Assembly (NCBI GenBank): GCA_030526245.1
Contig: JAUNDD010000009.1
Coordinates: 1 to 64,000 of the forward strand
Origin: Lachnospiraceae bacterium
GTDB lineage: Bacteria; Bacillota; Clostridia; Lachnospirales; Lachnospiraceae
DNA: 64,000 bases
Direction: 5' to 3'
Shown in pieces: positions 1 through 64,000 of the stretch; the stretch's first letter is position 1; each line of letters starts with the position of its first letter. Under the pieces are notes generated by a model. That model saw only the letters and a program-made list of their open reading frames with translations. It ran no database searches and was not told the DNA's origin. The translations under genes were made by a program, and so were the position numbers.

Positions 1-2
1 AC

Positions 3-107
3 GTTGAGATGATGGGTCTGATCGGTGCTGGTAACAACCCGATGGTTGGTATGACCGTTGCTGTTGCCGTATCTATCGAAGAAGCAGCTAACGCTGGCAA
101 GTTCTGA
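3..107 (+). CDS. GGGtGRT-type protein, C-terminal end (5' part outside window)
   Basis: The reading frame is open from the window edge and encodes 34 residues ending in a TGA stop. It contains VEMMGLIGAGNNPMVG followed by an alanine/valine-rich tail. This resembles the C-terminus of the GGGtGRT protein family, which is common in Clostridia and has no established function. The assignment is from memory of the family tail, because the diagnostic GGGtGRT motif lies outside the window. A strong terminator follows 40 bases downstream, so the gene ends its own transcription unit. Confidence 0.55.
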   Translation, partial: VEMMGLIGAGNNPMVGMTVAVAVSIEEAANAGKF

Positions 108-146
108 TAACGGTTTTTCGGACCAATATTTGATATGGAACTTCAG

Positions 147-192
147 GGTTCCCGTCACGGCAGGTATACCTGTTGCGGCGGGAACCTTTTTT
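147..192 (+). terminator. Rho-independent terminator
   Basis: Stem arms GGTTCCCG and CGGGAACC enclose a loop that holds a smaller CAGGTATACCTG palindrome, and a run of six T follows. It ends the transcript of the partial gene at 3-107. Confidence 0.85.
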
Positions 193-358
193 CATTGGAT
201 TGTGGGAGTACTAAGCAATCCGTAATCCTGATGCTTTAACCTTTATGGGAAGTTTGGCGTGGAATTTCCTACGGGTCTGATGGACGAGGACGAATTTCCG
301 GATGAACGTTGAAATGCGGCAGAGGGATTGAACAAGCTTTGTCTGAGAACAGGAGCAG

Positions 359-910
359 ATGCAGATGCAGAACGTGAGAGAACACTATCACCAGCTGACG
401 AAACAGCTGATCGATAAAGGGCTGACGATTACCACCATGGAGAGCGCCACCTCCGGGCAGATCGCTTCCCTGATCACGGATACGGAAGGATCTTCGGCGG
501 TACTGCCGGGGGCCTTTGTGACCTATTCCAACCGGGCCAAGATCCTGCAGGGGGGAGTGCCGGCAGAGGTGATCGAGACGTATTCGGTGTATTCAGAGGA
601 AACCGCCCGGGCGATGGCGTCCGCCTGCCGCCGGGCCTACGGGACGGATATCGGCGTCGGTGTAACGGGGACCATGGGAAACGTGGACCCGGATAATGCG
701 CAGGATTCTGTGCCCGGAGAGGTATATCTGGCGGTAGAGACCGGGGAAGGAATCTGGTCGAGAAAAATCGTATTGGAGCCCCGGGAGAGCCGGCTGGACT
801 ATAAGCTGGCGGTGGCGGAGGAAGTTTATAAGCTTTTGGAAATGTTGATTGGGCTAAGGGACATTTCTGGAGATGCGGCAGGGGAACATTGCGGGAGTCT
901 TGAAAGATGA
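359..910 (+). CDS. pncC: CinA C-terminal-domain amidohydrolase (PncC-like, nicotinamide-nucleotide amidase)
   Basis: 183 residues, the usual size of a stand-alone CinA C-terminal domain. Family members deamidate nicotinamide mononucleotide to nicotinate mononucleotide in the pyridine nucleotide salvage cycle. Visible family signatures are TMESATSGQIAS near residue 27, PGAFVTYSN near 50, and GVGVTGTMG near 99, the last matching the usual GITGIAGP-type turn. No N-terminal MoaB-like domain is present. Start chosen at 359, where a GGAG lies just upstream; a second in-frame ATG two codons later cannot be excluded. The last 20 residues look like an unconserved tail. It stands alone on this strand; link to NAD turnover is from the family. 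Confidence 0.8.
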   Translation: MQMQNVREHYHQLTKQLIDKGLTITTMESATSGQIASLITDTEGSSAVLPGAFVTYSNRAKILQGGVPAEVIETYSVYSEETARAMASACRRAYGTDIGVGVTGTMGNVDPDNAQDSVPGEVYLAVETGEGIWSRKIVLEPRESRLDYKLAVAEEVYKLLEMLIGLRDISGDAAGEHCGSLER

Positions 911-1264
911 CTGGAAAGCGGAAATGCAGACCGGGAATGAAGACTGAGTGGAGTGACACTGACAAATACCGGAGAATATAGAAGAGAAATATTGAAATAT
1001 AGAAATATGTCAGAAACAGAAGAGGCTTTCTGTGGACCCTGGGGTTCGCGGGAGGTCTCTTTTGTTTTCGTGCGCCTTCAGATTGGATGAGATCAGTCTA
1101 AAGGGGATTTAGAATGAGGACGATATCCGAAAAGCGCCGGATATAAGCACAGATAGTTTGGGGAAATAGCATGTCGAAATGAAAAGTGAAGAACCACACA
1201 GGAAATGGTTGTGAAATATATAACATAAACTCGGAAAATATATTCAAAAAATATACAAAATTCA
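911..1264. other. Intergenic region without recognised gene
   Basis: About 350 bases between the CinA-like gene and the hydrogenase promoter. The left part holds a weak imperfect stem around 1036-1060 followed by a T-rich stretch, possibly a poor terminator. From about 1190 on it becomes strongly AT-rich toward the hydrogenase operon. I looked for the Rex-type TTGTTAA/TTAACAA palindrome expected for redox control and did not find a convincing one. Confidence 0.5.
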
Positions 1265-1293
1265 TATACAAAAAACATATCGCGTGATATAAT
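1265..1293 (+). promoter_or_regulatory. Probable promoter of the hydrogenase operon
   Basis: A perfect TATAAT lies at 1288-1293, inside a long AT-rich tract, about 47 bases before the chosen hydC start. The -35 region is poor: TATACA at 1265-1270 has the correct 17-base spacing but matches the consensus weakly. Confidence 0.45.
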
Positions 1294-1339
1294 CTTGGTG
1301 ATTATCATGTACGGACTATTTTTAAAGGAGGGATTACAA

Positions 1340-1819
1340 ATGCTTGAGCAGTCTTTTTATCAGAAAGCGGACGAGATCATCGCTTTTTATGGTAAAAAAC
1401 CATCATCTCTGATTCCAATCATGCAGGATGTGCAGGCAGTCTACCGGTATCTTCCGGGCGAGCTGCTGACCTATATTGCAGAGCAGATCGGTATCACCGA
1501 GGCAAAGGCGTACAGTGTTGCTACATTCTACGAGAACTTTTCCTTTGAGGCAAAGGGCAAATATGTTATCAAGGTATGCGATGGAACGGCCTGTCATGTG
1601 CGGAAATCGGCCCCGATCCTGGAAGCATTCCATAAGGAGCTGGGACTGAGTGCCAAGAAGCATACTACAGACGACATGCTGTTTACGGTGGAAACGGTTT
1701 CCTGTCTGGGTGCCTGCGGACTTGCTCCGACGGTTATGGTCAATGAGGACGTTCACCCGAAGATGACACCTGAGAAGGTTGTGGAACTGATCCGGGAATT
1801 GAGAGGTGATAACAAATGA
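1340..1819 (+). CDS. hydC: NADH-dependent [FeFe]-hydrogenase subunit, NuoE-like [2Fe-2S] protein
   Basis: 159 residues of the NuoE/HydC thioredoxin-like [2Fe-2S] family. The four cluster cysteines are visible at about residues 80, 85, 122 and 126 (CDGTAC and CLGAC), the standard C-x4-C...C-x3-C pattern. In trimeric hydrogenases this subunit takes part in electron flow between NAD(H) and the H-cluster subunit. The start is set at 1340 because AAAGGAGGG ends 7 bases upstream; the frame stays open to a TTG at 1295 but that would overlap the promoter. It overlaps hydB by 4 bases (ATGA), indicating translational coupling. Confidence 0.9.
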   Translation: MLEQSFYQKADEIIAFYGKKPSSLIPIMQDVQAVYRYLPGELLTYIAEQIGITEAKAYSVATFYENFSFEAKGKYVIKVCDGTACHVRKSAPILEAFHKELGLSAKKHTTDDMLFTVETVSCLGACGLAPTVMVNEDVHPKMTPEKVVELIRELRGDNK

Positions 1820-3699
1820 TCGAGAACAGAGAAGTATTACAGGCCGCAGCTAAGCAGGCCAGAGAAAAGATCGATTCATGTACCTGCCGTATTCTTGTCT
1901 GTTCCGGTACCGGCTGTATCGCCACCGGTTCACAGAAGATTTATGAAGAGTTTTTGAAGATCGCCGGGGACTGCCCGGATCTTGTAATCGATTTCAAACC
2001 GCATGATGAGGATGCCCATACCGTCGGCGTTAAGAAGACGGGATGTCAGGGTGTCTGCGAACTTGGACCGCTGGTTCGTATCCAGAAGGGTGACAAGGTC
2101 GTTCAGTATACCAAGGTTCAGATCGAGGACTGCCAGGAGATCTTTAACCGTACCGTACTGGGAGATGACATCATTGAAAGTCTCCTGTACCGTCAGAATG
2201 GTGTTCCCTATGTAGCACCGGACGAGATCCCGTTTATTGCCAAGCAGACCCGTATCGTTCTGGAAAACTGCGGTAAATATGATGCAGAGTCCTTTGATGA
2301 GTATCTGGCCGGCGGCGGCTTTACCGCTCTGCAGAAGGCTCTCTTTGAGATGACTCCGGCTGAGGTCGTAGACGTTGTGGACCAGTCCGGTCTTCGTGGA
2401 CGAGGAGGCGGCGGCTTCCCCACCGGACGCAAGTGGAAACAGGTTGCCAGACAGCCTGAAAAAGAGCGCTACGTTGTATGTAACGGTGACGAGGGTGACC
2501 CGGGCGCGTTCATGGATGGCTCCGTTATGGAAGGCGATCCCTACAAGCTGATCGAAGGTATGATGCTGGCCGGTTATGCGGTAGGCAGCCAGAATGGTTA
2601 TATTTACGTACGTGCAGAGTATCCGATGTCCGTTGCCAGACTGCGTCACGCCATCAAGGAGATGGAAGACCGCGGCATGCTGGGCGACAACATTCTTGGC
2701 ACGGATTTCTGCTTCCATATGCATATCAACCGTGGTGCCGGTGCTTTCGTTTGTGGTGAGGGCTCCGCTCTGACGGCTTCCATCGAGGGTAACCGTGGTA
2801 TGCCGCGTGTTAAACCGCCTCGTACCGTTGAAAAGGGTCTGTGGGCTAAGCCGACGGTTCTGAACAACGTTGAGACCTATGCAAACGTTCCGAAGATCGT
2901 GCTGCAGGGCGCTGAGTGGTTCCGCAGTATCGGTACGGAGAATTCTCCGGGATGTAAGACCTTCTCCCTGACGGGTGCGATCCAGAATACCGGTCTGATC
3001 GAGGTTCCGATGGGCACCACGCTGCGTGAGATCGTATTTGATATCGGCGGCGGCTTAAAGGATGGCGGCAGCTTCAAGGCTGTACAGACGGGCGGACCGT
3101 CCGGCGGCTGTCTGACAGAGATCCATCTGGACGAACCGCTGGATTTCGAATCCATCAAGAAGTTCGGTTCCATCATCGGTTCCGGTGGTCTGGTCGTTAT
3201 GGACGAGCATACCTGTATGGTTGAGGTAGCCCGTTTCTTCATGAGCTTTACCCAGAGAGAATCCTGCGGTAAGTGTGTTCCCTGCCGTGAGGGTACCAAG
3301 CGTATGCTGGAGATCCTGGAGAAGATCGTATCCGGCAACGGTGAGATGGAAGATCTGGATCGTCTGGAAGAGCTGGCTACCATGGTTAAGAGCATGGCAC
3401 TGTGCGGTCTCGGTAAGAGTGCACCGCTGCCGGTTCTGAGTACACTTCGTTACTTCCGTGATGAGTATGAAGAGCACATCAAGGAGCACAAGTGCCGGGC
3501 TAAGGTCTGCGGAGCGATGCGTAAGTTTGTCATCAATCCGGAATACTGTAAGGGCTGCGGCAAGTGTGCGAAGAACTGTCCGGTCGGCGCGATCACAGGC
3601 GTTCGCAAGGAATGCTATCACATCGATCCGAATGTATGTATCCATTGTCAGGCATGTATGGACGGCTGTGCATTTGATGCTATTTACATGGAATTCTAG
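1816..3699 (+). CDS. hydB: NADH-dependent [FeFe]-hydrogenase, NuoF-like flavoprotein subunit
   Basis: 627 residues. Domains in order: an N-terminal thioredoxin-like [2Fe-2S] domain (cysteines at about 29, 34, 75 and 79), the NuoF core with the glycine-rich FMN/NADH site GLRGRGGGGFPTGRKW near residue 195, a NuoF-type [4Fe-4S] site (ESCGKCVPCREGT near 485 and a later Cys in ALCGLG), and a C-terminal two-cluster ferredoxin (CKGCGKCAKNC and CIHCQACMDGC). This is the layout of HydB/HndC, which binds NAD(H) and FMN and is the site implicated in electron bifurcation in characterised HydABC enzymes. Whether this enzyme bifurcates cannot be read from sequence. Start overlaps hydC by ATGA; hydA follows after 11 bases. 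Confidence 0.93.
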   Translation: MIENREVLQAAAKQAREKIDSCTCRILVCSGTGCIATGSQKIYEEFLKIAGDCPDLVIDFKPHDEDAHTVGVKKTGCQGVCELGPLVRIQKGDKVVQYTKVQIEDCQEIFNRTVLGDDIIESLLYRQNGVPYVAPDEIPFIAKQTRIVLENCGKYDAESFDEYLAGGGFTALQKALFEMTPAEVVDVVDQSGLRGRGGGGFPTGRKWKQVARQPEKERYVVCNGDEGDPGAFMDGSVMEGDPYKLIEGMMLAGYAVGSQNGYIYVRAEYPMSVARLRHAIKEMEDRGMLGDNILGTDFCFHMHINRGAGAFVCGEGSALTASIEGNRGMPRVKPPRTVEKGLWAKPTVLNNVETYANVPKIVLQGAEWFRSIGTENSPGCKTFSLTGAIQNTGLIEVPMGTTLREIVFDIGGGLKDGGSFKAVQTGGPSGGCLTEIHLDEPLDFESIKKFGSIIGSGGLVVMDEHTCMVEVARFFMSFTQRESCGKCVPCREGTKRMLEILEKIVSGNGEMEDLDRLEELATMVKSMALCGLGKSAPLPVLSTLRYFRDEYEEHIKEHKCRAKVCGAMRKFVINPEYCKGCGKCAKNCPVGAITGVRKECYHIDPNVCIHCQACMDGCAFDAIYMEF

Positions 3700-3710
3700 G
3701 AGGTACGATC

Positions 3711-5420
3711 ATGGGAACCATTACAATTGATGGAAGAAAAATAGAGTTTACCAATGAGCGGAACATCCTGACCATTATCCGTAAGGCAGGCATCGATGTT
3801 CCGACCCTGTGCTATCAGGATGACCTGTCCACCTTCGGCGAGTGCCGTCTGTGTACCGTTGAGGATGACAAGGGCAAGCTGTTTGCATCCTGCTCGGAGG
3901 AACCGAGAGACGGTATGGTGATCTACACCAATACCGGCAAACTGAGAAAATACAGAAAGCTGATCATTGAGCTGATGCTGGCTGCACACTGCAGAGACTG
4001 CAACACCTGTCAGAAGAACGGTGAGTGTACCCTGCAGACGCTGGCTCGCCGTTACAATATCACGGATGTTCGCTTCAACGATTATCGTGAGCCCATGGAG
4101 CCGGACTTCAGTTCGCCGTCCATCATCCGTGATCCGGCCAAGTGTGTACTCTGCGGCAACTGTGTACGTGTCTGCGAAGAACTGCAGGGCATTGGTGCCA
4201 TCAACTTCGCACAGCGCGGCTCGGATGCCTGCGTAACACCGGCCTTTGATAAGAAAATTGCTGAGACCGACTGCGTAAACTGCGGACAGTGCCGTGTATA
4301 CTGCCCGACAGGTGCAATCACGATCCGCCACAACCGTACCGAGGTATGGGAGGCACTGGCTGATCCGAATGTACGTGTGATCGCACAGGTAGCTCCGGCT
4401 GTACGTGTGGCTGTTGGCGATGCGTTTGGTCTGGGCAAAGGCAAGAGCGTGATGGGTAAGATCGTAGCTGTGCTGCATCGCATGGGCTTCGATGAAGTAT
4501 ATGACACCACCTTCTCCGCTGACCTTACGATCATGGAAGAGACACAGGAGTTCCTGGACAGGGTGGCTAACGGCGGCAAGCTTCCGCTGCTGACCTCCTG
4601 CTGCCCGGCCTGGGTCAAGTTCGTAGGCGATCACTTCCCGGATTATGTGGACAATGTCAGCACCTGCCGTTCACCGCAGGGTATGCTCTCTGCTGTGACC
4701 AAGGAATACTTCCGTGATCCGGCCAACAATCCGGATGGCAGAAAGACCGTGATGGTATCCATCATGCCGTGTACAGCTAAGAAGATGGAAGCAAATCGTC
4801 CGAACAGCTATACCAAGGGCGAGAAGGATACGGATTACGTTATCACCACCACCGAGCTGATCGATATGATCCGCACCTACGGTGTTCGCTTTGATACCAT
4901 CGAGCCGGAAGCTTCGGACATCCCGTTTGGTTTCGGTTCCGGCGGCGGCGTGATCTTCGGTGTTACCGGCGGTGTTACCGAGGCGGTTATCCGTCGTCTG
5001 GTACCGGGACACGACAAGGAGACCCTGGAGCAGATCGCAGACTGTGGTGTGCGTGAAGAGGGCTACATCCGTGAATTCACGGTTCCGTACAACGGCATCG
5101 ATGTGAAGATCTGTGTAGCCAGCGGTCTGGCCAATGCCCGCAAGGTTATGGAAGATGTACGCAGCGGCGCGAAGGAATATCATCTGATTGAGATCATGGC
5201 CTGCCGTGGCGGTTGTGTCATGGGCGGTGGTCAGCCGAGAATCCTGACGGATCTGCACGACTCCGTAAGAGAAGTAAGAACGCACGGTATCTACCGTGCC
5301 GACAGCAACGCTGTGGTTAAGAAGAGTGATGAGAATCCGATGCTGCAGTCCCTGTACGAAGGCTTCCTGAAGGGCAAGGAACACGAGCTGCTGCATAACC
5401 ACGAGTTCTGCGGTAAATAA
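3711..5420 (+). CDS. hydA: [FeFe]-hydrogenase catalytic subunit
   Basis: 569 residues. Order of domains: plant-type [2Fe-2S] domain (Cys 34, 45, 48, 61), the His-Cys [4Fe-4S] site HCRDCNTCQKNGEC, two ferredoxin-type [4Fe-4S] sites, then the H-cluster domain with L1 TSCCPAW near residue 293, L2 MPCTAKKME near 351 and L3 MACRGGCVMGGGQP near 496. All four H-cluster cysteines are present, so the enzyme should be active in H2 formation or uptake. The protein lacks the C-terminal [2Fe-2S] extension of some HydA proteins. RBS GGAGG lies upstream. The HydE/F/G maturases needed to build the cluster are not in this window. Confidence 0.95.
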   Translation: MGTITIDGRKIEFTNERNILTIIRKAGIDVPTLCYQDDLSTFGECRLCTVEDDKGKLFASCSEEPRDGMVIYTNTGKLRKYRKLIIELMLAAHCRDCNTCQKNGECTLQTLARRYNITDVRFNDYREPMEPDFSSPSIIRDPAKCVLCGNCVRVCEELQGIGAINFAQRGSDACVTPAFDKKIAETDCVNCGQCRVYCPTGAITIRHNRTEVWEALADPNVRVIAQVAPAVRVAVGDAFGLGKGKSVMGKIVAVLHRMGFDEVYDTTFSADLTIMEETQEFLDRVANGGKLPLLTSCCPAWVKFVGDHFPDYVDNVSTCRSPQGMLSAVTKEYFRDPANNPDGRKTVMVSIMPCTAKKMEANRPNSYTKGEKDTDYVITTTELIDMIRTYGVRFDTIEPEASDIPFGFGSGGGVIFGVTGGVTEAVIRRLVPGHDKETLEQIADCGVREEGYIREFTVPYNGIDVKICVASGLANARKVMEDVRSGAKEYHLIEIMACRGGCVMGGGQPRILTDLHDSVREVRTHGIYRADSNAVVKKSDENPMLQSLYEGFLKGKEHELLHNHEFCGK

Positions 5421-5482
5421 ACAGGACGTTGCTTCAAAAGAGCGATGTATAAAACGGGGGAGTGGTCACAGGATCATTCTGG

Positions 5483-5509
5483 GTTACAGTTCACGCAGTG
5501 AAATGTAAC
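5483..5509. repeat. Family-1 repeat, minimal palindrome (copy A)
   Basis: Arms GTTACAGTTCAC and GTGAAATGTAAC around a 3-base centre (GCA), one mismatch. It equals the two ends of the longer family-1 element joined back to back. Flanking 8-mers match only 5/8, so no clear target duplication remains. Confidence 0.75.
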
Positions 5510-5535
5510 CGTCCCGGAAAATGCTGAGGCAAATG

Positions 5536-5567
5536 ACAGCCGTCGACGAAAGTCGGCGGCTGTTTTT
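5536..5567 (+). terminator. Rho-independent terminator of hydCBA
   Basis: A 12-base stem (ACAGCCGTCGAC with one G-U pair) closed by a GAAA tetraloop and followed by five T. It terminates the hydrogenase operon. Confidence 0.9.
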
Positions 5568-5597
5568 GGCGGGTAGGAGTGACCTCTTTGGTTTCGG

Positions 5598-5626
5598 TTG
5601 ACCTTGTCAGGAGGGTATATTACAAT
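5598..5626 (+). promoter_or_regulatory. Promoter of the LRR surface protein gene
   Basis: TTGACC at 5598 and TACAAT at 5621 with exactly 17 bases between them, in a spacer containing a GTATAT stretch. About 80 bases of untranslated leader follow. Confidence 0.65.
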
Positions 5627-5704
5627 ATGTTTACAAAGATGTGAATTTCGTACGGGTTTCGCTTTTTATGGAGACTGACGGGTCGAGAGTCAAGGAGGGG
5701 GAAC

Positions 5705-7975
5705 ATGAAAAGAAGAATGATAGCCTTGTGTCTTGCCATGGGGCTTAGTTTTACGTCTCTGTCCGGTGTGCTGGCAGAAGAAACGTTGACGGATTCGGCT
5801 GCCGTTGCGGTTCCGATTGCGGAGGAAACGCTGGCGGAAGAGGCTGAAGTGACTGAGAATGAAGAAACAGCAGTCTATGCTGAAGAAGCAGATGCACAGG
5901 TACCGGTTTCTTTGGAAGAATCGCCGGAGGATGAGCTGCTTCTTGAGCTGTCCGCAGATCTGGCGGAGGTTCCGGAAGAAGGCTGGGAGGCTGTTTCCGA
6001 GGGCTTTGAGGAAGTACTTCTGGAGGATCTGATCGAGGATCCGGAGGAGGAAGAAGCGCAGCTTGAAGAGGCAGAGCTGGCAACGGGTGAAATCGGAGTG
6101 GGTAAGCCTAATGAACTCGGTTTAGACCTGACTTGGAAGATTACGGGAGATCATGTGCTGTGTATTACTGGTACCGGCACGACCATGAAGGATTTTACAG
6201 ACCTGGAACAGACCCCCTGGGCTTCGTATATAGGTATACAGAAGGTTGATTTGACTCAGGCGAAAAATCTGAAGCATGTGGGCGCGTGGGCTTTTGCCGG
6301 CCTTTCCGAGGTTACGGCAGTTACCTTCCCAGCGAAGACCACCGTTGATTATTCCATCGGCAGCAAGGCATTTTATAAGTGCTCCAAGCTGCAGAAGGTG
6401 GTACTTCCGGCCAAGGACAAGACCGGCGGTCTGGCTAAGATCGAAAACAGTGTGTTCCAGGATTGTAAGGCCCTGACCTCTGTGACGCTTCCGGATACGG
6501 TTACCAGCATCGGCGACAGTGCCTTTAAAAACTGCAGCAAGCTGACTACCGTAAAGCTTCCGGCTGGATTGACAGATCTGAAGGAGCGCGCGTTTGAGAA
6601 TTCCGGTCTGACAGCCATTGTGATCCCGGAGAAGGTGACCGCCATCTCTGCCAGCCTGTTTAAGAACTGCGCCGCACTGAAGACGGTAGCCTTCGGTAAG
6701 AAGGAGACGGTGATCGGTGCCGAAGCCTTCTATGGCTGCAGTGCGCTGACGGCAATGACCATTCCGGATACGGTGATCACCATTGAGGATCAGGCTTTTG
6801 AAAGCTGCAGTGCGCTGACCAATATCGGCCTGGGCAAAGAGCTGACCACCATTGGAATGCAGGCCTTCCAGATGTGTTCTTCCTTAAAGTCCCTTACCAT
6901 TCCGGATAAGGTGAAAACAATCGGAGAACGGGCTTTCTATTACTGTACCGCACTGACGAGTGTGCGGTTTGGTGCGGCCATCCATACCATTGGAAAGCAG
7001 GCCTTTGCAAGCTGTAAAAAGCTCAGTCAGCTGGAGATTCCGCAGGCACTTTCAAAGGTGGAGGAGAATGCCTTCGCAGACTGTTCGGCTCTCTCGGATA
7101 ACGGAGCTGTTCGTTATTCCGGCAATCAGTTTTACAAAAATCTGATCGAGAGCAGTTCGGGAGCGGGCAATGAGGCCCTGTTTAAGGATGCGAAGTGGAC
7201 CTTTGTGGTTAGCCTGTCGACGGCGGTGATCACGCTTCCGAAGGATCCGATCGTATACGATGGCAAGGCAAAGACACCGGCACCGGTGGTGAAGGTTGGC
7301 GTCAAGACGCTGGTCAAGGGAACGGATTACAACGTAAGCTATGCGAACAATACAAATGCCGGAACGGCTACGCTGACCATTACGGGTATCAACGCTTTTT
7401 CCGGCACTGCGACGACGACCTTTAAGATTGAAAAGGCTGCCAATGCGGTCGGTGTTCCCAATTTTACCAAATACTATTCGACCAAGGCGCAGACCTTTAA
7501 GCTGGGAGCCACCTGCAAGGGCGGTGCCACGTTGACCTATATTTCAGACAAGGCCAGTGTGACGGTGGATGCCAGCGGTACGGTAAAGATCAAAGAAAAA
7601 TACATTGGCCTGGCTAAGATTACGGTGACGGCTCCGGAAACTGCAAACTACAAGGCAGCTACCCGGGTGATCACGGTTAAGGTTAAGCCTAAAAAACCGG
7701 TTATTTCGAAGGCATATCGTACAGCATCCACCAAGATCCGTGTTACCTGGACAACGCAGAAAGATATCACGGGATATGAGGTACAGCTGAGTTCAAAGAA
7801 GGATTTCTCCAAATATGTGAAGAAGGCAACCCTGAAGCGGACCACGGCCCGTAAGACCTTCACCGGACTGAAGAAAACGAAGACATATTATGCGCGTATG
7901 CGTTCATACAAGGTGGTGGATGGCACCAAGATCTACTCATCCTGGAGTAAGACAAAGACCATCAAAAAGCTGTAA
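5705..7975 (+). CDS. Secreted BspA-type leucine-rich-repeat protein with Ig-like and fibronectin-III-like C-terminal modules
   Basis: 756 residues. Residues 1-24 are a signal peptide (cleavage around VLA-EE). Residues 25-125 are a very acidic Glu-rich segment. From about 140 to 480 there are tandem BspA-type LRR repeats (about 23 residues; recurrent I/L-P-D/K-x-V-T-x-I and A-F-x-x-C-S-x-L). Residues about 500-580 match an MBG/Ig-like bacterial domain (YDGKAKTPAPVV, YANNTNAGTATLTI), and about 650-756 a FN3-like domain with W and GYEVQL. Such proteins are surface-exposed and often adhesive, but no target can be inferred. I see no LPXTG motif, so anchoring is unclear. RBS AAGGAGGGGG precedes the ATG; gpsA follows after 12 bases. 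Confidence 0.85.
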   Translation: MKRRMIALCLAMGLSFTSLSGVLAEETLTDSAAVAVPIAEETLAEEAEVTENEETAVYAEEADAQVPVSLEESPEDELLLELSADLAEVPEEGWEAVSEGFEEVLLEDLIEDPEEEEAQLEEAELATGEIGVGKPNELGLDLTWKITGDHVLCITGTGTTMKDFTDLEQTPWASYIGIQKVDLTQAKNLKHVGAWAFAGLSEVTAVTFPAKTTVDYSIGSKAFYKCSKLQKVVLPAKDKTGGLAKIENSVFQDCKALTSVTLPDTVTSIGDSAFKNCSKLTTVKLPAGLTDLKERAFENSGLTAIVIPEKVTAISASLFKNCAALKTVAFGKKETVIGAEAFYGCSALTAMTIPDTVITIEDQAFESCSALTNIGLGKELTTIGMQAFQMCSSLKSLTIPDKVKTIGERAFYYCTALTSVRFGAAIHTIGKQAFASCKKLSQLEIPQALSKVEENAFADCSALSDNGAVRYSGNQFYKNLIESSSGAGNEALFKDAKWTFVVSLSTAVITLPKDPIVYDGKAKTPAPVVKVGVKTLVKGTDYNVSYANNTNAGTATLTITGINAFSGTATTTFKIEKAANAVGVPNFTKYYSTKAQTFKLGATCKGGATLTYISDKASVTVDASGTVKIKEKYIGLAKITVTAPETANYKAATRVITVKVKPKKPVISKAYRTASTKIRVTWTTQKDITGYEVQLSSKKDFSKYVKKATLKRTTARKTFTGLKKTKTYYARMRSYKVVDGTKIYSSWSKTKTIKKL

Positions 7976-7987
7976 GGAGATAGAAAC

Positions 7988-9013
7988 ATGGCAAAGATTG
8001 GAATGTTAGGAGCAGGAACCTGGGGAAGTGCACTGGCACGTATGCTGTGCAACAGCGGTCATGAGGTGACGGTATGGTCTGCGATTGAGCGTGAGATTAC
8101 GGAGTTTTCTGCCACCCGGCGTCATCCGAACCTGCCGGATATGGTTTTTCCGGAGGAACTGAAGTTTACCACGGATCTGAAGGAGACCTGTACGGATAAG
8201 GATATTATTACCTTTGCGGTACCTTCCGTGTTTGTGCGCAGTACGGCGGCTGCAGCGGCTGCTTTTATTCCGGATGGTCAGATCATCGTGGATGTGGGCA
8301 AGGGCGTAGAACCGGATACTCTGAAAACGCTGACCGGCGTTATTGAGGAGGAGATCAAGAAGACCGGGGCCCATGACAACATCCGTCTGGTGGCTCTGTC
8401 CGGTCCGACTCACGCTGAGGAGGTGGCCCGGGATCTGCCCACTACCATCGTTTCAGCCTGCGAGGATCTGAAGGCTGCTGAGTTTGTGCAGGATGTGTTT
8501 ACCAACAGCTGCATGCGTGTGTATACCAACGACGATGTGCTGGGCGTAGAGCTGTGCGGTGCGCTGAAGAACATTATTGCACTGGCTTCCGGTATGTCTG
8601 CCGGCCTGGGCTACGGAGATAACACCAAGGCAGCACTGATCACCCGCGGTATGGCGGAGATCATGCGTCTTGGTCTGGCGATGGGCTGCAAGCGGGAGAC
8701 CTTTGCCGGACTGGCCGGTATCGGCGACCTGATCGTAACGGCTACCAGCGTACACAGCCGGAACAACCGGGCCGGCTACCTGATCGGTCAGGGCATGACG
8801 CCGGAAGAGGCCAAGAAGGAAGTTGGCATGGTGGTGGAAGGCATCAATGCGCTGCCGGCAGCTATGGAGCTGTCCGAGAAGTATGGCATTGAGATGCCGC
8901 TGTGTCACGGCGTGCAGGCGATCATCAATGAAGGCGCTTCTCCCAGAGAGGTGGTTCGCCAGCTGATGGAGCGTCCCAGAAAGCCGGAGGCGGAAGCTTC
9001 CTTAAATGTGTAA
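7988..9013 (+). CDS. gpsA: NAD(P)+-dependent glycerol-3-phosphate dehydrogenase
   Basis: 341 residues, standard family length. The N-terminus carries the Rossmann motif GAGTWG (residues 8-13). The conserved GVELCGALKNIIALASG stretch, with the catalytic Lys, and the GLAGIGDLIVT signature are present. The enzyme reduces dihydroxyacetone phosphate to sn-glycerol 3-phosphate, the backbone for phospholipid and teichoic-type polymer synthesis. RBS AAGGAGA. It lies 12 bases after the LRR gene and probably shares its transcript. It complements the pssA-psd lipid genes and the LtaS-like enzyme elsewhere in the window. Confidence 0.95.
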   Translation: MAKIGMLGAGTWGSALARMLCNSGHEVTVWSAIEREITEFSATRRHPNLPDMVFPEELKFTTDLKETCTDKDIITFAVPSVFVRSTAAAAAAFIPDGQIIVDVGKGVEPDTLKTLTGVIEEEIKKTGAHDNIRLVALSGPTHAEEVARDLPTTIVSACEDLKAAEFVQDVFTNSCMRVYTNDDVLGVELCGALKNIIALASGMSAGLGYGDNTKAALITRGMAEIMRLGLAMGCKRETFAGLAGIGDLIVTATSVHSRNNRAGYLIGQGMTPEEAKKEVGMVVEGINALPAAMELSEKYGIEMPLCHGVQAIINEGASPREVVRQLMERPRKPEAEASLNV

Positions 9014-9086
9014 GCACATAGGAGAAAGCAGGTAGCCATTTGCCCGGCAGGGAGAGTGCACTGTAATCCGAGAAAAGAAATACATG

Positions 9087-9133
9087 AAAAGACCCTTCGG
9101 TTTCCATGGTTTGGAAACTGAAGGGTCTTTTTT
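9087..9133. terminator. Bidirectional terminator between gpsA and the deacetylase gene
   Basis: A long stem (AAAAGACCCTTCGGTTTCC with one G-U pair) flanked by A-rich and T-rich tracts, placed between convergent genes, so it can work on both strands. Confidence 0.9.
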
Positions 9134-9134
9134 A

Positions 9135-10943
9135 TCAGCCCTGTCCGTTGGCAACGACCGGAGTCGGCCGGCGGCTGTCAAATACCGTTGAAGCGGTAAA
9201 CAGGTTGTCCAGTACGGTGGTAGCACCCTGGCTGGCCTGATACAGCATGTAGCCGTCCAGATTGATGCGGCCCTGACGTACGTAGTTGGAGCGGATCTGT
9301 ACCCAGTAGGGAACGGAGCCGTCTACGTTGCAGTAGAAGTCGTAACCGGCTGCTTTCAAAGCAGCAAACTTTTCGTTGCTGGAGGAGTAATCCGTCCAGT
9401 CTCCGATATCGTTGCCGTGTGCAAAGATGATGGTATCTACCGGTCCGACGATGTTGCCGACGTTATCCATCCATTTCTGGTTGTCGTTCATCAGACCTTC
9501 TGCACTGGCCTGGGTAACGCTTAAGTGACCCCAGGTGTGGCTGGCGAATTCCCAGCCCTCTGCCTTGATGGCATTGGCGATGACCGTAGCTTCTTCAATC
9601 TCCTTCTGGCGGTCGAAGTCCGGATGCTCAGCCAGCCACTGGGCCTGGTCGCTCATCAGGTTGTTGCGGTATTCGTAGTCCGCATCGGTGCGGTAGCCGA
9701 ACACGCCGTCATAGCCGGTCATGGCGATGAGGCCGCGGGCACCGTGGTAAGCGCCGTCCGGATGCTCGCGCAGGAAGGTGTTCAGGCGCGGAACTACATC
9801 GTAATCGCCGAGGGTGGTGTTGCCGTTGGCGTCGGTATACTTACACTTGACCAGTCCGTTTTCGTCCAGTACAAGCTTTTCCGGATAGCCGGCCGGCTCG
9901 TAGGAGTGATAGTAGGACAGATCGTCGATGGACAGGACGATGGCCTTTTTGCCTTCCGGCAGGAGAAGCTGATCGTTCTGGGTGAAGGTGACGGAGCCGT
10001 CTGCATTTTTGGTTTCCTTCACCAGGTCACGGAGTTTTACGTATACATATCCGTTGTCGTAGAGAGCCTGTGTGATGGCATCGAATTCTTCGATGGTGGT
10101 CATCCAGGCGTTCATGCCGTCTACGGCAAACTGACCGAGGCGTTCCACATTAAAGGCCCGGGCCGGATCGTTGACCAGTGAGTGATAGAAGATGTGCGGA
10201 ACCGTGTTGGGATCCACCGGAACACAGGCGCTCTTCTGGGTGCGGTAGCTGTCGGCTGCGGCGGCAAACTCCGGATTGGAGCTGTATTCGTCGGAGCTCT
10301 CCAGCAGGGCAATGGCACCGTCGTAGTCGTAGCCGGCAGCCAGGTAGGCAGCCTGAGACAGCACGTCGGCGGAAGCTGACTGGTTTTCCGATTCCGTTTC
10401 TTCTGCGACCGGAAGCGGCTCTTCGCCGGAAGCCTCATCGACCGGCTGCGCATCGCCGTCTTCCTTGGCTGCGTCTGCAGCATCGGCGGCCGGATCGGCT
10501 GCCTTGTCCACGGACTGGGTCTGTTCCTTGCCGGTCTGGACGATGCCGGAGGTATTAGCCTTTTTATTGCTCTGGCCCTGTTTGGTCACGGTGATCACCA
10601 GAGCAGCGATCAGGAGGACCAGCAGAATGCCCATGGCCAGAATGGCGGCTCGCACCATCATGACTTTGCGCCGGCGCTTGGCCTGGGCCTGACGGATCCG
10701 CTCCTGTCTGGCTGCATAGGCCGGGCTCTGGGTGTACTCGTTGGATGCGCTTCGTTCCCGGGGGGCGGAAGCGGATGGCCGCGCCTTGGATGAGGCGGGG
10801 CGGGCAGATGAAGCCGGGGCAGTTCTTCGTTTCGGTGCCGTGCCGGATCCAGCTGCGGGGGAACCGTTCGCCGGGCGGGACGTGCCGGTCGGACGAGCGC
10901 CGGTTTCCCGTCTGGGTTTCTGGTTGTCGAAATCGTTTGACAT
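9135..10943 (-). CDS. Membrane-anchored polysaccharide deacetylase family protein
   Basis: 602 residues. The N-terminal 95 residues are Ala/Pro/Ser/Arg-rich and probably disordered and cytoplasmic. One membrane segment spans about 97-120 (AAILAMGILLVLLIAALVIT). An acidic Ala/Asp/Glu linker follows to about 190. The C-terminal domain carries NodB-type deacetylase motifs: LSIDDLSYYHSY (metal-binding Asp pair) and ASHTWGHLS (HxxxH), with the substrate probably an extracytoplasmic wall glycan or other N-acetylated polymer. Start at 10943 is supported by GGGAGGAG upstream; the frame extends 25 residues further but across the promoter. The long disordered N-terminus is unusual for the family. Confidence 0.75.
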   Translation of the reverse strand: MSNDFDNQKPRRETGARPTGTSRPANGSPAAGSGTAPKRRTAPASSARPASSKARPSASAPRERSASNEYTQSPAYAARQERIRQAQAKRRRKVMMVRAAILAMGILLVLLIAALVITVTKQGQSNKKANTSGIVQTGKEQTQSVDKAADPAADAADAAKEDGDAQPVDEASGEEPLPVAEETESENQSASADVLSQAAYLAAGYDYDGAIALLESSDEYSSNPEFAAAADSYRTQKSACVPVDPNTVPHIFYHSLVNDPARAFNVERLGQFAVDGMNAWMTTIEEFDAITQALYDNGYVYVKLRDLVKETKNADGSVTFTQNDQLLLPEGKKAIVLSIDDLSYYHSYEPAGYPEKLVLDENGLVKCKYTDANGNTTLGDYDVVPRLNTFLREHPDGAYHGARGLIAMTGYDGVFGYRTDADYEYRNNLMSDQAQWLAEHPDFDRQKEIEEATVIANAIKAEGWEFASHTWGHLSVTQASAEGLMNDNQKWMDNVGNIVGPVDTIIFAHGNDIGDWTDYSSSNEKFAALKAAGYDFYCNVDGSVPYWVQIRSNYVRQGRINLDGYMLYQASQGATTVLDNLFTASTVFDSRRPTPVVANGQG

Positions 10944-10959
10944 GATTCTCCTCCCTCGT

Positions 10960-10981
10960 TGTTTGAACATATTTTCAAACA
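10960..10981. promoter_or_regulatory. Perfect 8-bp dyad at the deacetylase promoter start
   Basis: Arms TGTTTGAA and TTCAAACA with a 6-base spacer, directly downstream of and touching the -10 box, between promoter and RBS. Its position suits an operator for a dimeric repressor. It lacks a T tract, so it is not a terminator. Confidence 0.5.
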
Positions 10982-11010
10982 TTATACAATGAACTGAACA
11001 GGGCGTGCAA
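10981..11010 (-). promoter_or_regulatory. Promoter of the deacetylase gene
   Basis: On the minus strand TTGCAC and TATAAT are separated by 18 bases. The -35 box lies in the arm of a GGGCGTGC/GCACGCCC hairpin at 11001-11022 that could also end the neighbouring NusG-II-like transcript. Confidence 0.6.
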
Positions 11011-11049
11011 GAAAGCACGCCCCGATTTAAGAAAAGAATGAGATGTTGA

Positions 11050-11106
11050 GTTAAAGTTCAGGTAATTCGATTCCGCGAGGTGTTTTGCCGCGTAGACAGC
11101 AGACAC
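11050..11106 (+). repeat. Family-1 repeat, truncated left module (copy B)
   Basis: Starts GTTAAAGTTCAGG and keeps TCGATTCCGCGAGGTG and TTTTGCCGCGTA, then diverges before the second arm of the inner palindrome. It is a decayed copy downstream of the NusG-II-like gene. Confidence 0.75.
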
Positions 11107-11123
11107 GGAAGGCTCACAACAGC

Positions 11124-11531
11124 TTAGTAAGCGACGCCGTCGGGTACAAGACCGTAGGAGTTATCGGCTGTGAGCTCGGCAAACTCCTCGTCGGCGGCCC
11201 GGCCTTCGATGATGACGGCGTTGGGCAGGCAGACGATCATACCGGCATGGGACTGGCTGTCGATGGCCGGCTGATAGATGCACAGCTGATCCGGACAGGT
11301 GGCGGTGGTCATCACAGCCTTGCCGTCCTTGATCTCGCAGATGTTGGTGCGGTCGATCTCGATGACCTGATCCTTGCCCAGCGAGTACTCGCCGTAGACC
11401 TTGCCGCGGCAGGTGATGCGGATGCTGCCATAGGTGGTGCGGCTGCGCATCCAGGCTTGAATGCCAAGCCAGATCAGGGCGATCAGAAGGATCGCGCCGA
11501 AAAACAGAGCTTCTTTCTTTTTTAATTTCAT
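11124..11531 (-). CDS. NusG domain II-like membrane-anchored protein
   Basis: 135 residues. A single N-terminal membrane anchor (about residues 8-27, ALFFGAILLIALIWLGIQAW) is followed by a small beta-rich domain with the signature TATCPDQLC and IVCLPNAVII, typical of NusG-domain-II-containing exported proteins. Unlike true NusG it has no NGN domain. The domain probably sits outside the membrane; homologues are often found near flavin-transfer or Rnf genes, but none is adjacent here. Function unknown. RBS AAGGAGA upstream. It may form its own transcript, as the deacetylase promoter lies just downstream. Confidence 0.75.
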   Translation of the reverse strand: MKLKKKEALFFGAILLIALIWLGIQAWMRSRTTYGSIRITCRGKVYGEYSLGKDQVIEIDRTNICEIKDGKAVMTTATCPDQLCIYQPAIDSQSHAGMIVCLPNAVIIEGRAADEEFAELTADNSYGLVPDGVAY

Positions 11532-11633
11532 GGTCTGTTGTGTTCTCCTTGTAGTTGAATCATGAACGAGCGCGGTTGGTTTCGATGAACGGCAGCGATT
11601 GGATGCCGCATTGACTGTGCGGACCGTGGTGGC

Positions 11634-11696
11634 GTTACAGTTCAGGCAGTTCGATTCCGCGAGGCGTTTTGCCGCGTATGCAGCAAAATCCCGAGG
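11634..11696 (+). repeat. Family-1 repeat, left module (copy C)
   Basis: Runs from GTTACAGTTCAGGCAG to CCCGAGG. The inner palindrome has one mismatch. If the right end is set at CCCGAGG, the flanks GTGGTGGC (11626-11633) and GTGATGGC (11697-11704) match 7/8, a possible target duplication. That right end does not match the left one, so this boundary is tentative. Confidence 0.75.
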
Positions 11697-11736
11697 GTGA
11701 TGGCTTTTGCAGTCTGTTCCTAAACAGCAGCGATGA

Positions 11737-11765
11737 TTGTGTTAACAAAACGCTTTTAGTATAAT
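11737..11765 (+). promoter_or_regulatory. Promoter of the DUF362 gene
   Basis: TTGTGT at 11737 and TATAAT at 11760, spacing 17. The start codon lies 35 bases downstream, with AGGAGAG as RBS. Confidence 0.6.
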
Positions 11766-11799
11766 CGAAAACAGAGTACACGTAAACAGGAGAGAAACG

Positions 11800-12924
11800 A
11801 TGAAACGGGATGAATTGCTGATTATATATGGAAAGAACGTGCCGGGTATGACCCGGCGGCTGCTGGAGGAGGCGGATCTGGCGGGGCTGATTCCGTCAAA
11901 GGAGGCGCGGATCGGCATCAAGCCGAACCTGGTGTCCCCCATGCCGGCAGAGGAGGGGGCCACGACCCATGTGGAGGTGGTGGAGGCCCTGATCGGATAC
12001 TTAAAGGAGAACGGGTTTGCGAATCTGGTGATGCTGGAGAGCTCCTGGGTGGGGGATCGGACCAGTGATTCCATGCAGATCTGCGGCTACAACCGGCTTT
12101 CGGAGCGGACGGGTGTTCCGTTCCTGGACCTGCAGAAGGATACGTCCCGGGAGGTGGATTGTGTCGGACTGACACTGAAGGTATGTCAGCAGGCTCTGGC
12201 GTTGGATTTCCTGATCAATGTGCCGGTGCTGAAGGGACATTGCCAGACGGCCATCACCTGTGCGCTGAAAAATATGAAGGGTCTGCTGCCGGCATCGGAA
12301 AAGCGTCATTTTCATCGGATGGGACTGCACGATCCGATCGCGCATCTTTCGGCAGGCGTGCATCAGGACTTTATCCTGGTGGACAGCATCTGCGGGGATC
12401 TGACCTTCGAGGACGGGGGCAATCCGGTACAGCAGGACCGCCTGATGGCGGCGCGAGATCCGGTGCTTTGCGATGCCTACGGCTGCCGGGTGCTGGGGCT
12501 GGAGACGGAAGAGGTGCCTTACATCAAGAAGGCAGCGGAGCTTGGTGTGGGCAGCGACTGCTTGCGGGATGAGCAGATCCGTATTCTGGAGGAGACCTCG
12601 GCGGGGGATTATGTGACGGCGGAAGCGGACCGGCTGGGACGGATGGAGAGCGGATACAGCCGAATCTGTCGTCTGTCGGAAGCGGCCTGTCAGGTGGATG
12701 CCTGCAGCGCCTGCTATGCGGCGCTGATGCCGGCTCTGGACCGGCTGGACCGGGAAGGCAGGCTGAAGGGGTTTGATCAGAGAATCTGCATCGGCCAGGG
12801 ATATCGGGGGAAAACAGGCGAGCTTGGCATTGGCAACTGCACAGCCGGGTTTACCCATTCACTGCCGGGGTGTCCGCCCCGGGAGGATGAGGTCTATGAG
12901 TTTTTGAAGCTGCAGCTTGGGTGA
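11800..12924 (+). CDS. DUF362 domain-containing protein
   Basis: 374 residues, DUF362 family. Family features seen: GIKPNLVSPMPAEEGATTH near residue 46, VPVLKGHCQTAITCALKNMKG near 146, and VDSICGDLTFEDGGNP near 200. Many DUF362 proteins carry a C-terminal 4Fe-4S ferredoxin; here there is no such CxxCxxCxxxC motif, only scattered cysteines (ACSACYAAL near 302, GNCTAGF, GCPP) that could bind metal. The biochemical function of the family is unknown. It has its own promoter, and the next gene has another, so it appears monocistronic. Confidence 0.8.
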   Translation: MKRDELLIIYGKNVPGMTRRLLEEADLAGLIPSKEARIGIKPNLVSPMPAEEGATTHVEVVEALIGYLKENGFANLVMLESSWVGDRTSDSMQICGYNRLSERTGVPFLDLQKDTSREVDCVGLTLKVCQQALALDFLINVPVLKGHCQTAITCALKNMKGLLPASEKRHFHRMGLHDPIAHLSAGVHQDFILVDSICGDLTFEDGGNPVQQDRLMAARDPVLCDAYGCRVLGLETEEVPYIKKAAELGVGSDCLRDEQIRILEETSAGDYVTAEADRLGRMESGYSRICRLSEAACQVDACSACYAALMPALDRLDREGRLKGFDQRICIGQGYRGKTGELGIGNCTAGFTHSLPGCPPREDEVYEFLKLQLG

Positions 12925-12967
12925 TCCGTCACTTTCTGAAACTTTTCTTAACTAAGAGACAGGCAAA

Positions 12968-12996
12968 TTGACGCGCTTATAGGGGTTTGTTATCAT
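12968..12996 (+). promoter_or_regulatory. Promoter of the CBS-domain gene
   Basis: TTGACG and TATCAT separated by 17 bases, about 70 bases before the chosen GTG start. Confidence 0.65.
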
Positions 12997-13066
12997 AAAA
13001 ACAGAGAGAAAAAGGTGCGTGAGAGTAACGAAGGGAGAACAATATTTCATCAAAGGAGATGACAAC

Positions 13067-13480
13067 GTGAATATACTGTTTTATCTGGTGCCCAAGTCAG
13101 ACGTGGTATATGTGTATGAGGACAATACCCTCCAGGAAGCTATGCAAATCATGAAGAAGGAGCGTTTTTCCACGGTTCCGGTGCTGGCCAGGGATGGCCG
13201 GTACATCGGCAGCTTATCTGAAGGAGATATCCTCTGGCAACTGGAGGAGCGGCTGGGCAAGGCCCGGGAGGTCTCGGAGCAGATGCGCATCAAACAGCTG
13301 CATCGGCACCGGGAGAATCAGCCGGTGAATATCGACTGCCGGATGGATCAGCTGCTGAACGCGTCGGTGTCGCAGAACTTTATTCCGGTGATCGATGACA
13401 ACCGGACCTTTATCGGGATCATTACCCGAAGAAGTATTCTGAAGTATTTCATGGAGCGCCAGGATAAGGAAGAGGTGTAG
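13067..13480 (+). CDS. Stand-alone CBS-pair protein
   Basis: 137 residues made almost entirely of two CBS motifs (about 15-60 and 78-125: FSTVPVLARDGRYIGSLSEG and NFIPVIDDNRTFIGIITRRS). Such small CBS proteins bind adenine nucleotides (AMP, ATP, c-di-AMP in some Firmicutes) and act as sensors. No effector domain is fused, so the partner is unknown. The GTG start at 13067 is preferred because AAAGGAGAT ends 6 bases upstream; a start at 13019 would add 16 residues without a good RBS. A terminator follows at 13601. Confidence 0.75.
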   Translation: MNILFYLVPKSDVVYVYEDNTLQEAMQIMKKERFSTVPVLARDGRYIGSLSEGDILWQLEERLGKAREVSEQMRIKQLHRHRENQPVNIDCRMDQLLNASVSQNFIPVIDDNRTFIGIITRRSILKYFMERQDKEEV

Positions 13481-13600
13481 CTGCCGGTGGAGTTTCTGCT
13501 GAAACGGACTGATTTGCTGAAGAGGGCTCGAAGAGGCAGGAAAGTTGAAATGGCAGGAAAGACCCAAATGAAGCTGTATCGATAAAAGAATCAAATGAGA

Positions 13601-13627
13601 GGGATCGCCCGGTGGGCGTTCCCTTTT
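13601..13627 (+). terminator. Rho-independent terminator of the CBS gene
   Basis: Stem GGGATCGCCC / GGGCGTTCCC with a 3-base loop, followed by TTTTCTTTT. Confidence 0.85.
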
Positions 13628-13804
13628 CTTTTGCAGAAAAGAAGGGGTGAAAGTGGTCGATGACAGGCCGATATGAGCTGGCACAGGTGAAAATATAAAG
13701 GGGGAAAACAGGCGCAAACGCAATTCGGAGGGGCAAAAAAGGTTGAAAACACAAAAATATTGCGATTATTTTGGAAAAACCATAATTTTTCTATAAATGA
13801 TTGC

Positions 13805-13833
13805 TTGTGCTAAGGGGCAAGGAGTGATAGAAT
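13805..13833 (+). promoter_or_regulatory. Candidate promoter of the wall amidase gene
   Basis: TTGTGC and TAGAAT with a 17-base spacer, 125 bases before the start codon. Other AT-rich hexamers lie upstream, so the assignment is moderate. Confidence 0.5.
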
Positions 13834-13957
13834 GAGTCAAATGTGTCTGTTCTGACGCGTTGATTGAATAATGTGTTATAGCGCATCAGAGGGATACTGC
13901 ATAGCAAATGGTTGGCGATGGAGGTATCTGCATCGCTTTCATAGTGAGGAGAATCTA

Positions 13958-15559
13958 ATGAGATGTACTTCAATTAAGCGACGAGGCCTTCTGGCAGCGC
14001 TGACACTGGTGATGGTCCTGTTTTTGATCGTGCCTGTCTGTGCGGCTGAAACGGCCGGATGGAACAAAGCAAAGGATAAGATCTTCTATAATCTGGAAGG
14101 AGAGACCGGGCTGGAAAAGGCAACGGGACTTCAGAAGATCGCAGGCCGGTTCTTTCTGTTTGATGACAACGGGTATTTGAAGACCGGATGGGTCCAGACG
14201 GAAGAGGGCATCTTCTTTTTCAAGAAGACCGGCGCGCTGGGCGTAAAGGGAAGAGCTTACCGCGGATTGCAGAAGATCAACAAGAAGCGCTATTATTTTG
14301 ATCCGCAGACCTGCCGGCTTGTGACCGGTAAAACAGAGGTCAAGCCGGGTGTCGCCTATTACTTTTCCAAGACCGGCGCGCTGGGCGTAAAGGGTGTGGC
14401 GCTGACGGGCAAATGGAAGAAGACCAAGGGACTGTGGAATTATTTCGGTTCTGACGGAAAGATGGCGTGCAGCAAATGGATCACCACCGGCAAGTATAAG
14501 TACTATGTGGATGCCCAGGGCAATCGCCTGGTGAACACGGTGACACCGGATGGCTATCTGGTGGGCAGCAATGGTCGCCGGGTCTCCAACAAGAAGATCA
14601 AGGGTCTGGTGGAGATCAGCGGTAAGACGTACTATTTCTACAAACCGAAAAAGGACTTCATTCGAAACAAGTTCAAAACGGTGAGTGGACAGCGCTATTA
14701 CTTCGGAGAGGATGGAGCAGCTCTGACGGGTCTGCAGAAGATCAAGGGATACTCCTACTACTTCAACGAAAAGGGCGTGATGCAGACCGGAGAGGTCACC
14801 ATCAGTAAGAAGAAATATTTCTTTAAACAGGATGGCAAGCAGCTCATCGGCGGTACCGCGGAGGGTTATACCACGGATGCCAACGGCGTGATCACGGCTG
14901 GCAGTAAAAAGCCGAAGATCCTGGTGATCGCCGGTCATGGACAGGGCGACGCGGGCGCAGTTTCCGGTTCCTATCAGGAGCAGGCCCTGACCCGTGAATT
15001 TGCCAAGCTGATCGTGGCCGAACTGAAAAAAATCGACGGCATCGAGGTGGAGCAGTTTAATCCCAGCTACGATATGTTCCGGCACAACTACAATGCACTG
15101 GCCAATAACGGCGTGAGCATCACCGGAAACGGAGCGAAGGCAGCGGCTGTGAAGAAGGCACTGAAGACGGACCCGGTGATTCCGGATCTGACCCAGTATG
15201 CCTACGCACTGGAGATCCATTACAATGCCACAGCGGTTTCCTTAAAGGATCCGAACGGCAATGGTTCCTATAAGGGCTTCAGCTTCTATGTCAATCAGTA
15301 CAAGCCGGAAGCGAAGCGTAAGGTGGAACGGACCATGATCAACCGTGTGGTGGGTCTTGGCTTTAAGGAATTCGGAAGCGGCATTCATCCCTCCGCTACC
15401 CTGACCAACTGTAAGGTGTTCCAGGAGCTGGGTGTGGATTATGCACTGATGGAGACCGCCTTTATCGATGACGCGGACGACATGCGCTTCTACCAGAATA
15501 ATAAACTGAAGATGGCCAAGGTGATCGCAGAGGTGATCGCAAACGCCTATAAAAAGTAA
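13958..15559 (+). CDS. Secreted N-acetylmuramoyl-L-alanine amidase with choline-binding-like wall repeats
   Basis: 533 residues. Signal peptide 1-30 (hydrophobic core LLAALTLVMVLFLIV, cleavage near VCA-AE). Residues about 55-310 hold aromatic/glycine repeats of the choline-binding/cell-wall-binding type (for example GLQKINKKRYYFD and GLQKIKGYSYYFNEKG). Residues 320-533 are an Amidase_3-type zinc domain with the ligands H in IAGHGQGD, E in ALTREF, H in LEIHYNA and the catalytic E in LMETAFID. It should cleave the amide between N-acetylmuramate and L-alanine in peptidoglycan, outside the cell. Start at 13958 follows GAGGAGA and gives the signal peptide; an upstream extension of 29 residues would not. 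The target of the repeats, choline or another wall polymer, is unknown. Confidence 0.85.
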   Translation: MRCTSIKRRGLLAALTLVMVLFLIVPVCAAETAGWNKAKDKIFYNLEGETGLEKATGLQKIAGRFFLFDDNGYLKTGWVQTEEGIFFFKKTGALGVKGRAYRGLQKINKKRYYFDPQTCRLVTGKTEVKPGVAYYFSKTGALGVKGVALTGKWKKTKGLWNYFGSDGKMACSKWITTGKYKYYVDAQGNRLVNTVTPDGYLVGSNGRRVSNKKIKGLVEISGKTYYFYKPKKDFIRNKFKTVSGQRYYFGEDGAALTGLQKIKGYSYYFNEKGVMQTGEVTISKKKYFFKQDGKQLIGGTAEGYTTDANGVITAGSKKPKILVIAGHGQGDAGAVSGSYQEQALTREFAKLIVAELKKIDGIEVEQFNPSYDMFRHNYNALANNGVSITGNGAKAAAVKKALKTDPVIPDLTQYAYALEIHYNATAVSLKDPNGNGSYKGFSFYVNQYKPEAKRKVERTMINRVVGLGFKEFGSGIHPSATLTNCKVFQELGVDYALMETAFIDDADDMRFYQNNKLKMAKVIAEVIANAYKK

Positions 15560-15686
15560 AACCCCTGCAGCCCCAGGATCTTTGGAAGATCCGTGATGCG
15601 GTGGCAGGTGAACTGCATAGGGACGGCTCCCGGGCGGAGCAGGAACCGAAGGCAGGAATAAATTAGCAGCAAAAGGAGTTATAGCT

Positions 15687-16181
15687 ATGAAGAAAGTTCT
15701 GTCTCTGCTGGTTGATAACACAGCAGGTGTACTTAGCCGAGTGTCCGGTCTGTTCAGCCGACGCGGCTACAATATCACCTCCCTGACCGTAGGTGAGACA
15801 GCTGATCCGAGATACTCCCGTATGACGGTCGTGGCCGAGGGCGACGAGCAGACACTGGAGCAGATCACCAAGCAGCTGGGAAAACTGATCGATGTGCTGG
15901 ATATCCGCACCCTGCATCCGGATGACAGTGTCAACCGCGAGCTGGTGCTGGTGAAGGTAAGAGCGGTCGGTGATCAGAGACAGGATGTGATCACACTGGC
16001 CAATGTGTTCCGCGGACGTACCGTGGACGTAGGTCATGACTCGCTGATCATCGAACTGACCGGTCAGCAGAGCAAATTGGACGCGTTCCTGCGACTGATC
16101 CAGAATTATGAGATCCTGGAGCTGGCCCGTACCGGTATCACCGGTCTGACCCGTGGCTCAGAGGACGTTCGCTATCTGTAG
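15687..16181 (+). CDS. ilvN: Acetolactate synthase small (regulatory) subunit
   Basis: 164 residues: an N-terminal ACT domain (VLSLLVDNTAGVLSRVSGLF, RGYNITSLTVGET) and the C-terminal AHAS small-subunit domain (LVLVKVRA near 91, FRGRTVDVG near 113). It activates the catalytic subunit IlvB and confers valine feedback inhibition at the first step of branched-chain amino acid synthesis. Unusually, no ilvB lies next to it, so the large subunit must be encoded elsewhere. RBS AAAAGGAG. ilvC follows after 73 bases. I found no T-box in the 127-base leader. Confidence 0.93.
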   Translation: MKKVLSLLVDNTAGVLSRVSGLFSRRGYNITSLTVGETADPRYSRMTVVAEGDEQTLEQITKQLGKLIDVLDIRTLHPDDSVNRELVLVKVRAVGDQRQDVITLANVFRGRTVDVGHDSLIIELTGQQSKLDAFLRLIQNYEILELARTGITGLTRGSEDVRYL

Positions 16182-16245
16182 AAAGATACCCGGGGCAAAG
16201 TATTTTGGCCTCCGTATCCCATAAATGTATTATTAAATAAAGTGA

Positions 16246-17274
<1,029 letters not shown>

Positions 17275-17326
17275 GCTTGATCGAAAGTGACCGCCGGATC
17301 AAACGGTGCGTTATGAAAAAACACTC

Positions 17327-17360
17327 AAAGCCTGCCCGGGTAGAGCCCGGACAGGCTTTA
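17327..17360 (+). terminator. Terminator after ilvC
   Basis: Stem AAAGCCTGCCCGGG / CCCGGACAGGCTTT with one C-A mismatch and a short T-rich tail, 53 bases after ilvC. The leuCD transcript may therefore be partly separate. Confidence 0.8.
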
Positions 17361-17426
17361 TATTACTGCGAACAGAGTGCCCCGCCGGGTTTGACGGGAG
17401 CAGGGCACAGATAAGGGAGAACCGTT

Positions 17427-18704
17427 ATGGGAATGACAATGACACAGAAGATCCTGGCAGCGGCAGCAGGTCTCGACTATGTGGAGGCCGGTCAGCTGAT
17501 CGAAGCAAACCTGGATCTGGTACTGGGTAACGATATTACGACTCCGGTGGCTATTCATGAGATCGAGAAGCTGGAGGAGCCGAAGGTATTTCACAAGGAT
17601 AAGATCGCGCTGGTCATGGACCACTTTATCCCGAACAAGGACATCAAGTCTGCAGAGCACTGCAAATGTGTCCGCGATTTCGCCTGCCGGCATGACATCA
17701 CCAACTACTTTGATGTAGGACAGATGGGCATCGAGCATGCACTGCTGCCGGAGGCTGGTCTGACGGTAGCCGGCGATGTGATCATCGGTGCGGATTCGCA
17801 TACCTGCACCTACGGCGCTGTTGGTGCCTTTGCTACCGGCGTGGGCAGCACGGACATGGCAGCCGGCATGGCTACCGGCAAGGCCTGGTTCAAGGTTCCG
17901 CCTGCACTGAAATTTAATCTGGTGGGCAAGCCGGAGAAATGGGTCAGCGGTAAGGATGTGATCCTGCACATCATCGGTATGATCGGCGTGGACGGCGCGC
18001 TGTACAAGTCCATGGAATTCGTGGGCGAGGGCGTGAAGAACCTGTCCATGGATGATCGTCTGACCATCGCCAACATGGCCATCGAGGCCGGCGGCAAAAA
18101 CGGTATCTTCCCGGTGGATGAAATCTGTGAAGAGTATCTGAAGGAGCACACCACCCGCAGCTGGAAGAAGTTCGAGGCGGATGAGGATGCCGAGTATGAA
18201 GCAGAGTACACCATCGATCTGAGCACCATCAAGTCCACGGTATCCTTCCCGCATCTGCCGGAGAATACCCATACCATCGACGAGATCACGGAGCAGATGG
18301 ACGAGATCCGGGTGGATCAGGTGGTGATCGGTTCCTGCACCAACGGTCGTATCAGCGATCTGCGTGCGGCTGCTGAGATCTTAAAGGGACGCAAGGTGAA
18401 GAAGAACCTGCGCTGCATCATCATTCCGGGAACCCAGAAGATCTATCTGCAGGCCATGAAGGAAGGTCTGCTGGAGACCTTTATCGAGGCCGGAGCAGTT
18501 GTGAGCACCCCCACCTGCGGACCGTGCCTGGGCGGATACATGGGTATCCTGGCTGAGGGCGAGCGCTGCGTATCCACCACAAACCGTAACTTCGTGGGAC
18601 GTATGGGACATGTTAAATCGGAGGTCTATCTGGCATCACCGGCTGTGGCAGCGGCATCCGCTGTGACCGGAACCATCATCGGACCGAAGCAGCTGGGACT
18701 GTAA
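17427..18704 (+). CDS. leuC: 3-isopropylmalate dehydratase large subunit
   Basis: 425 residues, the shorter LeuC/HacA-type large subunit found in Clostridia and archaea rather than the 460-470-residue enterobacterial form. [4Fe-4S] ligands: Cys in [14 protein letters not shown] near residue 297 and two in [10 protein letters not shown] near 360. Substrate-site motif [18 protein letters not shown] near 122. With LeuD it isomerises 2-isopropylmalate to 3-isopropylmalate in leucine synthesis. Several in-frame ATGs cluster at the start (17427, 17433, 17439); 17427 suits the GGGAGAA RBS. leuD follows after a 117-base gap that contains a long dyad. Confidence 0.95.
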
Positions 18705-18736
18705 GCGCGGCTGTGACCGGATCGGTGACAGCTTCG

Positions 18737-18790
18737 GCAGTTCACGGCGCGGGCGGCGGGCCATGCAGGCCTTCCGGCACCGTGAACTGC
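18737..18790. repeat. Inverted repeat between leuC and leuD
   Basis: Perfect 11-base arms GCAGTTCACGG and CCGTGAACTGC enclose 32 GC-rich bases with GGGCCATGCAGGCC. No T tract follows, so it is not a standard terminator. The arms share CAGTTCAC with the ends of family 1 and could be a distant relic, or a processing site in the leuCD message. Confidence 0.5.
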
Positions 18791-18821
18791 ACCATCATTC
18801 GTAGAATAAGAGGATAATAAG

Positions 18822-19310
18822 ATGAAAGCACATGGAACCGTTTTTAAATATGGTGATAATGTAGATACCGACGTGATCATTCCGGCCAGATACCTGAATT
18901 CATCGGATCCGAAGGAACTGGCTTCCCATTGTATGGAGGATATCGACAGCACCTTCGTGAAGCGCATGAAGGCCGGCGATATCATTGTGGGTGAGAAGAA
19001 CTTTGGCTGCGGCTCATCCCGTGAGCATGCACCGCTGTCCATTAAGGCAGCCGGTGTCAGCTGCGTTATTGCCAGCACCTTCGCACGTATTTTCTATCGC
19101 AATGCCATCAACATCGGTATGCCGATCATTGAGTGCCCGGAAGCGGCTGAAAGCATTCAGGACGGCGATGAGGTGGAGGTTGACTTTGACAGCGGCATGA
19201 TTTACAATCTGACCCAAAAGACGCAGTACAAAGGACAGGCCTTCCCGCCGTTCATGCAGAAGATCATTCAGGCAGAGGGACTGATCAATTATATTAACGC
19301 AGGTAAATAA
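18822..19310 (+). CDS. leuD: 3-isopropylmalate dehydratase small subunit
   Basis: 162 residues, the short LeuD form that pairs with the short LeuC. Family motifs: [15 protein letters not shown] near residue 12 and [22 protein letters not shown] near 57, which hold the swivelling-domain substrate loop. It forms the heterodimer with LeuC. No leuB or leuA follows, unlike the frequent leuA-leuC-leuD-leuB order. RBS AGAGGATAA is modest. Confidence 0.94.
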
Positions 19311-19419
19311 GTATTTCTGTTCGGGACACGGTCCCGGGACAGGATCATTGTGAAACATGATTTCTGAAACGCTGCAGCCGGCTGCGTGAGCGGCAGCATC
19401 GGATCATGACGGAGGCTTC

Positions 19420-20682
19420 ATGACGGGAGATTCCAGAAAAGGAAAGTCCGCAGCAGGAAGAACCCAAAGAGCAGGAGGGAATCTGCGCACGGTGCGCGGA
19501 TCCTCCACCCAGAGTACGGCAGAGCAGAGGGATACGACGGATTACAACCTTCTGACTGCCGTTATTTTGCTGGTTGCCTTTGGTCTGGTCATGCTGTGTT
19601 CAGCCGGTGCCTATACAGCGGGTGGTAATACCGGTATGAGTACCTTCACCAAGCAGGTGATCGTGTCGTTTGTAGGCTTAGTATTTATGATTGGGTTTAC
19701 TGTCACCGATTATCATCTTTTCTTTAGATGGAGGTTCTTTATTCCAATCGGATATGCTGCCAGTATTGTCCTACTTGGTATTACCAGGGTTGCCGGCCGT
19801 TCGGTCAACGGTGCGACCAGAGGATTGTATTTTGGAACCATATCCATTCAGCCGGGTGAGATCGTGAAGATCGCTGTCATTTTGATCATGCCCTGGGTAT
19901 ATTACTGGCTGGCGGGCCAGGAGGAGATGAAATGTTGGAAGCTGCCGACCTACATGTTGTTTCCGGGGTTTTTTGGGGCACTGTGTACCTATCTTTTGGT
20001 GCAGAATCTGAGCACAGCGCTGATCATCGCGGGAATTAGTGTGATCGTGACTGTCCTAGTGGATCGTAAGCCAAAGTGGTTTGCAGGCGGCCTGATCTTT
20101 CTATTGCTTATCCTGTTGTATCTGTTCCTGATTTTTTTGCCGAGAGTGACCGATGCGGCCAGCTATGACAGCTTCCGTGTGCGGCGTGTGGCAGTCTGGC
20201 TAAATCCGGAGGCCTACGCGCAGGGAATCGGCTACCAGACATTGCAGGGCCTGTATGCGTTAGGCTCCGGCGGACTGCTGGGAAAGGGCCTGGGCAAGAG
20301 TATTCAGAAGATCAACAAGCTGCCGGAGGCCCAGAATGATATGATCTTTTCGGTCATCTGCGAGGAGCTGGGGTTGTTCGGCGCCATTGTGGTCATCGGT
20401 CTGTTTATCTTTTTGCTTTACCGGCTCTATAAGATTGCTGAAAACGCGCCGGATATCACCGGCTCACTGATCGCCTGCGGCATCTTTGCGCATATGGCGC
20501 TGCAGGTCATCCTGAACATTGCCGTGGTGACTAATACGATCCCCAACACGGGTATCACCCTGCCGTTTATCAGTTCCGGAGGCTCTTCCATTGTATTTAC
20601 GATGACGGAGATAGGCATTGCCCTGAATATTTCGAGGCAACAGGGTCAAAAGAAGAGAAAACGGAAGACAACCAACAGATAG
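19420..20682 (+). CDS. SEDS family peptidoglycan glycosyltransferase (FtsW/RodA/SpoVE)
   Basis: 420 residues. A 40-residue polar, basic cytoplasmic N-terminus precedes about ten membrane segments. SEDS signatures: GATRGLYFGTISIQPGEIVK near residue 136, the large extracellular loop with GSGGLLGKGLGKSIQK and LPEAQNDMIFSVICEELG near 300, and TLPFISSGGSSI near 375. SEDS proteins polymerise lipid II with a partner class B PBP. The LPEAQND loop is more FtsW/SpoVE-like than RodA-like, but division, elongation and sporulation roles cannot be separated by sequence alone, and no PBP gene is adjacent. RBS ACGGAGG. Confidence 0.87.
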   Translation: MTGDSRKGKSAAGRTQRAGGNLRTVRGSSTQSTAEQRDTTDYNLLTAVILLVAFGLVMLCSAGAYTAGGNTGMSTFTKQVIVSFVGLVFMIGFTVTDYHLFFRWRFFIPIGYAASIVLLGITRVAGRSVNGATRGLYFGTISIQPGEIVKIAVILIMPWVYYWLAGQEEMKCWKLPTYMLFPGFFGALCTYLLVQNLSTALIIAGISVIVTVLVDRKPKWFAGGLIFLLLILLYLFLIFLPRVTDAASYDSFRVRRVAVWLNPEAYAQGIGYQTLQGLYALGSGGLLGKGLGKSIQKINKLPEAQNDMIFSVICEELGLFGAIVVIGLFIFLLYRLYKIAENAPDITGSLIACGIFAHMALQVILNIAVVTNTIPNTGITLPFISSGGSSIVFTMTEIGIALNISRQQGQKKRKRKTTNR

Positions 20683-20712
20683 AAGCATCAATCATAGGAT
20701 GGAGGAATTAAT

Positions 20713-22170
20713 ATGTCGAAGGTAAAAACCAGATTTGCACCGAGCCCCACCGGCCGCATGCATGTAGGAAACTTAAGAACAGCACTGTATGCATTCCTGA
20801 TCGCCAAGCATGCGGAAGGTACGTTCATGCTTCGTATCGAGGATACCGACCAGGAGCGTCTGGTGGAAGGTGCTGTGGATATCATTTATCGTACCCTGGC
20901 CAAGACCGGTCTGGTCCATGACGAGGGTCCGGATAAGGACGGCGGCGTTGGCCCCTATGTGCAGAGTGAGCGCCAGGCGGCCGGAATCTATATGGATTAC
21001 GCAAAGCAGCTGGTGGAAAAGGGTGAGGCTTATTACTGCTTCTGCACCAAGGAGCGTCTGGACAGCTTAAAGCAGAGTGTTGGCGGCGATGACAAGGCCA
21101 TTACGGTATACGACAAGCACTGCCTGAACCTGACGAAGGAAGAGGTGGAAGAGAAGCTGGCGGCCGGTGTTCCCTTTGTTATCCGTCAGAATGTTCCCAA
21201 TGAAGGAACTACGGCCTTTGATGACGAAATCTACGGCCGTATCGAGGTACCCAACAGCGAGCTGGATGACATGATCCTGATCAAGTCCGACGGCTACCCG
21301 ACCTACAATTTCGCCAACGTAGTGGATGACCATACCATGGGCATCACCCATGTTGTACGCGGAAACGAGTATCTGTCTTCCTCGCCGAAGTACAATCGTC
21401 TGTACGAGGCCTTTGGCTGGGAGGTTCCGGTGTATATCCACTGTCCGCTGATCACGGATGCGGATCATCACAAGCTCAGCAAGAGAAGCGGCCACAGCTC
21501 CTTCGAGGATCTGCTGGAGCAGGGCTTTGTGACCGAAGCCATCGTAAACTATGTGGCGCTGCTGGGCTGGTGTCCCAAGGACAACAAGGAGATCTTCTCC
21601 CTGCAGGAGCTGATCGAGGCCTTTGATTATCACGATATCAGCAAGTCCCCGGCTGTGCTGGATATTCCGAAGCTGCGCTGGATGAATGGTGAGTATATCA
21701 AGGCGATGGACGAGGCAAGCTATCTGGAGCTGGCAATGCCGTACCTGCGTCAGGCTCTGACCAAAGACCTGGATCTGAATAAGATTGCGGGTATGGTCAA
21801 GACCCGTATCGAGGTGTTCACGGACATCGAGCCCATGGTCAAATTCTTTGACCAGCTGCCGGAGTACGGACTGGAGCTGTACACCAACAAGAAGTGGAAG
21901 GTGACTCCGGAGAAGTCCCTGAAGGTACTGACGGATCTGCTGCCGGTGCTGGAGGAGCAGGAGGACTACAGCAACGATGCGCTGTACAGCATTCTGAAGA
22001 ATTATGCGGACACCAATGAGCTGAAGGCAGGCTTTGTGATCTGGCCGGTACGTATCGCCGTATCCGGACAGCAGAACACACCGGCCGGCGCTACCGAGAT
22101 CATGGAAGTGATCGGTAAGGAGGAGACACTGCTCCGTATGCGCAAGGCTATCGAGATGCTGCAGGCATGA
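20713..22170 (+). CDS. gltX: Glutamyl-tRNA synthetase
   Basis: 485 residues, class I synthetase of GltX type. HIGH-equivalent [11 protein letters not shown] at residues 9-19; KMSKS-equivalent KLSKRSG near 254; Rossmann and stem-contact fold domain between. Whether it is discriminating or also charges tRNA-Gln (with GatCAB making Gln-tRNA) cannot be decided here. RBS TGGAGGAA. Its TGA stop overlaps the helicase ATG by four bases (ATGA). Confidence 0.95.
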
Positions 22171-24008
22171 TGCAGTTATCCGAAACACAACAACAGGCAA
22201 TTTCCCACGACAAGGGCCCGGCCATGATTTTGGCCGGGCCCGGTTCGGGTAAGACCCTGGTGGTGACCAGCCGTGTGAAGTGGCTGATCGAGGAGCGGGC
22301 GGTACCGCCCCGGGAGATCCTGGTGATCACCTTTTCCAGAGCGGCGGCCCGGCAGATGCGGGAACGTTTCCAGAAGATGATGCCGGGTCCCTGTCCGGTG
22401 ACCTTCGGTACCTTTCATGCGGTCTTTTTCCAGATCCTCAAGGTGGCCTGTGGCTATACGTCGGCAGATATTTTGCGGGAGGATGAACGCTTTCGCATTC
22501 TGAGTGCGCTGGCTGCCCGGGAAAACCTGTCCTGTGAGGACCGGAAGGAGATGATCGCCTCGCTGGGAGAGGAGATCGCCGCGGTGAAGAACGATCAGAT
22601 TCCGCTGGAGCATTACTATGCCCACAGCTGCGGAGAGGAGGCCTTTCGCCGGATCTGCCGGGGCTATGAGCAGACTCTGCGGGACAATCGGAAGATTGAT
22701 TTCGATGACATGCTGGTGCAGGCCTGGAAGCTTCTGCGGGAGCGGGAGGATCTTAGAAAGCTCTGGCAGCAGCGGTATCGCTACGTGCTGGTGGATGAAT
22801 TCCAGGATGTGAACCGTCTGCAGTATGAGAGCGTCCGGATGCTGACCCAGGCAGAGAACAATCTGTTTGTGGTGGGAGACGATGATCAGTCGATCTATCG
22901 GTTTCGCGGGGCGAGACCGGAGATCATGCTGGGCTTTTTGAAGGACTATCCCCAGGCCCGGGTGGTGCGGCTGGAGGATAATTACCGCTGCGGCAGCCGG
23001 ATCGTGGATCTGGCCGGAACCGTTGTGTCCGAAAACCGGAACCGTTACCCGAAGCATATCCGCAGTGCTTCCGGCAAAAAGGGGAGCACGGAGCTGCGTT
23101 GTCTGAAGGATATGGAAACGGAGAGCCTGTACATTGCCCGGCTGATCCGTCAGAGTCTGGAGGACGGTCGTGAGCCGGGGCAGATCGCCATCCTGACCAG
23201 AACGAACACGGGCGGACGTTACCTGGCGGAGCGGCTGATGGAGTTTTCCATTCCCTTTGTGATCTGTGACACAATGCCCATTCTGTACGATCACTGGATC
23301 GCCGAGGATCTGTTTGCCTATATCCGACTGGGACTGGGCATTCGGGACAGAAAGGACTTTATGGCGGTGATGAACCGACCGGTGCGGTATCTGAGCCGGG
23401 AGTGCCTGGATACAAAGACGGTGGATTTTGAACGACTGCGGATGTGGTACGAGGATAAGCCCTGGATGGTTCGCCGGATCGATCAGCTGGAGGAGGAGCT
23501 GGCGATGCTGGGGCGGATGCGGCCGTATGCAGCGGTCAATTACATTCGCAGCGGCATGGGCTACGACGGTTTTCTGGAGGAATATGCCGCAAAGCGGCGG
23601 CTGAAAAAGGAAGAGCTGCTGGAGGTGGCCGATGAGCTGCAGGAGCAGGCCCGTGCCTTTGCCACCTTCCGGGACTGGTCGGAGCATATTGCACGCTGCC
23701 GGGAGGAGCTGGCTCAGCAGCAGGAAAAGGCGAAGCGGGGAGAGGACATGGCGGAAAATGCGGTGCGGATCAGTACCCTGCATTCCTCCAAGGGACTGGA
23801 GTACGAGGAAGTATTCCTCCCGGATCTGAATGAGCGGGTGATCCCCCACCGCAAGGCCTTGCTGGAGGCGGAGCTGGAGGAGGAACGCCGGCTTTTATAT
23901 GTGGGGATGACCCGGGCCAAGGAAAAGCTGCATCTGTTCTGGCTGCGGGAGCGGTATGGAAAGCTGCAGGAGCCGTCCCGGTTCCTGGATCCTCTGATCG
24001 ATGAGTAA
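22167..24008 (+). CDS. UvrD/PcrA-like superfamily 1A DNA helicase
   Basis: 613 residues. SF1 motifs in order: Q motif LSETQQQAI, Walker A AGPGSGKT (about 22-29), Ia [19 protein letters not shown] near 210, [18 protein letters not shown] near 235, [12 protein letters not shown] near 272, [17 protein letters not shown] near 535, [18 protein letters not shown] near 575. All catalytic residues are present. It is about 100-130 residues shorter than PcrA/UvrD and lacks the C-terminal RNAP/Tudor-like tail, so it is likely a paralogue rather than the housekeeping PcrA. Start overlaps gltX (ATGA), implying coupled translation. Confidence 0.88.
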
Positions 24009-24009
24009 A

Positions 24010-24042
24010 AAAAGGCTGTCGCACATACGCGACAGCCTTTTT
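24010..24042 (+). terminator. Terminator after the helicase gene
   Basis: Stem AAAGGCTGTCGC / GCGACAGCCTTT, 6-base loop, T-rich tail, right after the stop codon. Confidence 0.92.
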
Positions 24043-24052
24043 GAAATTATTC

Positions 24053-24194
24053 GTTACAGTTCAGGCGGTTCGATTCCGCGAGGTGTTTTGCCGCGTATGC
24101 GGCAAAATCCCGAGGGTTGTAGGCCAAAATCCCATTGCCGAAGGCAATTTGGAATGGATTTTGGCCAGTTACAGTTCACTGCGTGAACTGTAAC
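24053..24194 (+). mobile_element. Family-1 MITE-like element, full length (copy D)
   Basis: 142 bases with three modules. Left: GTTACAGTTCAGGCGG, then TCGATTCCGCGAGGTG and the TTTTGCCGC / GCGGCAAAA palindrome, then CCCGAGGG. Middle: a hairpin GGCCAAAATCCCATTGCC / GGCAATTTGGAATGG... with a TTTGGAA bulge. Right: the palindrome of arms GTTACAGTTCAC and GTGAACTGTAAC. The flanking octamers AATTATTC and AATTATTA match 7/8, as expected of an aged target duplication. It lies between convergent genes. Confidence 0.8.
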
Positions 24195-24199
24195 AATTA

Positions 24200-24568
24200 T
24201 TATTCTTCTTCCTCTTCTTCGTCACAGTAGACCAGATCGTCGAATTCCTGACTCTCCAGCCATGCATCGAAGCCTTCGGATGCACAGGCATATTCCTCAT
24301 CGGACTCGATGTTTTCAAGGTTCGGCTCGCCGTTGGACTCGTCGAAGCGATAGATGTATACTTCGCCGTCCTCGTTTTCGCCGTTTTCGTCTACCGGAAG
24401 CAGTGCGATGTACTGATGTTCACCGGCCGGATAGATGGTTACGACCACGCACTCCTGGGTTACGCCGTCGTCGAGCTGCAGTGTAACGGTTGCGGATCCG
24501 TTAAAGCCACAGGTGGTTGAGGTGCAGTCTTCGCAGCTGCTGCCGCCGCAGTTCATATTTTCTGCCAT
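24200..24568 (-). CDS. DUF1292 domain-containing protein
   Basis: 122 residues, small acidic cytoplasmic protein of the DUF1292 (YrzB-like) family, common in Firmicutes and of unknown function. The DUF1292 core spans about 28-85 (VTLQLDDGVTQECVVVTIY, YIALLPVDENGE, EVYIYRF). The N-terminus is cysteine-rich (four Cys within residues 7-20), a possible metal site, and the tail is DEEEEEE. RBS AGGAGG. It has its own consensus promoter, and its stop codon overlaps the target duplication of family-1 copy D. Confidence 0.8.
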   Translation of the reverse strand: MAENMNCGGSSCEDCTSTTCGFNGSATVTLQLDDGVTQECVVVTIYPAGEHQYIALLPVDENGENEDGEVYIYRFDESNGEPNLENIESDEEYACASEGFDAWLESQEFDDLVYCDEEEEEE

Positions 24569-24613
24569 GAAAAGATCCTCCTAAATATTTGTTCATAAAT
24601 ACAAAGTACCAAC

Positions 24614-24642
24614 ACTATAGCAAACTGACTGGTAAAAGGCAA
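24614..24642 (-). promoter_or_regulatory. Promoter of the DUF1292 gene
   Basis: On the minus strand TTGCCT, 17 bases, TATAGT, placed 46 bases before the start codon. Confidence 0.68.
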
Positions 24643-24782
24643 TCGTAATCTTGTTTAAAAGGACGGGTTCATCCCGGTGCCGTTGCAAAAGTAGTTCTGT
24701 TAAATCAGGTGAACGCATGGTATAATATTACAGCTATTGTGATACAAAAGAGATGAATGATCTCGTGAAATACGGAGAATAT

Positions 24783-25538
24783 ATGAAACTGATCAGCTGG
24801 AATGTAAACGGGCTTCGGGCCATTGTTCAAAAGGGATTTGAAGACAGCTTTCGCGGGCTGGATGCGGATGTGTTCTGTCTGCAGGAGACAAAGCTGCAGG
24901 AGGGTCAGATCGAGCTGGAGCTGCCGGGATATGAGCAGTACTGGAATTACGCGGAAAAGAAGGGGTATTCCGGCACGGCCCTGTTCACCAGACGGCATCC
25001 TTTGTCGGTGCGATACGGAATCGGGGTGGAGGAGCACGACCACGAGGGTCGTGTGATCACAGCGGAGTTTGAGGAGTTTTTCCTGGTGACCTGCTATACA
25101 CCGAATTCCCAGGCGGAGCTGGCCAGACTGGACTACCGGATGCGCTGGGAGGAGGATTTCCTGCGTTATCTTAAGGAACTGGAACAGGAAAAGCCGGTGG
25201 TGCTTTGCGGCGATCTGAATGTGGCGCATACGGAGAAGGACCTGAAGAATCCGAAGACCAACCGGAAGAATGCCGGCTTCACGGATGAGGAGCGCGGCCG
25301 GTTTACCCAGCTTCTGGAAGCCGGGTTTATCGATACCTGGCGGTATTTCAATCCGGAGGCTGAGGGCATCTACAGCTGGTGGTCCTACCGGTTCAAGGCC
25401 AGAGAGAAGAACGCCGGGTGGCGTATCGATTATTTCTGTGCATCCAGAGCACTGGAGCCGAAGCTGAAAGGCGCCGGGATCCACACCCAGATCATGGGTT
25501 CGGACCATTGTCCGGTGGAGCTGGATATCGAATTTTAA
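24783..25538 (+). CDS. xth: Exodeoxyribonuclease III / AP endonuclease
   Basis: 251 residues, ExoA/XthA family. Catalytic motifs: SWNVNGLRA (residues 5-13), LQETKLQ with the metal-binding Glu near 36, [12 protein letters not shown] near 142, and the terminal GSDHCPVEL with the catalytic Asp-His. The enzyme cuts at abasic sites and degrades 3' ends during base excision repair. Start 24783 is preferred because ACGGAGAA sits just before it; an ATG at 24753 would add ten unconserved residues. A TATAAT lies at 24721 with only a poor -35 box. Confidence 0.93.
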
Positions 25539-25620
25539 GACAATTTGCCGAGAGGGCCCGGGCAACGCACGGGCTGCAGCCTGGGCGGAAAAGCAGTAAC
25601 GACATGAGAGGAAAGACAGT

Positions 25621-27687
25621 ATGAGCAGGACAAGCAAGGGAACCGATCTGGTGGCCGCACCCGGGATTTTTGAGGGGTTCAGACCCCGCACCTCCGGGGA
25701 GGGTATCACCTTTACCCTGGTATGTGATCCGCAGGCGGAGGCATCCGTCGTTTTATATAAAAAGGGAAGTGAGCAGATCCTGGCAGAGCTTCCGGTGCAG
25801 CCGCAGTCCGAGTATGGCTATGTACGCTGCCTGAAGGTAAGCGGAGCGCAGGCGGCGACGCTGGAATACAACTATCGGATCGATGGAGAGATCGTGACGG
25901 ATCCGGCGGCCCCGCTGGTGGTGGGGCGAGCTCCCTTTGGTGAGACGAAGACCCGGCGGCCGCATCAGATTCGGGGTGGCTTTATTTTGGATACCTTTGC
26001 CTGGGATCCAAATGAGAAAAAGCCGGCGCTGAAGGAAGAAGAGATCGTGGCCTACCGGCTGCATGTGCGCGGATATACACGGCATAAAAACTCCGGTGTG
26101 TCCAAAAAGGGCACCTACCGGGCTTTGATGGAGAAGATCCCGTATCTTCAGGAGCTGGGAATCAATCAGGTGATCCTGATGCCGGTATGGGAATTTGAAG
26201 AGATGATCGAGCCGGAAACCGGGGCGGATGAGATCACCCAGGCATACCGCAGCCGGACAGAGGCTGAAGGAAAGAAGCATCGGAGCATGCAGATGCCGCC
26301 GGCGTGCACGCAAAGCGTCAACTACTGGGGATATACGAAGCACTGGTGCTTTGCCCCCAAGAGCGGCTATGCCGCCGGCCGTCAGCCGGATGTGGAATTT
26401 CGGGAGATGGTCCAGGCCTTTCATCTGGCCGGGATGGAAGTGATCGTGGATGCCGCTTTCACCGGAGCGGAGCCCATCCGCCTGGTGCAGGAGTGTCTCC
26501 AGTGGTGGATCGACACCTACCACGTGGACGGCTTCCATCTGCTGACGGACAACGATAAGATCCGTGCCCTGGCATCGGATCCGCTGTTTGGTCGTACCCG
26601 GCTGCTGGCCGGCTATTTTGACGGGGATCTGGTGGAAAAGGGAGCCGCAGGAAGTGGCAGACCCGGTGCCGGTGAGGGCCGCATGAAGGGCCGGGGACGG
26701 TATCTGACGGACTGCAACAGCGGCTTTCTGGAGGATGCAAGACGGATGCTCAAGGGAGATGAAAATCGTCTGGAGGCCTTTGCAGCCCGCATGAAGGGAA
26801 ACGGCCGCAGTACGGTGAATTATATTACCGGACACGACGGCTTTACGCTGGCGGATCTGGTCTCCTACAATGACCGGCATAACGAGGACAATGGAGAGAG
26901 CAACCGGGACGGTACGGACTGCAACTTCAGCTGGAACTGCGGTGAGGAGGGACCCTCCCGCAAAAAGGCAACCCAGGAGCTGCGTCTGCGCCAGAGCAAA
27001 AATGCGCTGACGATGCTGATGATGGCCCGGGATATCCCGATGCTGCTGGCCGGTGATGAGCTGGGCAATTCCCAGAATGGCAACAACAATCCCTGGTGTC
27101 AGGACAACGAGGTCAGTTGGATCGACTGGGGAAAGACCCGGAACGGACGGGCACTTTTGGAGTATACGAAGGAGCTGATCGCCATCCGCCGGCGTTTCGT
27201 CGGAGTCCGGAAGAGCCGGGGAACGGCCATCCGGACCAATGGAGGCTTTCCGGCTTTCTCGGTTCACGGAACCAGAGCCTGGTATGGCGGCTTCGAGTAT
27301 CAGAACCGTCACATCGGTATGATGCAGTGTGCGCCGGGAGAAGAGGGGGAAAACGGCTGTCTGTATACGGCCTTTAACTGCCACTGGGATTCCCAGGTGC
27401 TGGCACTGCCGTATCTGCCTGAGGGGCTGGAATGGAAGCTTCTGCTGACCAGTGATCCGAAGCTGGAGGAGCAGCTGGCCGGGCAGCCGCTGGAAAAAGA
27501 GCTGGTACTGCCGGGGCGGACCACCTGCATTCTGGCCGCAGAGGCGGTGCAGCCGAAGGAGCGTAAAAGGGCCGGGGCCGAGGCGTGTAAGGACCGGGAG
27601 GCAAAAGCACCGGCCGAGGTGCCGGTGAAGCCGACCGGCAAGTCCGCAGCCGGACCGGATGAGAATATGAAGCAGGAAAAAGCATGA
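25621..27687 (+). CDS. GH13 isoamylase/pullulanase-like protein lacking catalytic residues (probable pseudoenzyme)
   Basis: 688 residues. An N-terminal CBM48-like beta domain (about 10-105) precedes a GH13 barrel and a C-terminal beta domain, the isoamylase/GlgX layout. GH13 region IV is intact (NYITGHDGFTLADLVSYND near 400), so family membership is secure. Region I reads EVIVDAAFTGAEP near 273 and lacks the usual Asn-His. Region II reads VDGFHLLTDND near 301 where active enzymes have GFRFD, so the nucleophile Asp and Arg are gone. Region III reads RLLAGYFDGD near 325 where AEPWD is expected, so the acid/base Glu is gone. It should not hydrolyse glucans by the normal mechanism; a glycogen-binding or scaffolding role is my inference. 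It overlaps the next gene by 4 bases. Confidence 0.82.
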   Translation: MSRTSKGTDLVAAPGIFEGFRPRTSGEGITFTLVCDPQAEASVVLYKKGSEQILAELPVQPQSEYGYVRCLKVSGAQAATLEYNYRIDGEIVTDPAAPLVVGRAPFGETKTRRPHQIRGGFILDTFAWDPNEKKPALKEEEIVAYRLHVRGYTRHKNSGVSKKGTYRALMEKIPYLQELGINQVILMPVWEFEEMIEPETGADEITQAYRSRTEAEGKKHRSMQMPPACTQSVNYWGYTKHWCFAPKSGYAAGRQPDVEFREMVQAFHLAGMEVIVDAAFTGAEPIRLVQECLQWWIDTYHVDGFHLLTDNDKIRALASDPLFGRTRLLAGYFDGDLVEKGAAGSGRPGAGEGRMKGRGRYLTDCNSGFLEDARRMLKGDENRLEAFAARMKGNGRSTVNYITGHDGFTLADLVSYNDRHNEDNGESNRDGTDCNFSWNCGEEGPSRKKATQELRLRQSKNALTMLMMARDIPMLLAGDELGNSQNGNNNPWCQDNEVSWIDWGKTRNGRALLEYTKELIAIRRRFVGVRKSRGTAIRTNGGFPAFSVHGTRAWYGGFEYQNRHIGMMQCAPGEEGENGCLYTAFNCHWDSQVLALPYLPEGLEWKLLLTSDPKLEEQLAGQPLEKELVLPGRTTCILAAEAVQPKERKRAGAEACKDREAKAPAEVPVKPTGKSAAGPDENMKQEKA

Positions 27688-28358
27688 AAAGAGACGTAAA
27701 AAAATGGCTGCCGTGCACACGGTGGAAGAATGACCGGGTGCCGCTGTTTAAACGGATGAGGGAAACCGGCAGCATGGATGGTGCGGAAGAGGGCATTACG
27801 CTGGGAAAAGCGCTGGGCCATCTGCGGACCATCACCGAGCATAAGATCCTGGTGATGAAGGGCTGCTTTGCCATCGGTCTGTACTGGCAGGGGCTCATGC
27901 ACGACCTGTCCAAATATGAACCCACGGAGTTCTGGAACGGCGTGCGCTATTATCAGGGAGGAAAGCGATCCCCCAACAACGGGGAACGGGAGGATAAGGG
28001 TTATTCCAGCGCCTGGATGCATCACAAGGGACGCAACCGGCATCACTATGAATTCTGGAATGATTACGATCCGGATATCCGCACCGGCGTTTTTCCGATC
28101 CACAATGTGCAGATGCCCCGCCGGTATGTGGCGGAGATGCTGATGGACCGGATTGCGGCGTCCAAAACCTACTTAAAAGAGAAGTATGACCGGCACTGTC
28201 CCCTGGATTATTATCTGAACGGGCGGGGAAAGCCCCTGATGCATCCCCAGACGGCCCGGGAGCTGGAGCGATTGCTCCGAATTCTGGATCAGCGGGGAGA
28301 GCAGGAGCTGATCCGGTTTGTAAGGGATTACTATCTGAAGGGCTATCCCATGCGATAG
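27684..28358 (+). CDS. DUF5662 family protein
   Basis: 224 residues. Conserved stretches seen: GHLRTITEHKILVMKGCF near residue 45, QGLMHDLSKYEPTEFW near 70, and HHKGRNRHHYEFWNDY near 112. The His/Asp-rich pattern H..H..HD..H is reminiscent of an HD-type metal-binding helical fold, but I do not know a tested activity. It starts inside the GH13-like gene (ATGA overlap), so the two are translated together, which may link it to glycogen or sugar metabolism. The N-terminal 35 residues are more variable. Confidence 0.75.
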   Translation: MKRDVKKWLPCTRWKNDRVPLFKRMRETGSMDGAEEGITLGKALGHLRTITEHKILVMKGCFAIGLYWQGLMHDLSKYEPTEFWNGVRYYQGGKRSPNNGEREDKGYSSAWMHHKGRNRHHYEFWNDYDPDIRTGVFPIHNVQMPRRYVAEMLMDRIAASKTYLKEKYDRHCPLDYYLNGRGKPLMHPQTARELERLLRILDQRGEQELIRFVRDYYLKGYPMR

Positions 28359-28455
28359 GATCCGCTATGAGTCATGAAATACGGCGCAGCCGTCCGCAGC
28401 AGGGCGGCAGCGTCCTCTGCACGAAAGGCAGATGTGCCTGATAGGCAGGATAAAG

Positions 28456-28482
28456 GTTACAGTTCACTGCGTGAACTGTAAC
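28456..28482. repeat. Family-1 repeat, minimal palindrome (copy E)
   Basis: Perfect 12-base arms GTTACAGTTCAC and GTGAACTGTAAC with a TGC loop. It lies in the trpS leader. Flanking octamers GGATAAAG and GCATATAG match 6/8. Reading trpS from an upstream start would wrongly translate this repeat. Confidence 0.85.
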
Positions 28483-28530
28483 GCATATAGGTCACACCAG
28501 AAGGAGGTGTGGCACAGGAGGTATGAAGAA

Positions 28531-29535
28531 ATGGAAAAGGAAAAAAAGGTATTATTCAGCGGCATGCAGGCTACCGGCAATCTGACTCTGGGCAACTATC
28601 TGGGGGCTCTGAAGAACTGGGTGACGCTGTCGGATGAGTATGAATGCTATTACAGTGTGGTGGACATGCATTCCATCACGGTACGTCAGGATCCGGCGGT
28701 GCTTCGCAAGCGTGCCCGCGCGCTGCTGACATTGTACATCGCAGCGGGCATCGATCCGGAGAAGAACTGCATCTACTACCAGTCCCACGTCAGCGGCCAT
28801 GCGGAGCTGGCCTGGATCTTAAACTGCTTCACATATATGGGTGAGCTGAACCGTATGACCCAGTTCAAGGACAAGGCTTCTAAGCATGCGGACAACATCA
28901 ATGCCGGTCTGTTTACCTATCCGGTGCTGATGGCAGCGGATATCCTGCTGTATCAGGCGGATGTGGTGCCGGTGGGTATCGACCAGATGCAGCATCTGGA
29001 GCTGACCCGTGATATTGCCCAGCGCTTTAATGCGATCTACGGGGATGTGTTCACGGTGCCGGAGGCCTACATTGGCAAGGTTGGTGCCAAGATCATGAGC
29101 CTGCAGGATCCCACCCGTAAGATGAGCAAGTCCGATGAAAATCCGAATGCCAGCATCTATCTGATGGATGATCCGGATACCATCCGCCGCAAGTGCAAGA
29201 GAGCTGTGACGGATTCCGAGGCGCAGATCCTGTATCGTCCGGAGCAGCCGGGTGTAAAGAATCTGCTGGACATCTACTGTGCCTGCACCAACAAGACGCC
29301 GGAGGAGGCTGTTCGGGAGTTCGACGGCTGCGGCTACGGTCAGCTGAAGGAGGCCGTAGGTGAAGCGGTGGTCGGCGTACTTTCTCCGCTGCAGCAGCGT
29401 GTGCGTGAGCTGGAAAAGGACAAGGCTTATATCGATGGCGTCATCAAGATGAATGCGGAAAAGGCGGCCTATACCGCCAACAAGACGTTGCGCAAGGTGC
29501 AGAAGAAGGTTGGTTTCCCTGAGAGAATCCGCTGA
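28531..29535 (+). CDS. trpS: Tryptophanyl-tRNA synthetase
   Basis: 334 residues, normal length. HIGH-equivalent TGNLTLGNYLGAL near residue 12 and KMSKSDENPN near 199. The start at 28531 is chosen because an AGGAGG ends 9 bases upstream and the protein then begins like the family; the frame is open further up but that region is the family-1 repeat. A second SD (AAGGAGG) lies in the loop of a small hairpin at 28492-28510. The stop overlaps the next ATG by one base. I found no T-box in the leader. Confidence 0.94.
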   Translation: MEKEKKVLFSGMQATGNLTLGNYLGALKNWVTLSDEYECYYSVVDMHSITVRQDPAVLRKRARALLTLYIAAGIDPEKNCIYYQSHVSGHAELAWILNCFTYMGELNRMTQFKDKASKHADNINAGLFTYPVLMAADILLYQADVVPVGIDQMQHLELTRDIAQRFNAIYGDVFTVPEAYIGKVGAKIMSLQDPTRKMSKSDENPNASIYLMDDPDTIRRKCKRAVTDSEAQILYRPEQPGVKNLLDIYCACTNKTPEEAVREFDGCGYGQLKEAVGEAVVGVLSPLQQRVRELEKDKAYIDGVIKMNAEKAAYTANKTLRKVQKKVGFPERIR

Positions 29536-30233
29536 TGAAACGCTGGCTGGAGCGCGTCAGTGGTGCGCTGCCTGTGTATGCCTGGCTGCCGCTGGCAGCA
29601 GCCTTCGCATGGAACATGCTGGTATATAACGGGGTGCGCCTGATCAATGCCGATCGGACCTATTACAACCTGGCCTCCGGGCTGGATGAAAAGATCCCTC
29701 TGATCAGCGGCTTCGTGGTGATCTATATTCTGGCTTTTGTCCAGTGGATCATTGGATATGTGCTGGCGGGCCGGGAAGGCCGGGAATTCTGTTTTCAGTA
29801 TGTGGGGGCGGATATAGTGGCCAAGACGCTGACCTGTATCTGCTTTCTGGCGGTTCCCACCATGTTGCCCCGTCCGGAGCTTACCGGAGGCGGACTGATG
29901 AACGGGCTGCTGTCGCTGATCTATCGGCTGGATGCGCCGAACAATCTGTTTCCGTCCATCCACTGTCTGGAGAGCTGGTTCTGTCTGCGGACAGCCTGGA
30001 AGCTTAAGAAGGTGCCGGGCTGGTACCGGGTCGGTACGTCGGTGATGACGCTGCTGGTGTTTGCGTCGACGGTATGCTTAAAGCAGCATATCCTGATCGA
30101 CATTCCGGGCGGCATCCTGGTGCTGGAGCTGGGACTTTTGCTGGTAAAGCCGCTGCGTGTGGACAGGCTGCTGCAAAGCGGTGCGGACTGGTTTGCGGGT
30201 CTGGTGGATAGATGGTCCGGAAAGGTGTGCTGA
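29535..30233 (+). CDS. PAP2-like membrane phosphatase
   Basis: 232 residues with about five to six membrane segments. PAP2 motifs are recognisable in order: a degenerate first motif with LPRPEL near residue 113, PSIHCLESW near 140 (motif 2, His), and CLKQHILIDIPGGI near 180 (motif 3, His-x3-Asp). Such enzymes remove phosphate from lipid phosphates such as phosphatidate, PGP or isoprenyl pyrophosphate. Its position directly before pssA-psd suggests a phospholipid substrate. The catalytic face would be extracytoplasmic. The exact substrate is not decidable. Confidence 0.72.
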   Translation: MKRWLERVSGALPVYAWLPLAAAFAWNMLVYNGVRLINADRTYYNLASGLDEKIPLISGFVVIYILAFVQWIIGYVLAGREGREFCFQYVGADIVAKTLTCICFLAVPTMLPRPELTGGGLMNGLLSLIYRLDAPNNLFPSIHCLESWFCLRTAWKLKKVPGWYRVGTSVMTLLVFASTVCLKQHILIDIPGGILVLELGLLLVKPLRVDRLLQSGADWFAGLVDRWSGKVC

Positions 30234-30279
30234 GGAAAAGGGGCAGTGTGCGGAAAGACACTGCAACGAGGGAGAGACT

Positions 30280-30981
30280 ATGATTGGATTTTATGACTAT
30301 TCGGTCTGGCTGACCTATGCATCACTGTTGTCAGCGACCATGGGTGTAATGGTGTGCCTGAAGGGGGTAGGACATCCGTTTTACGGGATGTTCTTCCTGC
30401 TGTTCTGCGGGCTGTGTGATACCTTTGACGGCGCTGTAGCCCGTATGAAAAAGGACAGAACCCCGATGGAGAATCAGTTTGGTATTCAGATCGATTCGCT
30501 GTCGGATCTGGTGGCGTTTGGGGTGCTGCCGGCCTGTATCGGCATTGCCATGCTGCGGGTGAACGAAAGGCTGACGGATATTCCGGTGCTGGTGGTTTCT
30601 CCGGGAACCAAGCGGATCCTGTATCCGATCCTGCTGACGGGCATTGTTCTGTTTTATGCGCTGGCGGCGCTGATCCGGCTGGCTTATTTCAATGTATCGG
30701 AGGAAGAGCGGCAAAGGACCGAGGGTGGAAAGCGAAAGTTCTATCAGGGACTTCCGGTGACCTCGTCGGCGCTGATCTTTCCTACGGTCCTGATGGTGGA
30801 GTTTATCCTGAAGCGGGATCTGACGCTGGTCTATTTTGCCGTGATGCTGCTGGTAGGAATCTTGTTTATTACACCGTTTCAGCTGCGTAAGCCCGGAAAG
30901 AGGGGCATCGCCATTATGCTGGGACTGGGAGTGATCGAGTTTGTGGTTTTGATCGTGATCAGGAGTCGAATGGTAGGATGA
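30280..30981 (+). CDS. pssA: CDP-diacylglycerol-serine O-phosphatidyltransferase
   Basis: 233 residues, multi-spanning CDP-alcohol phosphatidyltransferase. The motif DG-x2-AR...G-x3-D-x3-D is present as CDTFDGAVARMK then FGIQIDSLSDLVAFG, but 12 residues separate AR from G instead of the usual 8, an insertion I associate with Clostridial PssA. It makes phosphatidylserine from CDP-diacylglycerol and serine. The start 30280 follows GAGGGAGAG; a longer frame from 30157 would overlap the PAP2 gene. It overlaps psd by 4 bases. Confidence 0.88.
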   Translation: MIGFYDYSVWLTYASLLSATMGVMVCLKGVGHPFYGMFFLLFCGLCDTFDGAVARMKKDRTPMENQFGIQIDSLSDLVAFGVLPACIGIAMLRVNERLTDIPVLVVSPGTKRILYPILLTGIVLFYALAALIRLAYFNVSEEERQRTEGGKRKFYQGLPVTSSALIFPTVLMVEFILKRDLTLVYFAVMLLVGILFITPFQLRKPGKRGIAIMLGLGVIEFVVLIVIRSRMVG

Positions 30982-31817
30982 ATATGCTGGATTATTTATA
31001 CCATACGAAGAATGGACGCAGAATTCTGAAGGTCCTGACGGCCCGGGGTGTTTCACAGGCGGTGGGACGGGTGATGGACTCGCCTCTTTCGCGGCCGCTG
31101 ATTCCGCTGTTTGTACACAAGACCGGCATTCGGGTAGAGGATTATGACTGCAGTCAGGTGAGGACCTTTAATGATTTCTTCTGCCGGCCGATCCGCCGGG
31201 GAAAACGCCCCTTTGCTGCGGATCCGCAGGTGCTGCCTTCGCCCTGTGACGGACTGCTGAGTGCGTACCGCATCACAAAGGACATGATCATTCCGGTGAA
31301 GCAGAGCCGCTACAGCCTGCGTTCCCTGCTGAAGAGCCGGAAGCTGGCCACCCAGTATGAGGGCGGCGTCTGCCTGGTGCTTCGGCTGTGCGTGGATCAC
31401 TATCACCGGTATGCCTACGTGGATAACGGGGTAAAGGGGCGCAATGTCTTTATTCCCGGCGTGCTTCACACGGTACAGCCGGTGGCGCTGGAGGCCGGGC
31501 CGGTCTTTACGCAGAATTGCCGGGAGTATACGGTGATCCGGACGGAGCACTTTGGCAAGATGGTCCAGATGGAAGTCGGGGCCATGCTGGTGGGAAAGAT
31601 CGATAACTACCATGGCTGCGGCGCGGTATGCCGGGGCCAGGAGAAGGGACGCTTCCTGTACGGAGGCTCCACCATCATTCTTCTCTTTGAACCGGGAAAG
31701 GTCCACATCCCGGGCAGAGTGTTCCGGGCCACCAGAGAGGGCCGGGAGATCCCCGTACGGATGGGACAGAAGATCGGATACAGCAGGGTGGCCACGGAAA
31801 AGACCGGGCGCGGCTGA
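30978..31817 (+). CDS. psd: Phosphatidylserine decarboxylase proenzyme
   Basis: 279 residues. The autocleavage site is GGST near residue 231 (within RFLYGGSTIILLFEPGKV), where the Ser becomes the pyruvoyl group of the alpha chain. Supporting motifs: SPCDGLLSAYRI near 90 and HYHRYAYVDNG near 137 with the His needed for processing. It converts phosphatidylserine to phosphatidylethanolamine on the membrane. The coupled pssA-psd pair predicts that this organism makes PE, which many Clostridia lack. Confidence 0.92.
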   Translation: MNMLDYLYHTKNGRRILKVLTARGVSQAVGRVMDSPLSRPLIPLFVHKTGIRVEDYDCSQVRTFNDFFCRPIRRGKRPFAADPQVLPSPCDGLLSAYRITKDMIIPVKQSRYSLRSLLKSRKLATQYEGGVCLVLRLCVDHYHRYAYVDNGVKGRNVFIPGVLHTVQPVALEAGPVFTQNCREYTVIRTEHFGKMVQMEVGAMLVGKIDNYHGCGAVCRGQEKGRFLYGGSTIILLFEPGKVHIPGRVFRATREGREIPVRMGQKIGYSRVATEKTGRG

Positions 31818-31840
31818 AAAAAGAATACTGGAACTGAAAG

Positions 31841-31865
31841 AACGCCGGGTCTGTGCCCGGCGTTT
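31841..31865 (+). terminator. Hairpin terminator after psd
   Basis: Stem AACGCCGGG / CCCGGCGTT with a 6-base loop and a modest T-rich tail, 23 bases after the psd stop. Confidence 0.7.
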
Positions 31866-31909
31866 GCATTTGGCAGAAATGAAATTCTGTCGTCCTGTAG
31901 AGATAAAAA

Positions 31910-31975
31910 GTTACAGTTCGGGCGGCTCGATTCCGCGAGGTGTTTTGCCGCGTATGCGGCAAAATCCCGAGGGTT
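31910..31975 (+). repeat. Family-1 repeat, left module (copy F)
   Basis: Runs GTTACAGTTCGGGCGG, TCGATTCCGCGAGGTG, the exact TTTTGCCGC / GCGGCAAAA palindrome, CCCGAGGG and ends GTTAAC. The ending could be a remnant of the right end after loss of the middle. Both flanks contain ATAAAAA, but in an A-rich context this is weak evidence of duplication. Confidence 0.82.
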
Positions 31976-31980
31976 AACAT

Positions 31981-32012
31981 AAAAAACGCCCCTCATGAAG
32001 AGGAGCGTTTTA
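31981..32012 (-). terminator. Terminator of the L,D-transpeptidase gene
   Basis: Stem AAAACGCCCCTC / GAGGAGCGTTTT with one mismatch; on the minus strand it ends in six T. It can also act on the plus strand. Confidence 0.85.
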
Positions 32013-32109
32013 TTTTTACTGGATCGCAGGAGTGCGCAACACGAAGCGGTCCGTTATGCTGCTGTGGGCGCCTGCATCTGCACGGGCAGGATCAATGTCG
32101 TGCAGGGCA

Positions 32110-33219
32110 TCAGTATACGTAGACACCGGTTCCCACCGGAACATTGTTGTAGATATAAATCGCATACTGACGGGGCAGACGGATGCATCCGTGAGAGGCG
32201 GGCCAGCCTACACCCGTTGCCCAGGTATGGAAGGCCTGTCCGCCGCTCCAGACCATGCTGGCATAGTGGGCACAGACATATCCGTCAAAGTACCAGTCCA
32301 TCTGCTTGCCGCAGATAAAGGTGCGGCCGTAATTGGTCTGGGTGCTGAATTTGCCGGTAGAGCAGCGGGAGGAGAATTTCAGCTTCCATTCGCCTTTTTT
32401 ACCGGTAAACAGATAAATGTGCTGTGTATAGGCACTGACATAGATCATGAATTTGGTCTTGCTGTAGAAGCCCTTCTCATTGACATATTTGGTGACATCG
32501 TCCTTTTTATAGGGTTTCTGATGTGTCTTCATGCCGGTGAGACGCAGCTTGCTGCGGGGTACGTAATACAGCTTGCCGCCGTATTTGACCATGCTGGTGC
32601 CGGCGGTGGTGGAGACCAGAACGACTTCCTTGCCGGCGCCAAGGCGCAGCTTTTTGTCCGAGTTGACCGCTTCCATTTCGACACTGGATTTTAATGCGGC
32701 CTTATACCACAGATCATGTACAGCCGGAATTTTGACCACATTCGGCTTCAGCGATTTAACGCTGCTGAAGGCTCCCTGATAGATGTCCTTGGCGGAAAAC
32801 TTGCGGAAGGCCTTGACCTTAACGCTGTAGACCGTCTGATTTTTCAGACCGGTGATCTTCAGAGAGTTTTTGGTGGTGACCTTCAGGAGACTGAAATCCG
32901 CAGCCCCTTTTTCCCTGATCCAGACCTCATAGCCGGAGACCTTCGAAGACTTCTTCCAGGTCAGGCGGGCGCTTTGATTCAGGTTGGTGACCTTCAGGCC
33001 GGTGACCTTAGCCGGGGCCTTACGGGGCATGGATGCCGCCTGGGCTGTCATGGCAAACACGCTGATCAGCACGAGCAGTGTGAGCAGAAGTCTTGTCAGA
33101 GCAGGGCGGCTTTTCCGGTTACGGCAGGTATGTCTGTCGGATACGGGGCTGGTCATCAGCTGGTCCGGCCGCTTTGTTTCCTGCACAGAGGCAGTGGGGA
33201 AAACGGTGTGTGTCATCAT
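32110..33219 (-). CDS. Secreted L,D-transpeptidase (YkuD) with fibronectin-III-like domain
   Basis: 369 residues. Residues about 28-55 form a signal/anchor segment (LTRLLLTLLVLISVFAMTAQA). A FN3-like domain covers about 65-150 (ARLTWKKSSKVSGYEVWI). The C-terminal 120 residues are the YkuD catalytic domain with HTWATGVGWPASHGCIRLP, holding the catalytic His and Cys. It should form 3-3 peptidoglycan cross-links or attach proteins to the wall outside the cell. The start at 33219 (or the adjacent ATG at 33216, better spaced from GGAGAGG) is chosen over the longer frame to 33495, which runs into family-1 copy G and metY's upstream region. Confidence 0.85.
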   Translation of the reverse strand: MMTHTVFPTASVQETKRPDQLMTSPVSDRHTCRNRKSRPALTRLLLTLLVLISVFAMTAQAASMPRKAPAKVTGLKVTNLNQSARLTWKKSSKVSGYEVWIREKGAADFSLLKVTTKNSLKITGLKNQTVYSVKVKAFRKFSAKDIYQGAFSSVKSLKPNVVKIPAVHDLWYKAALKSSVEMEAVNSDKKLRLGAGKEVVLVSTTAGTSMVKYGGKLYYVPRSKLRLTGMKTHQKPYKKDDVTKYVNEKGFYSKTKFMIYVSAYTQHIYLFTGKKGEWKLKFSSRCSTGKFSTQTNYGRTFICGKQMDWYFDGYVCAHYASMVWSGGQAFHTWATGVGWPASHGCIRLPRQYAIYIYNNVPVGTGVYVY

Positions 33220-33325
33220 AAACCTCTCCATTGTCAATTGAATTTTACAAAAGTGTAACAAAAGTATTGCAGAGTTAAAGATACCATAGAATTGGGGGGC
33301 AGGCAATGAGATTCTGGCTGGCCAC

Positions 33326-33386
33326 CTGGGATTTTTGCCGCGTACGCAGTAAAACACCTCGCGGAATCGAGTTGCCTGAACTGAAC
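33326..33386 (-). repeat. Family-1 repeat, left module, inverted (copy G)
   Basis: Read on the minus strand: GTTCAGTTCAGGCAAC, TCGATTCCGCGAGGTG, a decayed inner palindrome, then CCCAGG. Its outer end on the plus strand contains TTGCCT, which forms the -35 box of the metY promoter candidate. Confidence 0.75.
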
Positions 33387-33400
33387 CAACGCAGTACAAT
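33372..33400 (+). promoter_or_regulatory. Candidate metY promoter using the repeat end as -35
   Basis: TTGCCT (inside repeat copy G) and TACAAT with a 17-base spacer, 46 bases before the metY start. Confidence 0.5.
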
Positions 33401-33446
33401 AAGGACAATATCGACCGCAAGAAAGGACACCGAGGAGGTAAAAAAC

Positions 33447-34730
33447 ATGGCAGATTTATCGCTGAATACAAGATGCGTGCAGGCAGGATACACACCGGGG
33501 AACGGAGAACCCAGACAGATCCCGATCTATCAGTCCACCACCTTTAAATATGATACCAGTGAGGATATGGGCAAGCTGTTTGATCTGGAGGCAGAGGGAT
33601 ACTTCTATTCCAGACTGGCCAATCCCACCTGCGATATGGTGGCGGCTAAAATCGCATCCCTGGAGGGGGGAGCGGCCGCTATGCTGACGGGCTCCGGTCA
33701 GGCCGCCAATTTCATGGCACTGTTTAACATCTGCGAGGCAGGCAGCCACATCGTCTCCTCGTCCTCGATCTACGGCGGCACCTTCAATCTGATGGATGTG
33801 ACCATGCGCAAGATGGGTGTGGACGTGACCTTTGTCAGCCCCGATTGTACAGAGGAAGAGCTGAATGCCGCATTCCGGGAGAATACAAAGGTGGTATTTG
33901 GTGAAAGTATTGCCAACCCGGCGCTGACGGTGCTGGACATTGAGAAGTTTGCCAAAGCGGCTCATGCACACGGGGTTCCGCTGATGGTGGACAATACCTT
34001 CCCGACGCCGATCAACCTTCGTCCCATTGAATGGGGGGCAGACCTGGTGACCCATTCCACCACGAAATATATGGACGGACACGGCGCCGCCCTGGGCGGT
34101 GTCATCGTGGATGGTGGACATTTTGACTGGATGGCTCATGCGGATAAGTTCCCGGGGCTGTGCACGCCGGATGAGTCCTATCATGGCGTGAACTACGCGG
34201 AGCGTTTTGGCAAAGAGGGAGCCTTTATCAACAAGTGCACCGCGCAGCTGATGCGTGATCTGGGGTGTGTGCAGTCTCCGCAGAATGCCTTTATCCTGAA
34301 TCTGGGACTGGAGTCTCTGCATGTGCGGATGCCGCGGCATGTGGAGAATGGACAGGCGGTGGCGGAGTTCCTGGAGGCTCATGACAAGGTCGAATATGTC
34401 AATTATCCGGGACTGAAGTCCAACCGGTATTATGAGGTGGCTCAGAAATATATGCCGAACGGCGGATGCGGCGTGGTCTCCTTTGAGATCAAGGGCGGAC
34501 GTGAAGCGGCAGAGCGTTTTATGAAGCAGCTGAAGGTGGCGGCCATCGAGACCCATGTGGCGGATGCCCGTACCTGTTGTCTCAATCCGGCCACATCCAC
34601 CCATCGCCAGATGACGGATGAGCAGCTGAAGGCGGCCGGCGTACCGGCGGGCCTGGTGCGGATCTCCTGCGGTCTGGAGGATAAGAAGGATCTGATCGAG
34701 GATCTGCGTCAGGCGCTGGAGGCAGTATAA
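33447..34730 (+). CDS. metY: O-acetylhomoserine sulfhydrylase family (MetY-like) PLP enzyme
   Basis: 427 residues, Cys/Met metabolism PLP family. The N-terminus LNTRCVQAGYTPGNGEPRQI and IYQSTTFKYD match MetY-type enzymes. The PLP lysine lies in HSTTKYMDGHGAALGG near residue 204, with the phosphate-binding TGSGQAANFM near 90. It should make homocysteine from O-acetylhomoserine and sulfide; methionine gamma-lyase or cystathionine gamma-synthase activity is possible in this family. AGGAGGT lies 7 bases before the ATG at 33447. A terminator follows at once, so it is monocistronic. I see no SAM riboswitch. Confidence 0.85.
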   Translation: MADLSLNTRCVQAGYTPGNGEPRQIPIYQSTTFKYDTSEDMGKLFDLEAEGYFYSRLANPTCDMVAAKIASLEGGAAAMLTGSGQAANFMALFNICEAGSHIVSSSSIYGGTFNLMDVTMRKMGVDVTFVSPDCTEEELNAAFRENTKVVFGESIANPALTVLDIEKFAKAAHAHGVPLMVDNTFPTPINLRPIEWGADLVTHSTTKYMDGHGAALGGVIVDGGHFDWMAHADKFPGLCTPDESYHGVNYAERFGKEGAFINKCTAQLMRDLGCVQSPQNAFILNLGLESLHVRMPRHVENGQAVAEFLEAHDKVEYVNYPGLKSNRYYEVAQKYMPNGGCGVVSFEIKGGREAAERFMKQLKVAAIETHVADARTCCLNPATSTHRQMTDEQLKAAGVPAGLVRISCGLEDKKDLIEDLRQALEAV

Positions 34731-34743
34731 GAGAATAATTACA

Positions 34744-34784
34744 GGGGGGACAGTTCACGCAGGGAAACGTCTCCCCTTTTTTTA
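34744..34784 (+). terminator. Terminator after metY
   Basis: Stem GGGGGAC / GTCTCCCC with a bulge, followed by seven or more T. Its loop reads AGTTCACGCAGGGAAAC, close to the centre of family-1 palindromes, so it may have arisen from a repeat copy. Confidence 0.8.
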
Positions 34785-34869
34785 TGTTCGAGACCTTATC
34801 GCATGGACGGTGAAAAATCTCGCAGAACCGAACCGCATAACTGGCGCTGGTAGTAATTTTCGAGGCCTC

Positions 34870-34898
34870 TTGTTTAAGAGAGAGAAACGTGGTATAGT
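34870..34898 (+). promoter_or_regulatory. Promoter of the 88-residue gene
   Basis: TTGTTT and TATAGT with a 17-base spacer, 56 bases before the start codon. Confidence 0.68.
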
Positions 34899-34924
34899 AC
34901 ATGTAGTTTTCAAAACCACATGTA
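34898..34924. promoter_or_regulatory. 27-bp operator-like palindrome at the transcription start
   Basis: Two 13-base half sites TACATGTAGTTTT and AAAACCACATGTA around a single central base, with one mismatch pair. It begins at the last base of the -10 box and would cover the start point. No T tract follows, so a repressor site or a 5' RNA hairpin is more likely than a terminator. Confidence 0.65.
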
Positions 34925-34953
34925 CCAATAATAAAAACCGCGAGGTGAACTAT

Positions 34954-35220
34954 ATGTCAGGCAAGGAATTAAGAGAATTTTTCGAAGAGCATCTGGTGCC
35001 GTCCAAGCTGTATAAGATCGGCGGGCATCACAAAAACCGCATCTGTCTGGAGCAGGAGAAGCAGGGTGACTGGGTCGTATATTTCAGTGACAAAAAGGAT
35101 CGCGTGGGACTGATGCATTTTGCCAGTGAGGAAGAGGCCTGCAGCCGGATGAAGGATGAGGTGCGCAAGCTGATGGAGCTGATGTACGGGCTGACTTGGG
35201 CTGCGGTTCCGATTGCGTGA
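34954..35220 (+). CDS. Small hypothetical protein, 88 residues
   Basis: I do not recognise this protein. It is soluble and charged, with no signal peptide or membrane segment; it opens MSGKELREFFEEHLVPSKLY, has a beta-rich middle (ICLEQEKQGDWVVYFSDKKD) and ends with a helix and GLTWAAVPIA. GAGGTG precedes the ATG. The frame is open further upstream but crosses the promoter and the palindrome, so the short form is preferred. It is monocistronic, with its own promoter, a striking palindrome and a terminator, which argues for a real and regulated gene. Confidence 0.7.
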   Translation: MSGKELREFFEEHLVPSKLYKIGGHHKNRICLEQEKQGDWVVYFSDKKDRVGLMHFASEEEACSRMKDEVRKLMELMYGLTWAAVPIA

Positions 35221-35315
35221 CGATGCGCTGCGATGGCAGACAGGAAGCAGGACCGGTTGGAACGGTCGGGGCGACTGGAAAAAAACGGTCGCTTACATAA
35301 AGCAGAATGGATTGG

Positions 35316-35346
35316 AAAAGGGATCGCGGAATGCGATCCCTTTTTT
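35316..35346. terminator. Bidirectional terminator between the small gene and rluA-like gene
   Basis: Stem AAAAGGGATCGC / GCGATCCCTTTT, 5-base loop, six T on the plus strand and four on the minus strand, between convergent genes. Confidence 0.9.
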
Positions 35347-35457
35347 GCAGGAAATACCTGGGGGATTTTCTGTGGGGCCGTTATTTCTGCGGGTCCGATA
35401 TAAAGCGGGCAGGTATCCGGACGATCACCGCAAAGCACGCTTTGTCCTGGTCCGAAG

Positions 35458-36594
35458 TTATGGTGCAGCTTTCATATCCTCCGGAAGCGGTGCGCAAAAG
35501 GACAGCGCCTGGCCCGTGAGCGGATGAACAAAGGAAAGGGAACAGGAATGCAGATGCTGTCCCTGGCGACCCGGGGCAGGGACGAAAGCCCCGCCATACA
35601 GGTCATCCCCCACCAGTGGATGGCCCAGCCAGGCCATGTGGACGCGGATCTGATGGGTCCGGCCGGTCTCCAGCTTCAGCTCCACCAGGGTCCGATCCGT
35701 GGTACTGTGGTAGGCAAGAGGGTGATAGTGGGTGATGGCCGCTTCGCCGTCGGAGAAGTGGACCTGCCGTTTGATCACGGAGCCCGGTTCCCGGGCAATG
35801 GGAGCCTCCACGGTTCCGGCTTCCGTAAGCCGTCCATGGACCACAGCCTGATAGAAGCGATGGATCTTCCGCTGCTTCATGGCAGCCGACAGGATACCGG
35901 CACTGTGGGCATGTTTGCCTAAAACCAGCAGGCCGCTGGTGTCCCGGTCGAGGCGGCCGATGCAGTAGAGGGCGGGCAGGATCACCTCGCCGTGTTCAGG
36001 GGCAGCACAGATACTGCCGGAGGAAGAGACGGCTCGGTCCGTGCCGGAGGCTGACGGGGCCGCCGGAGTGATGGAGGCGGAGTGCACGTCAGCGGATGAT
36101 GGGCACTCGGACCGCAGCTCTTCGATGGCGGATGCCCAATCAGGGCGTCTGGCGAGCAGCAGGGCGCAGATCTCAGCCAGAGTATCCCCGTGATGACCCT
36201 GGGAAGGATGAGTGGGCATGCCGGCCGGCTTGGAGACTACCAGAATATCCTCATCTTCAAAGACGATCTCCGGGAGCGGGAGGCTTTCCAGCTGCCGCTC
36301 CGGATGCATTTCGTCTTCGAAGTAACGGTAGCGATGAAAATCGTAGGGGATCGTAACCTGCAGCTCATCGCCGGTGTGCAGGGGCAGGCCGGCAGGGATG
36401 GAGCTCTGGTTCAGCAAAATGACGCCGGGCGTTCGCTTGAGCCGGGCCAGAAGCCGGTGAGAAAAGCCCTGACCTCGCAGAAACTTACCGGCCGGACAGC
36501 CGTCATCCGTTTCGGTGATCCGAAAACAGAGGGTTCGTCCAAAGTGAGGCAGACACAGGGGCGTGCCGGCGGGGGCGACAGGGGAATGATTCAT
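35458..36594 (-). CDS. RluA family RNA pseudouridine synthase with an internal insertion
   Basis: 378 residues. An S4-like RNA-binding segment (KFLRGQGFSHRLLARLK near residue 37) precedes the RluA domain: FEDEDILVVSKPAGMPTHPS near 110, catalytic Asp in GRLDRDTSGLLVLGK near 220, LETGRTHQIRVHMAWLGHPL near 315. The enzyme would isomerise specific uridines in rRNA or tRNA; the target is unknown. Between about 140 and 215 there is a Ser/Ala/Pro-rich insertion (for example SITPAAPSASGTDRAVSSSG) where relatives have a short loop. Start 36594 has AAGGAG upstream; a longer frame would translate family-1 copy H. Confidence 0.85.
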   Translation of the reverse strand: MNHSPVAPAGTPLCLPHFGRTLCFRITETDDGCPAGKFLRGQGFSHRLLARLKRTPGVILLNQSSIPAGLPLHTGDELQVTIPYDFHRYRYFEDEMHPERQLESLPLPEIVFEDEDILVVSKPAGMPTHPSQGHHGDTLAEICALLLARRPDWASAIEELRSECPSSADVHSASITPAAPSASGTDRAVSSSGSICAAPEHGEVILPALYCIGRLDRDTSGLLVLGKHAHSAGILSAAMKQRKIHRFYQAVVHGRLTEAGTVEAPIAREPGSVIKRQVHFSDGEAAITHYHPLAYHSTTDRTLVELKLETGRTHQIRVHMAWLGHPLVGDDLYGGAFVPAPGRQGQHLHSCSLSFVHPLTGQALSFCAPLPEDMKAAP

Positions 36595-36753
36595 GGGAGC
36601 TCCTTTCTCGGGGCATGCAGGACCTGCCTTGTTCTCCGGAGAATAGCACCGGATAACGAGGGCCTGCTTCGATCGCAAAAAGAAAAGCACAGCCTGCTGG
36701 TCTTTGGTGCGGCTGGATGTGAATGATTTCGCCGCATACATGATAGCATATTC

Positions 36754-36973
36754 GTTACAGTTCAGGCTATTTGATTCCGCGAGGTGTTTTGTCGCGTATG
36801 CGGCAAAATCCCGAGGGTTGTAGGCCAAAATCCCATTGCTACAGATCGTATTCGCGAAGCGAATAGGATGGACCGAGTGCCATCGTGCGAAGCACGATTT
36901 GGAATGGCACTCGTCAAGTAAAGGCAATTTGGAATGGATTTTGGCCCGTTACAGTTCATACGTGAACTGTAAC
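36754..36973 (+). mobile_element. Family-1 MITE-like element with internal hairpin insert (copy H)
   Basis: 220 bases. Same left, middle and right modules as copy D, ending with arms GTTACAGTTCA and TGAACTGTAAC. About 80 extra bases (about 36840-36920) sit at the tip of the middle hairpin and form two more hairpins: ATTCGC-GAA-GCGAAT (36850-36864) and GAGTGCCATCGTGC / GCACGATTTGGAATGGCACTC (36875-36912), which repeats the TTTGGAA bulge. The octamer GCATATTC occurs exactly on both sides (36746-36753 and 36974-36981), a perfect target-site duplication. Confidence 0.85.
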
Positions 36974-37012
36974 GCATATTCTGTTATGAAAACAATCTGG
37001 ATGGAAGTGGCA

Positions 37013-37041
37013 TTTACATTATGGGCAAGATTGGATATACT
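37013..37041 (+). promoter_or_regulatory. Candidate promoter of the lactonase gene
   Basis: TTTACA and TATACT with a 17-base spacer, just outside element H. Confidence 0.5.
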
Positions 37042-37123
37042 TGAACATGATTATCGGTTGCAGGGAAATGGTTTGTCCTGTAACGAGTATTGCTTTTCAT
37101 CGGAATGGACTTGGAGGAATGGC

Positions 37124-38185
37124 ATGAAAAAGACAAAGTATGTGGCTTATGTCGGAACATATACCAATGGAAGCAGCAAGGGTATCCATGTATATGATGT
37201 GGATGTGGAAAATGGATTGCTGACTGAACGAAATGTGGTTCCGGTTCACAATTCATCGCATATTACAAAGTCGGATAACGGAAAATATCTTTATTCTATT
37301 GCGGATGAGGGTGTAGAGGTGCTGAAGATCGAAAAGAACGGCGATCTGACGCCCATTAATAAAGTAGGCATCAACGGCATGCGCGGTTGCTATCTCTCAA
37401 CGGACCATACCGGACGGCTGCTCTTTGTGGGCGGTTACCATGATGGCAAGGTGACGGTGGTCCATACGCACCGGGACGGACGCCTTGGTTCGATCATGGA
37501 CGGCGTCTTCCACAAGGGTCTGGGCAGCGTGGCGGAGCGAAATTTCCGGCCCCATGTCAGCTGCGTTCTGCCGACGCCGGATCACAAATATCTTTGTGCC
37601 GTGGATAACGGCGTGGACCAGGTGAAGATCTATAAGGTGGACGAGGTGCGCGGTAAGCTGACGCTGTATGATATCCTGCGCTGCAAGCTGGAATCGGGTC
37701 CCCGTCTCATGACCTTCAGCCAGGATGGCCGTTTTGCCTACATCAACTGCGAGCTGACCAACACCATCAATGTCTATGCCTACGACGGAACAGGCAAGAC
37801 GCCGAATTTTGAACTTCTGCAGGAGATCGAGACGGTCTTTGACCGGGATGAGGTCAGCAGTGCCTGCTGTGCCTTGAAGATCGACGCTACCGGCCAGTAC
37901 GTTTTCACCTCCAGTGCCGGAGAGAACACGGTGGGCATCTTTAAGATCGATCCGGAGACCGGCCTGCTGACCAAGGTCTGCATCCTGCCCATCAGCGGCG
38001 GTTACCCCAAGGATGTGGATCTGCTGCCGGACGGTCATACCATGGTGGTATTGTGTCACGAATCCAACTACATCCGTTTCTTTAATGTGGATTACGAGAA
38101 AAAGTGCTTTGTGATGAAAGGAAAGCAGATCCCGGTGGAGACGCCGAACTGCATTCTGATCTCGTCCTATGAGGTGGAAGAATAA
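37124..38185 (+). CDS. Lactonase family (YkgB/Pgl-like) beta-propeller protein
   Basis: 353 residues, seven-bladed beta-propeller of the 6-phosphogluconolactonase (PF10282-like) family. Characteristic stretches: YVGTYTNGSSKGIHVYDVD at the start, RPHVSCVLPTPDHKYLCAVD near 143, and SGGYPKDVDLLPDGHTMVVL near 300. Some members hydrolyse 6-phosphogluconolactone; others are uncharacterised lactonases. No pentose phosphate gene is adjacent. No signal peptide, so cytoplasmic. TTGGAGGA precedes the ATG at 37124. Confidence 0.82.
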   Translation: MKKTKYVAYVGTYTNGSSKGIHVYDVDVENGLLTERNVVPVHNSSHITKSDNGKYLYSIADEGVEVLKIEKNGDLTPINKVGINGMRGCYLSTDHTGRLLFVGGYHDGKVTVVHTHRDGRLGSIMDGVFHKGLGSVAERNFRPHVSCVLPTPDHKYLCAVDNGVDQVKIYKVDEVRGKLTLYDILRCKLESGPRLMTFSQDGRFAYINCELTNTINVYAYDGTGKTPNFELLQEIETVFDRDEVSSACCALKIDATGQYVFTSSAGENTVGIFKIDPETGLLTKVCILPISGGYPKDVDLLPDGHTMVVLCHESNYIRFFNVDYEKKCFVMKGKQIPVETPNCILISSYEVEE

Positions 38186-38211
38186 TGACAGTTCACTGCG
38201 TGAACTGTGAC
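38186..38211. repeat. Family-1 repeat, minimal palindrome (copy I)
   Basis: Nine-base perfect inner arms ACAGTTCAC / GTGAACTGT around TGC; the outer GTT/AAC bases have decayed. It starts right after the lactonase stop codon. Confidence 0.7.
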
Positions 38212-38246
38212 GACTTAAATTCTGATCCTGCACTTTGTGCGCTATG

Positions 38247-38294
38247 AAAAAAGCGTCCTCACCGGCTGTGTGATGCCAGGTGAGGGCGCTTTTT
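38247..38294. terminator. Bidirectional terminator between lactonase gene and aroC
   Basis: Stem AAAAAAGCGTCCTCACC / GGTGAGGGCGCTTTTT with A- and T-rich flanks between convergent genes. Confidence 0.88.
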
Positions 38295-38370
38295 CTGTCT
38301 CATTCTCTGTGTTCGGATCGTTGTGCCGGATCGATCGGGCCGGTATTCGGAGGACGGCTGTAAAACGGTC

Positions 38371-39456
38371 TTACTCCATTGTTTTTTTCAGCTTGTCCAT
38401 GGTGCTGACGGCATTCTGCATGAGAAGGTCCAGAACGGTCAGGGCACACATGCTTTCCACCACCACCACAGCCCGGGCTGTGATCAGGGGATCGTGTCGG
38501 CCGTGGATGGAGACCGTGTCCACATGGCCGTCCCGGAAGAGAGCGGTCTGTTCACGGGCGATGGAGGGTGTCGGCTTGAAGTGGACCTTCAGCAGGATGT
38601 CCTGACCGCTGCTCATGCCACCCAGGATTCCGCCGGCATGGTTGGAAACAAAGCCGTTTTCATCCCAGTTGTCGTTGTTTTCATGGCCGACAGCGGTGGA
38701 GACACGACAGCCGTCGCCGATCTCCAGGGCTTTGACGGCCCCGATGGAAAAGAGGGCCTGACCCAGAACGGCATCGAGCTTGTCAAAGACCGGCTCGCCG
38801 ATACCGGCCGGCAGACCGGTGATCCGGCAGGAAGCACAGCCGCCGGAGGAGGTCTGTGACCGCAGGCATTCTTCCAGATAGGCAGCAGCCTGTTCTTCGG
38901 CAGCCGGATCCGGCATGGAGAAACGGCTGACAGCCAGATGCTCCCGGTCGAAGACCTTCGGATCGCAGCTGACCGGACCGATGGAGGAGGTCCAGGCTTC
39001 CACGGTGATGCCCAGAGCAGCCAGTGCCTTCAGGGCGATGGCACCGCCGGCCACGCGTCCGGCTGTTTCCCGTCCGGAGGAGCGGCCGCCGCCCCGATAA
39101 TCCCGGAAGCCGTATTTGGCATCGAAGGTCACATCGGCGTGACCGGGGCGGTAGTAGCCGGCGATTTCACTGTAATCGTGGCTGCGCTGATCGGTATTGC
39201 GGATCAGCAGGCTGATGGGTGTGCCGGTGGTCTTTCCTTCGAAGACGCCGGAGAGGATCTCTACCAGATCCCCCTCGGAGCGCTGGGTGGTGTAGCGGTT
39301 CTGGCCGGGCTTGCGGCGATCCAGAAAGGGCTGGATGTCGGCTTCCGATAAGGGAAGACCGGCAGGACAGCCATCCACAACGACGCCGATGCCCTTGCCG
39401 TGGGACTCGCCCCAGGTGGTGACACGAAACAGTTTTCCAAAAGTTGAACCAGCCAT
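38371..39456 (-). CDS. aroC: Chorismate synthase
   Basis: 361 residues, standard length. Signatures: GESHGKGIGVVVDGCPAG near residue 16, GYYRPGHADVTFDAKYG near 100, RSSGRETAGRVAGGAIA near 125, and the FMN-site region GGMSSGQDILLKVHFKPTPS near 280. It converts EPSP to chorismate, the last step of the common aromatic pathway, and needs reduced FMN. Start has AAAGGA upstream. No other aro gene is near; a dedicated promoter lies 75 bases upstream. Confidence 0.95.
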   Translation of the reverse strand: MAGSTFGKLFRVTTWGESHGKGIGVVVDGCPAGLPLSEADIQPFLDRRKPGQNRYTTQRSEGDLVEILSGVFEGKTTGTPISLLIRNTDQRSHDYSEIAGYYRPGHADVTFDAKYGFRDYRGGGRSSGRETAGRVAGGAIALKALAALGITVEAWTSSIGPVSCDPKVFDREHLAVSRFSMPDPAAEEQAAAYLEECLRSQTSSGGCASCRITGLPAGIGEPVFDKLDAVLGQALFSIGAVKALEIGDGCRVSTAVGHENNDNWDENGFVSNHAGGILGGMSSGQDILLKVHFKPTPSIAREQTALFRDGHVDTVSIHGRHDPLITARAVVVVESMCALTVLDLLMQNAVSTMDKLKKTME

Positions 39457-39531
39457 ATGTTATCCTTTCTGACAGGTCAGCTTCCGGAGAGGCTGACCGC
39501 ATGTATATATATCAAAAGTAAAACTTTTCTA

Positions 39532-39560
39532 ATTATAATGAAGAAAATCTGTAATGTAAA
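39532..39560 (-). promoter_or_regulatory. Promoter of aroC
   Basis: On the minus strand TTTACA, 17 bases, TATAAT. It is divergent from the plus-strand promoter beginning 10 bases away. Confidence 0.66.
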
Positions 39561-39569
39561 CCGCGTGCG

Positions 39570-39598
39570 TTGACAAAAAAACAGGTGAAGCATATTAT
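39570..39598 (+). promoter_or_regulatory. Consensus promoter of the rhomboid-like gene
   Basis: Perfect TTGACA, 17 bases, TATTAT. Transcription would start near 39605, leaving a short leader; this rules out the ATG at 39605 and supports the start at 39620. Confidence 0.78.
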
Positions 39599-39619
39599 TG
39601 GAAAATGGAGGAAAATCTA

Positions 39620-40471
39620 ATGAAATTAATGGATAAGCTTGAAAAGCGGCTCCGGTGGATCGCCATCCCCAACCTGCCGCTGATAATGATCGGCCTGTAT
39701 GTTCTGGGCTACACGCTGTCGGTGGTGTCGCCGGGCGTGCTGAGCTATCTGACACTGGATCCCTACTATATCCTGCATGGTCAGATCTGGCGACTGGTCT
39801 CCTGGGTGGTCATTCCGCCGGACAGCCTGAGTATTTTCACTGTGATCATGCTGATGTTTTACTATTCCCTGGCGAATACGCTGGAACGGACCTGGGGGTC
39901 CTTCCGCTTTACCCTGTATATGCTGACGGGTGTGCTGTGTACCGTGATCGGTGCCTTTATCCTGTACGGGGTGCTGGGCATCATGGGGCGCTGGGTAGTC
40001 TTTGGCTGGGCCGGAACGCTGTTTTCGACCTACTATATCAATATGTCGATCTTCCTGGCCTTTGCATTCTGTTATCCGGACATGACCGTGCTGCTGTACA
40101 TGATCATCCCGATCAAGATCAAGTGGCTGGCCATGCTTTACGGTGTGCTGATCGCCTACGATTTTGTGCGGACAAACTGGATCGGCCGGGTGGTGATCCT
40201 GGCTTCCCTGATGAACTTCTTCCTGTTCCTTTTGCTGAACCGGGGGGATATGTCCCGTCTGAAGAAGGTGAAGAAGGTGACTCGGCCCGGAAGAGCCGCT
40301 TCGCCGGCCGGCCCGGCAGCGGATCCGACCAGACCCATGCATCGATGCACCGTCTGCGGACGCACGGAAAAGGATGGAGATGATCTGACCTTCCGTTACT
40401 GCAGCAAATGTGCCGGAGCGCATGAGTACTGCCAGCAGCACCTGTTCAATCATTCACACATTATTTCCTGA
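39620..40471 (+). CDS. Rhomboid-like membrane protein without catalytic serine, C-terminal zinc-ribbon-like domain
   Basis: 283 residues, about six membrane segments within residues 18-205. The early region YYILHGQIWRLVSWVVIPP near 45 is typical of rhomboid-family proteins (between helices 1 and 2). The GxSG catalytic serine motif is absent: the matching region reads WAGTLFSTYYINMSIF, and no catalytic His is evident, so it is likely a non-proteolytic relative. The tail has CTVCGR...YCSKC...CQQHLFNHSH, a pattern of Cys and His that could bind zinc. GGAGG at 39607-39611 fixes the start. The LtaS-like gene begins 12 bases after the stop. Confidence 0.6.
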   Translation: MKLMDKLEKRLRWIAIPNLPLIMIGLYVLGYTLSVVSPGVLSYLTLDPYYILHGQIWRLVSWVVIPPDSLSIFTVIMLMFYYSLANTLERTWGSFRFTLYMLTGVLCTVIGAFILYGVLGIMGRWVVFGWAGTLFSTYYINMSIFLAFAFCYPDMTVLLYMIIPIKIKWLAMLYGVLIAYDFVRTNWIGRVVILASLMNFFLFLLLNRGDMSRLKKVKKVTRPGRAASPAGPAADPTRPMHRCTVCGRTEKDGDDLTFRYCSKCAGAHEYCQQHLFNHSHIIS

Positions 40472-40483
40472 CAGGTGGTGCGT

Positions 40484-42577
40484 ATGGAGCGAATCTTTCG
40501 ATTGAAATGGCCGTATCTGCTGACGGCCGGAGTGAGCAGCGCCGGCCTGCTGATCTTACTGGTGCTGGCCGTCCGGGAAGAGGGGGGCGGCATGAATGCG
40601 GTTCCGGCGGCAGGCTGGATCGTACTGGCAGCCCTGCTGATCCTGACCGGTATTCCCGGGAAGAAAAAAGATTTGACGCCGCGCAGCGTGGTCTGGCCGG
40701 GATGGCTGGTCCGGACCCTGAATATCCTGACAGCGGTGCTCTCACCGGTGGCCGCGGTCTGGCTGGTGCAGAATTTCACCCTCTACCATCTGAAGCCGGG
40801 TACAGAGCCCAGTCTGATGTGGTATCTGACCAACAATATCTATCCGGCCATGTTTGCCGTGAATGTGCTGTTTTATGTGCTGATCTTTCTGATCCTGGCA
40901 TTTCTCACCGGCTCATTCAGGAGAGGCTATCTGCTGGCGGATCTGATCTTTATGGTGATCGGTATCGCCAACTATTTTGTGGTACAGTTCCGGGGCTCGC
41001 CCATTGTGCCCTGGGATCTGATGTCGCTGAAGACGGCGGCCATGGTGGCCGGAAACTATGAGTATTCCATTACCTGGCGCTTTTTCTATACCATTCTTGG
41101 ATTTGTCTGGCTGATGGCGCTGGATGCCAAGAATACCTGGAAGATCCGCCGGCCGGTCTGGCGCATTCTCCCGGTCGTAGTCCTTGGCGGACTGCTGGCC
41201 GCAGCGGGCATGCAGCTGCAAAAGACCGAGGTAAAGGACAAGCTGGGGATGGACCAGACCCTGTTTACCCCGGTAGTCCGCTACCGCAATAATGGTTTTC
41301 TGGCTGCCTTTGTGGGAAATCTTCATCTGATCCAGGTGGAAAAGCCGGAGGGCTATTCCGTGAAAGCGGTTGAGATGATCCGGCAGGAGCTGGCGAATGG
41401 TGGGGAAGAGCAGGGCGCGGCCGCCTTCGATCCGTCAAAGACAGCGGCTGAAAACAACTATCCCAATGTGATCGTGGTGGTGGATGAGGCTTTCTCGGAT
41501 CTGTCGGTTCTGGGAGAATTTAACACCAACATGGACTATATGCCGAATTTCCGAAAGGCTATGGAGGAAAACGACAGCGGCTATGCCATGGTCTCCATCA
41601 AGGGAGGCAATACCGCCAATTCAGAGTATGAGTTCCTGAGCGGCGATACCATGGCCTTCATGCCGGCGGGCAGTGTAGTATATCAGCAGTTTATCCGGGA
41701 CAACATCCCGGTACTGCCGTCGTATCTGGCGGGACTGGGATATTCCACCATCGGTATCCATCCGTATCTGGCTTCCGGCTGGAACCGGGATCAGGTGATG
41801 CCCAAATTCGGCTTCCAGCAGTTCCTGTCCCAGACGGATTTTATCCAGCCTAAGCTGGTGCGTGATTACATCAGTGACGAGTCGGCTTTTGGCAAGATCG
41901 CCGAGCTGATGGAAAACAAGGGAGAGGATGAGCGCATGTTCATCTACGAGATGACCATGCAGAACCACAGCGGCTACAGCACCGAATATCCCAATCTGGA
42001 GGAAGTGATCCGGTTGACGGATCTGAGCTCCGTGGGTGTGCAGAGCGGTGCGGCCCAGAAGTATCTGTCTCTGATCTACGAGACGGACCGGGCCTTCGGT
42101 ATGCTGATGGATTATCTGAATACCCTGGAGGAACCCACCATTCTGATCATGTTTGGTGACCACCAGCCCACGGATTATGTAACAGATGTGATCCGGCGGC
42201 TGACCGGGTACGATCCGGAGGTATCCCTGGAGGAGGCGCAGAAAGCCTACCAGGTGCCGTATCTGGTATGGAACAATTTCGGAATGGAGATGCCGGAATA
42301 CAAGCTGACATCCCTGAATTATCTGGCGGCGGATGTGCTGAAAGCGGCAGGGCTTCCCACTACGCTCTATCAGGAGTTCCTGCTGGAGATGCAAAGGGAG
42401 CTGCCGGTGGTCTGCAGCGGTGCGTATGTGGACGCGGAGGGAACCTATCATACCTACGATGAAAAGACGGAGTATGATGAGCTGCTGAACCGGTATCAGA
42501 TTCTGCAGTATAATCACCTGATCGATATCGATGACCGGGTGAGTGATCTGTTTGCCAGACCGGCAGACAATAAGTAA
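40484..42577 (+). CDS. LtaS-like sulfatase-fold phosphoglycerol transferase, membrane bound
   Basis: 697 residues. About five membrane segments in residues 8-230, then an extracellular sulfatase-fold domain. The Thr nucleophile region is GGNTANSEYEFLSG near residue 370; metal-binding stretches are VVVDEAFSDLS near 326, MQNHSGY near 500 and FGDHQPTD near 555. This is the layout of lipoteichoic acid synthase and related phosphoglycerol transferases that use phosphatidylglycerol. The exact polymer is unknown. The start at 40484 is preferred to the two GTG codons at 40475 and 40478. Together with gpsA and the Ugp operon it ties into glycerophosphate metabolism. Confidence 0.85.
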   Translation: MERIFRLKWPYLLTAGVSSAGLLILLVLAVREEGGGMNAVPAAGWIVLAALLILTGIPGKKKDLTPRSVVWPGWLVRTLNILTAVLSPVAAVWLVQNFTLYHLKPGTEPSLMWYLTNNIYPAMFAVNVLFYVLIFLILAFLTGSFRRGYLLADLIFMVIGIANYFVVQFRGSPIVPWDLMSLKTAAMVAGNYEYSITWRFFYTILGFVWLMALDAKNTWKIRRPVWRILPVVVLGGLLAAAGMQLQKTEVKDKLGMDQTLFTPVVRYRNNGFLAAFVGNLHLIQVEKPEGYSVKAVEMIRQELANGGEEQGAAAFDPSKTAAENNYPNVIVVVDEAFSDLSVLGEFNTNMDYMPNFRKAMEENDSGYAMVSIKGGNTANSEYEFLSGDTMAFMPAGSVVYQQFIRDNIPVLPSYLAGLGYSTIGIHPYLASGWNRDQVMPKFGFQQFLSQTDFIQPKLVRDYISDESAFGKIAELMENKGEDERMFIYEMTMQNHSGYSTEYPNLEEVIRLTDLSSVGVQSGAAQKYLSLIYETDRAFGMLMDYLNTLEEPTILIMFGDHQPTDYVTDVIRRLTGYDPEVSLEEAQKAYQVPYLVWNNFGMEMPEYKLTSLNYLAADVLKAAGLPTTLYQEFLLEMQRELPVVCSGAYVDAEGTYHTYDEKTEYDELLNRYQILQYNHLIDIDDRVSDLFARPADNK

Positions 42578-42604
42578 TTGAGTTTTACAAAGGAAGGAAA
42601 GAAC

Positions 42605-43888
42605 ATGAAACAGGCATTTTTAACCAGACAGCAGGCAGAGGAAATCGTAAAGACCTATCCGACTCCCTTTCATATCTACGATGAAAAGGGAATCCGTGAG
42701 AATGTGAAGAGCCTGAAGGAGGCCTTCTCCTGGAACAAGGGCTACAAGGAATACTTCGCCGTTAAGGCAACCCCGAACCCGTTCCTGATCTCCATTCTGC
42801 ACGAATACGGCTGCGGCTGCGACTGCTCGTCCATGACAGAGCTGATGCTTTCGGAGGCCATGGGCATCACCGGACACGATATCATGTTCTCCTCCAACGA
42901 TACGCCGCCTGAAGAGTTCAAGAAGTGTGCACAGCTGGGCGGTATCATCAATCTGGATGACATCACCCACATTGAAGCGGTGGAAGAGGTGCTGGGAGCT
43001 CTGCCGGAGACCATGAGCTGCCGTTACAATCCGGGCGGAATCTACGAGGTCAGCAACGGCATCATGGACAACCCGGGAGATGCCAAATACGGCATGACCA
43101 CCGAGCAGATCCTGGAAGCCTATGCAAAGATGAAGGCCAAGGGTGTAAAGCACTTCGGTCTGCATGCCTTCCTGGTCAGCAACACCGTTACCAACGATTA
43201 CTATCCGATGCTGGCCCGCACGCTGTTTGAGCTGGCGGTTCAGATCAAGGAAAAGACCGGTGTGGAGCTGGAGTTCATCAACCTGTCTGGCGGCGTGGGC
43301 ATTCCCTATCGTCCGGATCAGGAGCCGAACAACATCCGCATCATCGGCGAAGGTGTTCACAAGGCCTTTGATGAGATCCTGGTTCCGGCCGGACTGGGCG
43401 ATGTATCCATCTACACCGAGCTGGGCCGTTTCATGATGGGCCCCTACGGTGCCCTGGTAACCACCGCTATCCACGAGAAGCACACCTACAAGGAGTACAT
43501 CGGTGTGGATGCCTGCGCTGCCAACCTGATGCGTCCGGCTATGTACGGTGCTTACCATCACATCACGGTACTTGGCAAGGAAAACGAGGCCTGCGATCAT
43601 GTCTACGATGTGACCGGAAGCCTGTGCGAGAACAATGACAAGTTTGCCATTGACCGCAGCCTGCCCCGGATCGAGATGGGCGATATCCTCTTTATCCATG
43701 ATACCGGAGCACATGGTCACGCCATGGGCTACAACTACAACGGCCGTCTTCGCAGCGCCGAGCTGCTGCTGAAGGAGGACGGAAGCGTTCAGCTGATCCG
43801 TCGTGCCGAGACGCCGATGGACTACTTTGCAACCCTCAGTCCCTTTGACGTACACGGAAAGCTTCTTGCAATTTCGGAGACGTTGTGA
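42605..43888 (+). CDS. lysA: Diaminopimelate decarboxylase family (LysA-like) PLP enzyme
   Basis: 427 residues, fold-type III decarboxylase. PLP lysine in EYFAVKATPNP near residue 52; SGGVGIPYRPDQEPN near 230 and ELGRFMMGPYGALV near 273 are the glycine-rich phosphate-binding segments; CAANLMRPAMYGAYHHI near 303 and HDTGAHGHAMGYNYNG near 370 line the active site. It should convert meso-diaminopimelate to L-lysine; other substrates in the family are possible. AAAGGAAGG precedes the ATG at 42605. Part of a promoter for the tRNA gene overlaps its 3' end. Confidence 0.85.
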   Translation: MKQAFLTRQQAEEIVKTYPTPFHIYDEKGIRENVKSLKEAFSWNKGYKEYFAVKATPNPFLISILHEYGCGCDCSSMTELMLSEAMGITGHDIMFSSNDTPPEEFKKCAQLGGIINLDDITHIEAVEEVLGALPETMSCRYNPGGIYEVSNGIMDNPGDAKYGMTTEQILEAYAKMKAKGVKHFGLHAFLVSNTVTNDYYPMLARTLFELAVQIKEKTGVELEFINLSGGVGIPYRPDQEPNNIRIIGEGVHKAFDEILVPAGLGDVSIYTELGRFMMGPYGALVTTAIHEKHTYKEYIGVDACAANLMRPAMYGAYHHITVLGKENEACDHVYDVTGSLCENNDKFAIDRSLPRIEMGDILFIHDTGAHGHAMGYNYNGRLRSAELLLKEDGSVQLIRRAETPMDYFATLSPFDVHGKLLAISETL

Positions 43889-43894
43889 TAAAAT
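43866..43894 (+). promoter_or_regulatory. Candidate promoter for tRNA-Leu, overlapping the end of lysA
   Basis: TTGCAA and TAAAAT with a 17-base spacer. A CTCCCGGG / CCCGGGAG hairpin at 43912-43934 lies between it and the tRNA and could end lysA read-through or be removed in processing. Confidence 0.55.
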
Positions 43895-43944
43895 TTCTGA
43901 TGTCTGAAGTGCTCCCGGGTTTTCAGCCCGGGAGTTCAGTATTA

Positions 43945-44027
43945 GCCGGCATGTCGGAATGGCAGACGATGCAGACTCAAAATCTGTTGTGGGTAACCAC
44001 GTGTGGGTTCAAGTCCCACTGCCGGCA
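43945..44027 (+). tRNA. tRNA-Leu (anticodon CAA)
   Basis: 83 bases. Acceptor arms GCCGGCA / TGCCGGC plus discriminator A; anticodon stem GCAGA / TCTGT with loop CTCAAAA giving CAA, which reads UUG; long variable arm GTGGGTAACCACGT typical of class II leucine tRNA; T arm GTGGG-TTCAAGT-CCCAC. The 3' CCA is not encoded. Confidence 0.95.
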
Positions 44028-44035
44028 TCGCTTTG

Positions 44036-44060
44036 AAAGCCCGCATTTTGCGGGCTTTTT
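44036..44060 (+). terminator. Terminator of tRNA-Leu
   Basis: Stem AAAGCCCGC / GCGGGCTTT with a 5-base loop and five T, 9 bases after the tRNA. Confidence 0.92.
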
Positions 44061-44077
44061 CTGTATATTGTCGCAGG

Positions 44078-44196
44078 ATATACTTTTTGAAACGCATACA
44101 CCGAGGCACGTTCCATGTCTGAGGCCGAACGACCGCGTCAAGCGCCTTTGCAGGCGCAGGGACCGCGCCTCGGCACACGAGTTTCAAAAAGTATAT
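44078..44196 (-). repeat. Family-2 inverted-repeat element (copy 1)
   Basis: Perfect 16-base terminal arms ATATACTTTTTGAAAC and GTTTCAAAAAGTATAT, 119 bases overall. Inside, CCGAGGC / GCCTCGG forms a second stem level and GCGCC-TTTGCA-GGCGC a third, so the element can fold into one long branched hairpin. Its minus-strand sequence (CGCTTGACGCGGTCGTTCGG, CCTCAGACATGG) matches copy 2 at 57813. No target duplication is evident. It ends 35 bases before the zinc-finger gene. Confidence 0.8.
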
Positions 44197-44231
44197 TTTA
44201 TGGGTATCAACGTATGTGTGAGTGAGATAAG

Positions 44232-44903
44232 ATGAAGGAAAAGATCAAAAAGCCCGGCAGGGGCTGCATCGACTGTGTGCAGGCGGAGCGCATGATCCGC
44301 CTCTATCTGGAGGATCGGTTGTCGGCAGCGGAAAGAGAGCGCTTTATTGAGCACGTGGCCCGCTGCGAGTCGTGCCGGGGAGAGCTGGAGATCGATCTGG
44401 CGATATATCAGGCTCTGTCAGAGGATGGAAAGCCGGAGCATAAGTGCAGCTACGACTTTGAGAAGCTGGCGATCGAGCATCTGGAGCAGTCGCGGCAGCA
44501 GGTGCGCTCACAGCGGCGCTCCAGAAAGCTGGAGCGGGCCACGCTGACACTGGCGGTGCTGGCCCTGGTGGTGATCGGTGCTGTCTGGGCGGGAATCCGT
44601 TTCTTTGGAGAACATGAGACGGTACGCAGGTATGCTCAACCTTTCTTTCCGCATATGTATGAAAAAACAGGGGAGGCTGTGACGGAAGGAGAGACACCGC
44701 AGCAGGAGACAGAGGCTGTGACAGAAGGGGAGTCACTGCAGCAGGAGACAGAAGCTGTGACAGAAGGGCTGACGGAGCCGGACCGGTCAGATGAAAAGAA
44801 TGAAGAACGGACAGAAGAGACAGAAGAACCGAAGGAACGTTTGAAGGAGCAGAAGGCGAAGGAACAGTCGGCTTCTGATACGGAGGGAAAGCAACATGAG
44901 TGA
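44232..44903 (+). CDS. Membrane-anchored zf-HC2 protein (anti-sigma-factor-like)
   Basis: 223 residues. N-terminal putative zinc-finger of the anti-sigma type: Cys 15, then HVARCESC with His 41, Cys 45 and Cys 48. One membrane segment spans about 105-127 (LTLAVLALVVIGAVWAGIRF), and the extracellular tail is acidic with an imperfect repeat of EAVTEGE(T/S)xQQET. This is the build of an ECF anti-sigma factor, but no sigma factor gene is adjacent, so its partner is unknown or it has another role. The RBS is weak (GTGAGATAAG). It overlaps polA by 8 bases. Confidence 0.68.
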   Translation: MKEKIKKPGRGCIDCVQAERMIRLYLEDRLSAAERERFIEHVARCESCRGELEIDLAIYQALSEDGKPEHKCSYDFEKLAIEHLEQSRQQVRSQRRSRKLERATLTLAVLALVVIGAVWAGIRFFGEHETVRRYAQPFFPHMYEKTGEAVTEGETPQQETEAVTEGESLQQETEAVTEGLTEPDRSDEKNEERTEETEEPKERLKEQKAKEQSASDTEGKQHE

Positions 44904-47580
44904 AAAAATCGTACTGATCGACGGTCACAGTATGCTGAACCGCGCATTTTACGGTGTACCGGATCTGACAAACAGTGAGGGGATCCATACCAATGCGGTA
45001 TACGGCTTCCTGAACATTATGTTCCATCTGCTGGACGAGGAGAAGCCTCAGTACCTTGCGGTGGCCTTTGATCTGTCGGCGCCGACCTTCCGCCACAAGA
45101 CCTATGCGGAGTATAAGGGGACCCGTAAGCCCATGCTGCCGGAACTGAAGCAGCAGGTGCCGCTGATCAAGGAGGTCCTGACGGCCATGCAGATTCCGCT
45201 GATGATGCTGGAGGGCTATGAAGCGGATGATCTGATCGGAACGGTATCGAAGCAGGCCAGTGAACAGGGCCTGGAGGTGACCATCATTTCCGGCGACCGG
45301 GATCTGCTGCAGCTGGCGGATGAACGGGTACTGGTCCGCATTCCGAAAACACTGAAGGGGTCCACCACGGTGGAGAATTATCATACCCAGGAGGTCATCG
45401 ATAAATACGGAGTCACACCGCCCCAGATCATTGAGCTGAAGGCGCTGATGGGAGATGCCTCGGATAATATCCCGGGTATTCCGGGGGTTGGAGAAAAGAC
45501 GGCGGCAAAGATCATTGCCCAGTTTGGCAGCATTGAGAATGCCTATGCTCATGTGGATGAAATTCAGCCAAAGCGTGCCCAGAATTCACTGCGGGAGAAC
45601 TATGACAAGGCGCAGCTTTCGAAGTATCTGGCCACCATTGAGCGGGAGGCCCCCTTTACCCTGGATATCCCGGCGGCGACGGTGGGCAACATCTATACGG
45701 CCCAGGCCCGGGATCTGTGCCGCAGACTGGAGCTGCGCACTCTGATCCGCCGTTTCGAAAAAGAGCTGGAAGAAGGCGGCTCCGAAAAGGAGCCCGAGCA
45801 GCTGTTTGAGCTGTCGGTTGCCGAGACATCGGAGCAGGCGGCTGAGGTCTGTGCTTCTTTGGAGGAGGCATTGGCAGGCGGACAGGAGTCTGTACTTGGT
45901 CTGGCCTTTCCGGTGGATGAACAGGGAGCGGTGCTGGGAGCGGCAGCGGCCGTTGGCGGCCGCGCCCTGTACCTGAGCCTGGCGGCCACCGGTTCCCGGG
46001 AGCAGCTGGGAGAACGGATCGCTGTGCTGGCTGAAAAGGCAAAGCAGGTGAGCCTGCTGGATGTGAAGGCGGCACTGCCGGCTTTGGAACAGCTGGGGCT
46101 GCAGCTGCCGGAGGAGTGCTTCTTTGATGCCGGCGTGGCTGCCTATCTGCTCAATCCCCTGACGGGGCATTATCTGGCGGAGGACCTGGCTAAGGATCAT
46201 TTAGACCAGCTGATTCCGGGGCGCGGAGAAAGACTGGGCAAATTGTCGGATCAGAAGGCGCTGCAGGAAAAGAAGCCGGAGGCCTGTGCCTGGTTTGGCA
46301 CGCTGGCCGCGGTGGCAGCCCAGGCAGCCGGTGTGCTCTCCGAAAAGCTGGAAGACACAGGGATGATGGAGCTGTTCTGCCAGATCGAAATGCCGCTGGT
46401 GTTCACGCTGCATGGCATGACGAAGGAGGGAATCGCGGTCCGCGGCGAGGAGCTTCGGACCTATGGTGAAAACCTGACCGGACGGATCCGGGAACTGGAG
46501 ACGGCCATCCATGAACAGGCCGGCGAGTCCTTCAATATCAATTCGCCCAAGCAGCTGGGAACGATTCTGTTCGAGAAGCTGGAGCTTCCCTACGGGAAAA
46601 AGACCAAGACGGGCTATTCCACAGCGGCGGATATTCTGGAAAAGCTGGCCCAGTCCCACAAAATCGCGGCGGACATTCTGGAGTATCGTCAGCTGACCAA
46701 GCTCAAGTCGACCTATGCGGACGGACTGGCGGCTTACATCCGGGAAGACGGACGCATCCACGGCAACTTCAATCAGACCATCACCGCCACCGGACGGATC
46801 AGCAGTACCGAGCCGAATCTGCAGAACATTCCGGTACGCAGTGAGCTGGGCCGGCAGCTTAGGCGGGTCTTCGTTCCGCGAGAGGGATACACCTTCATCG
46901 ATGCGGACTATTCCCAGATCGAGCTTCGCGTGCTGGCGGCCTGCTCCGGGGATGCCCAGCTGATCGAGGCCTACCAGAGTGCCCAGGATATCCATGCGAT
47001 CACGGCTTCCCAGGTCTTCCATATCCCGCTGGACCAGGTGACGGCCCAGGAACGCCGCAATGCCAAGGCAGTCAATTTCGGTATTGTATACGGCATCAGC
47101 TCCTTTGGACTGAGCCAGGGCCTGAGCATCACCCGGCAGGAGGCTCAGGAATACATCGAAAAGTACTTTGAGACCTATCCGGGAGTCCATCAGTTTTTGA
47201 ACGACTGCGTGGCCCAGGCGAAGGAAAAGGGCTATTCGGTGACCATGTTCGGCCGGCGCCGTCCCATACCGGAGCTTTCCTCCAGCAACTTCATGCAGCG
47301 CAGCTTTGGCGAGCGCGTGGCGATGAACGCTCCGATTCAGGGAGCCGCGGCGGACATCATCAAGGTGGCTATGATCCGGACGGATCGTCGTCTGAAGGCC
47401 GAGGGACTTTCATCCCGGCTGATCCTTCAGGTCCACGATGAGCTTCTGGTGGAGACTGCGCCGGGAGAGAGTGAGGCTGTAATGAAGATCCTGAAGGAAG
47501 AGATGATGGGCGCTGCCGATCTGCCGGTGGCTCTGGAGATCGATGCCCATGAAGGAGATAACTGGTACGAGGCGAAGTAG
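44896..47580 (+). CDS. polA: DNA polymerase I
   Basis: 894 residues. The 5' nuclease domain (1-290) has DGHSMLNRAF, EADDLIGT, SGDRDLLQL and GDASDNIPGIPGVGEKTA. The middle domain (about 300-480) lacks the DxE and later Asp motifs of a proofreading exonuclease, as in Bacillus-type enzymes. The polymerase domain has motif A DADYSQIELRVLA near 672, motif B RNAKAVNFGIVYGIS near 719 and motif C VHDELLVE near 847. It serves Okazaki fragment maturation and repair. Start lies inside the zinc-finger gene with GGAGGGAAA as RBS. Confidence 0.96.
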   Translation: MSEKIVLIDGHSMLNRAFYGVPDLTNSEGIHTNAVYGFLNIMFHLLDEEKPQYLAVAFDLSAPTFRHKTYAEYKGTRKPMLPELKQQVPLIKEVLTAMQIPLMMLEGYEADDLIGTVSKQASEQGLEVTIISGDRDLLQLADERVLVRIPKTLKGSTTVENYHTQEVIDKYGVTPPQIIELKALMGDASDNIPGIPGVGEKTAAKIIAQFGSIENAYAHVDEIQPKRAQNSLRENYDKAQLSKYLATIEREAPFTLDIPAATVGNIYTAQARDLCRRLELRTLIRRFEKELEEGGSEKEPEQLFELSVAETSEQAAEVCASLEEALAGGQESVLGLAFPVDEQGAVLGAAAAVGGRALYLSLAATGSREQLGERIAVLAEKAKQVSLLDVKAALPALEQLGLQLPEECFFDAGVAAYLLNPLTGHYLAEDLAKDHLDQLIPGRGERLGKLSDQKALQEKKPEACAWFGTLAAVAAQAAGVLSEKLEDTGMMELFCQIEMPLVFTLHGMTKEGIAVRGEELRTYGENLTGRIRELETAIHEQAGESFNINSPKQLGTILFEKLELPYGKKTKTGYSTAADILEKLAQSHKIAADILEYRQLTKLKSTYADGLAAYIREDGRIHGNFNQTITATGRISSTEPNLQNIPVRSELGRQLRRVFVPREGYTFIDADYSQIELRVLAACSGDAQLIEAYQSAQDIHAITASQVFHIPLDQVTAQERRNAKAVNFGIVYGISSFGLSQGLSITRQEAQEYIEKYFETYPGVHQFLNDCVAQAKEKGYSVTMFGRRRPIPELSSSNFMQRSFGERVAMNAPIQGAAADIIKVAMIRTDRRLKAEGLSSRLILQVHDELLVETAPGESEAVMKILKEEMMGAADLPVALEIDAHEGDNWYEAK

Positions 47581-47703
47581 GCGGGAAACGCAGGACGGCA
47601 GTTTCCAGGCAGCCGCGTGTGCGGAGACATGCGCAGGTGTGTTTCGGGAGAAACGGAGCAGCCTTTGTGCAGCAGGATGGATCAGAAAAAGCAGGAGGTA
47701 TTC

Positions 47704-48360
47704 ATGAAGGGGCAGAATGTGAAGAACGTTGCCGGACTGCCGGTGCTTGGGATCACCGGTGGAGTTGGCGCCGGGAAAAGCACGGTGCTGACCTGTCTGC
47801 GGGAGCGTTATGGAGCGCTGGTACTGGAATGCGACCAGATCGGCCGGGAGCTGCAGGAAAAGGGAGGCGCCTGTTACGAGGCAATGCGGACTCTTTTCGG
47901 GGACGGGATCCTGGATTCGGAGAAAAACATCGATCGAAGCCGGGTGGCGGAGATGATCTATCGGGAGCCGGCTCTGCGGGAGCAGCTGAACGGGCTGATC
48001 CATCCGGCCGTTAAGGCGGAGGTGATCCGCCGGCTTGAGGAGGCCGGAAAAGAGTATCCGTTTGCGGCGGTGGAAGCGGCGCTGCTGCTGGAGGACCGGT
48101 ATGATGAAATCTGCGATGAGATCTGGTATATTCATACGGACAGAGACGTGCGGATCCGCCGGCTGATGGCCTCCCGGGGCTACACGGCAGAAAAGTGTGA
48201 ACTGATCATGGCGGCACAGAAGCCGGAGGTGTATTATCGCTCCCGGTGTCAGCTGACCGTCGATAACAGCGGAGATGACCCCGCGCAGGCGTGGGAACAA
48301 ATAGACAGAGGGTTGAAGGAACATGGATTTTTGCAGCATTGGCAGCGGGAGCAGCGGTAA
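47704..48360 (+). CDS. coaE: Dephospho-CoA kinase
   Basis: 218 residues. Walker A GITGGVGAGKST near residue 15; LECDQIGREL near 41; LIHPAVKAEV near 99; VEAALLLEDRYDEICDEIWYI near 120. It phosphorylates dephospho-CoA at the 3' ribose position, the last step of CoA synthesis. AGGAGGT precedes the ATG at 47704; starts further upstream would add about 29 residues with no family similarity. It overlaps the next gene by 38 bases. Confidence 0.93.
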   Translation: MKGQNVKNVAGLPVLGITGGVGAGKSTVLTCLRERYGALVLECDQIGRELQEKGGACYEAMRTLFGDGILDSEKNIDRSRVAEMIYREPALREQLNGLIHPAVKAEVIRRLEEAGKEYPFAAVEAALLLEDRYDEICDEIWYIHTDRDVRIRRLMASRGYTAEKCELIMAAQKPEVYYRSRCQLTVDNSGDDPAQAWEQIDRGLKEHGFLQHWQREQR

Positions 48361-49120
48361 CTGTATATTTGCCGGATCAGATCAGACCGGTGTTCTGATC
48401 GATGCAGGTCTGACCGGGAAACGGATCCGGGAGGGTGTCGAGCAGCTGGGGCGCAAGCCGGAGGAGCTGGCGGGGATCGTGGTGACCCATGAACATATCG
48501 ATCATGTCTGCGGACTGGGTGTGCTGGCCCGCAAATATCACATCCCCATTTACGCAACGGAGCCGACGATTCGGAGGATCCGGCAGATCAAGTCGCTGGG
48601 AAAGATCGAGGAGAGTCTGTTCCGCGCGATTCGGCCGGATGAAGAGCTGGCGCTGGGAGACCTCCGGATCCGTCCGTTTCGGATCTCCCACGATGCAGCC
48701 TGTCCGGTGGGCTACCGGGTGACGGATGGAAATAATTCGGTGGCGGTGGCAACGGATATGGGCTGCTATGATGAGTATATCGTGGAGGCGCTGAGCGGCC
48801 TGGATGGCATTTTGCTGGAGGCCAATCATGACATCAACATGGTACAGGTAGGTCCCTATCCCTGGCCGCTGAAGCAGCGGATCCTTGGGGAGAGAGGACA
48901 TCTGTCCAATGAGCATTGCGGACGCCTGCTCAGCGAGATCCTGCACGATCAGCTGAAAACGATCCTGCTGGGCCATCTGAGTCAGGACAATAATTATCCG
49001 CCGCTGGCACTGGCAACCGTTGACAGTGAGATCACAATGGCGGATAATCCATATCGTGGTGATGATTTCCCCATCGCGGTGGCACCGCGGGATACCTGCT
49101 CGAAGTGCTGGCATTTTTAA
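48323..49120 (+). CDS. MBL-fold metallohydrolase, WalJ/YycJ-like
   Basis: 265 residues. Metallo-beta-lactamase fold with FCSIGSGSSGNC at the N-terminus, THEHIDH near residue 55 (metal site), DAACPVGYRV near 124, ATDMGCYD near 143, EANHD near 170 and GHLSQDNN near 215. These match the WalJ/YycJ group, proposed to act in DNA repair and wall-linked control as a 5' exonuclease. The walKR genes are not here. The start lies within coaE (38-base overlap) and gives a family-like N-terminus. Confidence 0.85.
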   Translation: MDFCSIGSGSSGNCIFAGSDQTGVLIDAGLTGKRIREGVEQLGRKPEELAGIVVTHEHIDHVCGLGVLARKYHIPIYATEPTIRRIRQIKSLGKIEESLFRAIRPDEELALGDLRIRPFRISHDAACPVGYRVTDGNNSVAVATDMGCYDEYIVEALSGLDGILLEANHDINMVQVGPYPWPLKQRILGERGHLSNEHCGRLLSEILHDQLKTILLGHLSQDNNYPPLALATVDSEITMADNPYRGDDFPIAVAPRDTCSKCWHF

Positions 49121-49191
49121 GTGTGCGGCAGACGGAGGGGAATCCGGACGACGGTGAGCGGTTACGAAGGGCGTAAGGAGAGAGGTAAGAT

Positions 49192-49464
49192 ATGACAAAG
49201 ACGATTATTACGGTACTTGGAAAAGATACAGTGGGCATTATTGCAAGAGTGTGCACCTACCTGGCGGACAATAAGGTGAATATCCTGGATATTACCCAGA
49301 CGATCACCGGTGGCTATTTCAACATGATGATGGTAACCGACGCATCTGCCTGTGAGAAGAAGCTGGCGGATCTGTCCGACGAGCTGACCGCACTGGGTGA
49401 GGAAATGGGACTGTCCATCCGCTGCATGCAGGAGGATATTTTCAGTGCGATGCATCGTATCTGA
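49192..49464 (+). CDS. ACT domain protein, UPF0237 family
   Basis: 90 residues, one complete ACT domain: ITVLGKDTVGIIARVCTYLA, NVNILDITQTITGGYF and MGLSIRCMQEDIF. ACT domains bind amino acids or other small ligands. The family is widely paired with UPF0210, as here 67 bases downstream, which suggests a regulator-enzyme pair whose ligand is unknown. RBS GAGAGGTAA. Confidence 0.88.
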   Translation: MTKTIITVLGKDTVGIIARVCTYLADNKVNILDITQTITGGYFNMMMVTDASACEKKLADLSDELTALGEEMGLSIRCMQEDIFSAMHRI

Positions 49465-49531
49465 TCGGCAGAAGCTGAGACGGTAACAGATGGAATCGAC
49501 TGCGGTATGAAGCGGCAGAAAGGGAGAAGAC

Positions 49532-50896
49532 ATGGTTAATTTTCAAGAAGCAACAGAAACGATTCGGATGATCACCCAGGAAAACCTGGATGTAAGAACG
49601 ATCACGATGGGTATCAGCCTGCTGGACTGCATTGATTCGGATCTGAATCGCCTTTGTGAGAATATCTATAACAAGATCACGACGACAGCCAAAGATCTGG
49701 TCAAGGTTGGTACCGAGATCGAAAAGGAATACGGTATCCCCATCGTCAACAAGCGTATTTCGGTGACACCGGCGGCGCTGGTGGGCGGCAGCGCCTGCAA
49801 AACACCGGAGGATTTTGTCTGCATCGCCAAGACGCTGGACCGGGCGGCCAAGGCCACCGGTGTCAATTTCCTGGGTGGTTATTCGGCACTGGTATCCAAG
49901 GGCATGACGGCGGCGGACGAGCTGCTGATCCGCTCCATTCCCCAGGCACTGGCAGAGACGGATTTTGTCTGCAGCAGTATCAATGTGGGTTCGACCAAGA
50001 GCGGTATCGATATGGATGCGGTTCGTCTTCTGGGAGAGGTGATCGTGGATACCGCCAAGAGAACCGCGGATCAGGACAGTCTGGGCTGTGCCAAGCTGGT
50101 AGTGTTCTGCAATGCGCCGGATGATAATCCGTTCATGGCCGGTGCGTTCCACGGTGTGACCGAGGCAGATGCGATCATCAACGTAGGTGTCAGCGGCCCG
50201 GGTGTTGTGAAAACAGCGCTGGAAGAGGTGCGCGGACAGGGCTTTGAGGTTCTGTGTGAAACCATCAAGAAGACTGCCTTCAAGGTGACCCGTGTGGGTC
50301 AGCTGGTGGCCCAGGAGGCATCCCGTCGTCTGGGTGTGCCCTTTGGCATCATCGACCTTTCCCTGGCTCCCACACCGGCTATCGGTGACAGTGTGGCGGA
50401 CATTCTGTGTGAGATCGGTGTCGATGAGGCCGGCGCACCGGGAACCACCGCGGCCCTGGCTCTGCTGAATGACCAGGTGAAAAAGGGCGGTGTCATGGCT
50501 TCCTCCTATGTAGGCGGCTTAAGCGGTGCCTTCATTCCGGTGAGCGAGGATGCCGGCATGATCAGCGCAGCCCGTTCCGGCGCCCTGACCATCGAAAAGC
50601 TGGAAGCCATGACCTGTGTCTGCTCCGTAGGCCTGGACATGATCGCCATTCCGGGCGATACCAAGCCCAGCACCATCTCCGGAATCATTGCCGATGAAAT
50701 GGCCATTGGTATGGTCAACCAGAAGACCACCGCTGTCCGCCTGATCCCGGTGATCGGCAAGAGCGTAGGTGACACGGCTGTATTTGGCGGACTGCTGGGT
50801 GAGGCACCCATCATGCCGGTAAACCAGGTGAGCTGCGAACGCTTTGTATCCCGCAAGGGACGCATTCCGGCTCCGATCCACAGCTTTAAGAACTAA
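49532..50896 (+). CDS. UPF0210 (PFL-like, DUF711) family protein
   Basis: 454 residues, normal family length. Conserved segments include [18 protein letters not shown] near 148, [19 protein letters not shown] near 205, and [18 protein letters not shown] near 365. Structural relatives resemble the glycyl-radical-like barrel, but there is no glycyl radical motif and no known reaction. It follows the ACT protein, so a shared function is likely. RBS AAGGGAGAAG. A strong terminator follows. Confidence 0.88.
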
Positions 50897-50922
50897 AGAG
50901 TCATAGATCTTTTAGCCCAAAG

Positions 50923-50954
50923 AAAAAAGAGCGTGCGCCTGCATGCTCTTTTTT
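50923..50954 (+). terminator. Terminator after the UPF0210 gene
   Basis: Ten-base stem AAAAAAGAGC / GCTCTTTTTT plus four further pairs and a GCCT loop, with T-rich tail. Confidence 0.92.
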
Positions 50955-51048
50955 GATTCGGGCAGGTGATCCTGCCGGGACTTTCGGCGATTCTGACATA
51001 GAACCTGGCTGGACTCGAAATGCGGAGACTGACGATATGCTTCACAGC

Positions 51049-51079
51049 AAAACAGCCGCACAGTTTTGTGCGGCTGTTT
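51049..51079 (-). terminator. Terminator of the sugar ABC operon
   Basis: Stem AAACAGCCGCACA / TGTGCGGCTGTTT with a short loop, about 105 bases after the binding protein gene on the minus strand. Confidence 0.8.
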
Positions 51080-51182
51080 CAGACTGTTATTCACGGGAGG
51101 ACCTGTTCGCTGCAGTAAGCTGCAGAAACGATCATCCCATCTGTTTTTTGTTTGGAAATATCATTCCAATGCCCGCTGACAA

Positions 51183-52154
51183 TTATTTCAGATATTCGTC
51201 AACGTTTTCTGCGGTAACCAGTACGAACGGAACCATAAAGATGTTGCCGGCTTCCTGTTCCTGCGGCTCGCCGTTGATATCAGCAACCATAGCATCGATA
51301 CCAGCCTGCAGCTGACCTACGCCGTCCTGAAGAACGGTAGCGCCGAGTTCGCCAGCCTTAACCATCTCAAGCGGAGTCTGGTTTCCGTCAACACCGATAC
51401 AGATGACGTCGTTGCGGCCCTGTGCGTTACAAGCAGACTGTGCTGCGGAGGACATATCGTCGTTATCGCAGATGATGGCAACGAGCTCTTCACCGTACTG
51501 TGCCAGTGCGTTCTCAGCTGCGGTAGCAGCCTTTTCGCCGCTCCACTGGGTATCTTCGTCAGCAACCATTTCGAACTCTTCGTGCTCATCCATGACAGAA
51601 TGCATACCTTCGGTTCTCTGGATCTGAGCGGAGTTGCCCAGGATACCGTTACAGTGGATGTATTTTCCGCCGTCCGGGCAGTTGTCCAGTACCCACTGTC
51701 CAAGAAGAGTACCAGCGTAAACGTCATCGGAACCGGAGAATACCCATGCAACCTCTTCGGTGCTTGTGGTCATGGAGTTGAATACAACGACCTTGATGCC
51801 GGCGTCTGCCATCTGGGTAACAGCCGGGTCAGAAGCTTCAGCCTCACACGGAGCGATGAATACATAGTCACAGCCCAGAGTGATGCAGTCGTTTGCAGCG
51901 TTGATCTGTACATCCGCCATGGTCTGTCCATCCAGAACACCGGTCCACTCATCGATGACGCCGTCTGCAACGAGCTGATCGAAGGTCTCTTCTGCGTGAG
52001 CGTTGATCGGGCCGTGGAACGGGTCGGTCAGGTTCTTGGAGATGTAGCCGACTTTGATGATGCCGTCGCCGTTAACATCGCCTGCAGACTCTGCACAAAC
52101 TGCCATGGACATAGCCAGAACTGCTGCACCGCTCAGAACTAAAAGTTTCTTCAT
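51183..52154 (-). CDS. Sugar ABC transporter substrate-binding protein (periplasmic-binding type 4)
   Basis: 323 residues. Signal peptide in the first 20 residues (KKLLVLSGAAVLAMSMAVCA); the Cys at 20 does not sit in a classical lipobox, so lipidation is uncertain. The mature part has the RbsB/MglB fold: KVGYISKNLTDPFHG, the hinge segments VVVFNSMTT and CIGVDGNQTPLEMVKAGELGATVLQD. The ligand is probably a sugar or other small polyol; ribose and galactose types cannot be told apart by eye. Last gene of the ATPase-permease-binding protein operon. RBS AAGGAGGAAA. Confidence 0.85.
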   Translation of the reverse strand: MKKLLVLSGAAVLAMSMAVCAESAGDVNGDGIIKVGYISKNLTDPFHGPINAHAEETFDQLVADGVIDEWTGVLDGQTMADVQINAANDCITLGCDYVFIAPCEAEASDPAVTQMADAGIKVVVFNSMTTSTEEVAWVFSGSDDVYAGTLLGQWVLDNCPDGGKYIHCNGILGNSAQIQRTEGMHSVMDEHEEFEMVADEDTQWSGEKAATAAENALAQYGEELVAIICDNDDMSSAAQSACNAQGRNDVICIGVDGNQTPLEMVKAGELGATVLQDGVGQLQAGIDAMVADINGEPQEQEAGNIFMVPFVLVTAENVDEYLK

Positions 52155-52309
52155 GATTGTTTCCTCCTTGTAGATAAGAAATACAGTTGTTTGCTGCTGC
52201 TGTCTTTGGTGGCTCTTTCCGTTAAGCCGGATCAGCAGCTTTTATATCACCGCTCCGGGGCACGCGTTTTCCGAGCCGTGCCGGCGGAGGAAGATATCGG
52301 GAATGTGAA

Positions 52310-53290
52310 TTACTTGCGGCTCTTGCCGTTGATGGCCGAGTCAAGCATAACGGTTCCGATGATGACCAGACCGCGGATGATGGACTGCCAGTTGGCGTTG
52401 ATACCGATCATGTTGATGCCGTTGTAGATGAAGCCGATGATGAAGATACCGATCATAACACCCGGCATGGTAGCAATACCGCCTGCGAAGGAGGTACCGC
52501 CGATAACGGCTGCGGCCACCGCGTCGGTCTCATAACCAACACCCAGGTTGGACTGACCGGAACCGGTCTTGGCCAGCATGATGATGGCACCGATACCGGC
52601 CAGGAAGCCGGAGATGGTGTGGCAGATCAGGCGAATGTTGAACTCCTTGATACCGGAAGCCACGGCTGCGTGAGCGTTGCCGCCGACAGCCAGGATATAA
52701 CGGCCCAGCTTGGTCCAGTGGAACATGATGTACATGATCACGAAAACGATGATGGTGAGCCAGATGGGGATCGCCACGCCAAGGAACTTGCCATAGTAGA
52801 TGTTCTTTACGTCGTTGCCGACGGTGATGGCTTTACCACCGGAGATAACCTGTGCGGCACCGCGGATGACCAGCTGCATGGACAGGGTAACAACGAAGGG
52901 GAACATGTTGAAGCGGGCGATCAGGAAACCGTTGAGGGCACCAAATACGGTGGCCACTGCGATGCCGATGATCGCGCCGAGGATGATCGGCATACCGAAC
53001 TCAACGATGCATTTGGCGGAGATAACGGATACCAGTGCAATCTGGGCACCAACGGTCAGGTCGATACCACCGATGGTGATACACAGGCACATACCAAAGG
53101 CCAGCATGGCGTTGATGGAGATCTGCGTGATTACGTTGATGATGTTGGCCGGTTTTAAGAAAACCGGTTTATAGAGGGCGATGGCGATGATCATGATGAC
53201 CATGACAACGCTGACGCCGTATTTACCCATAAAGTTCCGGAAGGTCTCCCGGTCAATTCCAAGAATCTTATCGTTTGATTTATTTCCCAT
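52310..53290 (-). CDS. Sugar ABC transporter permease (RbsC/MglC type)
   Basis: 326 residues with about ten membrane segments. Family features: GGIDLTVGAQIALVSVISA near residue 90, FVVTLSMQLVIRGAAQVISGG near 150, the EAA-like loop VASGIKEFNIRLICHTISGF near 210, and GTSFAGGIATMPGVMIG near 270. It forms the channel of the importer with the adjacent ATPase. It lies 16 bases after the ATPase gene; the 155-base gap to the binding protein gene is a usual site for differential expression. Confidence 0.9.
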   Translation of the reverse strand: MGNKSNDKILGIDRETFRNFMGKYGVSVVMVIMIIAIALYKPVFLKPANIINVITQISINAMLAFGMCLCITIGGIDLTVGAQIALVSVISAKCIVEFGMPIILGAIIGIAVATVFGALNGFLIARFNMFPFVVTLSMQLVIRGAAQVISGGKAITVGNDVKNIYYGKFLGVAIPIWLTIIVFVIMYIMFHWTKLGRYILAVGGNAHAAVASGIKEFNIRLICHTISGFLAGIGAIIMLAKTGSGQSNLGVGYETDAVAAAVIGGTSFAGGIATMPGVMIGIFIIGFIYNGINMIGINANWQSIIRGLVIIGTVMLDSAINGKSRK

Positions 53291-53306
53291 TTCTCTCTGC
53301 CTCCAC

Positions 53307-54806
53307 TTATTGTCCGAATTCCTTGGCCAGGATGGTCTCCTGGGTGGCCTCGCCCTTTAAGATCTCTGCACGGCTGACCTCTCCGGCCAGCCTGCCCTCG
53401 TGATAGATCAGAAGGCGATCGCTCATGCCCATGACCTCCGGAAGCTCGGAGGAGATGAGGATGATCGCTTTGCCCTGTCGTGCAAATTCACACATCAGCG
53501 TGTGGATCTCCGATTTGGCACCGACGTCTACGCCGCGGGTGGGTTCGTCCAGGATCAGAAGCTTCGGGTCAGCCATGGCCCACTTGGCCAGAACGACCTT
53601 CTGCTGGTTTCCGCCGGAAAGAGAGTAGGCATTGTGCTCGATGCTGCCGGCCTTGACCGTCAGCAGCTTGGCCATGCTGGTACAGTCTTCCTTTTCCTTC
53701 TTCTGGTTCAGAAGAAGCCCTTTCTGCTTTTTGCGCAGGTTCGGGAGAGAAATGTTTTCGCGAATGGAGCGGAAGAGGCAAAGACCGTAGTTCTTGCGGT
53801 CCTCGTTGACCATGCAGATGCCCTTGTCGATGGCATCGGTCGGGTTTTTGATCCGGATCTCTTCTCCATTCAGCCACATGCGGCCGCTCTTAAGCTTGTC
53901 CAGTCCAAAGATGGCTCGCATGGTCTCGCTTCGTCCGCTGCCCACCAGGCCTGTGAGGCCCAGCATCTCGCCGGCATGTACTTCGAAGCTGATATTTTCA
54001 AAGCCGTCACCGCAGAGGTTTTCGGCTTTAAAGACAACATCACCAATGGGGACCTCTACCTTCGGGAATACGTTGCTGACGGTACGACCGACCATCATGG
54101 TGATCAGCTCTTCCCTGGTAACACCGTCCATGGAGCGGGAGCCGACGTAGGTTCCGTCACGGAACACGGCTACGCTGTCACAGATCTCAAAGATCTCTTC
54201 CATGCGGTGTGAGATGTAGATAATGGCAACGCCCTTGGACTTAAGATCGCGGATGGTTGCAAACAGATGCTCGGTCTCCTCGCTGTCCAGGGAGGAAGTG
54301 GGTTCATCCATGATGATCAGTCTGGCATCGCAGGATACCGCACGGATGATCTCGATCATCTGCATCTGAGCCAGTGAAAGACGGCTCATGGGAGTCGTGG
54401 CAGGATACGGGAAATCGAAACGATCCAGGATCTCCTGTGCCCGCTGATTTGTTTTCTTTTTGTTCAGGATCAGTCCGTTGGTATCCTCGCGGTTGAGGAA
54501 GATACTTTCGGCGATCGTCAGATAAGGTTCAGGATTCAGCTCCTGATGGATCATTGCAATACCGGCCTTCATGGCGTCCACCGGACTATGCGCAGAGTAC
54601 GGTTTGCCTTCGAAGGTCATCGTACCGCTGTCTGGCTGGTGAAGTCCGATCACGGCTTTCATCAGGGTCGACTTTCCTGCACCGTTTTCTCCAAGCAGGG
54701 CGAGGACCTCACCGGCGCGAACATGGAGTTCAACATCTTTCAACGCCTGAGTACCGCCAAATGCTTTCGAAATGCCGGAGCATTCAAGAATGTAATTCTC
54801 TGCCAT
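53307..54806 (-). CDS. Sugar ABC transporter ATPase, double-domain (RbsA/MglA type)
   Basis: 499 residues, two ABC domains in one chain. Domain 1: Walker A GENGAGKSTLMK near residue 38, degenerate signature LSLAQMQMIEI near 142, Walker B LIIMDEPTSSL near 160. Domain 2: a degenerate Walker A region (LVGSGRSETMRA near 289), signature LSGGNQQKVVLAKW near 397 and Walker B LLILDEPTRGVD near 420. This asymmetry is normal for the family. First gene of the minus-strand operon, under a consensus promoter. Confidence 0.93.
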   Translation of the reverse strand: MAENYILECSGISKAFGGTQALKDVELHVRAGEVLALLGENGAGKSTLMKAVIGLHQPDSGTMTFEGKPYSAHSPVDAMKAGIAMIHQELNPEPYLTIAESIFLNREDTNGLILNKKKTNQRAQEILDRFDFPYPATTPMSRLSLAQMQMIEIIRAVSCDARLIIMDEPTSSLDSEETEHLFATIRDLKSKGVAIIYISHRMEEIFEICDSVAVFRDGTYVGSRSMDGVTREELITMMVGRTVSNVFPKVEVPIGDVVFKAENLCGDGFENISFEVHAGEMLGLTGLVGSGRSETMRAIFGLDKLKSGRMWLNGEEIRIKNPTDAIDKGICMVNEDRKNYGLCLFRSIRENISLPNLRKKQKGLLLNQKKEKEDCTSMAKLLTVKAGSIEHNAYSLSGGNQQKVVLAKWAMADPKLLILDEPTRGVDVGAKSEIHTLMCEFARQGKAIILISSELPEVMGMSDRLLIYHEGRLAGEVSRAEILKGEATQETILAKEFGQ

Positions 54807-54838
54807 TTTCTTACTCCTTTGTTATTCTGCTGCATGCT

Positions 54839-54867
54839 GTACAGGACCCGGTCGATCAGCCCTGTAC
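54839..54867. promoter_or_regulatory. Leader dyad of the sugar ABC operon
   Basis: Arms GTACAGG and CCTGTAC around 15 bases, located between the -10 box and the RBS. It may be an operator or a 5' mRNA hairpin. Confidence 0.5.
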
Positions 54868-54884
54868 ATAAATCAAGTGAGATA

Positions 54885-54913
54885 ACTATAGCAAAGCTAT
54901 ATGCAAAAGTCAA
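54885..54913 (-). promoter_or_regulatory. Promoter of the sugar ABC operon
   Basis: On the minus strand TTGACT, 17 bases, TATAGT. Confidence 0.78.
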
Positions 54914-55032
54914 TAATAGCAAGCGGAATAGTGCGCTATATTTGTTCAGAATGTGCATGCGAGAGTGGAAAGTACACGAAAATGCACGATTTTAATTGGC
55001 GTTATGCACAAAACAAAGAAAGCTTATGAAAC

Positions 55033-55063
55033 AAAAAACCTTCGGCCTTTGCAGACCGAAGGT
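55033..55063 (-). terminator. Terminator of the VanY-like peptidase gene
   Basis: On the minus strand the stem ACCTTCGG / CCGAAGGT is followed by six T. Confidence 0.85.
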
Positions 55064-55162
55064 GATTCTCGTGAAATAGATTGAATGATCCAGATCCTTG
55101 CCGGAACGGTAACCAGGAAGCGGCCGGAGCTGTGTCCGGGGTAACGTTGTCATCGAACCGGA

Positions 55163-56146
55163 TCAGGTATGGAAGTAGGAGAAGTGCATGTAGTCGCGGC
55201 TGCTTCTCCAGAGTCCCTGAGCAAAGCCATATTTTTCAAAAAGCTTTACCACGATGCCATCCGTCGGGATAGAGTAGGGATTGACGCCCGGTCGCCAGAG
55301 GGAACCGCAGAGAACGGCACCGCTGCTGGAGATCATATAGTTCTCGTTCCAGTTGATATCGATGGCTGTGCCGGTGTTATGCTCGGAATGCCCCGAGGGG
55401 GTACGGTAGCCACCCAGATCGTGGATCGGGAAATGATCCGGATTGCGATAGATCGCTTCGAAGATCTTTTTGACGGTGGGGGCCAGCTTTTTGTGGACCT
55501 CGATGGTGAAGTAGCGGGTCCGTTTCTGACCGGAAGTACCGCTGACAAAATCCCATGTCCGTACGGTGACGGCTGTCAGATTGGCTTTTGCCTTCTTTTC
55601 TGTGGTATACAGACCGCCGGGATAACGGCGATTGGTTTCCTTTTTCGGTACATATCCAAATACGCGGTAGAACTTCTCGTATTTGGAGGGATTGACCAGC
55701 GGGGTCGTGGTCTGCTTGGCCACGGTCTTCATGGAGGTGGCGGTGTCGGCCCGGTTCGTCTTGTTATTGAAAAGGCAGACCGGATCGGAAGCATCACTGA
55801 CTACCATGCGTCCACCTACCATCTTGTAGGCATAGACGCGGTATTCATATACCGCATTGGCCCGGCGGTTTCGGATCAGACAGCTGCTCTTGCGTCCGCC
55901 GCTTACCTTGCCGGCCAGCAGATACTGCGTGGCACCGGACAGGTCGTTCCAGCCGTAGACCATGTAGCCGTCGGCACCGGAAACGGGCTTCCAGTAAACG
56001 CGGTGCCTTTGCAGGGTGACGATCTTGGCTGTTACATTTTTTACCTTGGGCGGTTTGGAAGCAGCAAATGTTGCAGTCGATGCGCAGATGCACAGCACCA
56101 GCAGCAGAAGAAACAAGGTCAGACGCCGGATCAGCGGTCTTTTCAT
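55163..56146 (-). CDS. Secreted M15 family (VanY/LAS-type) peptidase with fibronectin-III-like domain
   Basis: 327 residues. Signal peptide about 1-30 (LTLFLLLLVLCICASTATFA). A FN3-like domain covers about 33-125 (HRVYWKPVSGADGYMVYG). The C-terminal zinc domain has GHSEHNTGTAIDINW near 245 (His and Asp ligands) and SRDYMHFSYF near the end (final His), the LAS D-Ala-D-Ala or L,D-carboxypeptidase pattern. It should trim peptidoglycan stem peptides outside the cell. The ATG at 56146 follows GGGAGG; a TTG 13 codons earlier is less likely. Confidence 0.83.
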   Translation of the reverse strand: MKRPLIRRLTLFLLLLVLCICASTATFAASKPPKVKNVTAKIVTLQRHRVYWKPVSGADGYMVYGWNDLSGATQYLLAGKVSGGRKSSCLIRNRRANAVYEYRVYAYKMVGGRMVVSDASDPVCLFNNKTNRADTATSMKTVAKQTTTPLVNPSKYEKFYRVFGYVPKKETNRRYPGGLYTTEKKAKANLTAVTVRTWDFVSGTSGQKRTRYFTIEVHKKLAPTVKKIFEAIYRNPDHFPIHDLGGYRTPSGHSEHNTGTAIDINWNENYMISSSGAVLCGSLWRPGVNPYSIPTDGIVVKLFEKYGFAQGLWRSSRDYMHFSYFHT

Positions 56147-56246
56147 ATAATCCTCCCTGAAAGAAAACTGTTTTTTATGAAACAAAACGATTACAAAAAG
56201 TCAAAAACTTCAATAGCTTGTTACGGAAATATTACAATACAGAAAC

Positions 56247-56275
56247 AATATACTATAGAAATGGTAAAAAAGCAA
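56247..56275 (-). promoter_or_regulatory. Candidate promoter of the VanY-like gene
   Basis: On the minus strand TTGCTT, 17 bases, TATATT, in a very AT-rich stretch, so alternatives exist. Confidence 0.45.
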
Positions 56276-56314
56276 TTCGTCAAGTTTCATGAAAAGCGGG
56301 GCAGGAGGTTACAG

Positions 56315-56426
56315 ATTACAGTTCAGGTGGCTCGATTCCGCGCGGTGTTTTGCCGCGTATGAGGCAAGATCCAGAGGGTTGCAGGCCAAAACCCCGAGAA
56401 GTGCAGTTCATGGCGTGATCTGTCAC
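56315..56426 (+). repeat. Family-1 repeat, decayed full-length copy (copy J)
   Basis: Left module ATTACAGTTCAGGTGG, TCGATTCCGCGCGGTG and TTTTGCCGC; a shortened middle starting GCAGGCCAAAACCCC; right module GTGCAGTTCATGGCG / TGATCTGTCAC. All three modules are recognisable but mutated. It overlaps the last codons of the tmcAL-like gene. No target duplication is evident. Confidence 0.72.
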
Positions 56427-57727
56427 GTAATGACAGGCCCCTTCTGGATATCCAGCTTCTGACCGCCCCTGTCAGGGTGGTCGCCGAGCAGCCGATACAG
56501 ATCCGAAGCGTACAGATCCAGCTGGAAGGAGGCACGGGCCGGGCCGGTCAGAGTGCGCAGACCATCCGCCGGCTTGGTGATGACGGGCAGCCGGGCATGC
56601 TTCCGGATGTGCCGGAGGAGTGGTCCGGCCTCTTTGCGAAAGCCCAGGATGCGGACATAGGCGGCATCCGGATCGGCCAGCAGGGCAGCCGTCTGATCGG
56701 CCTGGATATCGAGCAGGATGTGCAGCAGGCCCCGGCGGATCCGCCGCCTGGTCTGGTCTTTGGTGAGGAGCAGCTCCACAAATTGCTCCCGGGTCTCATA
56801 GGAGGGAAGCAGCCGGCAGATCCGGGAGGAGAGAGCCGGGGATACATCCAGGCAGGATGAAAAGACCCGGCTGGCGTCAAAGGCATCTGCGCTCAGTGTG
56901 CTCTGAATCTGCTGCAGATGGCAGACAGACAGGAGCCGGGACCGGAGCAGAAGGTCCAGCCTCTCTTCGCGATGCGCCAGCATGGAAGGTCCCTCGGTGC
57001 TTAGATATTCTGCCAACGGCGGCAGGGCTGCTTCGGGGATCTCCCGGGAGAGCAGCTGGGACGGATCGGTTTCGCTTTCAGTTCGAGCAGCCTGGCGCAG
57101 CTTTTCCCGGATGGCAGTGGCACTGGCAAAAGGCCCGCCCTCCAGACTGTGGTAGCTGCCCCGGCGTTTGACCGGGAGGAACGTCAGGGGGCTGTCCAGC
57201 CGCCTGGCCGCCTTCAGATACTCCAGCGCCAGGATATTGTTGGGCTGTTCCAGAAAGGGCCGGGCCGCTTCGCCGAGGACAGAGCATACGGCGGCGGCTC
57301 TGGCGGCCGGAAAGCCCAGTCCCCTTCGCAGCCCTTCGGTCAGTACCTGGCGGTAGTCCTCCGGTTCCTCGCAGAGGAGTCCGGCGATGGTCTCCAGCAT
57401 GGACAGGTCCTCGTTTTCGGTGCCGAAGGAAAGCTGGGATACACAGCCAAGGGCATGGAATATGCGAACAGCTCCGGCGGCAAAGGTTTCGGCGCTGGCG
57501 CAGGCAAAGGATACCGGAAGCTCCAGCACCAGATCGATCCCGCCATGCAGCGCCATGCAGGTCCGGGTGTATTTATCCGCCAGAGCCGGATCACCGGACT
57601 GGACAAAATCCGGGCTCATGACCGCGATGACGTAATCGGCGCCGCTGCGCCGGCGAGCCTCCGAGGCCTGCCAGGCGTGGCCCTGATGAAACGGGTTGTA
57701 TTCTGCTGTGATTCCGACGATTCGCAT
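56423..57727 (-). CDS. tmcAL: tRNA(Met) cytidine acetate ligase, TmcAL-like nucleotidyltransferase
   Basis: 434 residues. The N-terminal nucleotidyltransferase motif is GITAEYNPFHQGHAW (residues 4-18, HxGH). Further family features: VMSPDFVQSGDPALADKYTR near 36, LELPVSFACASAETFA near 67, and LSFGTENEDL near 97. TmcAL uses acetate and ATP to make N4-acetylcytidine in the anticodon of elongator tRNA-Met. Start at 57727 has AAAGGAG; the frame open to 58012 is family-2 repeat. The C-terminal 25 residues look unconserved. Confidence 0.85.
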   Translation of the reverse strand: MRIVGITAEYNPFHQGHAWQASEARRRSGADYVIAVMSPDFVQSGDPALADKYTRTCMALHGGIDLVLELPVSFACASAETFAAGAVRIFHALGCVSQLSFGTENEDLSMLETIAGLLCEEPEDYRQVLTEGLRRGLGFPAARAAAVCSVLGEAARPFLEQPNNILALEYLKAARRLDSPLTFLPVKRRGSYHSLEGGPFASATAIREKLRQAARTESETDPSQLLSREIPEAALPPLAEYLSTEGPSMLAHREERLDLLLRSRLLSVCHLQQIQSTLSADAFDASRVFSSCLDVSPALSSRICRLLPSYETREQFVELLLTKDQTRRRIRRGLLHILLDIQADQTAALLADPDAAYVRILGFRKEAGPLLRHIRKHARLPVITKPADGLRTLTGPARASFQLDLYASDLYRLLGDHPDRGGQKLDIQKGPVIT

Positions 57728-57812
57728 GGGAGACTCCTTTGTGTCAGGTTTTCTGTGAGTTCGCATCATTATAGCATGGTGCTGGCTGTTGCGCATGCAT
57801 GTCTGTGAGATG

Positions 57813-58155
57813 TATACTTTTTGAAACAGTTCAATTGCACTGCAAAGTCGCTTGACGAGGTCGTTCGGGCGCAGGGCCCAATGCCTGAGGGAAAGCGAAC
57901 ACTGGCGAGGCTTCCGTCGTAGTATGTGTATCAAGTTCGTAGAACTTGATATGTAGCCGCAGCCCATTCGCCGTAGGCGAATTTGCATGGGCTGCCGGTT
58001 CCACTTCAGCACGTTAGCTGAGCAGGCGGAGACTTGTTTGAGCGAAGCGAGTTGTCGGGAGCCTGCTCAAATAGGCGCGTGCAAGCTGCAGGAAACGAGC
58101 ATTCGTGAGCGACCTCAGGCATGGACCGCGCCTCGGCATAATCATATTAAAAAGA
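57813..58155 (+). repeat. Family-2 element with nested hairpins (copy 2)
   Basis: Starts TATACTTTTTGAAAC and keeps CGCTTGACGAGGTCGTTCGG, then CCTCAGGCATGG and CGCCTCGGCATA; the right end is decayed (ATATTAAAAAGAAAG). Relative to copy 1 about 200 extra bases sit between TCGTTCGG and CCTCAGG, containing three hairpins: ATCAAGTTC-GTA-GAACTTGAT (57930-57950), GCAGCCCATTCGCC with bulged partner (57959-57995), and TGAGCAGGC / GCCTGCTCA (58019-58069). It fills the gap between divergent tmcAL and the GDPD gene, which otherwise shows no gene. Confidence 0.75.
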
Positions 58156-58167
58156 AAGGAGGCAGAT

Positions 58168-60060
58168 ATGAAAGGCACAGGAACCCATGTGCAGCGGCAG
58201 AACATGCGCACGCTGCTCCTGTTTGAAATGTCCTTCCGGCTTCTGACCTTCGCGGTCATGCTGCCGGTGCTGAACGGCCTGCTCCATCTCATGATGGGCC
58301 TGCTGTCCTATTCCTACCTGACCATCGAAAATGTCTTTTCCTTCTTTCTGAATCCGATCTCGCTGGCCGTGATCGTATTTCTGCTCTGGCTGGCGGCCGT
58401 CGGCGAGGTGGTGGAATGGAGCGCAGCGCTGTGCATGCGGGATCATTCCCTGCGGGGGGAACGGATCCATCTGCCGATGGTGGCGCGCTTTGCCCTGGGG
58501 AATACCCGGCGGGCACTGAAAAAAGGAAACCGCATGCTCTTTGGAATCGTGGCGATCCAGGCCATGATGCTCCAGGCCGGCAGCCTTTGGGCGGTTTCTG
58601 GTATGGTGGGTCTGCATGCACCGGTGCGAAAGGCGCTGCGAAGCTATCCGGCGCTGGGCTGGATCCTTCTGGTGCTGGCGGGCGGGTGTCTGCTGCTGAC
58701 GCTGCGCACCATGTATCTGTTTGAAAAGTTTACCCGGGAGAAGACATCCTTTCTTTATACAATGGGAGACCTGGAGCGTCCGGATATGACGCATCTGCTT
58801 CGGAGACTGGGCTGGTATGGCCTGCTGCAGGCGACTACCGGACCGGCGATGTGGCTGCTGTACAAGCTGTTTCTTCAGCTGACGGTACGACTGACTGGTA
58901 TCGTGAACCGGTTTGTGGAGGTGCCCTGGGCTGTCAATTCCTCCATCGCCTGGTTTGCCACGGCCTTTTGTGTGCTGGCGGCCGGAGCGGTTTCGGTGCC
59001 GGTCTATGCCGGTGTGGTGGATCGCCTGTTCATCCGTCGTTACCGTGAGCGGGGACGGGAGGTCCGGCCGGTGGCTGTTTCGCACAGACGCGGCCGGTGG
59101 CCATCGGAAGGCGGCAATCATCTGGTGACAGCGCTTTTGTGGATCGGATCGGCCGCCGCACTGATCATGTCCTTTCAGGTATTCACGGGACGATTGAATC
59201 CGAAGGTGGATCTGATCTCCACCCTGGAGGTCACCGCTCACCGGGGAGCTTCGGCGCTGCGGCCTGAAAATACCATGGCGGCCTTTGAATGTGCCCTGGA
59301 GCTGGGGGCGGACTGGATCGAACTGGACGTGCAGCAGACCAGAGACGGTCAGATCGTGGTGGTCCATGATTCCAATCTGCGCCGGGTGACGGGGCTGCGG
59401 GCCAGTACCTGGAACCTGGAGTATCGCGATATCGCCGAGCTGGATGCGGGCAGTCATTTCAGCCCGGAGTATGCCGGGGAGAGGATCCCGCTGTTTTCCA
59501 CGGTGCTGGAGTTTGCCCGGGAGAATGATGTCCGGCTGAATGTGGAGCTGAAGCCCACCGGCCATGAAACGGATTTTGAAGACCAGGTGGTGTCGCTGAT
59601 CCAGAAAGCGGAAATGGAGGATCGCTGCGTGATCACCTCCCAGGTATACCGGGTGCTGGAACGGATCAAGGAGATCGATCCTCAGCTGCAGACGGTGTAT
59701 GTGATGAAGCTGGCTTACGGCAATGTGAATAAGCTCACGGCGGCGGATCATTTCAGTGTATCCTACGCGTATGTGACCAGGGCCCTGGTGAAGACCGTCC
59801 ATCAGGCCGGTAAACAGCTGTATGCCTGGACGGTCAATTCACCCAATCGGATCAACCGCATGATCGAGCTTGGCGTGGATAACATCATTACAGATGATAT
59901 CGAGCTGGCCCGGGAGTGCATTTATAAGAGTAAGTTCAGTGATATCGTGGAACCGCTGGATGACGGTGAGATGGTACTTGAGCTGGAAGCTGAGATGGAA
60001 GGAGTAAGGGATGAAGATAGCAGTGAAGGACCTGACGAAACGCTTTCCGAATCGGAATAA
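58168..60060 (+). CDS. Membrane glycerophosphodiester phosphodiesterase
   Basis: 630 residues. Residues about 15-345 carry seven or so membrane segments of the GDPD-associated membrane domain. The catalytic GDPD domain spans about 350-600: TAHRGASALRPENTMAAF near 355 (catalytic His, ENT), IELDVQQTRDGQIVVVHDS near 382 (metal ligands and second His), and LNVELKPTG near 457. It should cleave glycerophosphodiesters to sn-glycerol 3-phosphate and an alcohol, probably extracytoplasmically. AAAGGAGG lies before the ATG at 58168. It overlaps ugpC by 50 bases, supporting a joint role in glycerophosphate uptake. Confidence 0.88.
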   Translation: MKGTGTHVQRQNMRTLLLFEMSFRLLTFAVMLPVLNGLLHLMMGLLSYSYLTIENVFSFFLNPISLAVIVFLLWLAAVGEVVEWSAALCMRDHSLRGERIHLPMVARFALGNTRRALKKGNRMLFGIVAIQAMMLQAGSLWAVSGMVGLHAPVRKALRSYPALGWILLVLAGGCLLLTLRTMYLFEKFTREKTSFLYTMGDLERPDMTHLLRRLGWYGLLQATTGPAMWLLYKLFLQLTVRLTGIVNRFVEVPWAVNSSIAWFATAFCVLAAGAVSVPVYAGVVDRLFIRRYRERGREVRPVAVSHRRGRWPSEGGNHLVTALLWIGSAAALIMSFQVFTGRLNPKVDLISTLEVTAHRGASALRPENTMAAFECALELGADWIELDVQQTRDGQIVVVHDSNLRRVTGLRASTWNLEYRDIAELDAGSHFSPEYAGERIPLFSTVLEFARENDVRLNVELKPTGHETDFEDQVVSLIQKAEMEDRCVITSQVYRVLERIKEIDPQLQTVYVMKLAYGNVNKLTAADHFSVSYAYVTRALVKTVHQAGKQLYAWTVNSPNRINRMIELGVDNIITDDIELARECIYKSKFSDIVEPLDDGEMVLELEAEMEGVRDEDSSEGPDETLSESE

Positions 60061-61174
60061 GAAGATCCGGGAGGAGGTGGTGGCGGTGGACCATTTCACC
60101 TTTGAGATCCCGGACGGGGAGCTGGTAAGCCTGCTGGGACCGTCGGGCTGCGGCAAGAGCACGACCCTGAATATGATCTGCGGACTGGAAACGCCGACGG
60201 AGGGCCAGATCTTTTTTGGAGAAACGGATGTGACAAAGCTGCCGCCGGAGAAGCGGGGCGTGGGAATGGTATTTCAGAGCTATGCTCTCTATCCGCACCT
60301 GACCGTACTGGAGAATATCCGGTTCCCGCTGGAGAACCGGAAGGGAGCGGATAAGCTTTCCAAAGAGGAAATGAATCGAAGAGCCAGGGAAGCAGCGGCT
60401 CTGGTACAGATCGACGGTCTGCTGGAACGTAAGCCGGGGGAGCTGTCCGGCGGTCAGCAGCAGCGGGTGGCCATCGCCCGGGCCCTGGTAAAGACGCCGG
60501 GGGTCCTGCTGCTGGATGAGCCTCTGTCCAATCTGGATGCCCGGCTGCGGCTGCAGACCCGCATGGAGATCCGGCGGATCCAGCAGGAAACGGGCATCAC
60601 CACCGTGTTTGTGACCCATGATCAGGAGGAGGCCATGAGCATCTCCGACCGGATGGTGGTGATGAAGGACGGGGTGCTTCAGCAGATCGGAAAGCCCCAG
60701 GAGATCTATGACCGTCCGGTCAATCTGTTTGTGGCAAAATTCCTGGGGACACCGCCCATCAATGTGATGGAGGGTGAGCTCCGGCAGGGAAGTCTGTATA
60801 TTGGCGGCGACTGCGTGTTTACCTGGACGGATGAAGAGGCGAAAGCGCTTCCGGGGACAACAGAATATGGCGACGGAATAGCGGATGCCCGGAATGAGTC
60901 TCTGGCTGGAGCGCCCCGGAAGGTGATTGTGGGTATTCGGCCGGAGGGACTGATTCCGGATCCGGAGGGAACCTTTGTCTGTGAGCAGCGGGCTGTGGAG
61001 ACGCTGGGACGGGATACCAGTGTGATCTTCCGTCATGCGGGAGCTTTGACGGATACCATGCGGGCCATCGTGGATTCGGCGGATCTGACCGAAAGGGCAG
61101 ACGGCAGGGTGCGTTTCCGGCTGCGTCCCGGACGCTTCCATCTGTTTGATCCGGAAACGGAGGTGCGGCTATGA
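60011..61174 (+). CDS. ugpC: ABC transporter ATPase, UgpC/MsmK type
   Basis: 387 residues. Walker A GPSGCGKSTT near residue 39, Q loop FQSYALYPHL, signature LSGGQQQRVAIAR near 143, Walker B LLLDEPLSNLD near 162, switch His in FVTHDQEEA near 200. The C-terminal 130 residues are the MalK-like regulatory OB domain (VGIRPEGL near 305). Ugp versus multi-sugar specificity comes from the neighbours, not from this protein. The start lies within the GDPD gene, with GGAAGGAG as RBS. Confidence 0.85.
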   Translation: MKIAVKDLTKRFPNRNKKIREEVVAVDHFTFEIPDGELVSLLGPSGCGKSTTLNMICGLETPTEGQIFFGETDVTKLPPEKRGVGMVFQSYALYPHLTVLENIRFPLENRKGADKLSKEEMNRRAREAAALVQIDGLLERKPGELSGGQQQRVAIARALVKTPGVLLLDEPLSNLDARLRLQTRMEIRRIQQETGITTVFVTHDQEEAMSISDRMVVMKDGVLQQIGKPQEIYDRPVNLFVAKFLGTPPINVMEGELRQGSLYIGGDCVFTWTDEEAKALPGTTEYGDGIADARNESLAGAPRKVIVGIRPEGLIPDPEGTFVCEQRAVETLGRDTSVIFRHAGALTDTMRAIVDSADLTERADGRVRFRLRPGRFHLFDPETEVRL

Positions 61175-61253
61175 GCAGAAGGCATGATCGCGCGGAAGGC
61201 GTCGGGGACTTTGAGAAAGCGAAGCGGCATGAGAGAAAGAGGGAGGTGCGGCT

Positions 61254-62159
61254 GTGAAGAAGAATCAGCTCAAGGGCTGGCTGTATCTGCTGCCGGCCCT
61301 GTTGTTTCTGGGCGTTTTTATGCTCTACCCCCTCATCGATGTGCTGATCTATTCGACGGAGGAGAGCTTCAGCTTTGCCTCCGGAACCGGCAGCGGGATC
61401 GGTCTGTATAACTATTCTTATGTGCTGCACGATCCCTATTTTCTGCAGGCGGTGCGCAACACCTTCCTGCTGGTCATCATCACAGTGCCTCTGTCCACGG
61501 GCCTGGCCCTGCTGATCTCGCTGGGACTGAGCTCCATGAAACGGCTGAAGGAGCTGTTTCAGACCATCTTTTTTCTGCCCTACGTGACCAACACCCTGGC
61601 GGTGGGGCTGGTGTTTATGATCCTGTTCAAGAAGACGCCCTATTCGGACGGATTTGTAAACAGGCTGCTGGCGCTGCTTGGCATGGCCCCCATCGACTTT
61701 ATTGAGGGACCCTACTGGGCGAAGATGCTGGTGATGTGCATCTACACCATCTGGATCGTCATGCCCTTCAAGATCCTGATCCTGACCAGTGCCCTGGCCA
61801 GTGTGAATCCGGATTACTATAAGGCGGCCCGCATCGACGGCACCTCGCCGGGACGGATCTTCCGAAAGATCACGCTGCCTATGATCATGCCCATGATCTC
61901 CTATCTGATCATCACCGGCTTCATCGGAGCCTTTAAGGCCTACAGCGATGTGGTGGCTATTTTCGGCGTGAACCTGAATGAAGCGGGCATGAACACCATT
62001 GTGGGCTATGTCTACGATATGCTCTACGGCAGCAGCGGCGGTTATCCGTCCTATGCAGCTGCCGCAGCGCTGATCCTGTTTGGCATCGTCTTTACCATCA
62101 CGGTGATCAATCTGCTGGTATCCGGACGCGGTGACGGGAAAGGAGCGGGGATCGGATGA
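61254..62159 (+). CDS. ugpA: ABC transporter permease, UgpA-like
   Basis: 301 residues, six membrane segments, MalF/UgpA family. The EAA loop is ALASVNPDYYKAARIDGTSPGR-like near residue 180 (YKAARIDGTSPGRIFRKITL). GTG start at 61254 with GGAGGT upstream. It sits 79 bases after the ATPase gene in a gap with no other gene. Forms the heteromeric channel with the next protein. Confidence 0.83.
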   Translation: MKKNQLKGWLYLLPALLFLGVFMLYPLIDVLIYSTEESFSFASGTGSGIGLYNYSYVLHDPYFLQAVRNTFLLVIITVPLSTGLALLISLGLSSMKRLKELFQTIFFLPYVTNTLAVGLVFMILFKKTPYSDGFVNRLLALLGMAPIDFIEGPYWAKMLVMCIYTIWIVMPFKILILTSALASVNPDYYKAARIDGTSPGRIFRKITLPMIMPMISYLIITGFIGAFKAYSDVVAIFGVNLNEAGMNTIVGYVYDMLYGSSGGYPSYAAAAALILFGIVFTITVINLLVSGRGDGKGAGIG

Positions 62160-62223
62160 AGAACGGTAAAATGAGTTTCAGGTGCCTGGAGCGCGGGAGC
62201 AAACCGAGGAAAGGAGAGGGGCG

Positions 62224-63081
62224 ATGAGACAGGAAGAAAGGAAAGGGACAGGGTCCGCCGGGCTGAAACGGACGGCGGTGACGCTGGGCCTGTCGGTCTG
62301 GGCTTTGATCGTACTGTTTCCGTTTTACTGGATGGTGCTGACCTCGGTGAAGAGCTACGGCGCCTACAATTCGGAATACATTCCCCGGCTGTATACCACG
62401 GAGCCGACGCTGGGCAACTATGTGGATGCCTTTACCCAGGTGCCCCTGGCCCGCTATTTTGTCAACACGGTTATCTTTACGCTGATCACCACCGGCGTGA
62501 TGCTGCTGGTGGTAGTGCTGTCAGCCTATGCCTTCGCCCGGCTTCGTTTCCGGGGGCGCGGGCTGGTCTTTGTGCTGTTTCTGGCGCTGATGATGATCCC
62601 CAATGAGCTGGTGGTCATCACCAACTTTGTGACCATCACCAACCTGGGCCTGCGCAATACCTTTACGGGACTGATCCTGCCTTCGGTGACCTCGGTCTTT
62701 TACATCTATCTGCTCAAGGAGAACTTTGAACAGGTGCCGGAGGAGCTGTACAAGGCGGCGAAGGTGGATGGCACCAGTGATCTCAAATATCTGTGGAAGG
62801 TGATGATCCCCATCTGCCGGCCCACGGTGATCACCATCACGATTCTGAAGGTCATCGAGTGCTGGAATTCCTATGTGTGGCCCCGGCTGATCACGGATGA
62901 CTCGTCCTTCTTTCTGGTGTCCGTGGGCATTCAGGAGATCCGGGAAAACGGCTTTGGACGTGAAAATATCCCGGCGATGATGGCCGCGGTGGTGGTGATC
63001 TCACTGCCGCTGATCGTGCTGTTTCTGATCTTTCGCAAAAAGATCATGGCCGGTGTTTCCAGAGGAGGTACCAAGGGGTGA
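62224..63081 (+). CDS. ugpE: ABC transporter permease, UgpE-like
   Basis: 285 residues, six membrane segments, MalG/UgpE family. EAA loop ELYKAAKVDGTSDLKYLWKV near residue 175. The start 62224 is chosen because AAAGGAGAGG lies 6 bases upstream; the frame is open 14 codons further. Overlaps the next gene by GTGA. Confidence 0.84.
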   Translation: MRQEERKGTGSAGLKRTAVTLGLSVWALIVLFPFYWMVLTSVKSYGAYNSEYIPRLYTTEPTLGNYVDAFTQVPLARYFVNTVIFTLITTGVMLLVVVLSAYAFARLRFRGRGLVFVLFLALMMIPNELVVITNFVTITNLGLRNTFTGLILPSVTSVFYIYLLKENFEQVPEELYKAAKVDGTSDLKYLWKVMIPICRPTVITITILKVIECWNSYVWPRLITDDSSFFLVSVGIQEIRENGFGRENIPAMMAAVVVISLPLIVLFLIFRKKIMAGVSRGGTKG

Positions 63082-64000
63082 GAAGGAGTGTATTACGGTC
63101 CGGGAGGCCTGGTCCGGCAGGACGTCTGACTGCGGGGGCGGCAAAATGCAAACGGAGAGCCGCGCTGCTTGTTTCGGTGCTGGCGGCCATACTGTTGGCG
63201 GGCTGTCATGGCAGCGGAAGTACCGGCAGCTTTGCCGTGCCGGAGCAGCTGGATGAAAGCCGGCAGGTGGAGCTGACCTTCTGGGCCAAGAATGATACGA
63301 ACAAAAATCAGACGGCGGTGTATAAAAACGCCATCCGGGCGTTTGAAAAGCTCTATCCGCATATCACCGTCAATCTGCGGCTGTATACGGACTACGGAAA
63401 GATCTACAACGATGTCATCACCAATATCTCCACGGGTACCACACCGGATGTGTGCATCACCTATCCGGACCATATCGCCACCTATCTGACCGGGGCGGGG
63501 ACCGTGGCGCCTCTGGATGAGCTGATGGCCGATGCACGGTACGGACTGGGCGGCAGTGAGCTGCGGTTTGAGGGTCCGTCCCGGGAGGAGATGATCGGGG
63601 AATACATGCAGGAATGCATGCTGTCGGAGCACTGCTATGCGCTGCCCTTCATGCGGTCCAGCGAGGTCTGCTATGTCAACGAGACCTATGTGGAAAAGCT
63701 GGGATATGAGCTGCCCGAGGTGCTGACCTGGGATTTTATCTGGGAGGTTTCGGAGGCAGCGGCGGCCACGAAGAAGGGCGAGGTCTATGAGCTGAACGGA
63801 CAGCAGGTGCTGATCCCCTTCCTCTACAAGTCCACCGACAACATGATGATCACCTGGCTGAAGCAGTCCGGCGGAGCCTATTCGACAGCGGAGGGTGAGA
63901 TCGGCCTGTTTGACAGCCCGCAGACCGGACAGCTGCTGCAGGAGGTGTCCGGGCATGTACAAAGCGGGGCCTTCTCCACCTTTAAGATCTCCGGATACCC
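63078..64000 (+). CDS. ugpB: Extracellular lipoprotein substrate-binding protein, UgpB-like (3' end outside window)
   Basis: At least 307 residues; the frame is still open at the window end. It begins with a GTG (63078) overlapping the ugpE stop, with GAGGAGG 9 bases upstream. A long basic N-region (about 28 residues) precedes the hydrophobic core and the lipobox LLAGC with Cys near residue 45. The mature part reads VELTFWAKNDTNKNQTAVYK, TPDVCITYPDHIATYL and VAPLDEL, typical of family 1 binding proteins near Clostridial Ugp systems. Ligand glycerol 3-phosphate or a glycerophosphodiester is inferred from the GDPD neighbour. Confidence 0.8.
   Translation, partial: MRRSVLRSGRPGPAGRLTAGAAKCKRRAALLVSVLAAILLAGCHGSGSTGSFAVPEQLDESRQVELTFWAKNDTNKNQTAVYKNAIRAFEKLYPHITVNLRLYTDYGKIYNDVITNISTGTTPDVCITYPDHIATYLTGAGTVAPLDELMADARYGLGGSELRFEGPSREEMIGEYMQECMLSEHCYALPFMRSSEVCYVNETYVEKLGYELPEVLTWDFIWEVSEAAAATKKGEVYELNGQQVLIPFLYKSTDNMMITWLKQSGGAYSTAEGEIGLFDSPQTGQLLQEVSGHVQSGAFSTFKISGY

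Follow-up and report, generated by a model that had tools for sequence, protein, structure and literature searches.

A probably non-coding MITE family of Lachnospiraceae with 8-bp target duplications, ends close to those of ISBst12-like IS66 elements and lone palindromes that are probably its deletion remnants

Introduction

What kind of repeat occupies positions 36754-36973 of a 64-kb stretch of Lachnospiraceae DNA (the window, the whole stretch analysed here), what may have moved it, and how do its many smaller copies relate to it? The repeat, copy H, is 220 bp long, starts with GTTACAGTTCA and finishes with TGAACTGTAAC, which are inverted ends, and is framed on both sides by the octamer GCATATTC. 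A sequence-only reading of the window had claimed both features, and reading the letters confirms them (Table 1). The right end is the outer half (36963-36973) of a palindrome whose inner half repeats the left end directly; one match to a terminator consensus falls on this palindrome, against 0.5 expected. The window corresponds to contig C12 of a 1.51-Mb MAG (35 contigs, 60% complete).

Results

Copies in the window

Table 1. Parts of copy H and further copies of the repeat in the window.
Feature	Position	Strand	Basis
Target duplication, left copy, GCATATTC	36746..36753		direct reading
Copy H left end, GTTACAGTTCA	36754..36764	+	direct reading
Left-module hairpin, TTTT-stem-AAAA, flanked by CGCGAGGTG and CCCGAGG	36787..36808	+	folding and letters
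Compound second hairpin; closing arms GGCCAAAATCC (36823-36833) and GGATTTTGGCC (36936-36946)	36823..36946	+	letters
Inner hairpin, tip GCGAAGC	36850..36864	+	letters
Inner hairpin, tip GCGAAGC	36882..36898	+	letters
Copy H palindromic right end, 26 bp	36948..36973	+	letters
Target duplication, right copy, GCATATTC	36974..36981		direct reading
Copy D, complete, 142 bp; flanks AATTATTC / AATTATTA, 7/8	24053..24194	+	letters, flank comparison
Lone 27-bp palindrome; flanks 5/8	5483..5509		flank comparison
Lone 27-bp palindrome; flanks 6/8; upstream of trpS domain	28456..28482		flank comparison, profile match
Lone 27-bp palindrome; flanks 4/8; first base is last base of lactonase stop codon	38185..38211		letters
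Left module, truncated	11050..11094	+	sequence similarity
Left module alone	11634..11698	+	sequence similarity
Left module alone	31910..31975	+	sequence similarity
Left module alone, inverted	33325..33384	-	sequence similarity
Longer copy, decayed; flanks 2/8 or 4/8 by choice of end	56315..56426	+	sequence similarity

The ten places listed earlier as copies each carry some part of the element, but their completeness differs: only copies D and H are complete, three are palindromes, four are left modules and one is decayed. Copy H alone has an 8/8 flanking match in the window. The element interiors are rich in hairpins and no protein match was seen in them, although mechanical ORFs of at least 200 aa cross five of the ten copies. 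At 28456 and 33325, the profile match of the overlapping ORF begins downstream of the repeat; at 36754, a pseudouridine synthase domain lies far within the ORF; at 38185, the covering ORF is antisense; and at 56315, NCBIfam gave no match for the covering ORF, while antisense ORFs there match Pfam. From this we infer that all ten copies are intergenic, as had been proposed, the mechanical ORFs notwithstanding.

The window holds other repeats as well: a 40-bp inverted repeat adjoining tRNA-Leu (44078-44196), which has GGACCGCGCCTCGGCA in common with 58119-58154; a 39-base unit present three times head-to-tail, of frame-compatible length (44673-44789); and a frame with repeats of glucan-binding or choline-binding type, resembling streptococcal surface proteins (13871-15559).

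Copy number and target duplications

Merged similarity matches place sequence similar to copy H or D at no fewer than 48 sites of the MAG, and at least 61 once 21 perfect palindromes are added. The pattern GTTACAGTTC occurs 57 + 60 times in the assembly, against 3 + 2 times for its reversed form, which, together with duplications above the level of swapped flanks, shows that the repeat exceeds chance.

For the duplications, the 8 bases on each side of every end pair were compared with each other and, as a control, with flanks swapped between copies; since the catalogue of end pairs tolerates two mismatches per end, many of its rows are old or mispaired. In the MAG, flanks match at 7-8 of 8 positions in 14 of 37 long pairings (swapped control 5 of 1332), in 9 of 32 lone 26-27-bp palindromes (control 1 of 992) and in 1 of 25 palindromes with a nearby partner end. 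Four of the five control matches of long pairings are 8/8 and probably stem from one insertion paired in several ways. The same level was reached in other genomes by 20 of 43 lone palindromes (control 0 of 1806) and 20 of 49 long pairings (control 1 of 2352). A separate run gave 36 elements of 38-300 bp with 7-8/8 flanks, and 6 of 20 further places, chosen by end positions in genomes of the family, have 6-8/8 flanks. Aligning the flanks, a check suggested by the sequence-only reading, therefore reveals many independent duplications, with octamers that differ from copy to copy, so that flanking duplications are present well beyond copy H.

Locus L017 contains a nested insertion (duplication 7/8). 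Removal of the insert together with one 8-mer restores an in-register copy of module A with 55 of 66 matching positions, whereas 42 of 66 match in a control with 7 bases removed. The short element thus combines terminal inverted repeats with a constant 8-bp target duplication at several sites, as MITEs do, and the earlier interpretation as a transposed MITE is borne out by these duplications and the nested insertion. We conclude that the repeat is genuine, mobile and apparently non-coding, and the evidence supports its description as a MITE that duplicates 8 bp of its target.

Distribution

Copy H matched none of 60 relatives, 12 of them from the same genus. The search with copy D, also suggested earlier, succeeded in its own genome, with many sites, but in the same genus gave a single 28-base match (E near 1e-3) in 2 of 12 genomes. 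An exact palindrome scan of GTDB contigs returned 45 stretches, mostly from named Lachnospiraceae MAGs; Fusicatenibacter, which appears repeatedly below, belongs to this family, and one match each in Flammeovirga and Chitinophaga look like chance. Within the window's family, 40 of 397 genomes carry at least 20 matches to GTWACAGTTCA, a tally counted by eye from a table and including one genome (G235) with 12 control matches. The palindrome pattern had no match in IMG/VR. The MITE family is widespread in Lachnospiraceae, a point absent from the sequence-only reading. A literature search for the end letters, bacterial palindromic MITEs, Lachnospiraceae MITEs and IS66/ISBst12 MITEs, covering mainly openly available papers, returned no description of the family.

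Interior hairpins

The 142-bp type consists of the left end, a module in which a hairpin stands between CCGCGAGGTG and CCCGAGG, a second compound hairpin and the palindromic right end. A 142-bp element of Lachnospiraceae bacterium S19M_St_40 has the identical first-module plan with different stems, those of Ca. Fusicatenibacter merdavium and F. intestinigallinarum measure 133-134 bp, and other genomes have further interiors, part of them without a palindromic right end. Several Lachnospiraceae genomes share a plan in which paired ends enclose one hairpin whose loop is conserved and another whose loop is short and of GNA type, usually with the palindromic right end, while the letters of the stems vary in compensating pairs.

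Four elements folded far more stably than their shuffles as DNA (z −7.5 to −8.5), and RNA folding gave z −6.8 to −8.8. An alignment of 13 second-type elements, drawn from five genomes, showed two-sided changes in 13 of its 37 pairs, and 93.2% of its cells were paired; none of 500 shuffles matched any of five measures and slid partners gave 1-6 two-sided pairs, with rows that are related to one another and a structure derived from one of them. Compensating changes can arise without selection when one arm is copied onto the other in replication; both selection and such arm-to-arm copying fit the covariation. The heptamer GCGAAGC, a very stable DNA mini-hairpin, was found on either strand 18 times in 5127 element bases against 5 times in 26345 flanking bases, the copies being non-independent. 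Above the gathering score, Rfam found one tRNA in the window and nothing in the repeat; the best score inside copy H was a sub-threshold match to GA-cis RNA (36876-36911, 21.5 against 34.7 bits, E 0.028), and a scan of five other loci yielded a single tRNA plus two matches below threshold. We think it doubtful that selection acts on the folded strand, DNA or RNA, be it through mobilisation or through a function in the host; if it did, the interior would be more than passive filler.

Lone palindromes

Copy D without the 115 bp between its two GTTACAGTTCA repeats is exactly the 27-bp palindrome. The direct repeats, 11 bp here, measure 13 bp in Ca. Fusicatenibacter merdavium, where deletion between them turns the 134-bp copy into a 28-bp palindrome; of 22 matching palindromes in loci L129-L172, counting the right ends of long copies, 18 have this form. 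Because the left end recurs in direct orientation as the inner half of the palindromic right end, a lone palindrome would be a favoured product. For the 115-bp deletion, 11 of the 26 possible positions in copy D lie inside the repeat already, so the identity is expected under deletion and yet is no proof of it.

Removing 71 bp from copy D gives exactly the 71-bp element L021, which has TGTA where the two parts join and GATAAGAG on each side; 90-bp copies fit a deletion at 93-94%; in a 142-bp relative, GTTGCAG repeats lie 52 bp from each other; and no single deletion explains a 189-bp copy. The module-A list provides examples only, as copies with identical inner sequence were dropped from it and some sites are doubled on the other strand. 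The smallest copies, of the 27-base class, are probably remnants of longer copies that lack the middle, which is new beside the sequence-only reading.

Candidate transposases

That reading had noted that an 8-bp duplication is common to several IS families, and we indeed find it in ISBst12-like and three-gene IS66 elements alike. It had also held that the helper could not be named, which is too cautious: the MITE ends suggest a transposase of the ISBst12-like IS66 branch.

A PF03050 search of the window's MAG found one three-gene IS66 with the right end CCGGTTACGCTTAC. In end-rich relatives, it found a divergent group with L240 (581 aa, with a small upstream frame) and L229 (truncated by the contig end), which score above the Pfam IS66 cut-off and below that of NCBIfam. 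Complete inverted ends, GTTACTTTTCACGGGG and GTTACTGTTCACACCC, were found for both L240 and L247; no 8-bp duplication was seen on these Lachnospiraceae copies, the flanks of L240 agreeing at 4/8 only and L247 stopping at a contig edge. Of 50 plasmid records related to L240, three were examined (ISGst1, ISGka4 and a Planococcus element), each with an 8/8 duplication and ends that are GTAACTATTCA-like or GTAACTACTTA. PMC12898284 assigns ISDge4 to the ISBst12 group and gives its ends as GTAACTGCTCAGCA/GTGACTACTCAGCA and its repeat as 8 bp long.

Comparing 11 bases of each end against GTTACAGTTCA/GTAACAGTTCA, L247, L229 and a phage contig score 10, L240 and ISGst1 9, ISGka4 9 and 8, and the Planococcus element 7; L253 scores 11, as an end alone, its gene not seen. 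Three-gene IS66 ends score 6, 7, 7, 7 and 8, so that the branches overlap (7-11 and 6-8). The three-gene IS66 of G095 (L273, ends GTAAACGCCC) has an 8/8 duplication in the one copy examined; 8 bp alone therefore separates no branches and the ends do so only partly. Tree building set the three-gene transposases (100/100) apart from the L240 group (100/99) as two separate clades, whereas the joining of the L240 group to ISGst1 and the deeper joints are left unsettled. The L240 protein shares 41-45% identity with L229, L247 and the phage piece, 25% with the ISGst1, ISGka4 and Planococcus proteins and 17% with the IS66 of the window's MAG.

The MITE has the ends (GTWAC..TTCA) and 8-bp duplication of ISBst12-like elements but encodes no transposase; it therefore does not belong to the IS66 elements and could at most be mobilised by one of them. 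Three-gene IS66 elements resemble the MITE in ends that start with GTAA; they differ in continuing as GTAAGCG, GTAAACG or GTAACCG, the first two of which are not found at the MITE ends. Because of these different ends, we rejected three-gene helpers, including that of G000. The best fit to the MITE ends is the divergent, ISBst12-like branch. Likeness between MITE and IS is confined to the ends: interior comparisons exceeded z 3 in 3 of 110 cases, which gives no support to MITE interiors being deleted IS interiors.

The L240 protein search matched 4 of 80 genomes, namely 3 of 46 end-rich (one match a fragment) and 1 of 34 end-poor ones; the ISBst12-like transposase thus does not track the copy number of ends. 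Neither this transposase nor an autonomous partner with matching ends was found in the window's 60%-complete MAG. A MITE does not strictly need a partner, as helpers can be lost, and MAGs frequently miss multi-copy IS elements; the missing transposase therefore weakens the connection to the ISBst12-like branch and does not cancel it. End-rich genomes and their neighbours supplied 26 IS66 loci; in six of these an end-like sequence matches with no more than one mismatch, only that of L229 at the expected position of an element end. A search of IMG/VR for relatives of the L240 transposase gave four pattern matches and no confirmed one. End pairs 1473 bp (G407) and 1658 bp (G065) apart were rejected as autonomous elements, having ordinary genes between them.

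Some further observations concern these loci. Motifs resembling TTATCCACA/TGTGGATAA, which we take to be DnaA-box-like, lie in L229 (190-360), L240 (2377-2510, reverse strand) and near the end of L253; in these ISBst12-like elements they occupy the left part, ahead of the genes. In G235, contigs C25, C29, C40, C110, C112 and C129 (L203, L278, L215, L216, L279, L280) start near-identically with a GGGGTATCTGAACTGTTAC end, suggesting a multi-copy element with MITE-type ends that collapsed in assembly; the body of this presumed repeat was looked for and not found. In G063, MITE-type ends surround other interiors (L189 1480-1641 and L188 303-557), one with GTCATTCTGAGCGAAGCGAAGAATC.

Discussion

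With a probability of roughly 0.7, we consider copy H to be a complete MITE with ISBst12-like IS66-type ends that was moved in trans with an 8-bp duplication, and of which many copies were later deleted in place. An ISBst12-like transposase would act in trans on the MITE ends and cut the target with an 8-base stagger, whose repair would yield the duplication. Inserted copies would then lose their middle by deletion between short direct repeats, leaving a lone 26-28-bp palindrome with the target duplication still around it, like a solo LTR. We infer the identity of the transposase and the in-place nature of the deletion from the ends and the letters of the remnants.

The lone palindromes could instead be mobile themselves, the transposase moving two abutting ends. 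They are abundant, near-uniform within each genome and frequently have perfect duplications, and genomes whose long copies have no palindromic right end likewise contain duplication-flanked elements of 40-42 bp and 26-29 bp. However, deletion of a long copy yields letters identical to theirs, and in mechanistic terms two ends of 11-13 bp, 2-5 bases apart, would leave little space for them to meet; we regard independent mobility as unlikely, if a serious contender. That a RAYT or IS200/IS605-type enzyme spread them as REP-type palindromes is extremely improbable: being short, intergenic and of high copy number is REP-like, but the 8-bp target duplications at many sites contradict such spread, as to our knowledge this enzyme class makes none.

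Slightly less credible than self-mobile palindromes is a mover from another transposase family with 8-bp duplications, unrelated to IS66; IS1595, IS6 and others are such families. Most end-rich genomes are without an ISBst12-like transposase, and one of them, G319, has an IS256-type transposase (L230), but neither GTTACAGTTCA nor GTAACAGTTCA occurs at that locus with up to one mismatch. Of nine genomes searched, IS256 is absent from six (the window's own, G061, G062, G063, G065, G066) and ISL3 from eight; with matches in G064, G067 and G068 only, and in G064 only, respectively, both were rejected as helpers.

The family can be set beside several known systems. The ISBst12 group of IS66 (ISGst1, ISGka4, ISDge4) is alike in GTAACTATTCAGCC-like ends and 8-bp duplications; it codes for a transposase, whereas the MITE seems to code for nothing, and the interiors are unrelated. 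REP elements are lone intergenic palindromes like the 26-28-bp copies, which differ in carrying 8-bp target duplications and in having longer parents. Pneumococcal BOX elements are by description modular, structured and intergenic like the MITE, with different ends and modules.

The finding ties widespread intergenic repeats of gut Lachnospiraceae to a plausible, barely studied branch of transposases, and offers a simple origin for REP-like lone palindromes, which may be MITE remnants deleted between their own direct repeats. Both ideas, the helper branch and the origin of the palindromes, are testable in cultured strains.
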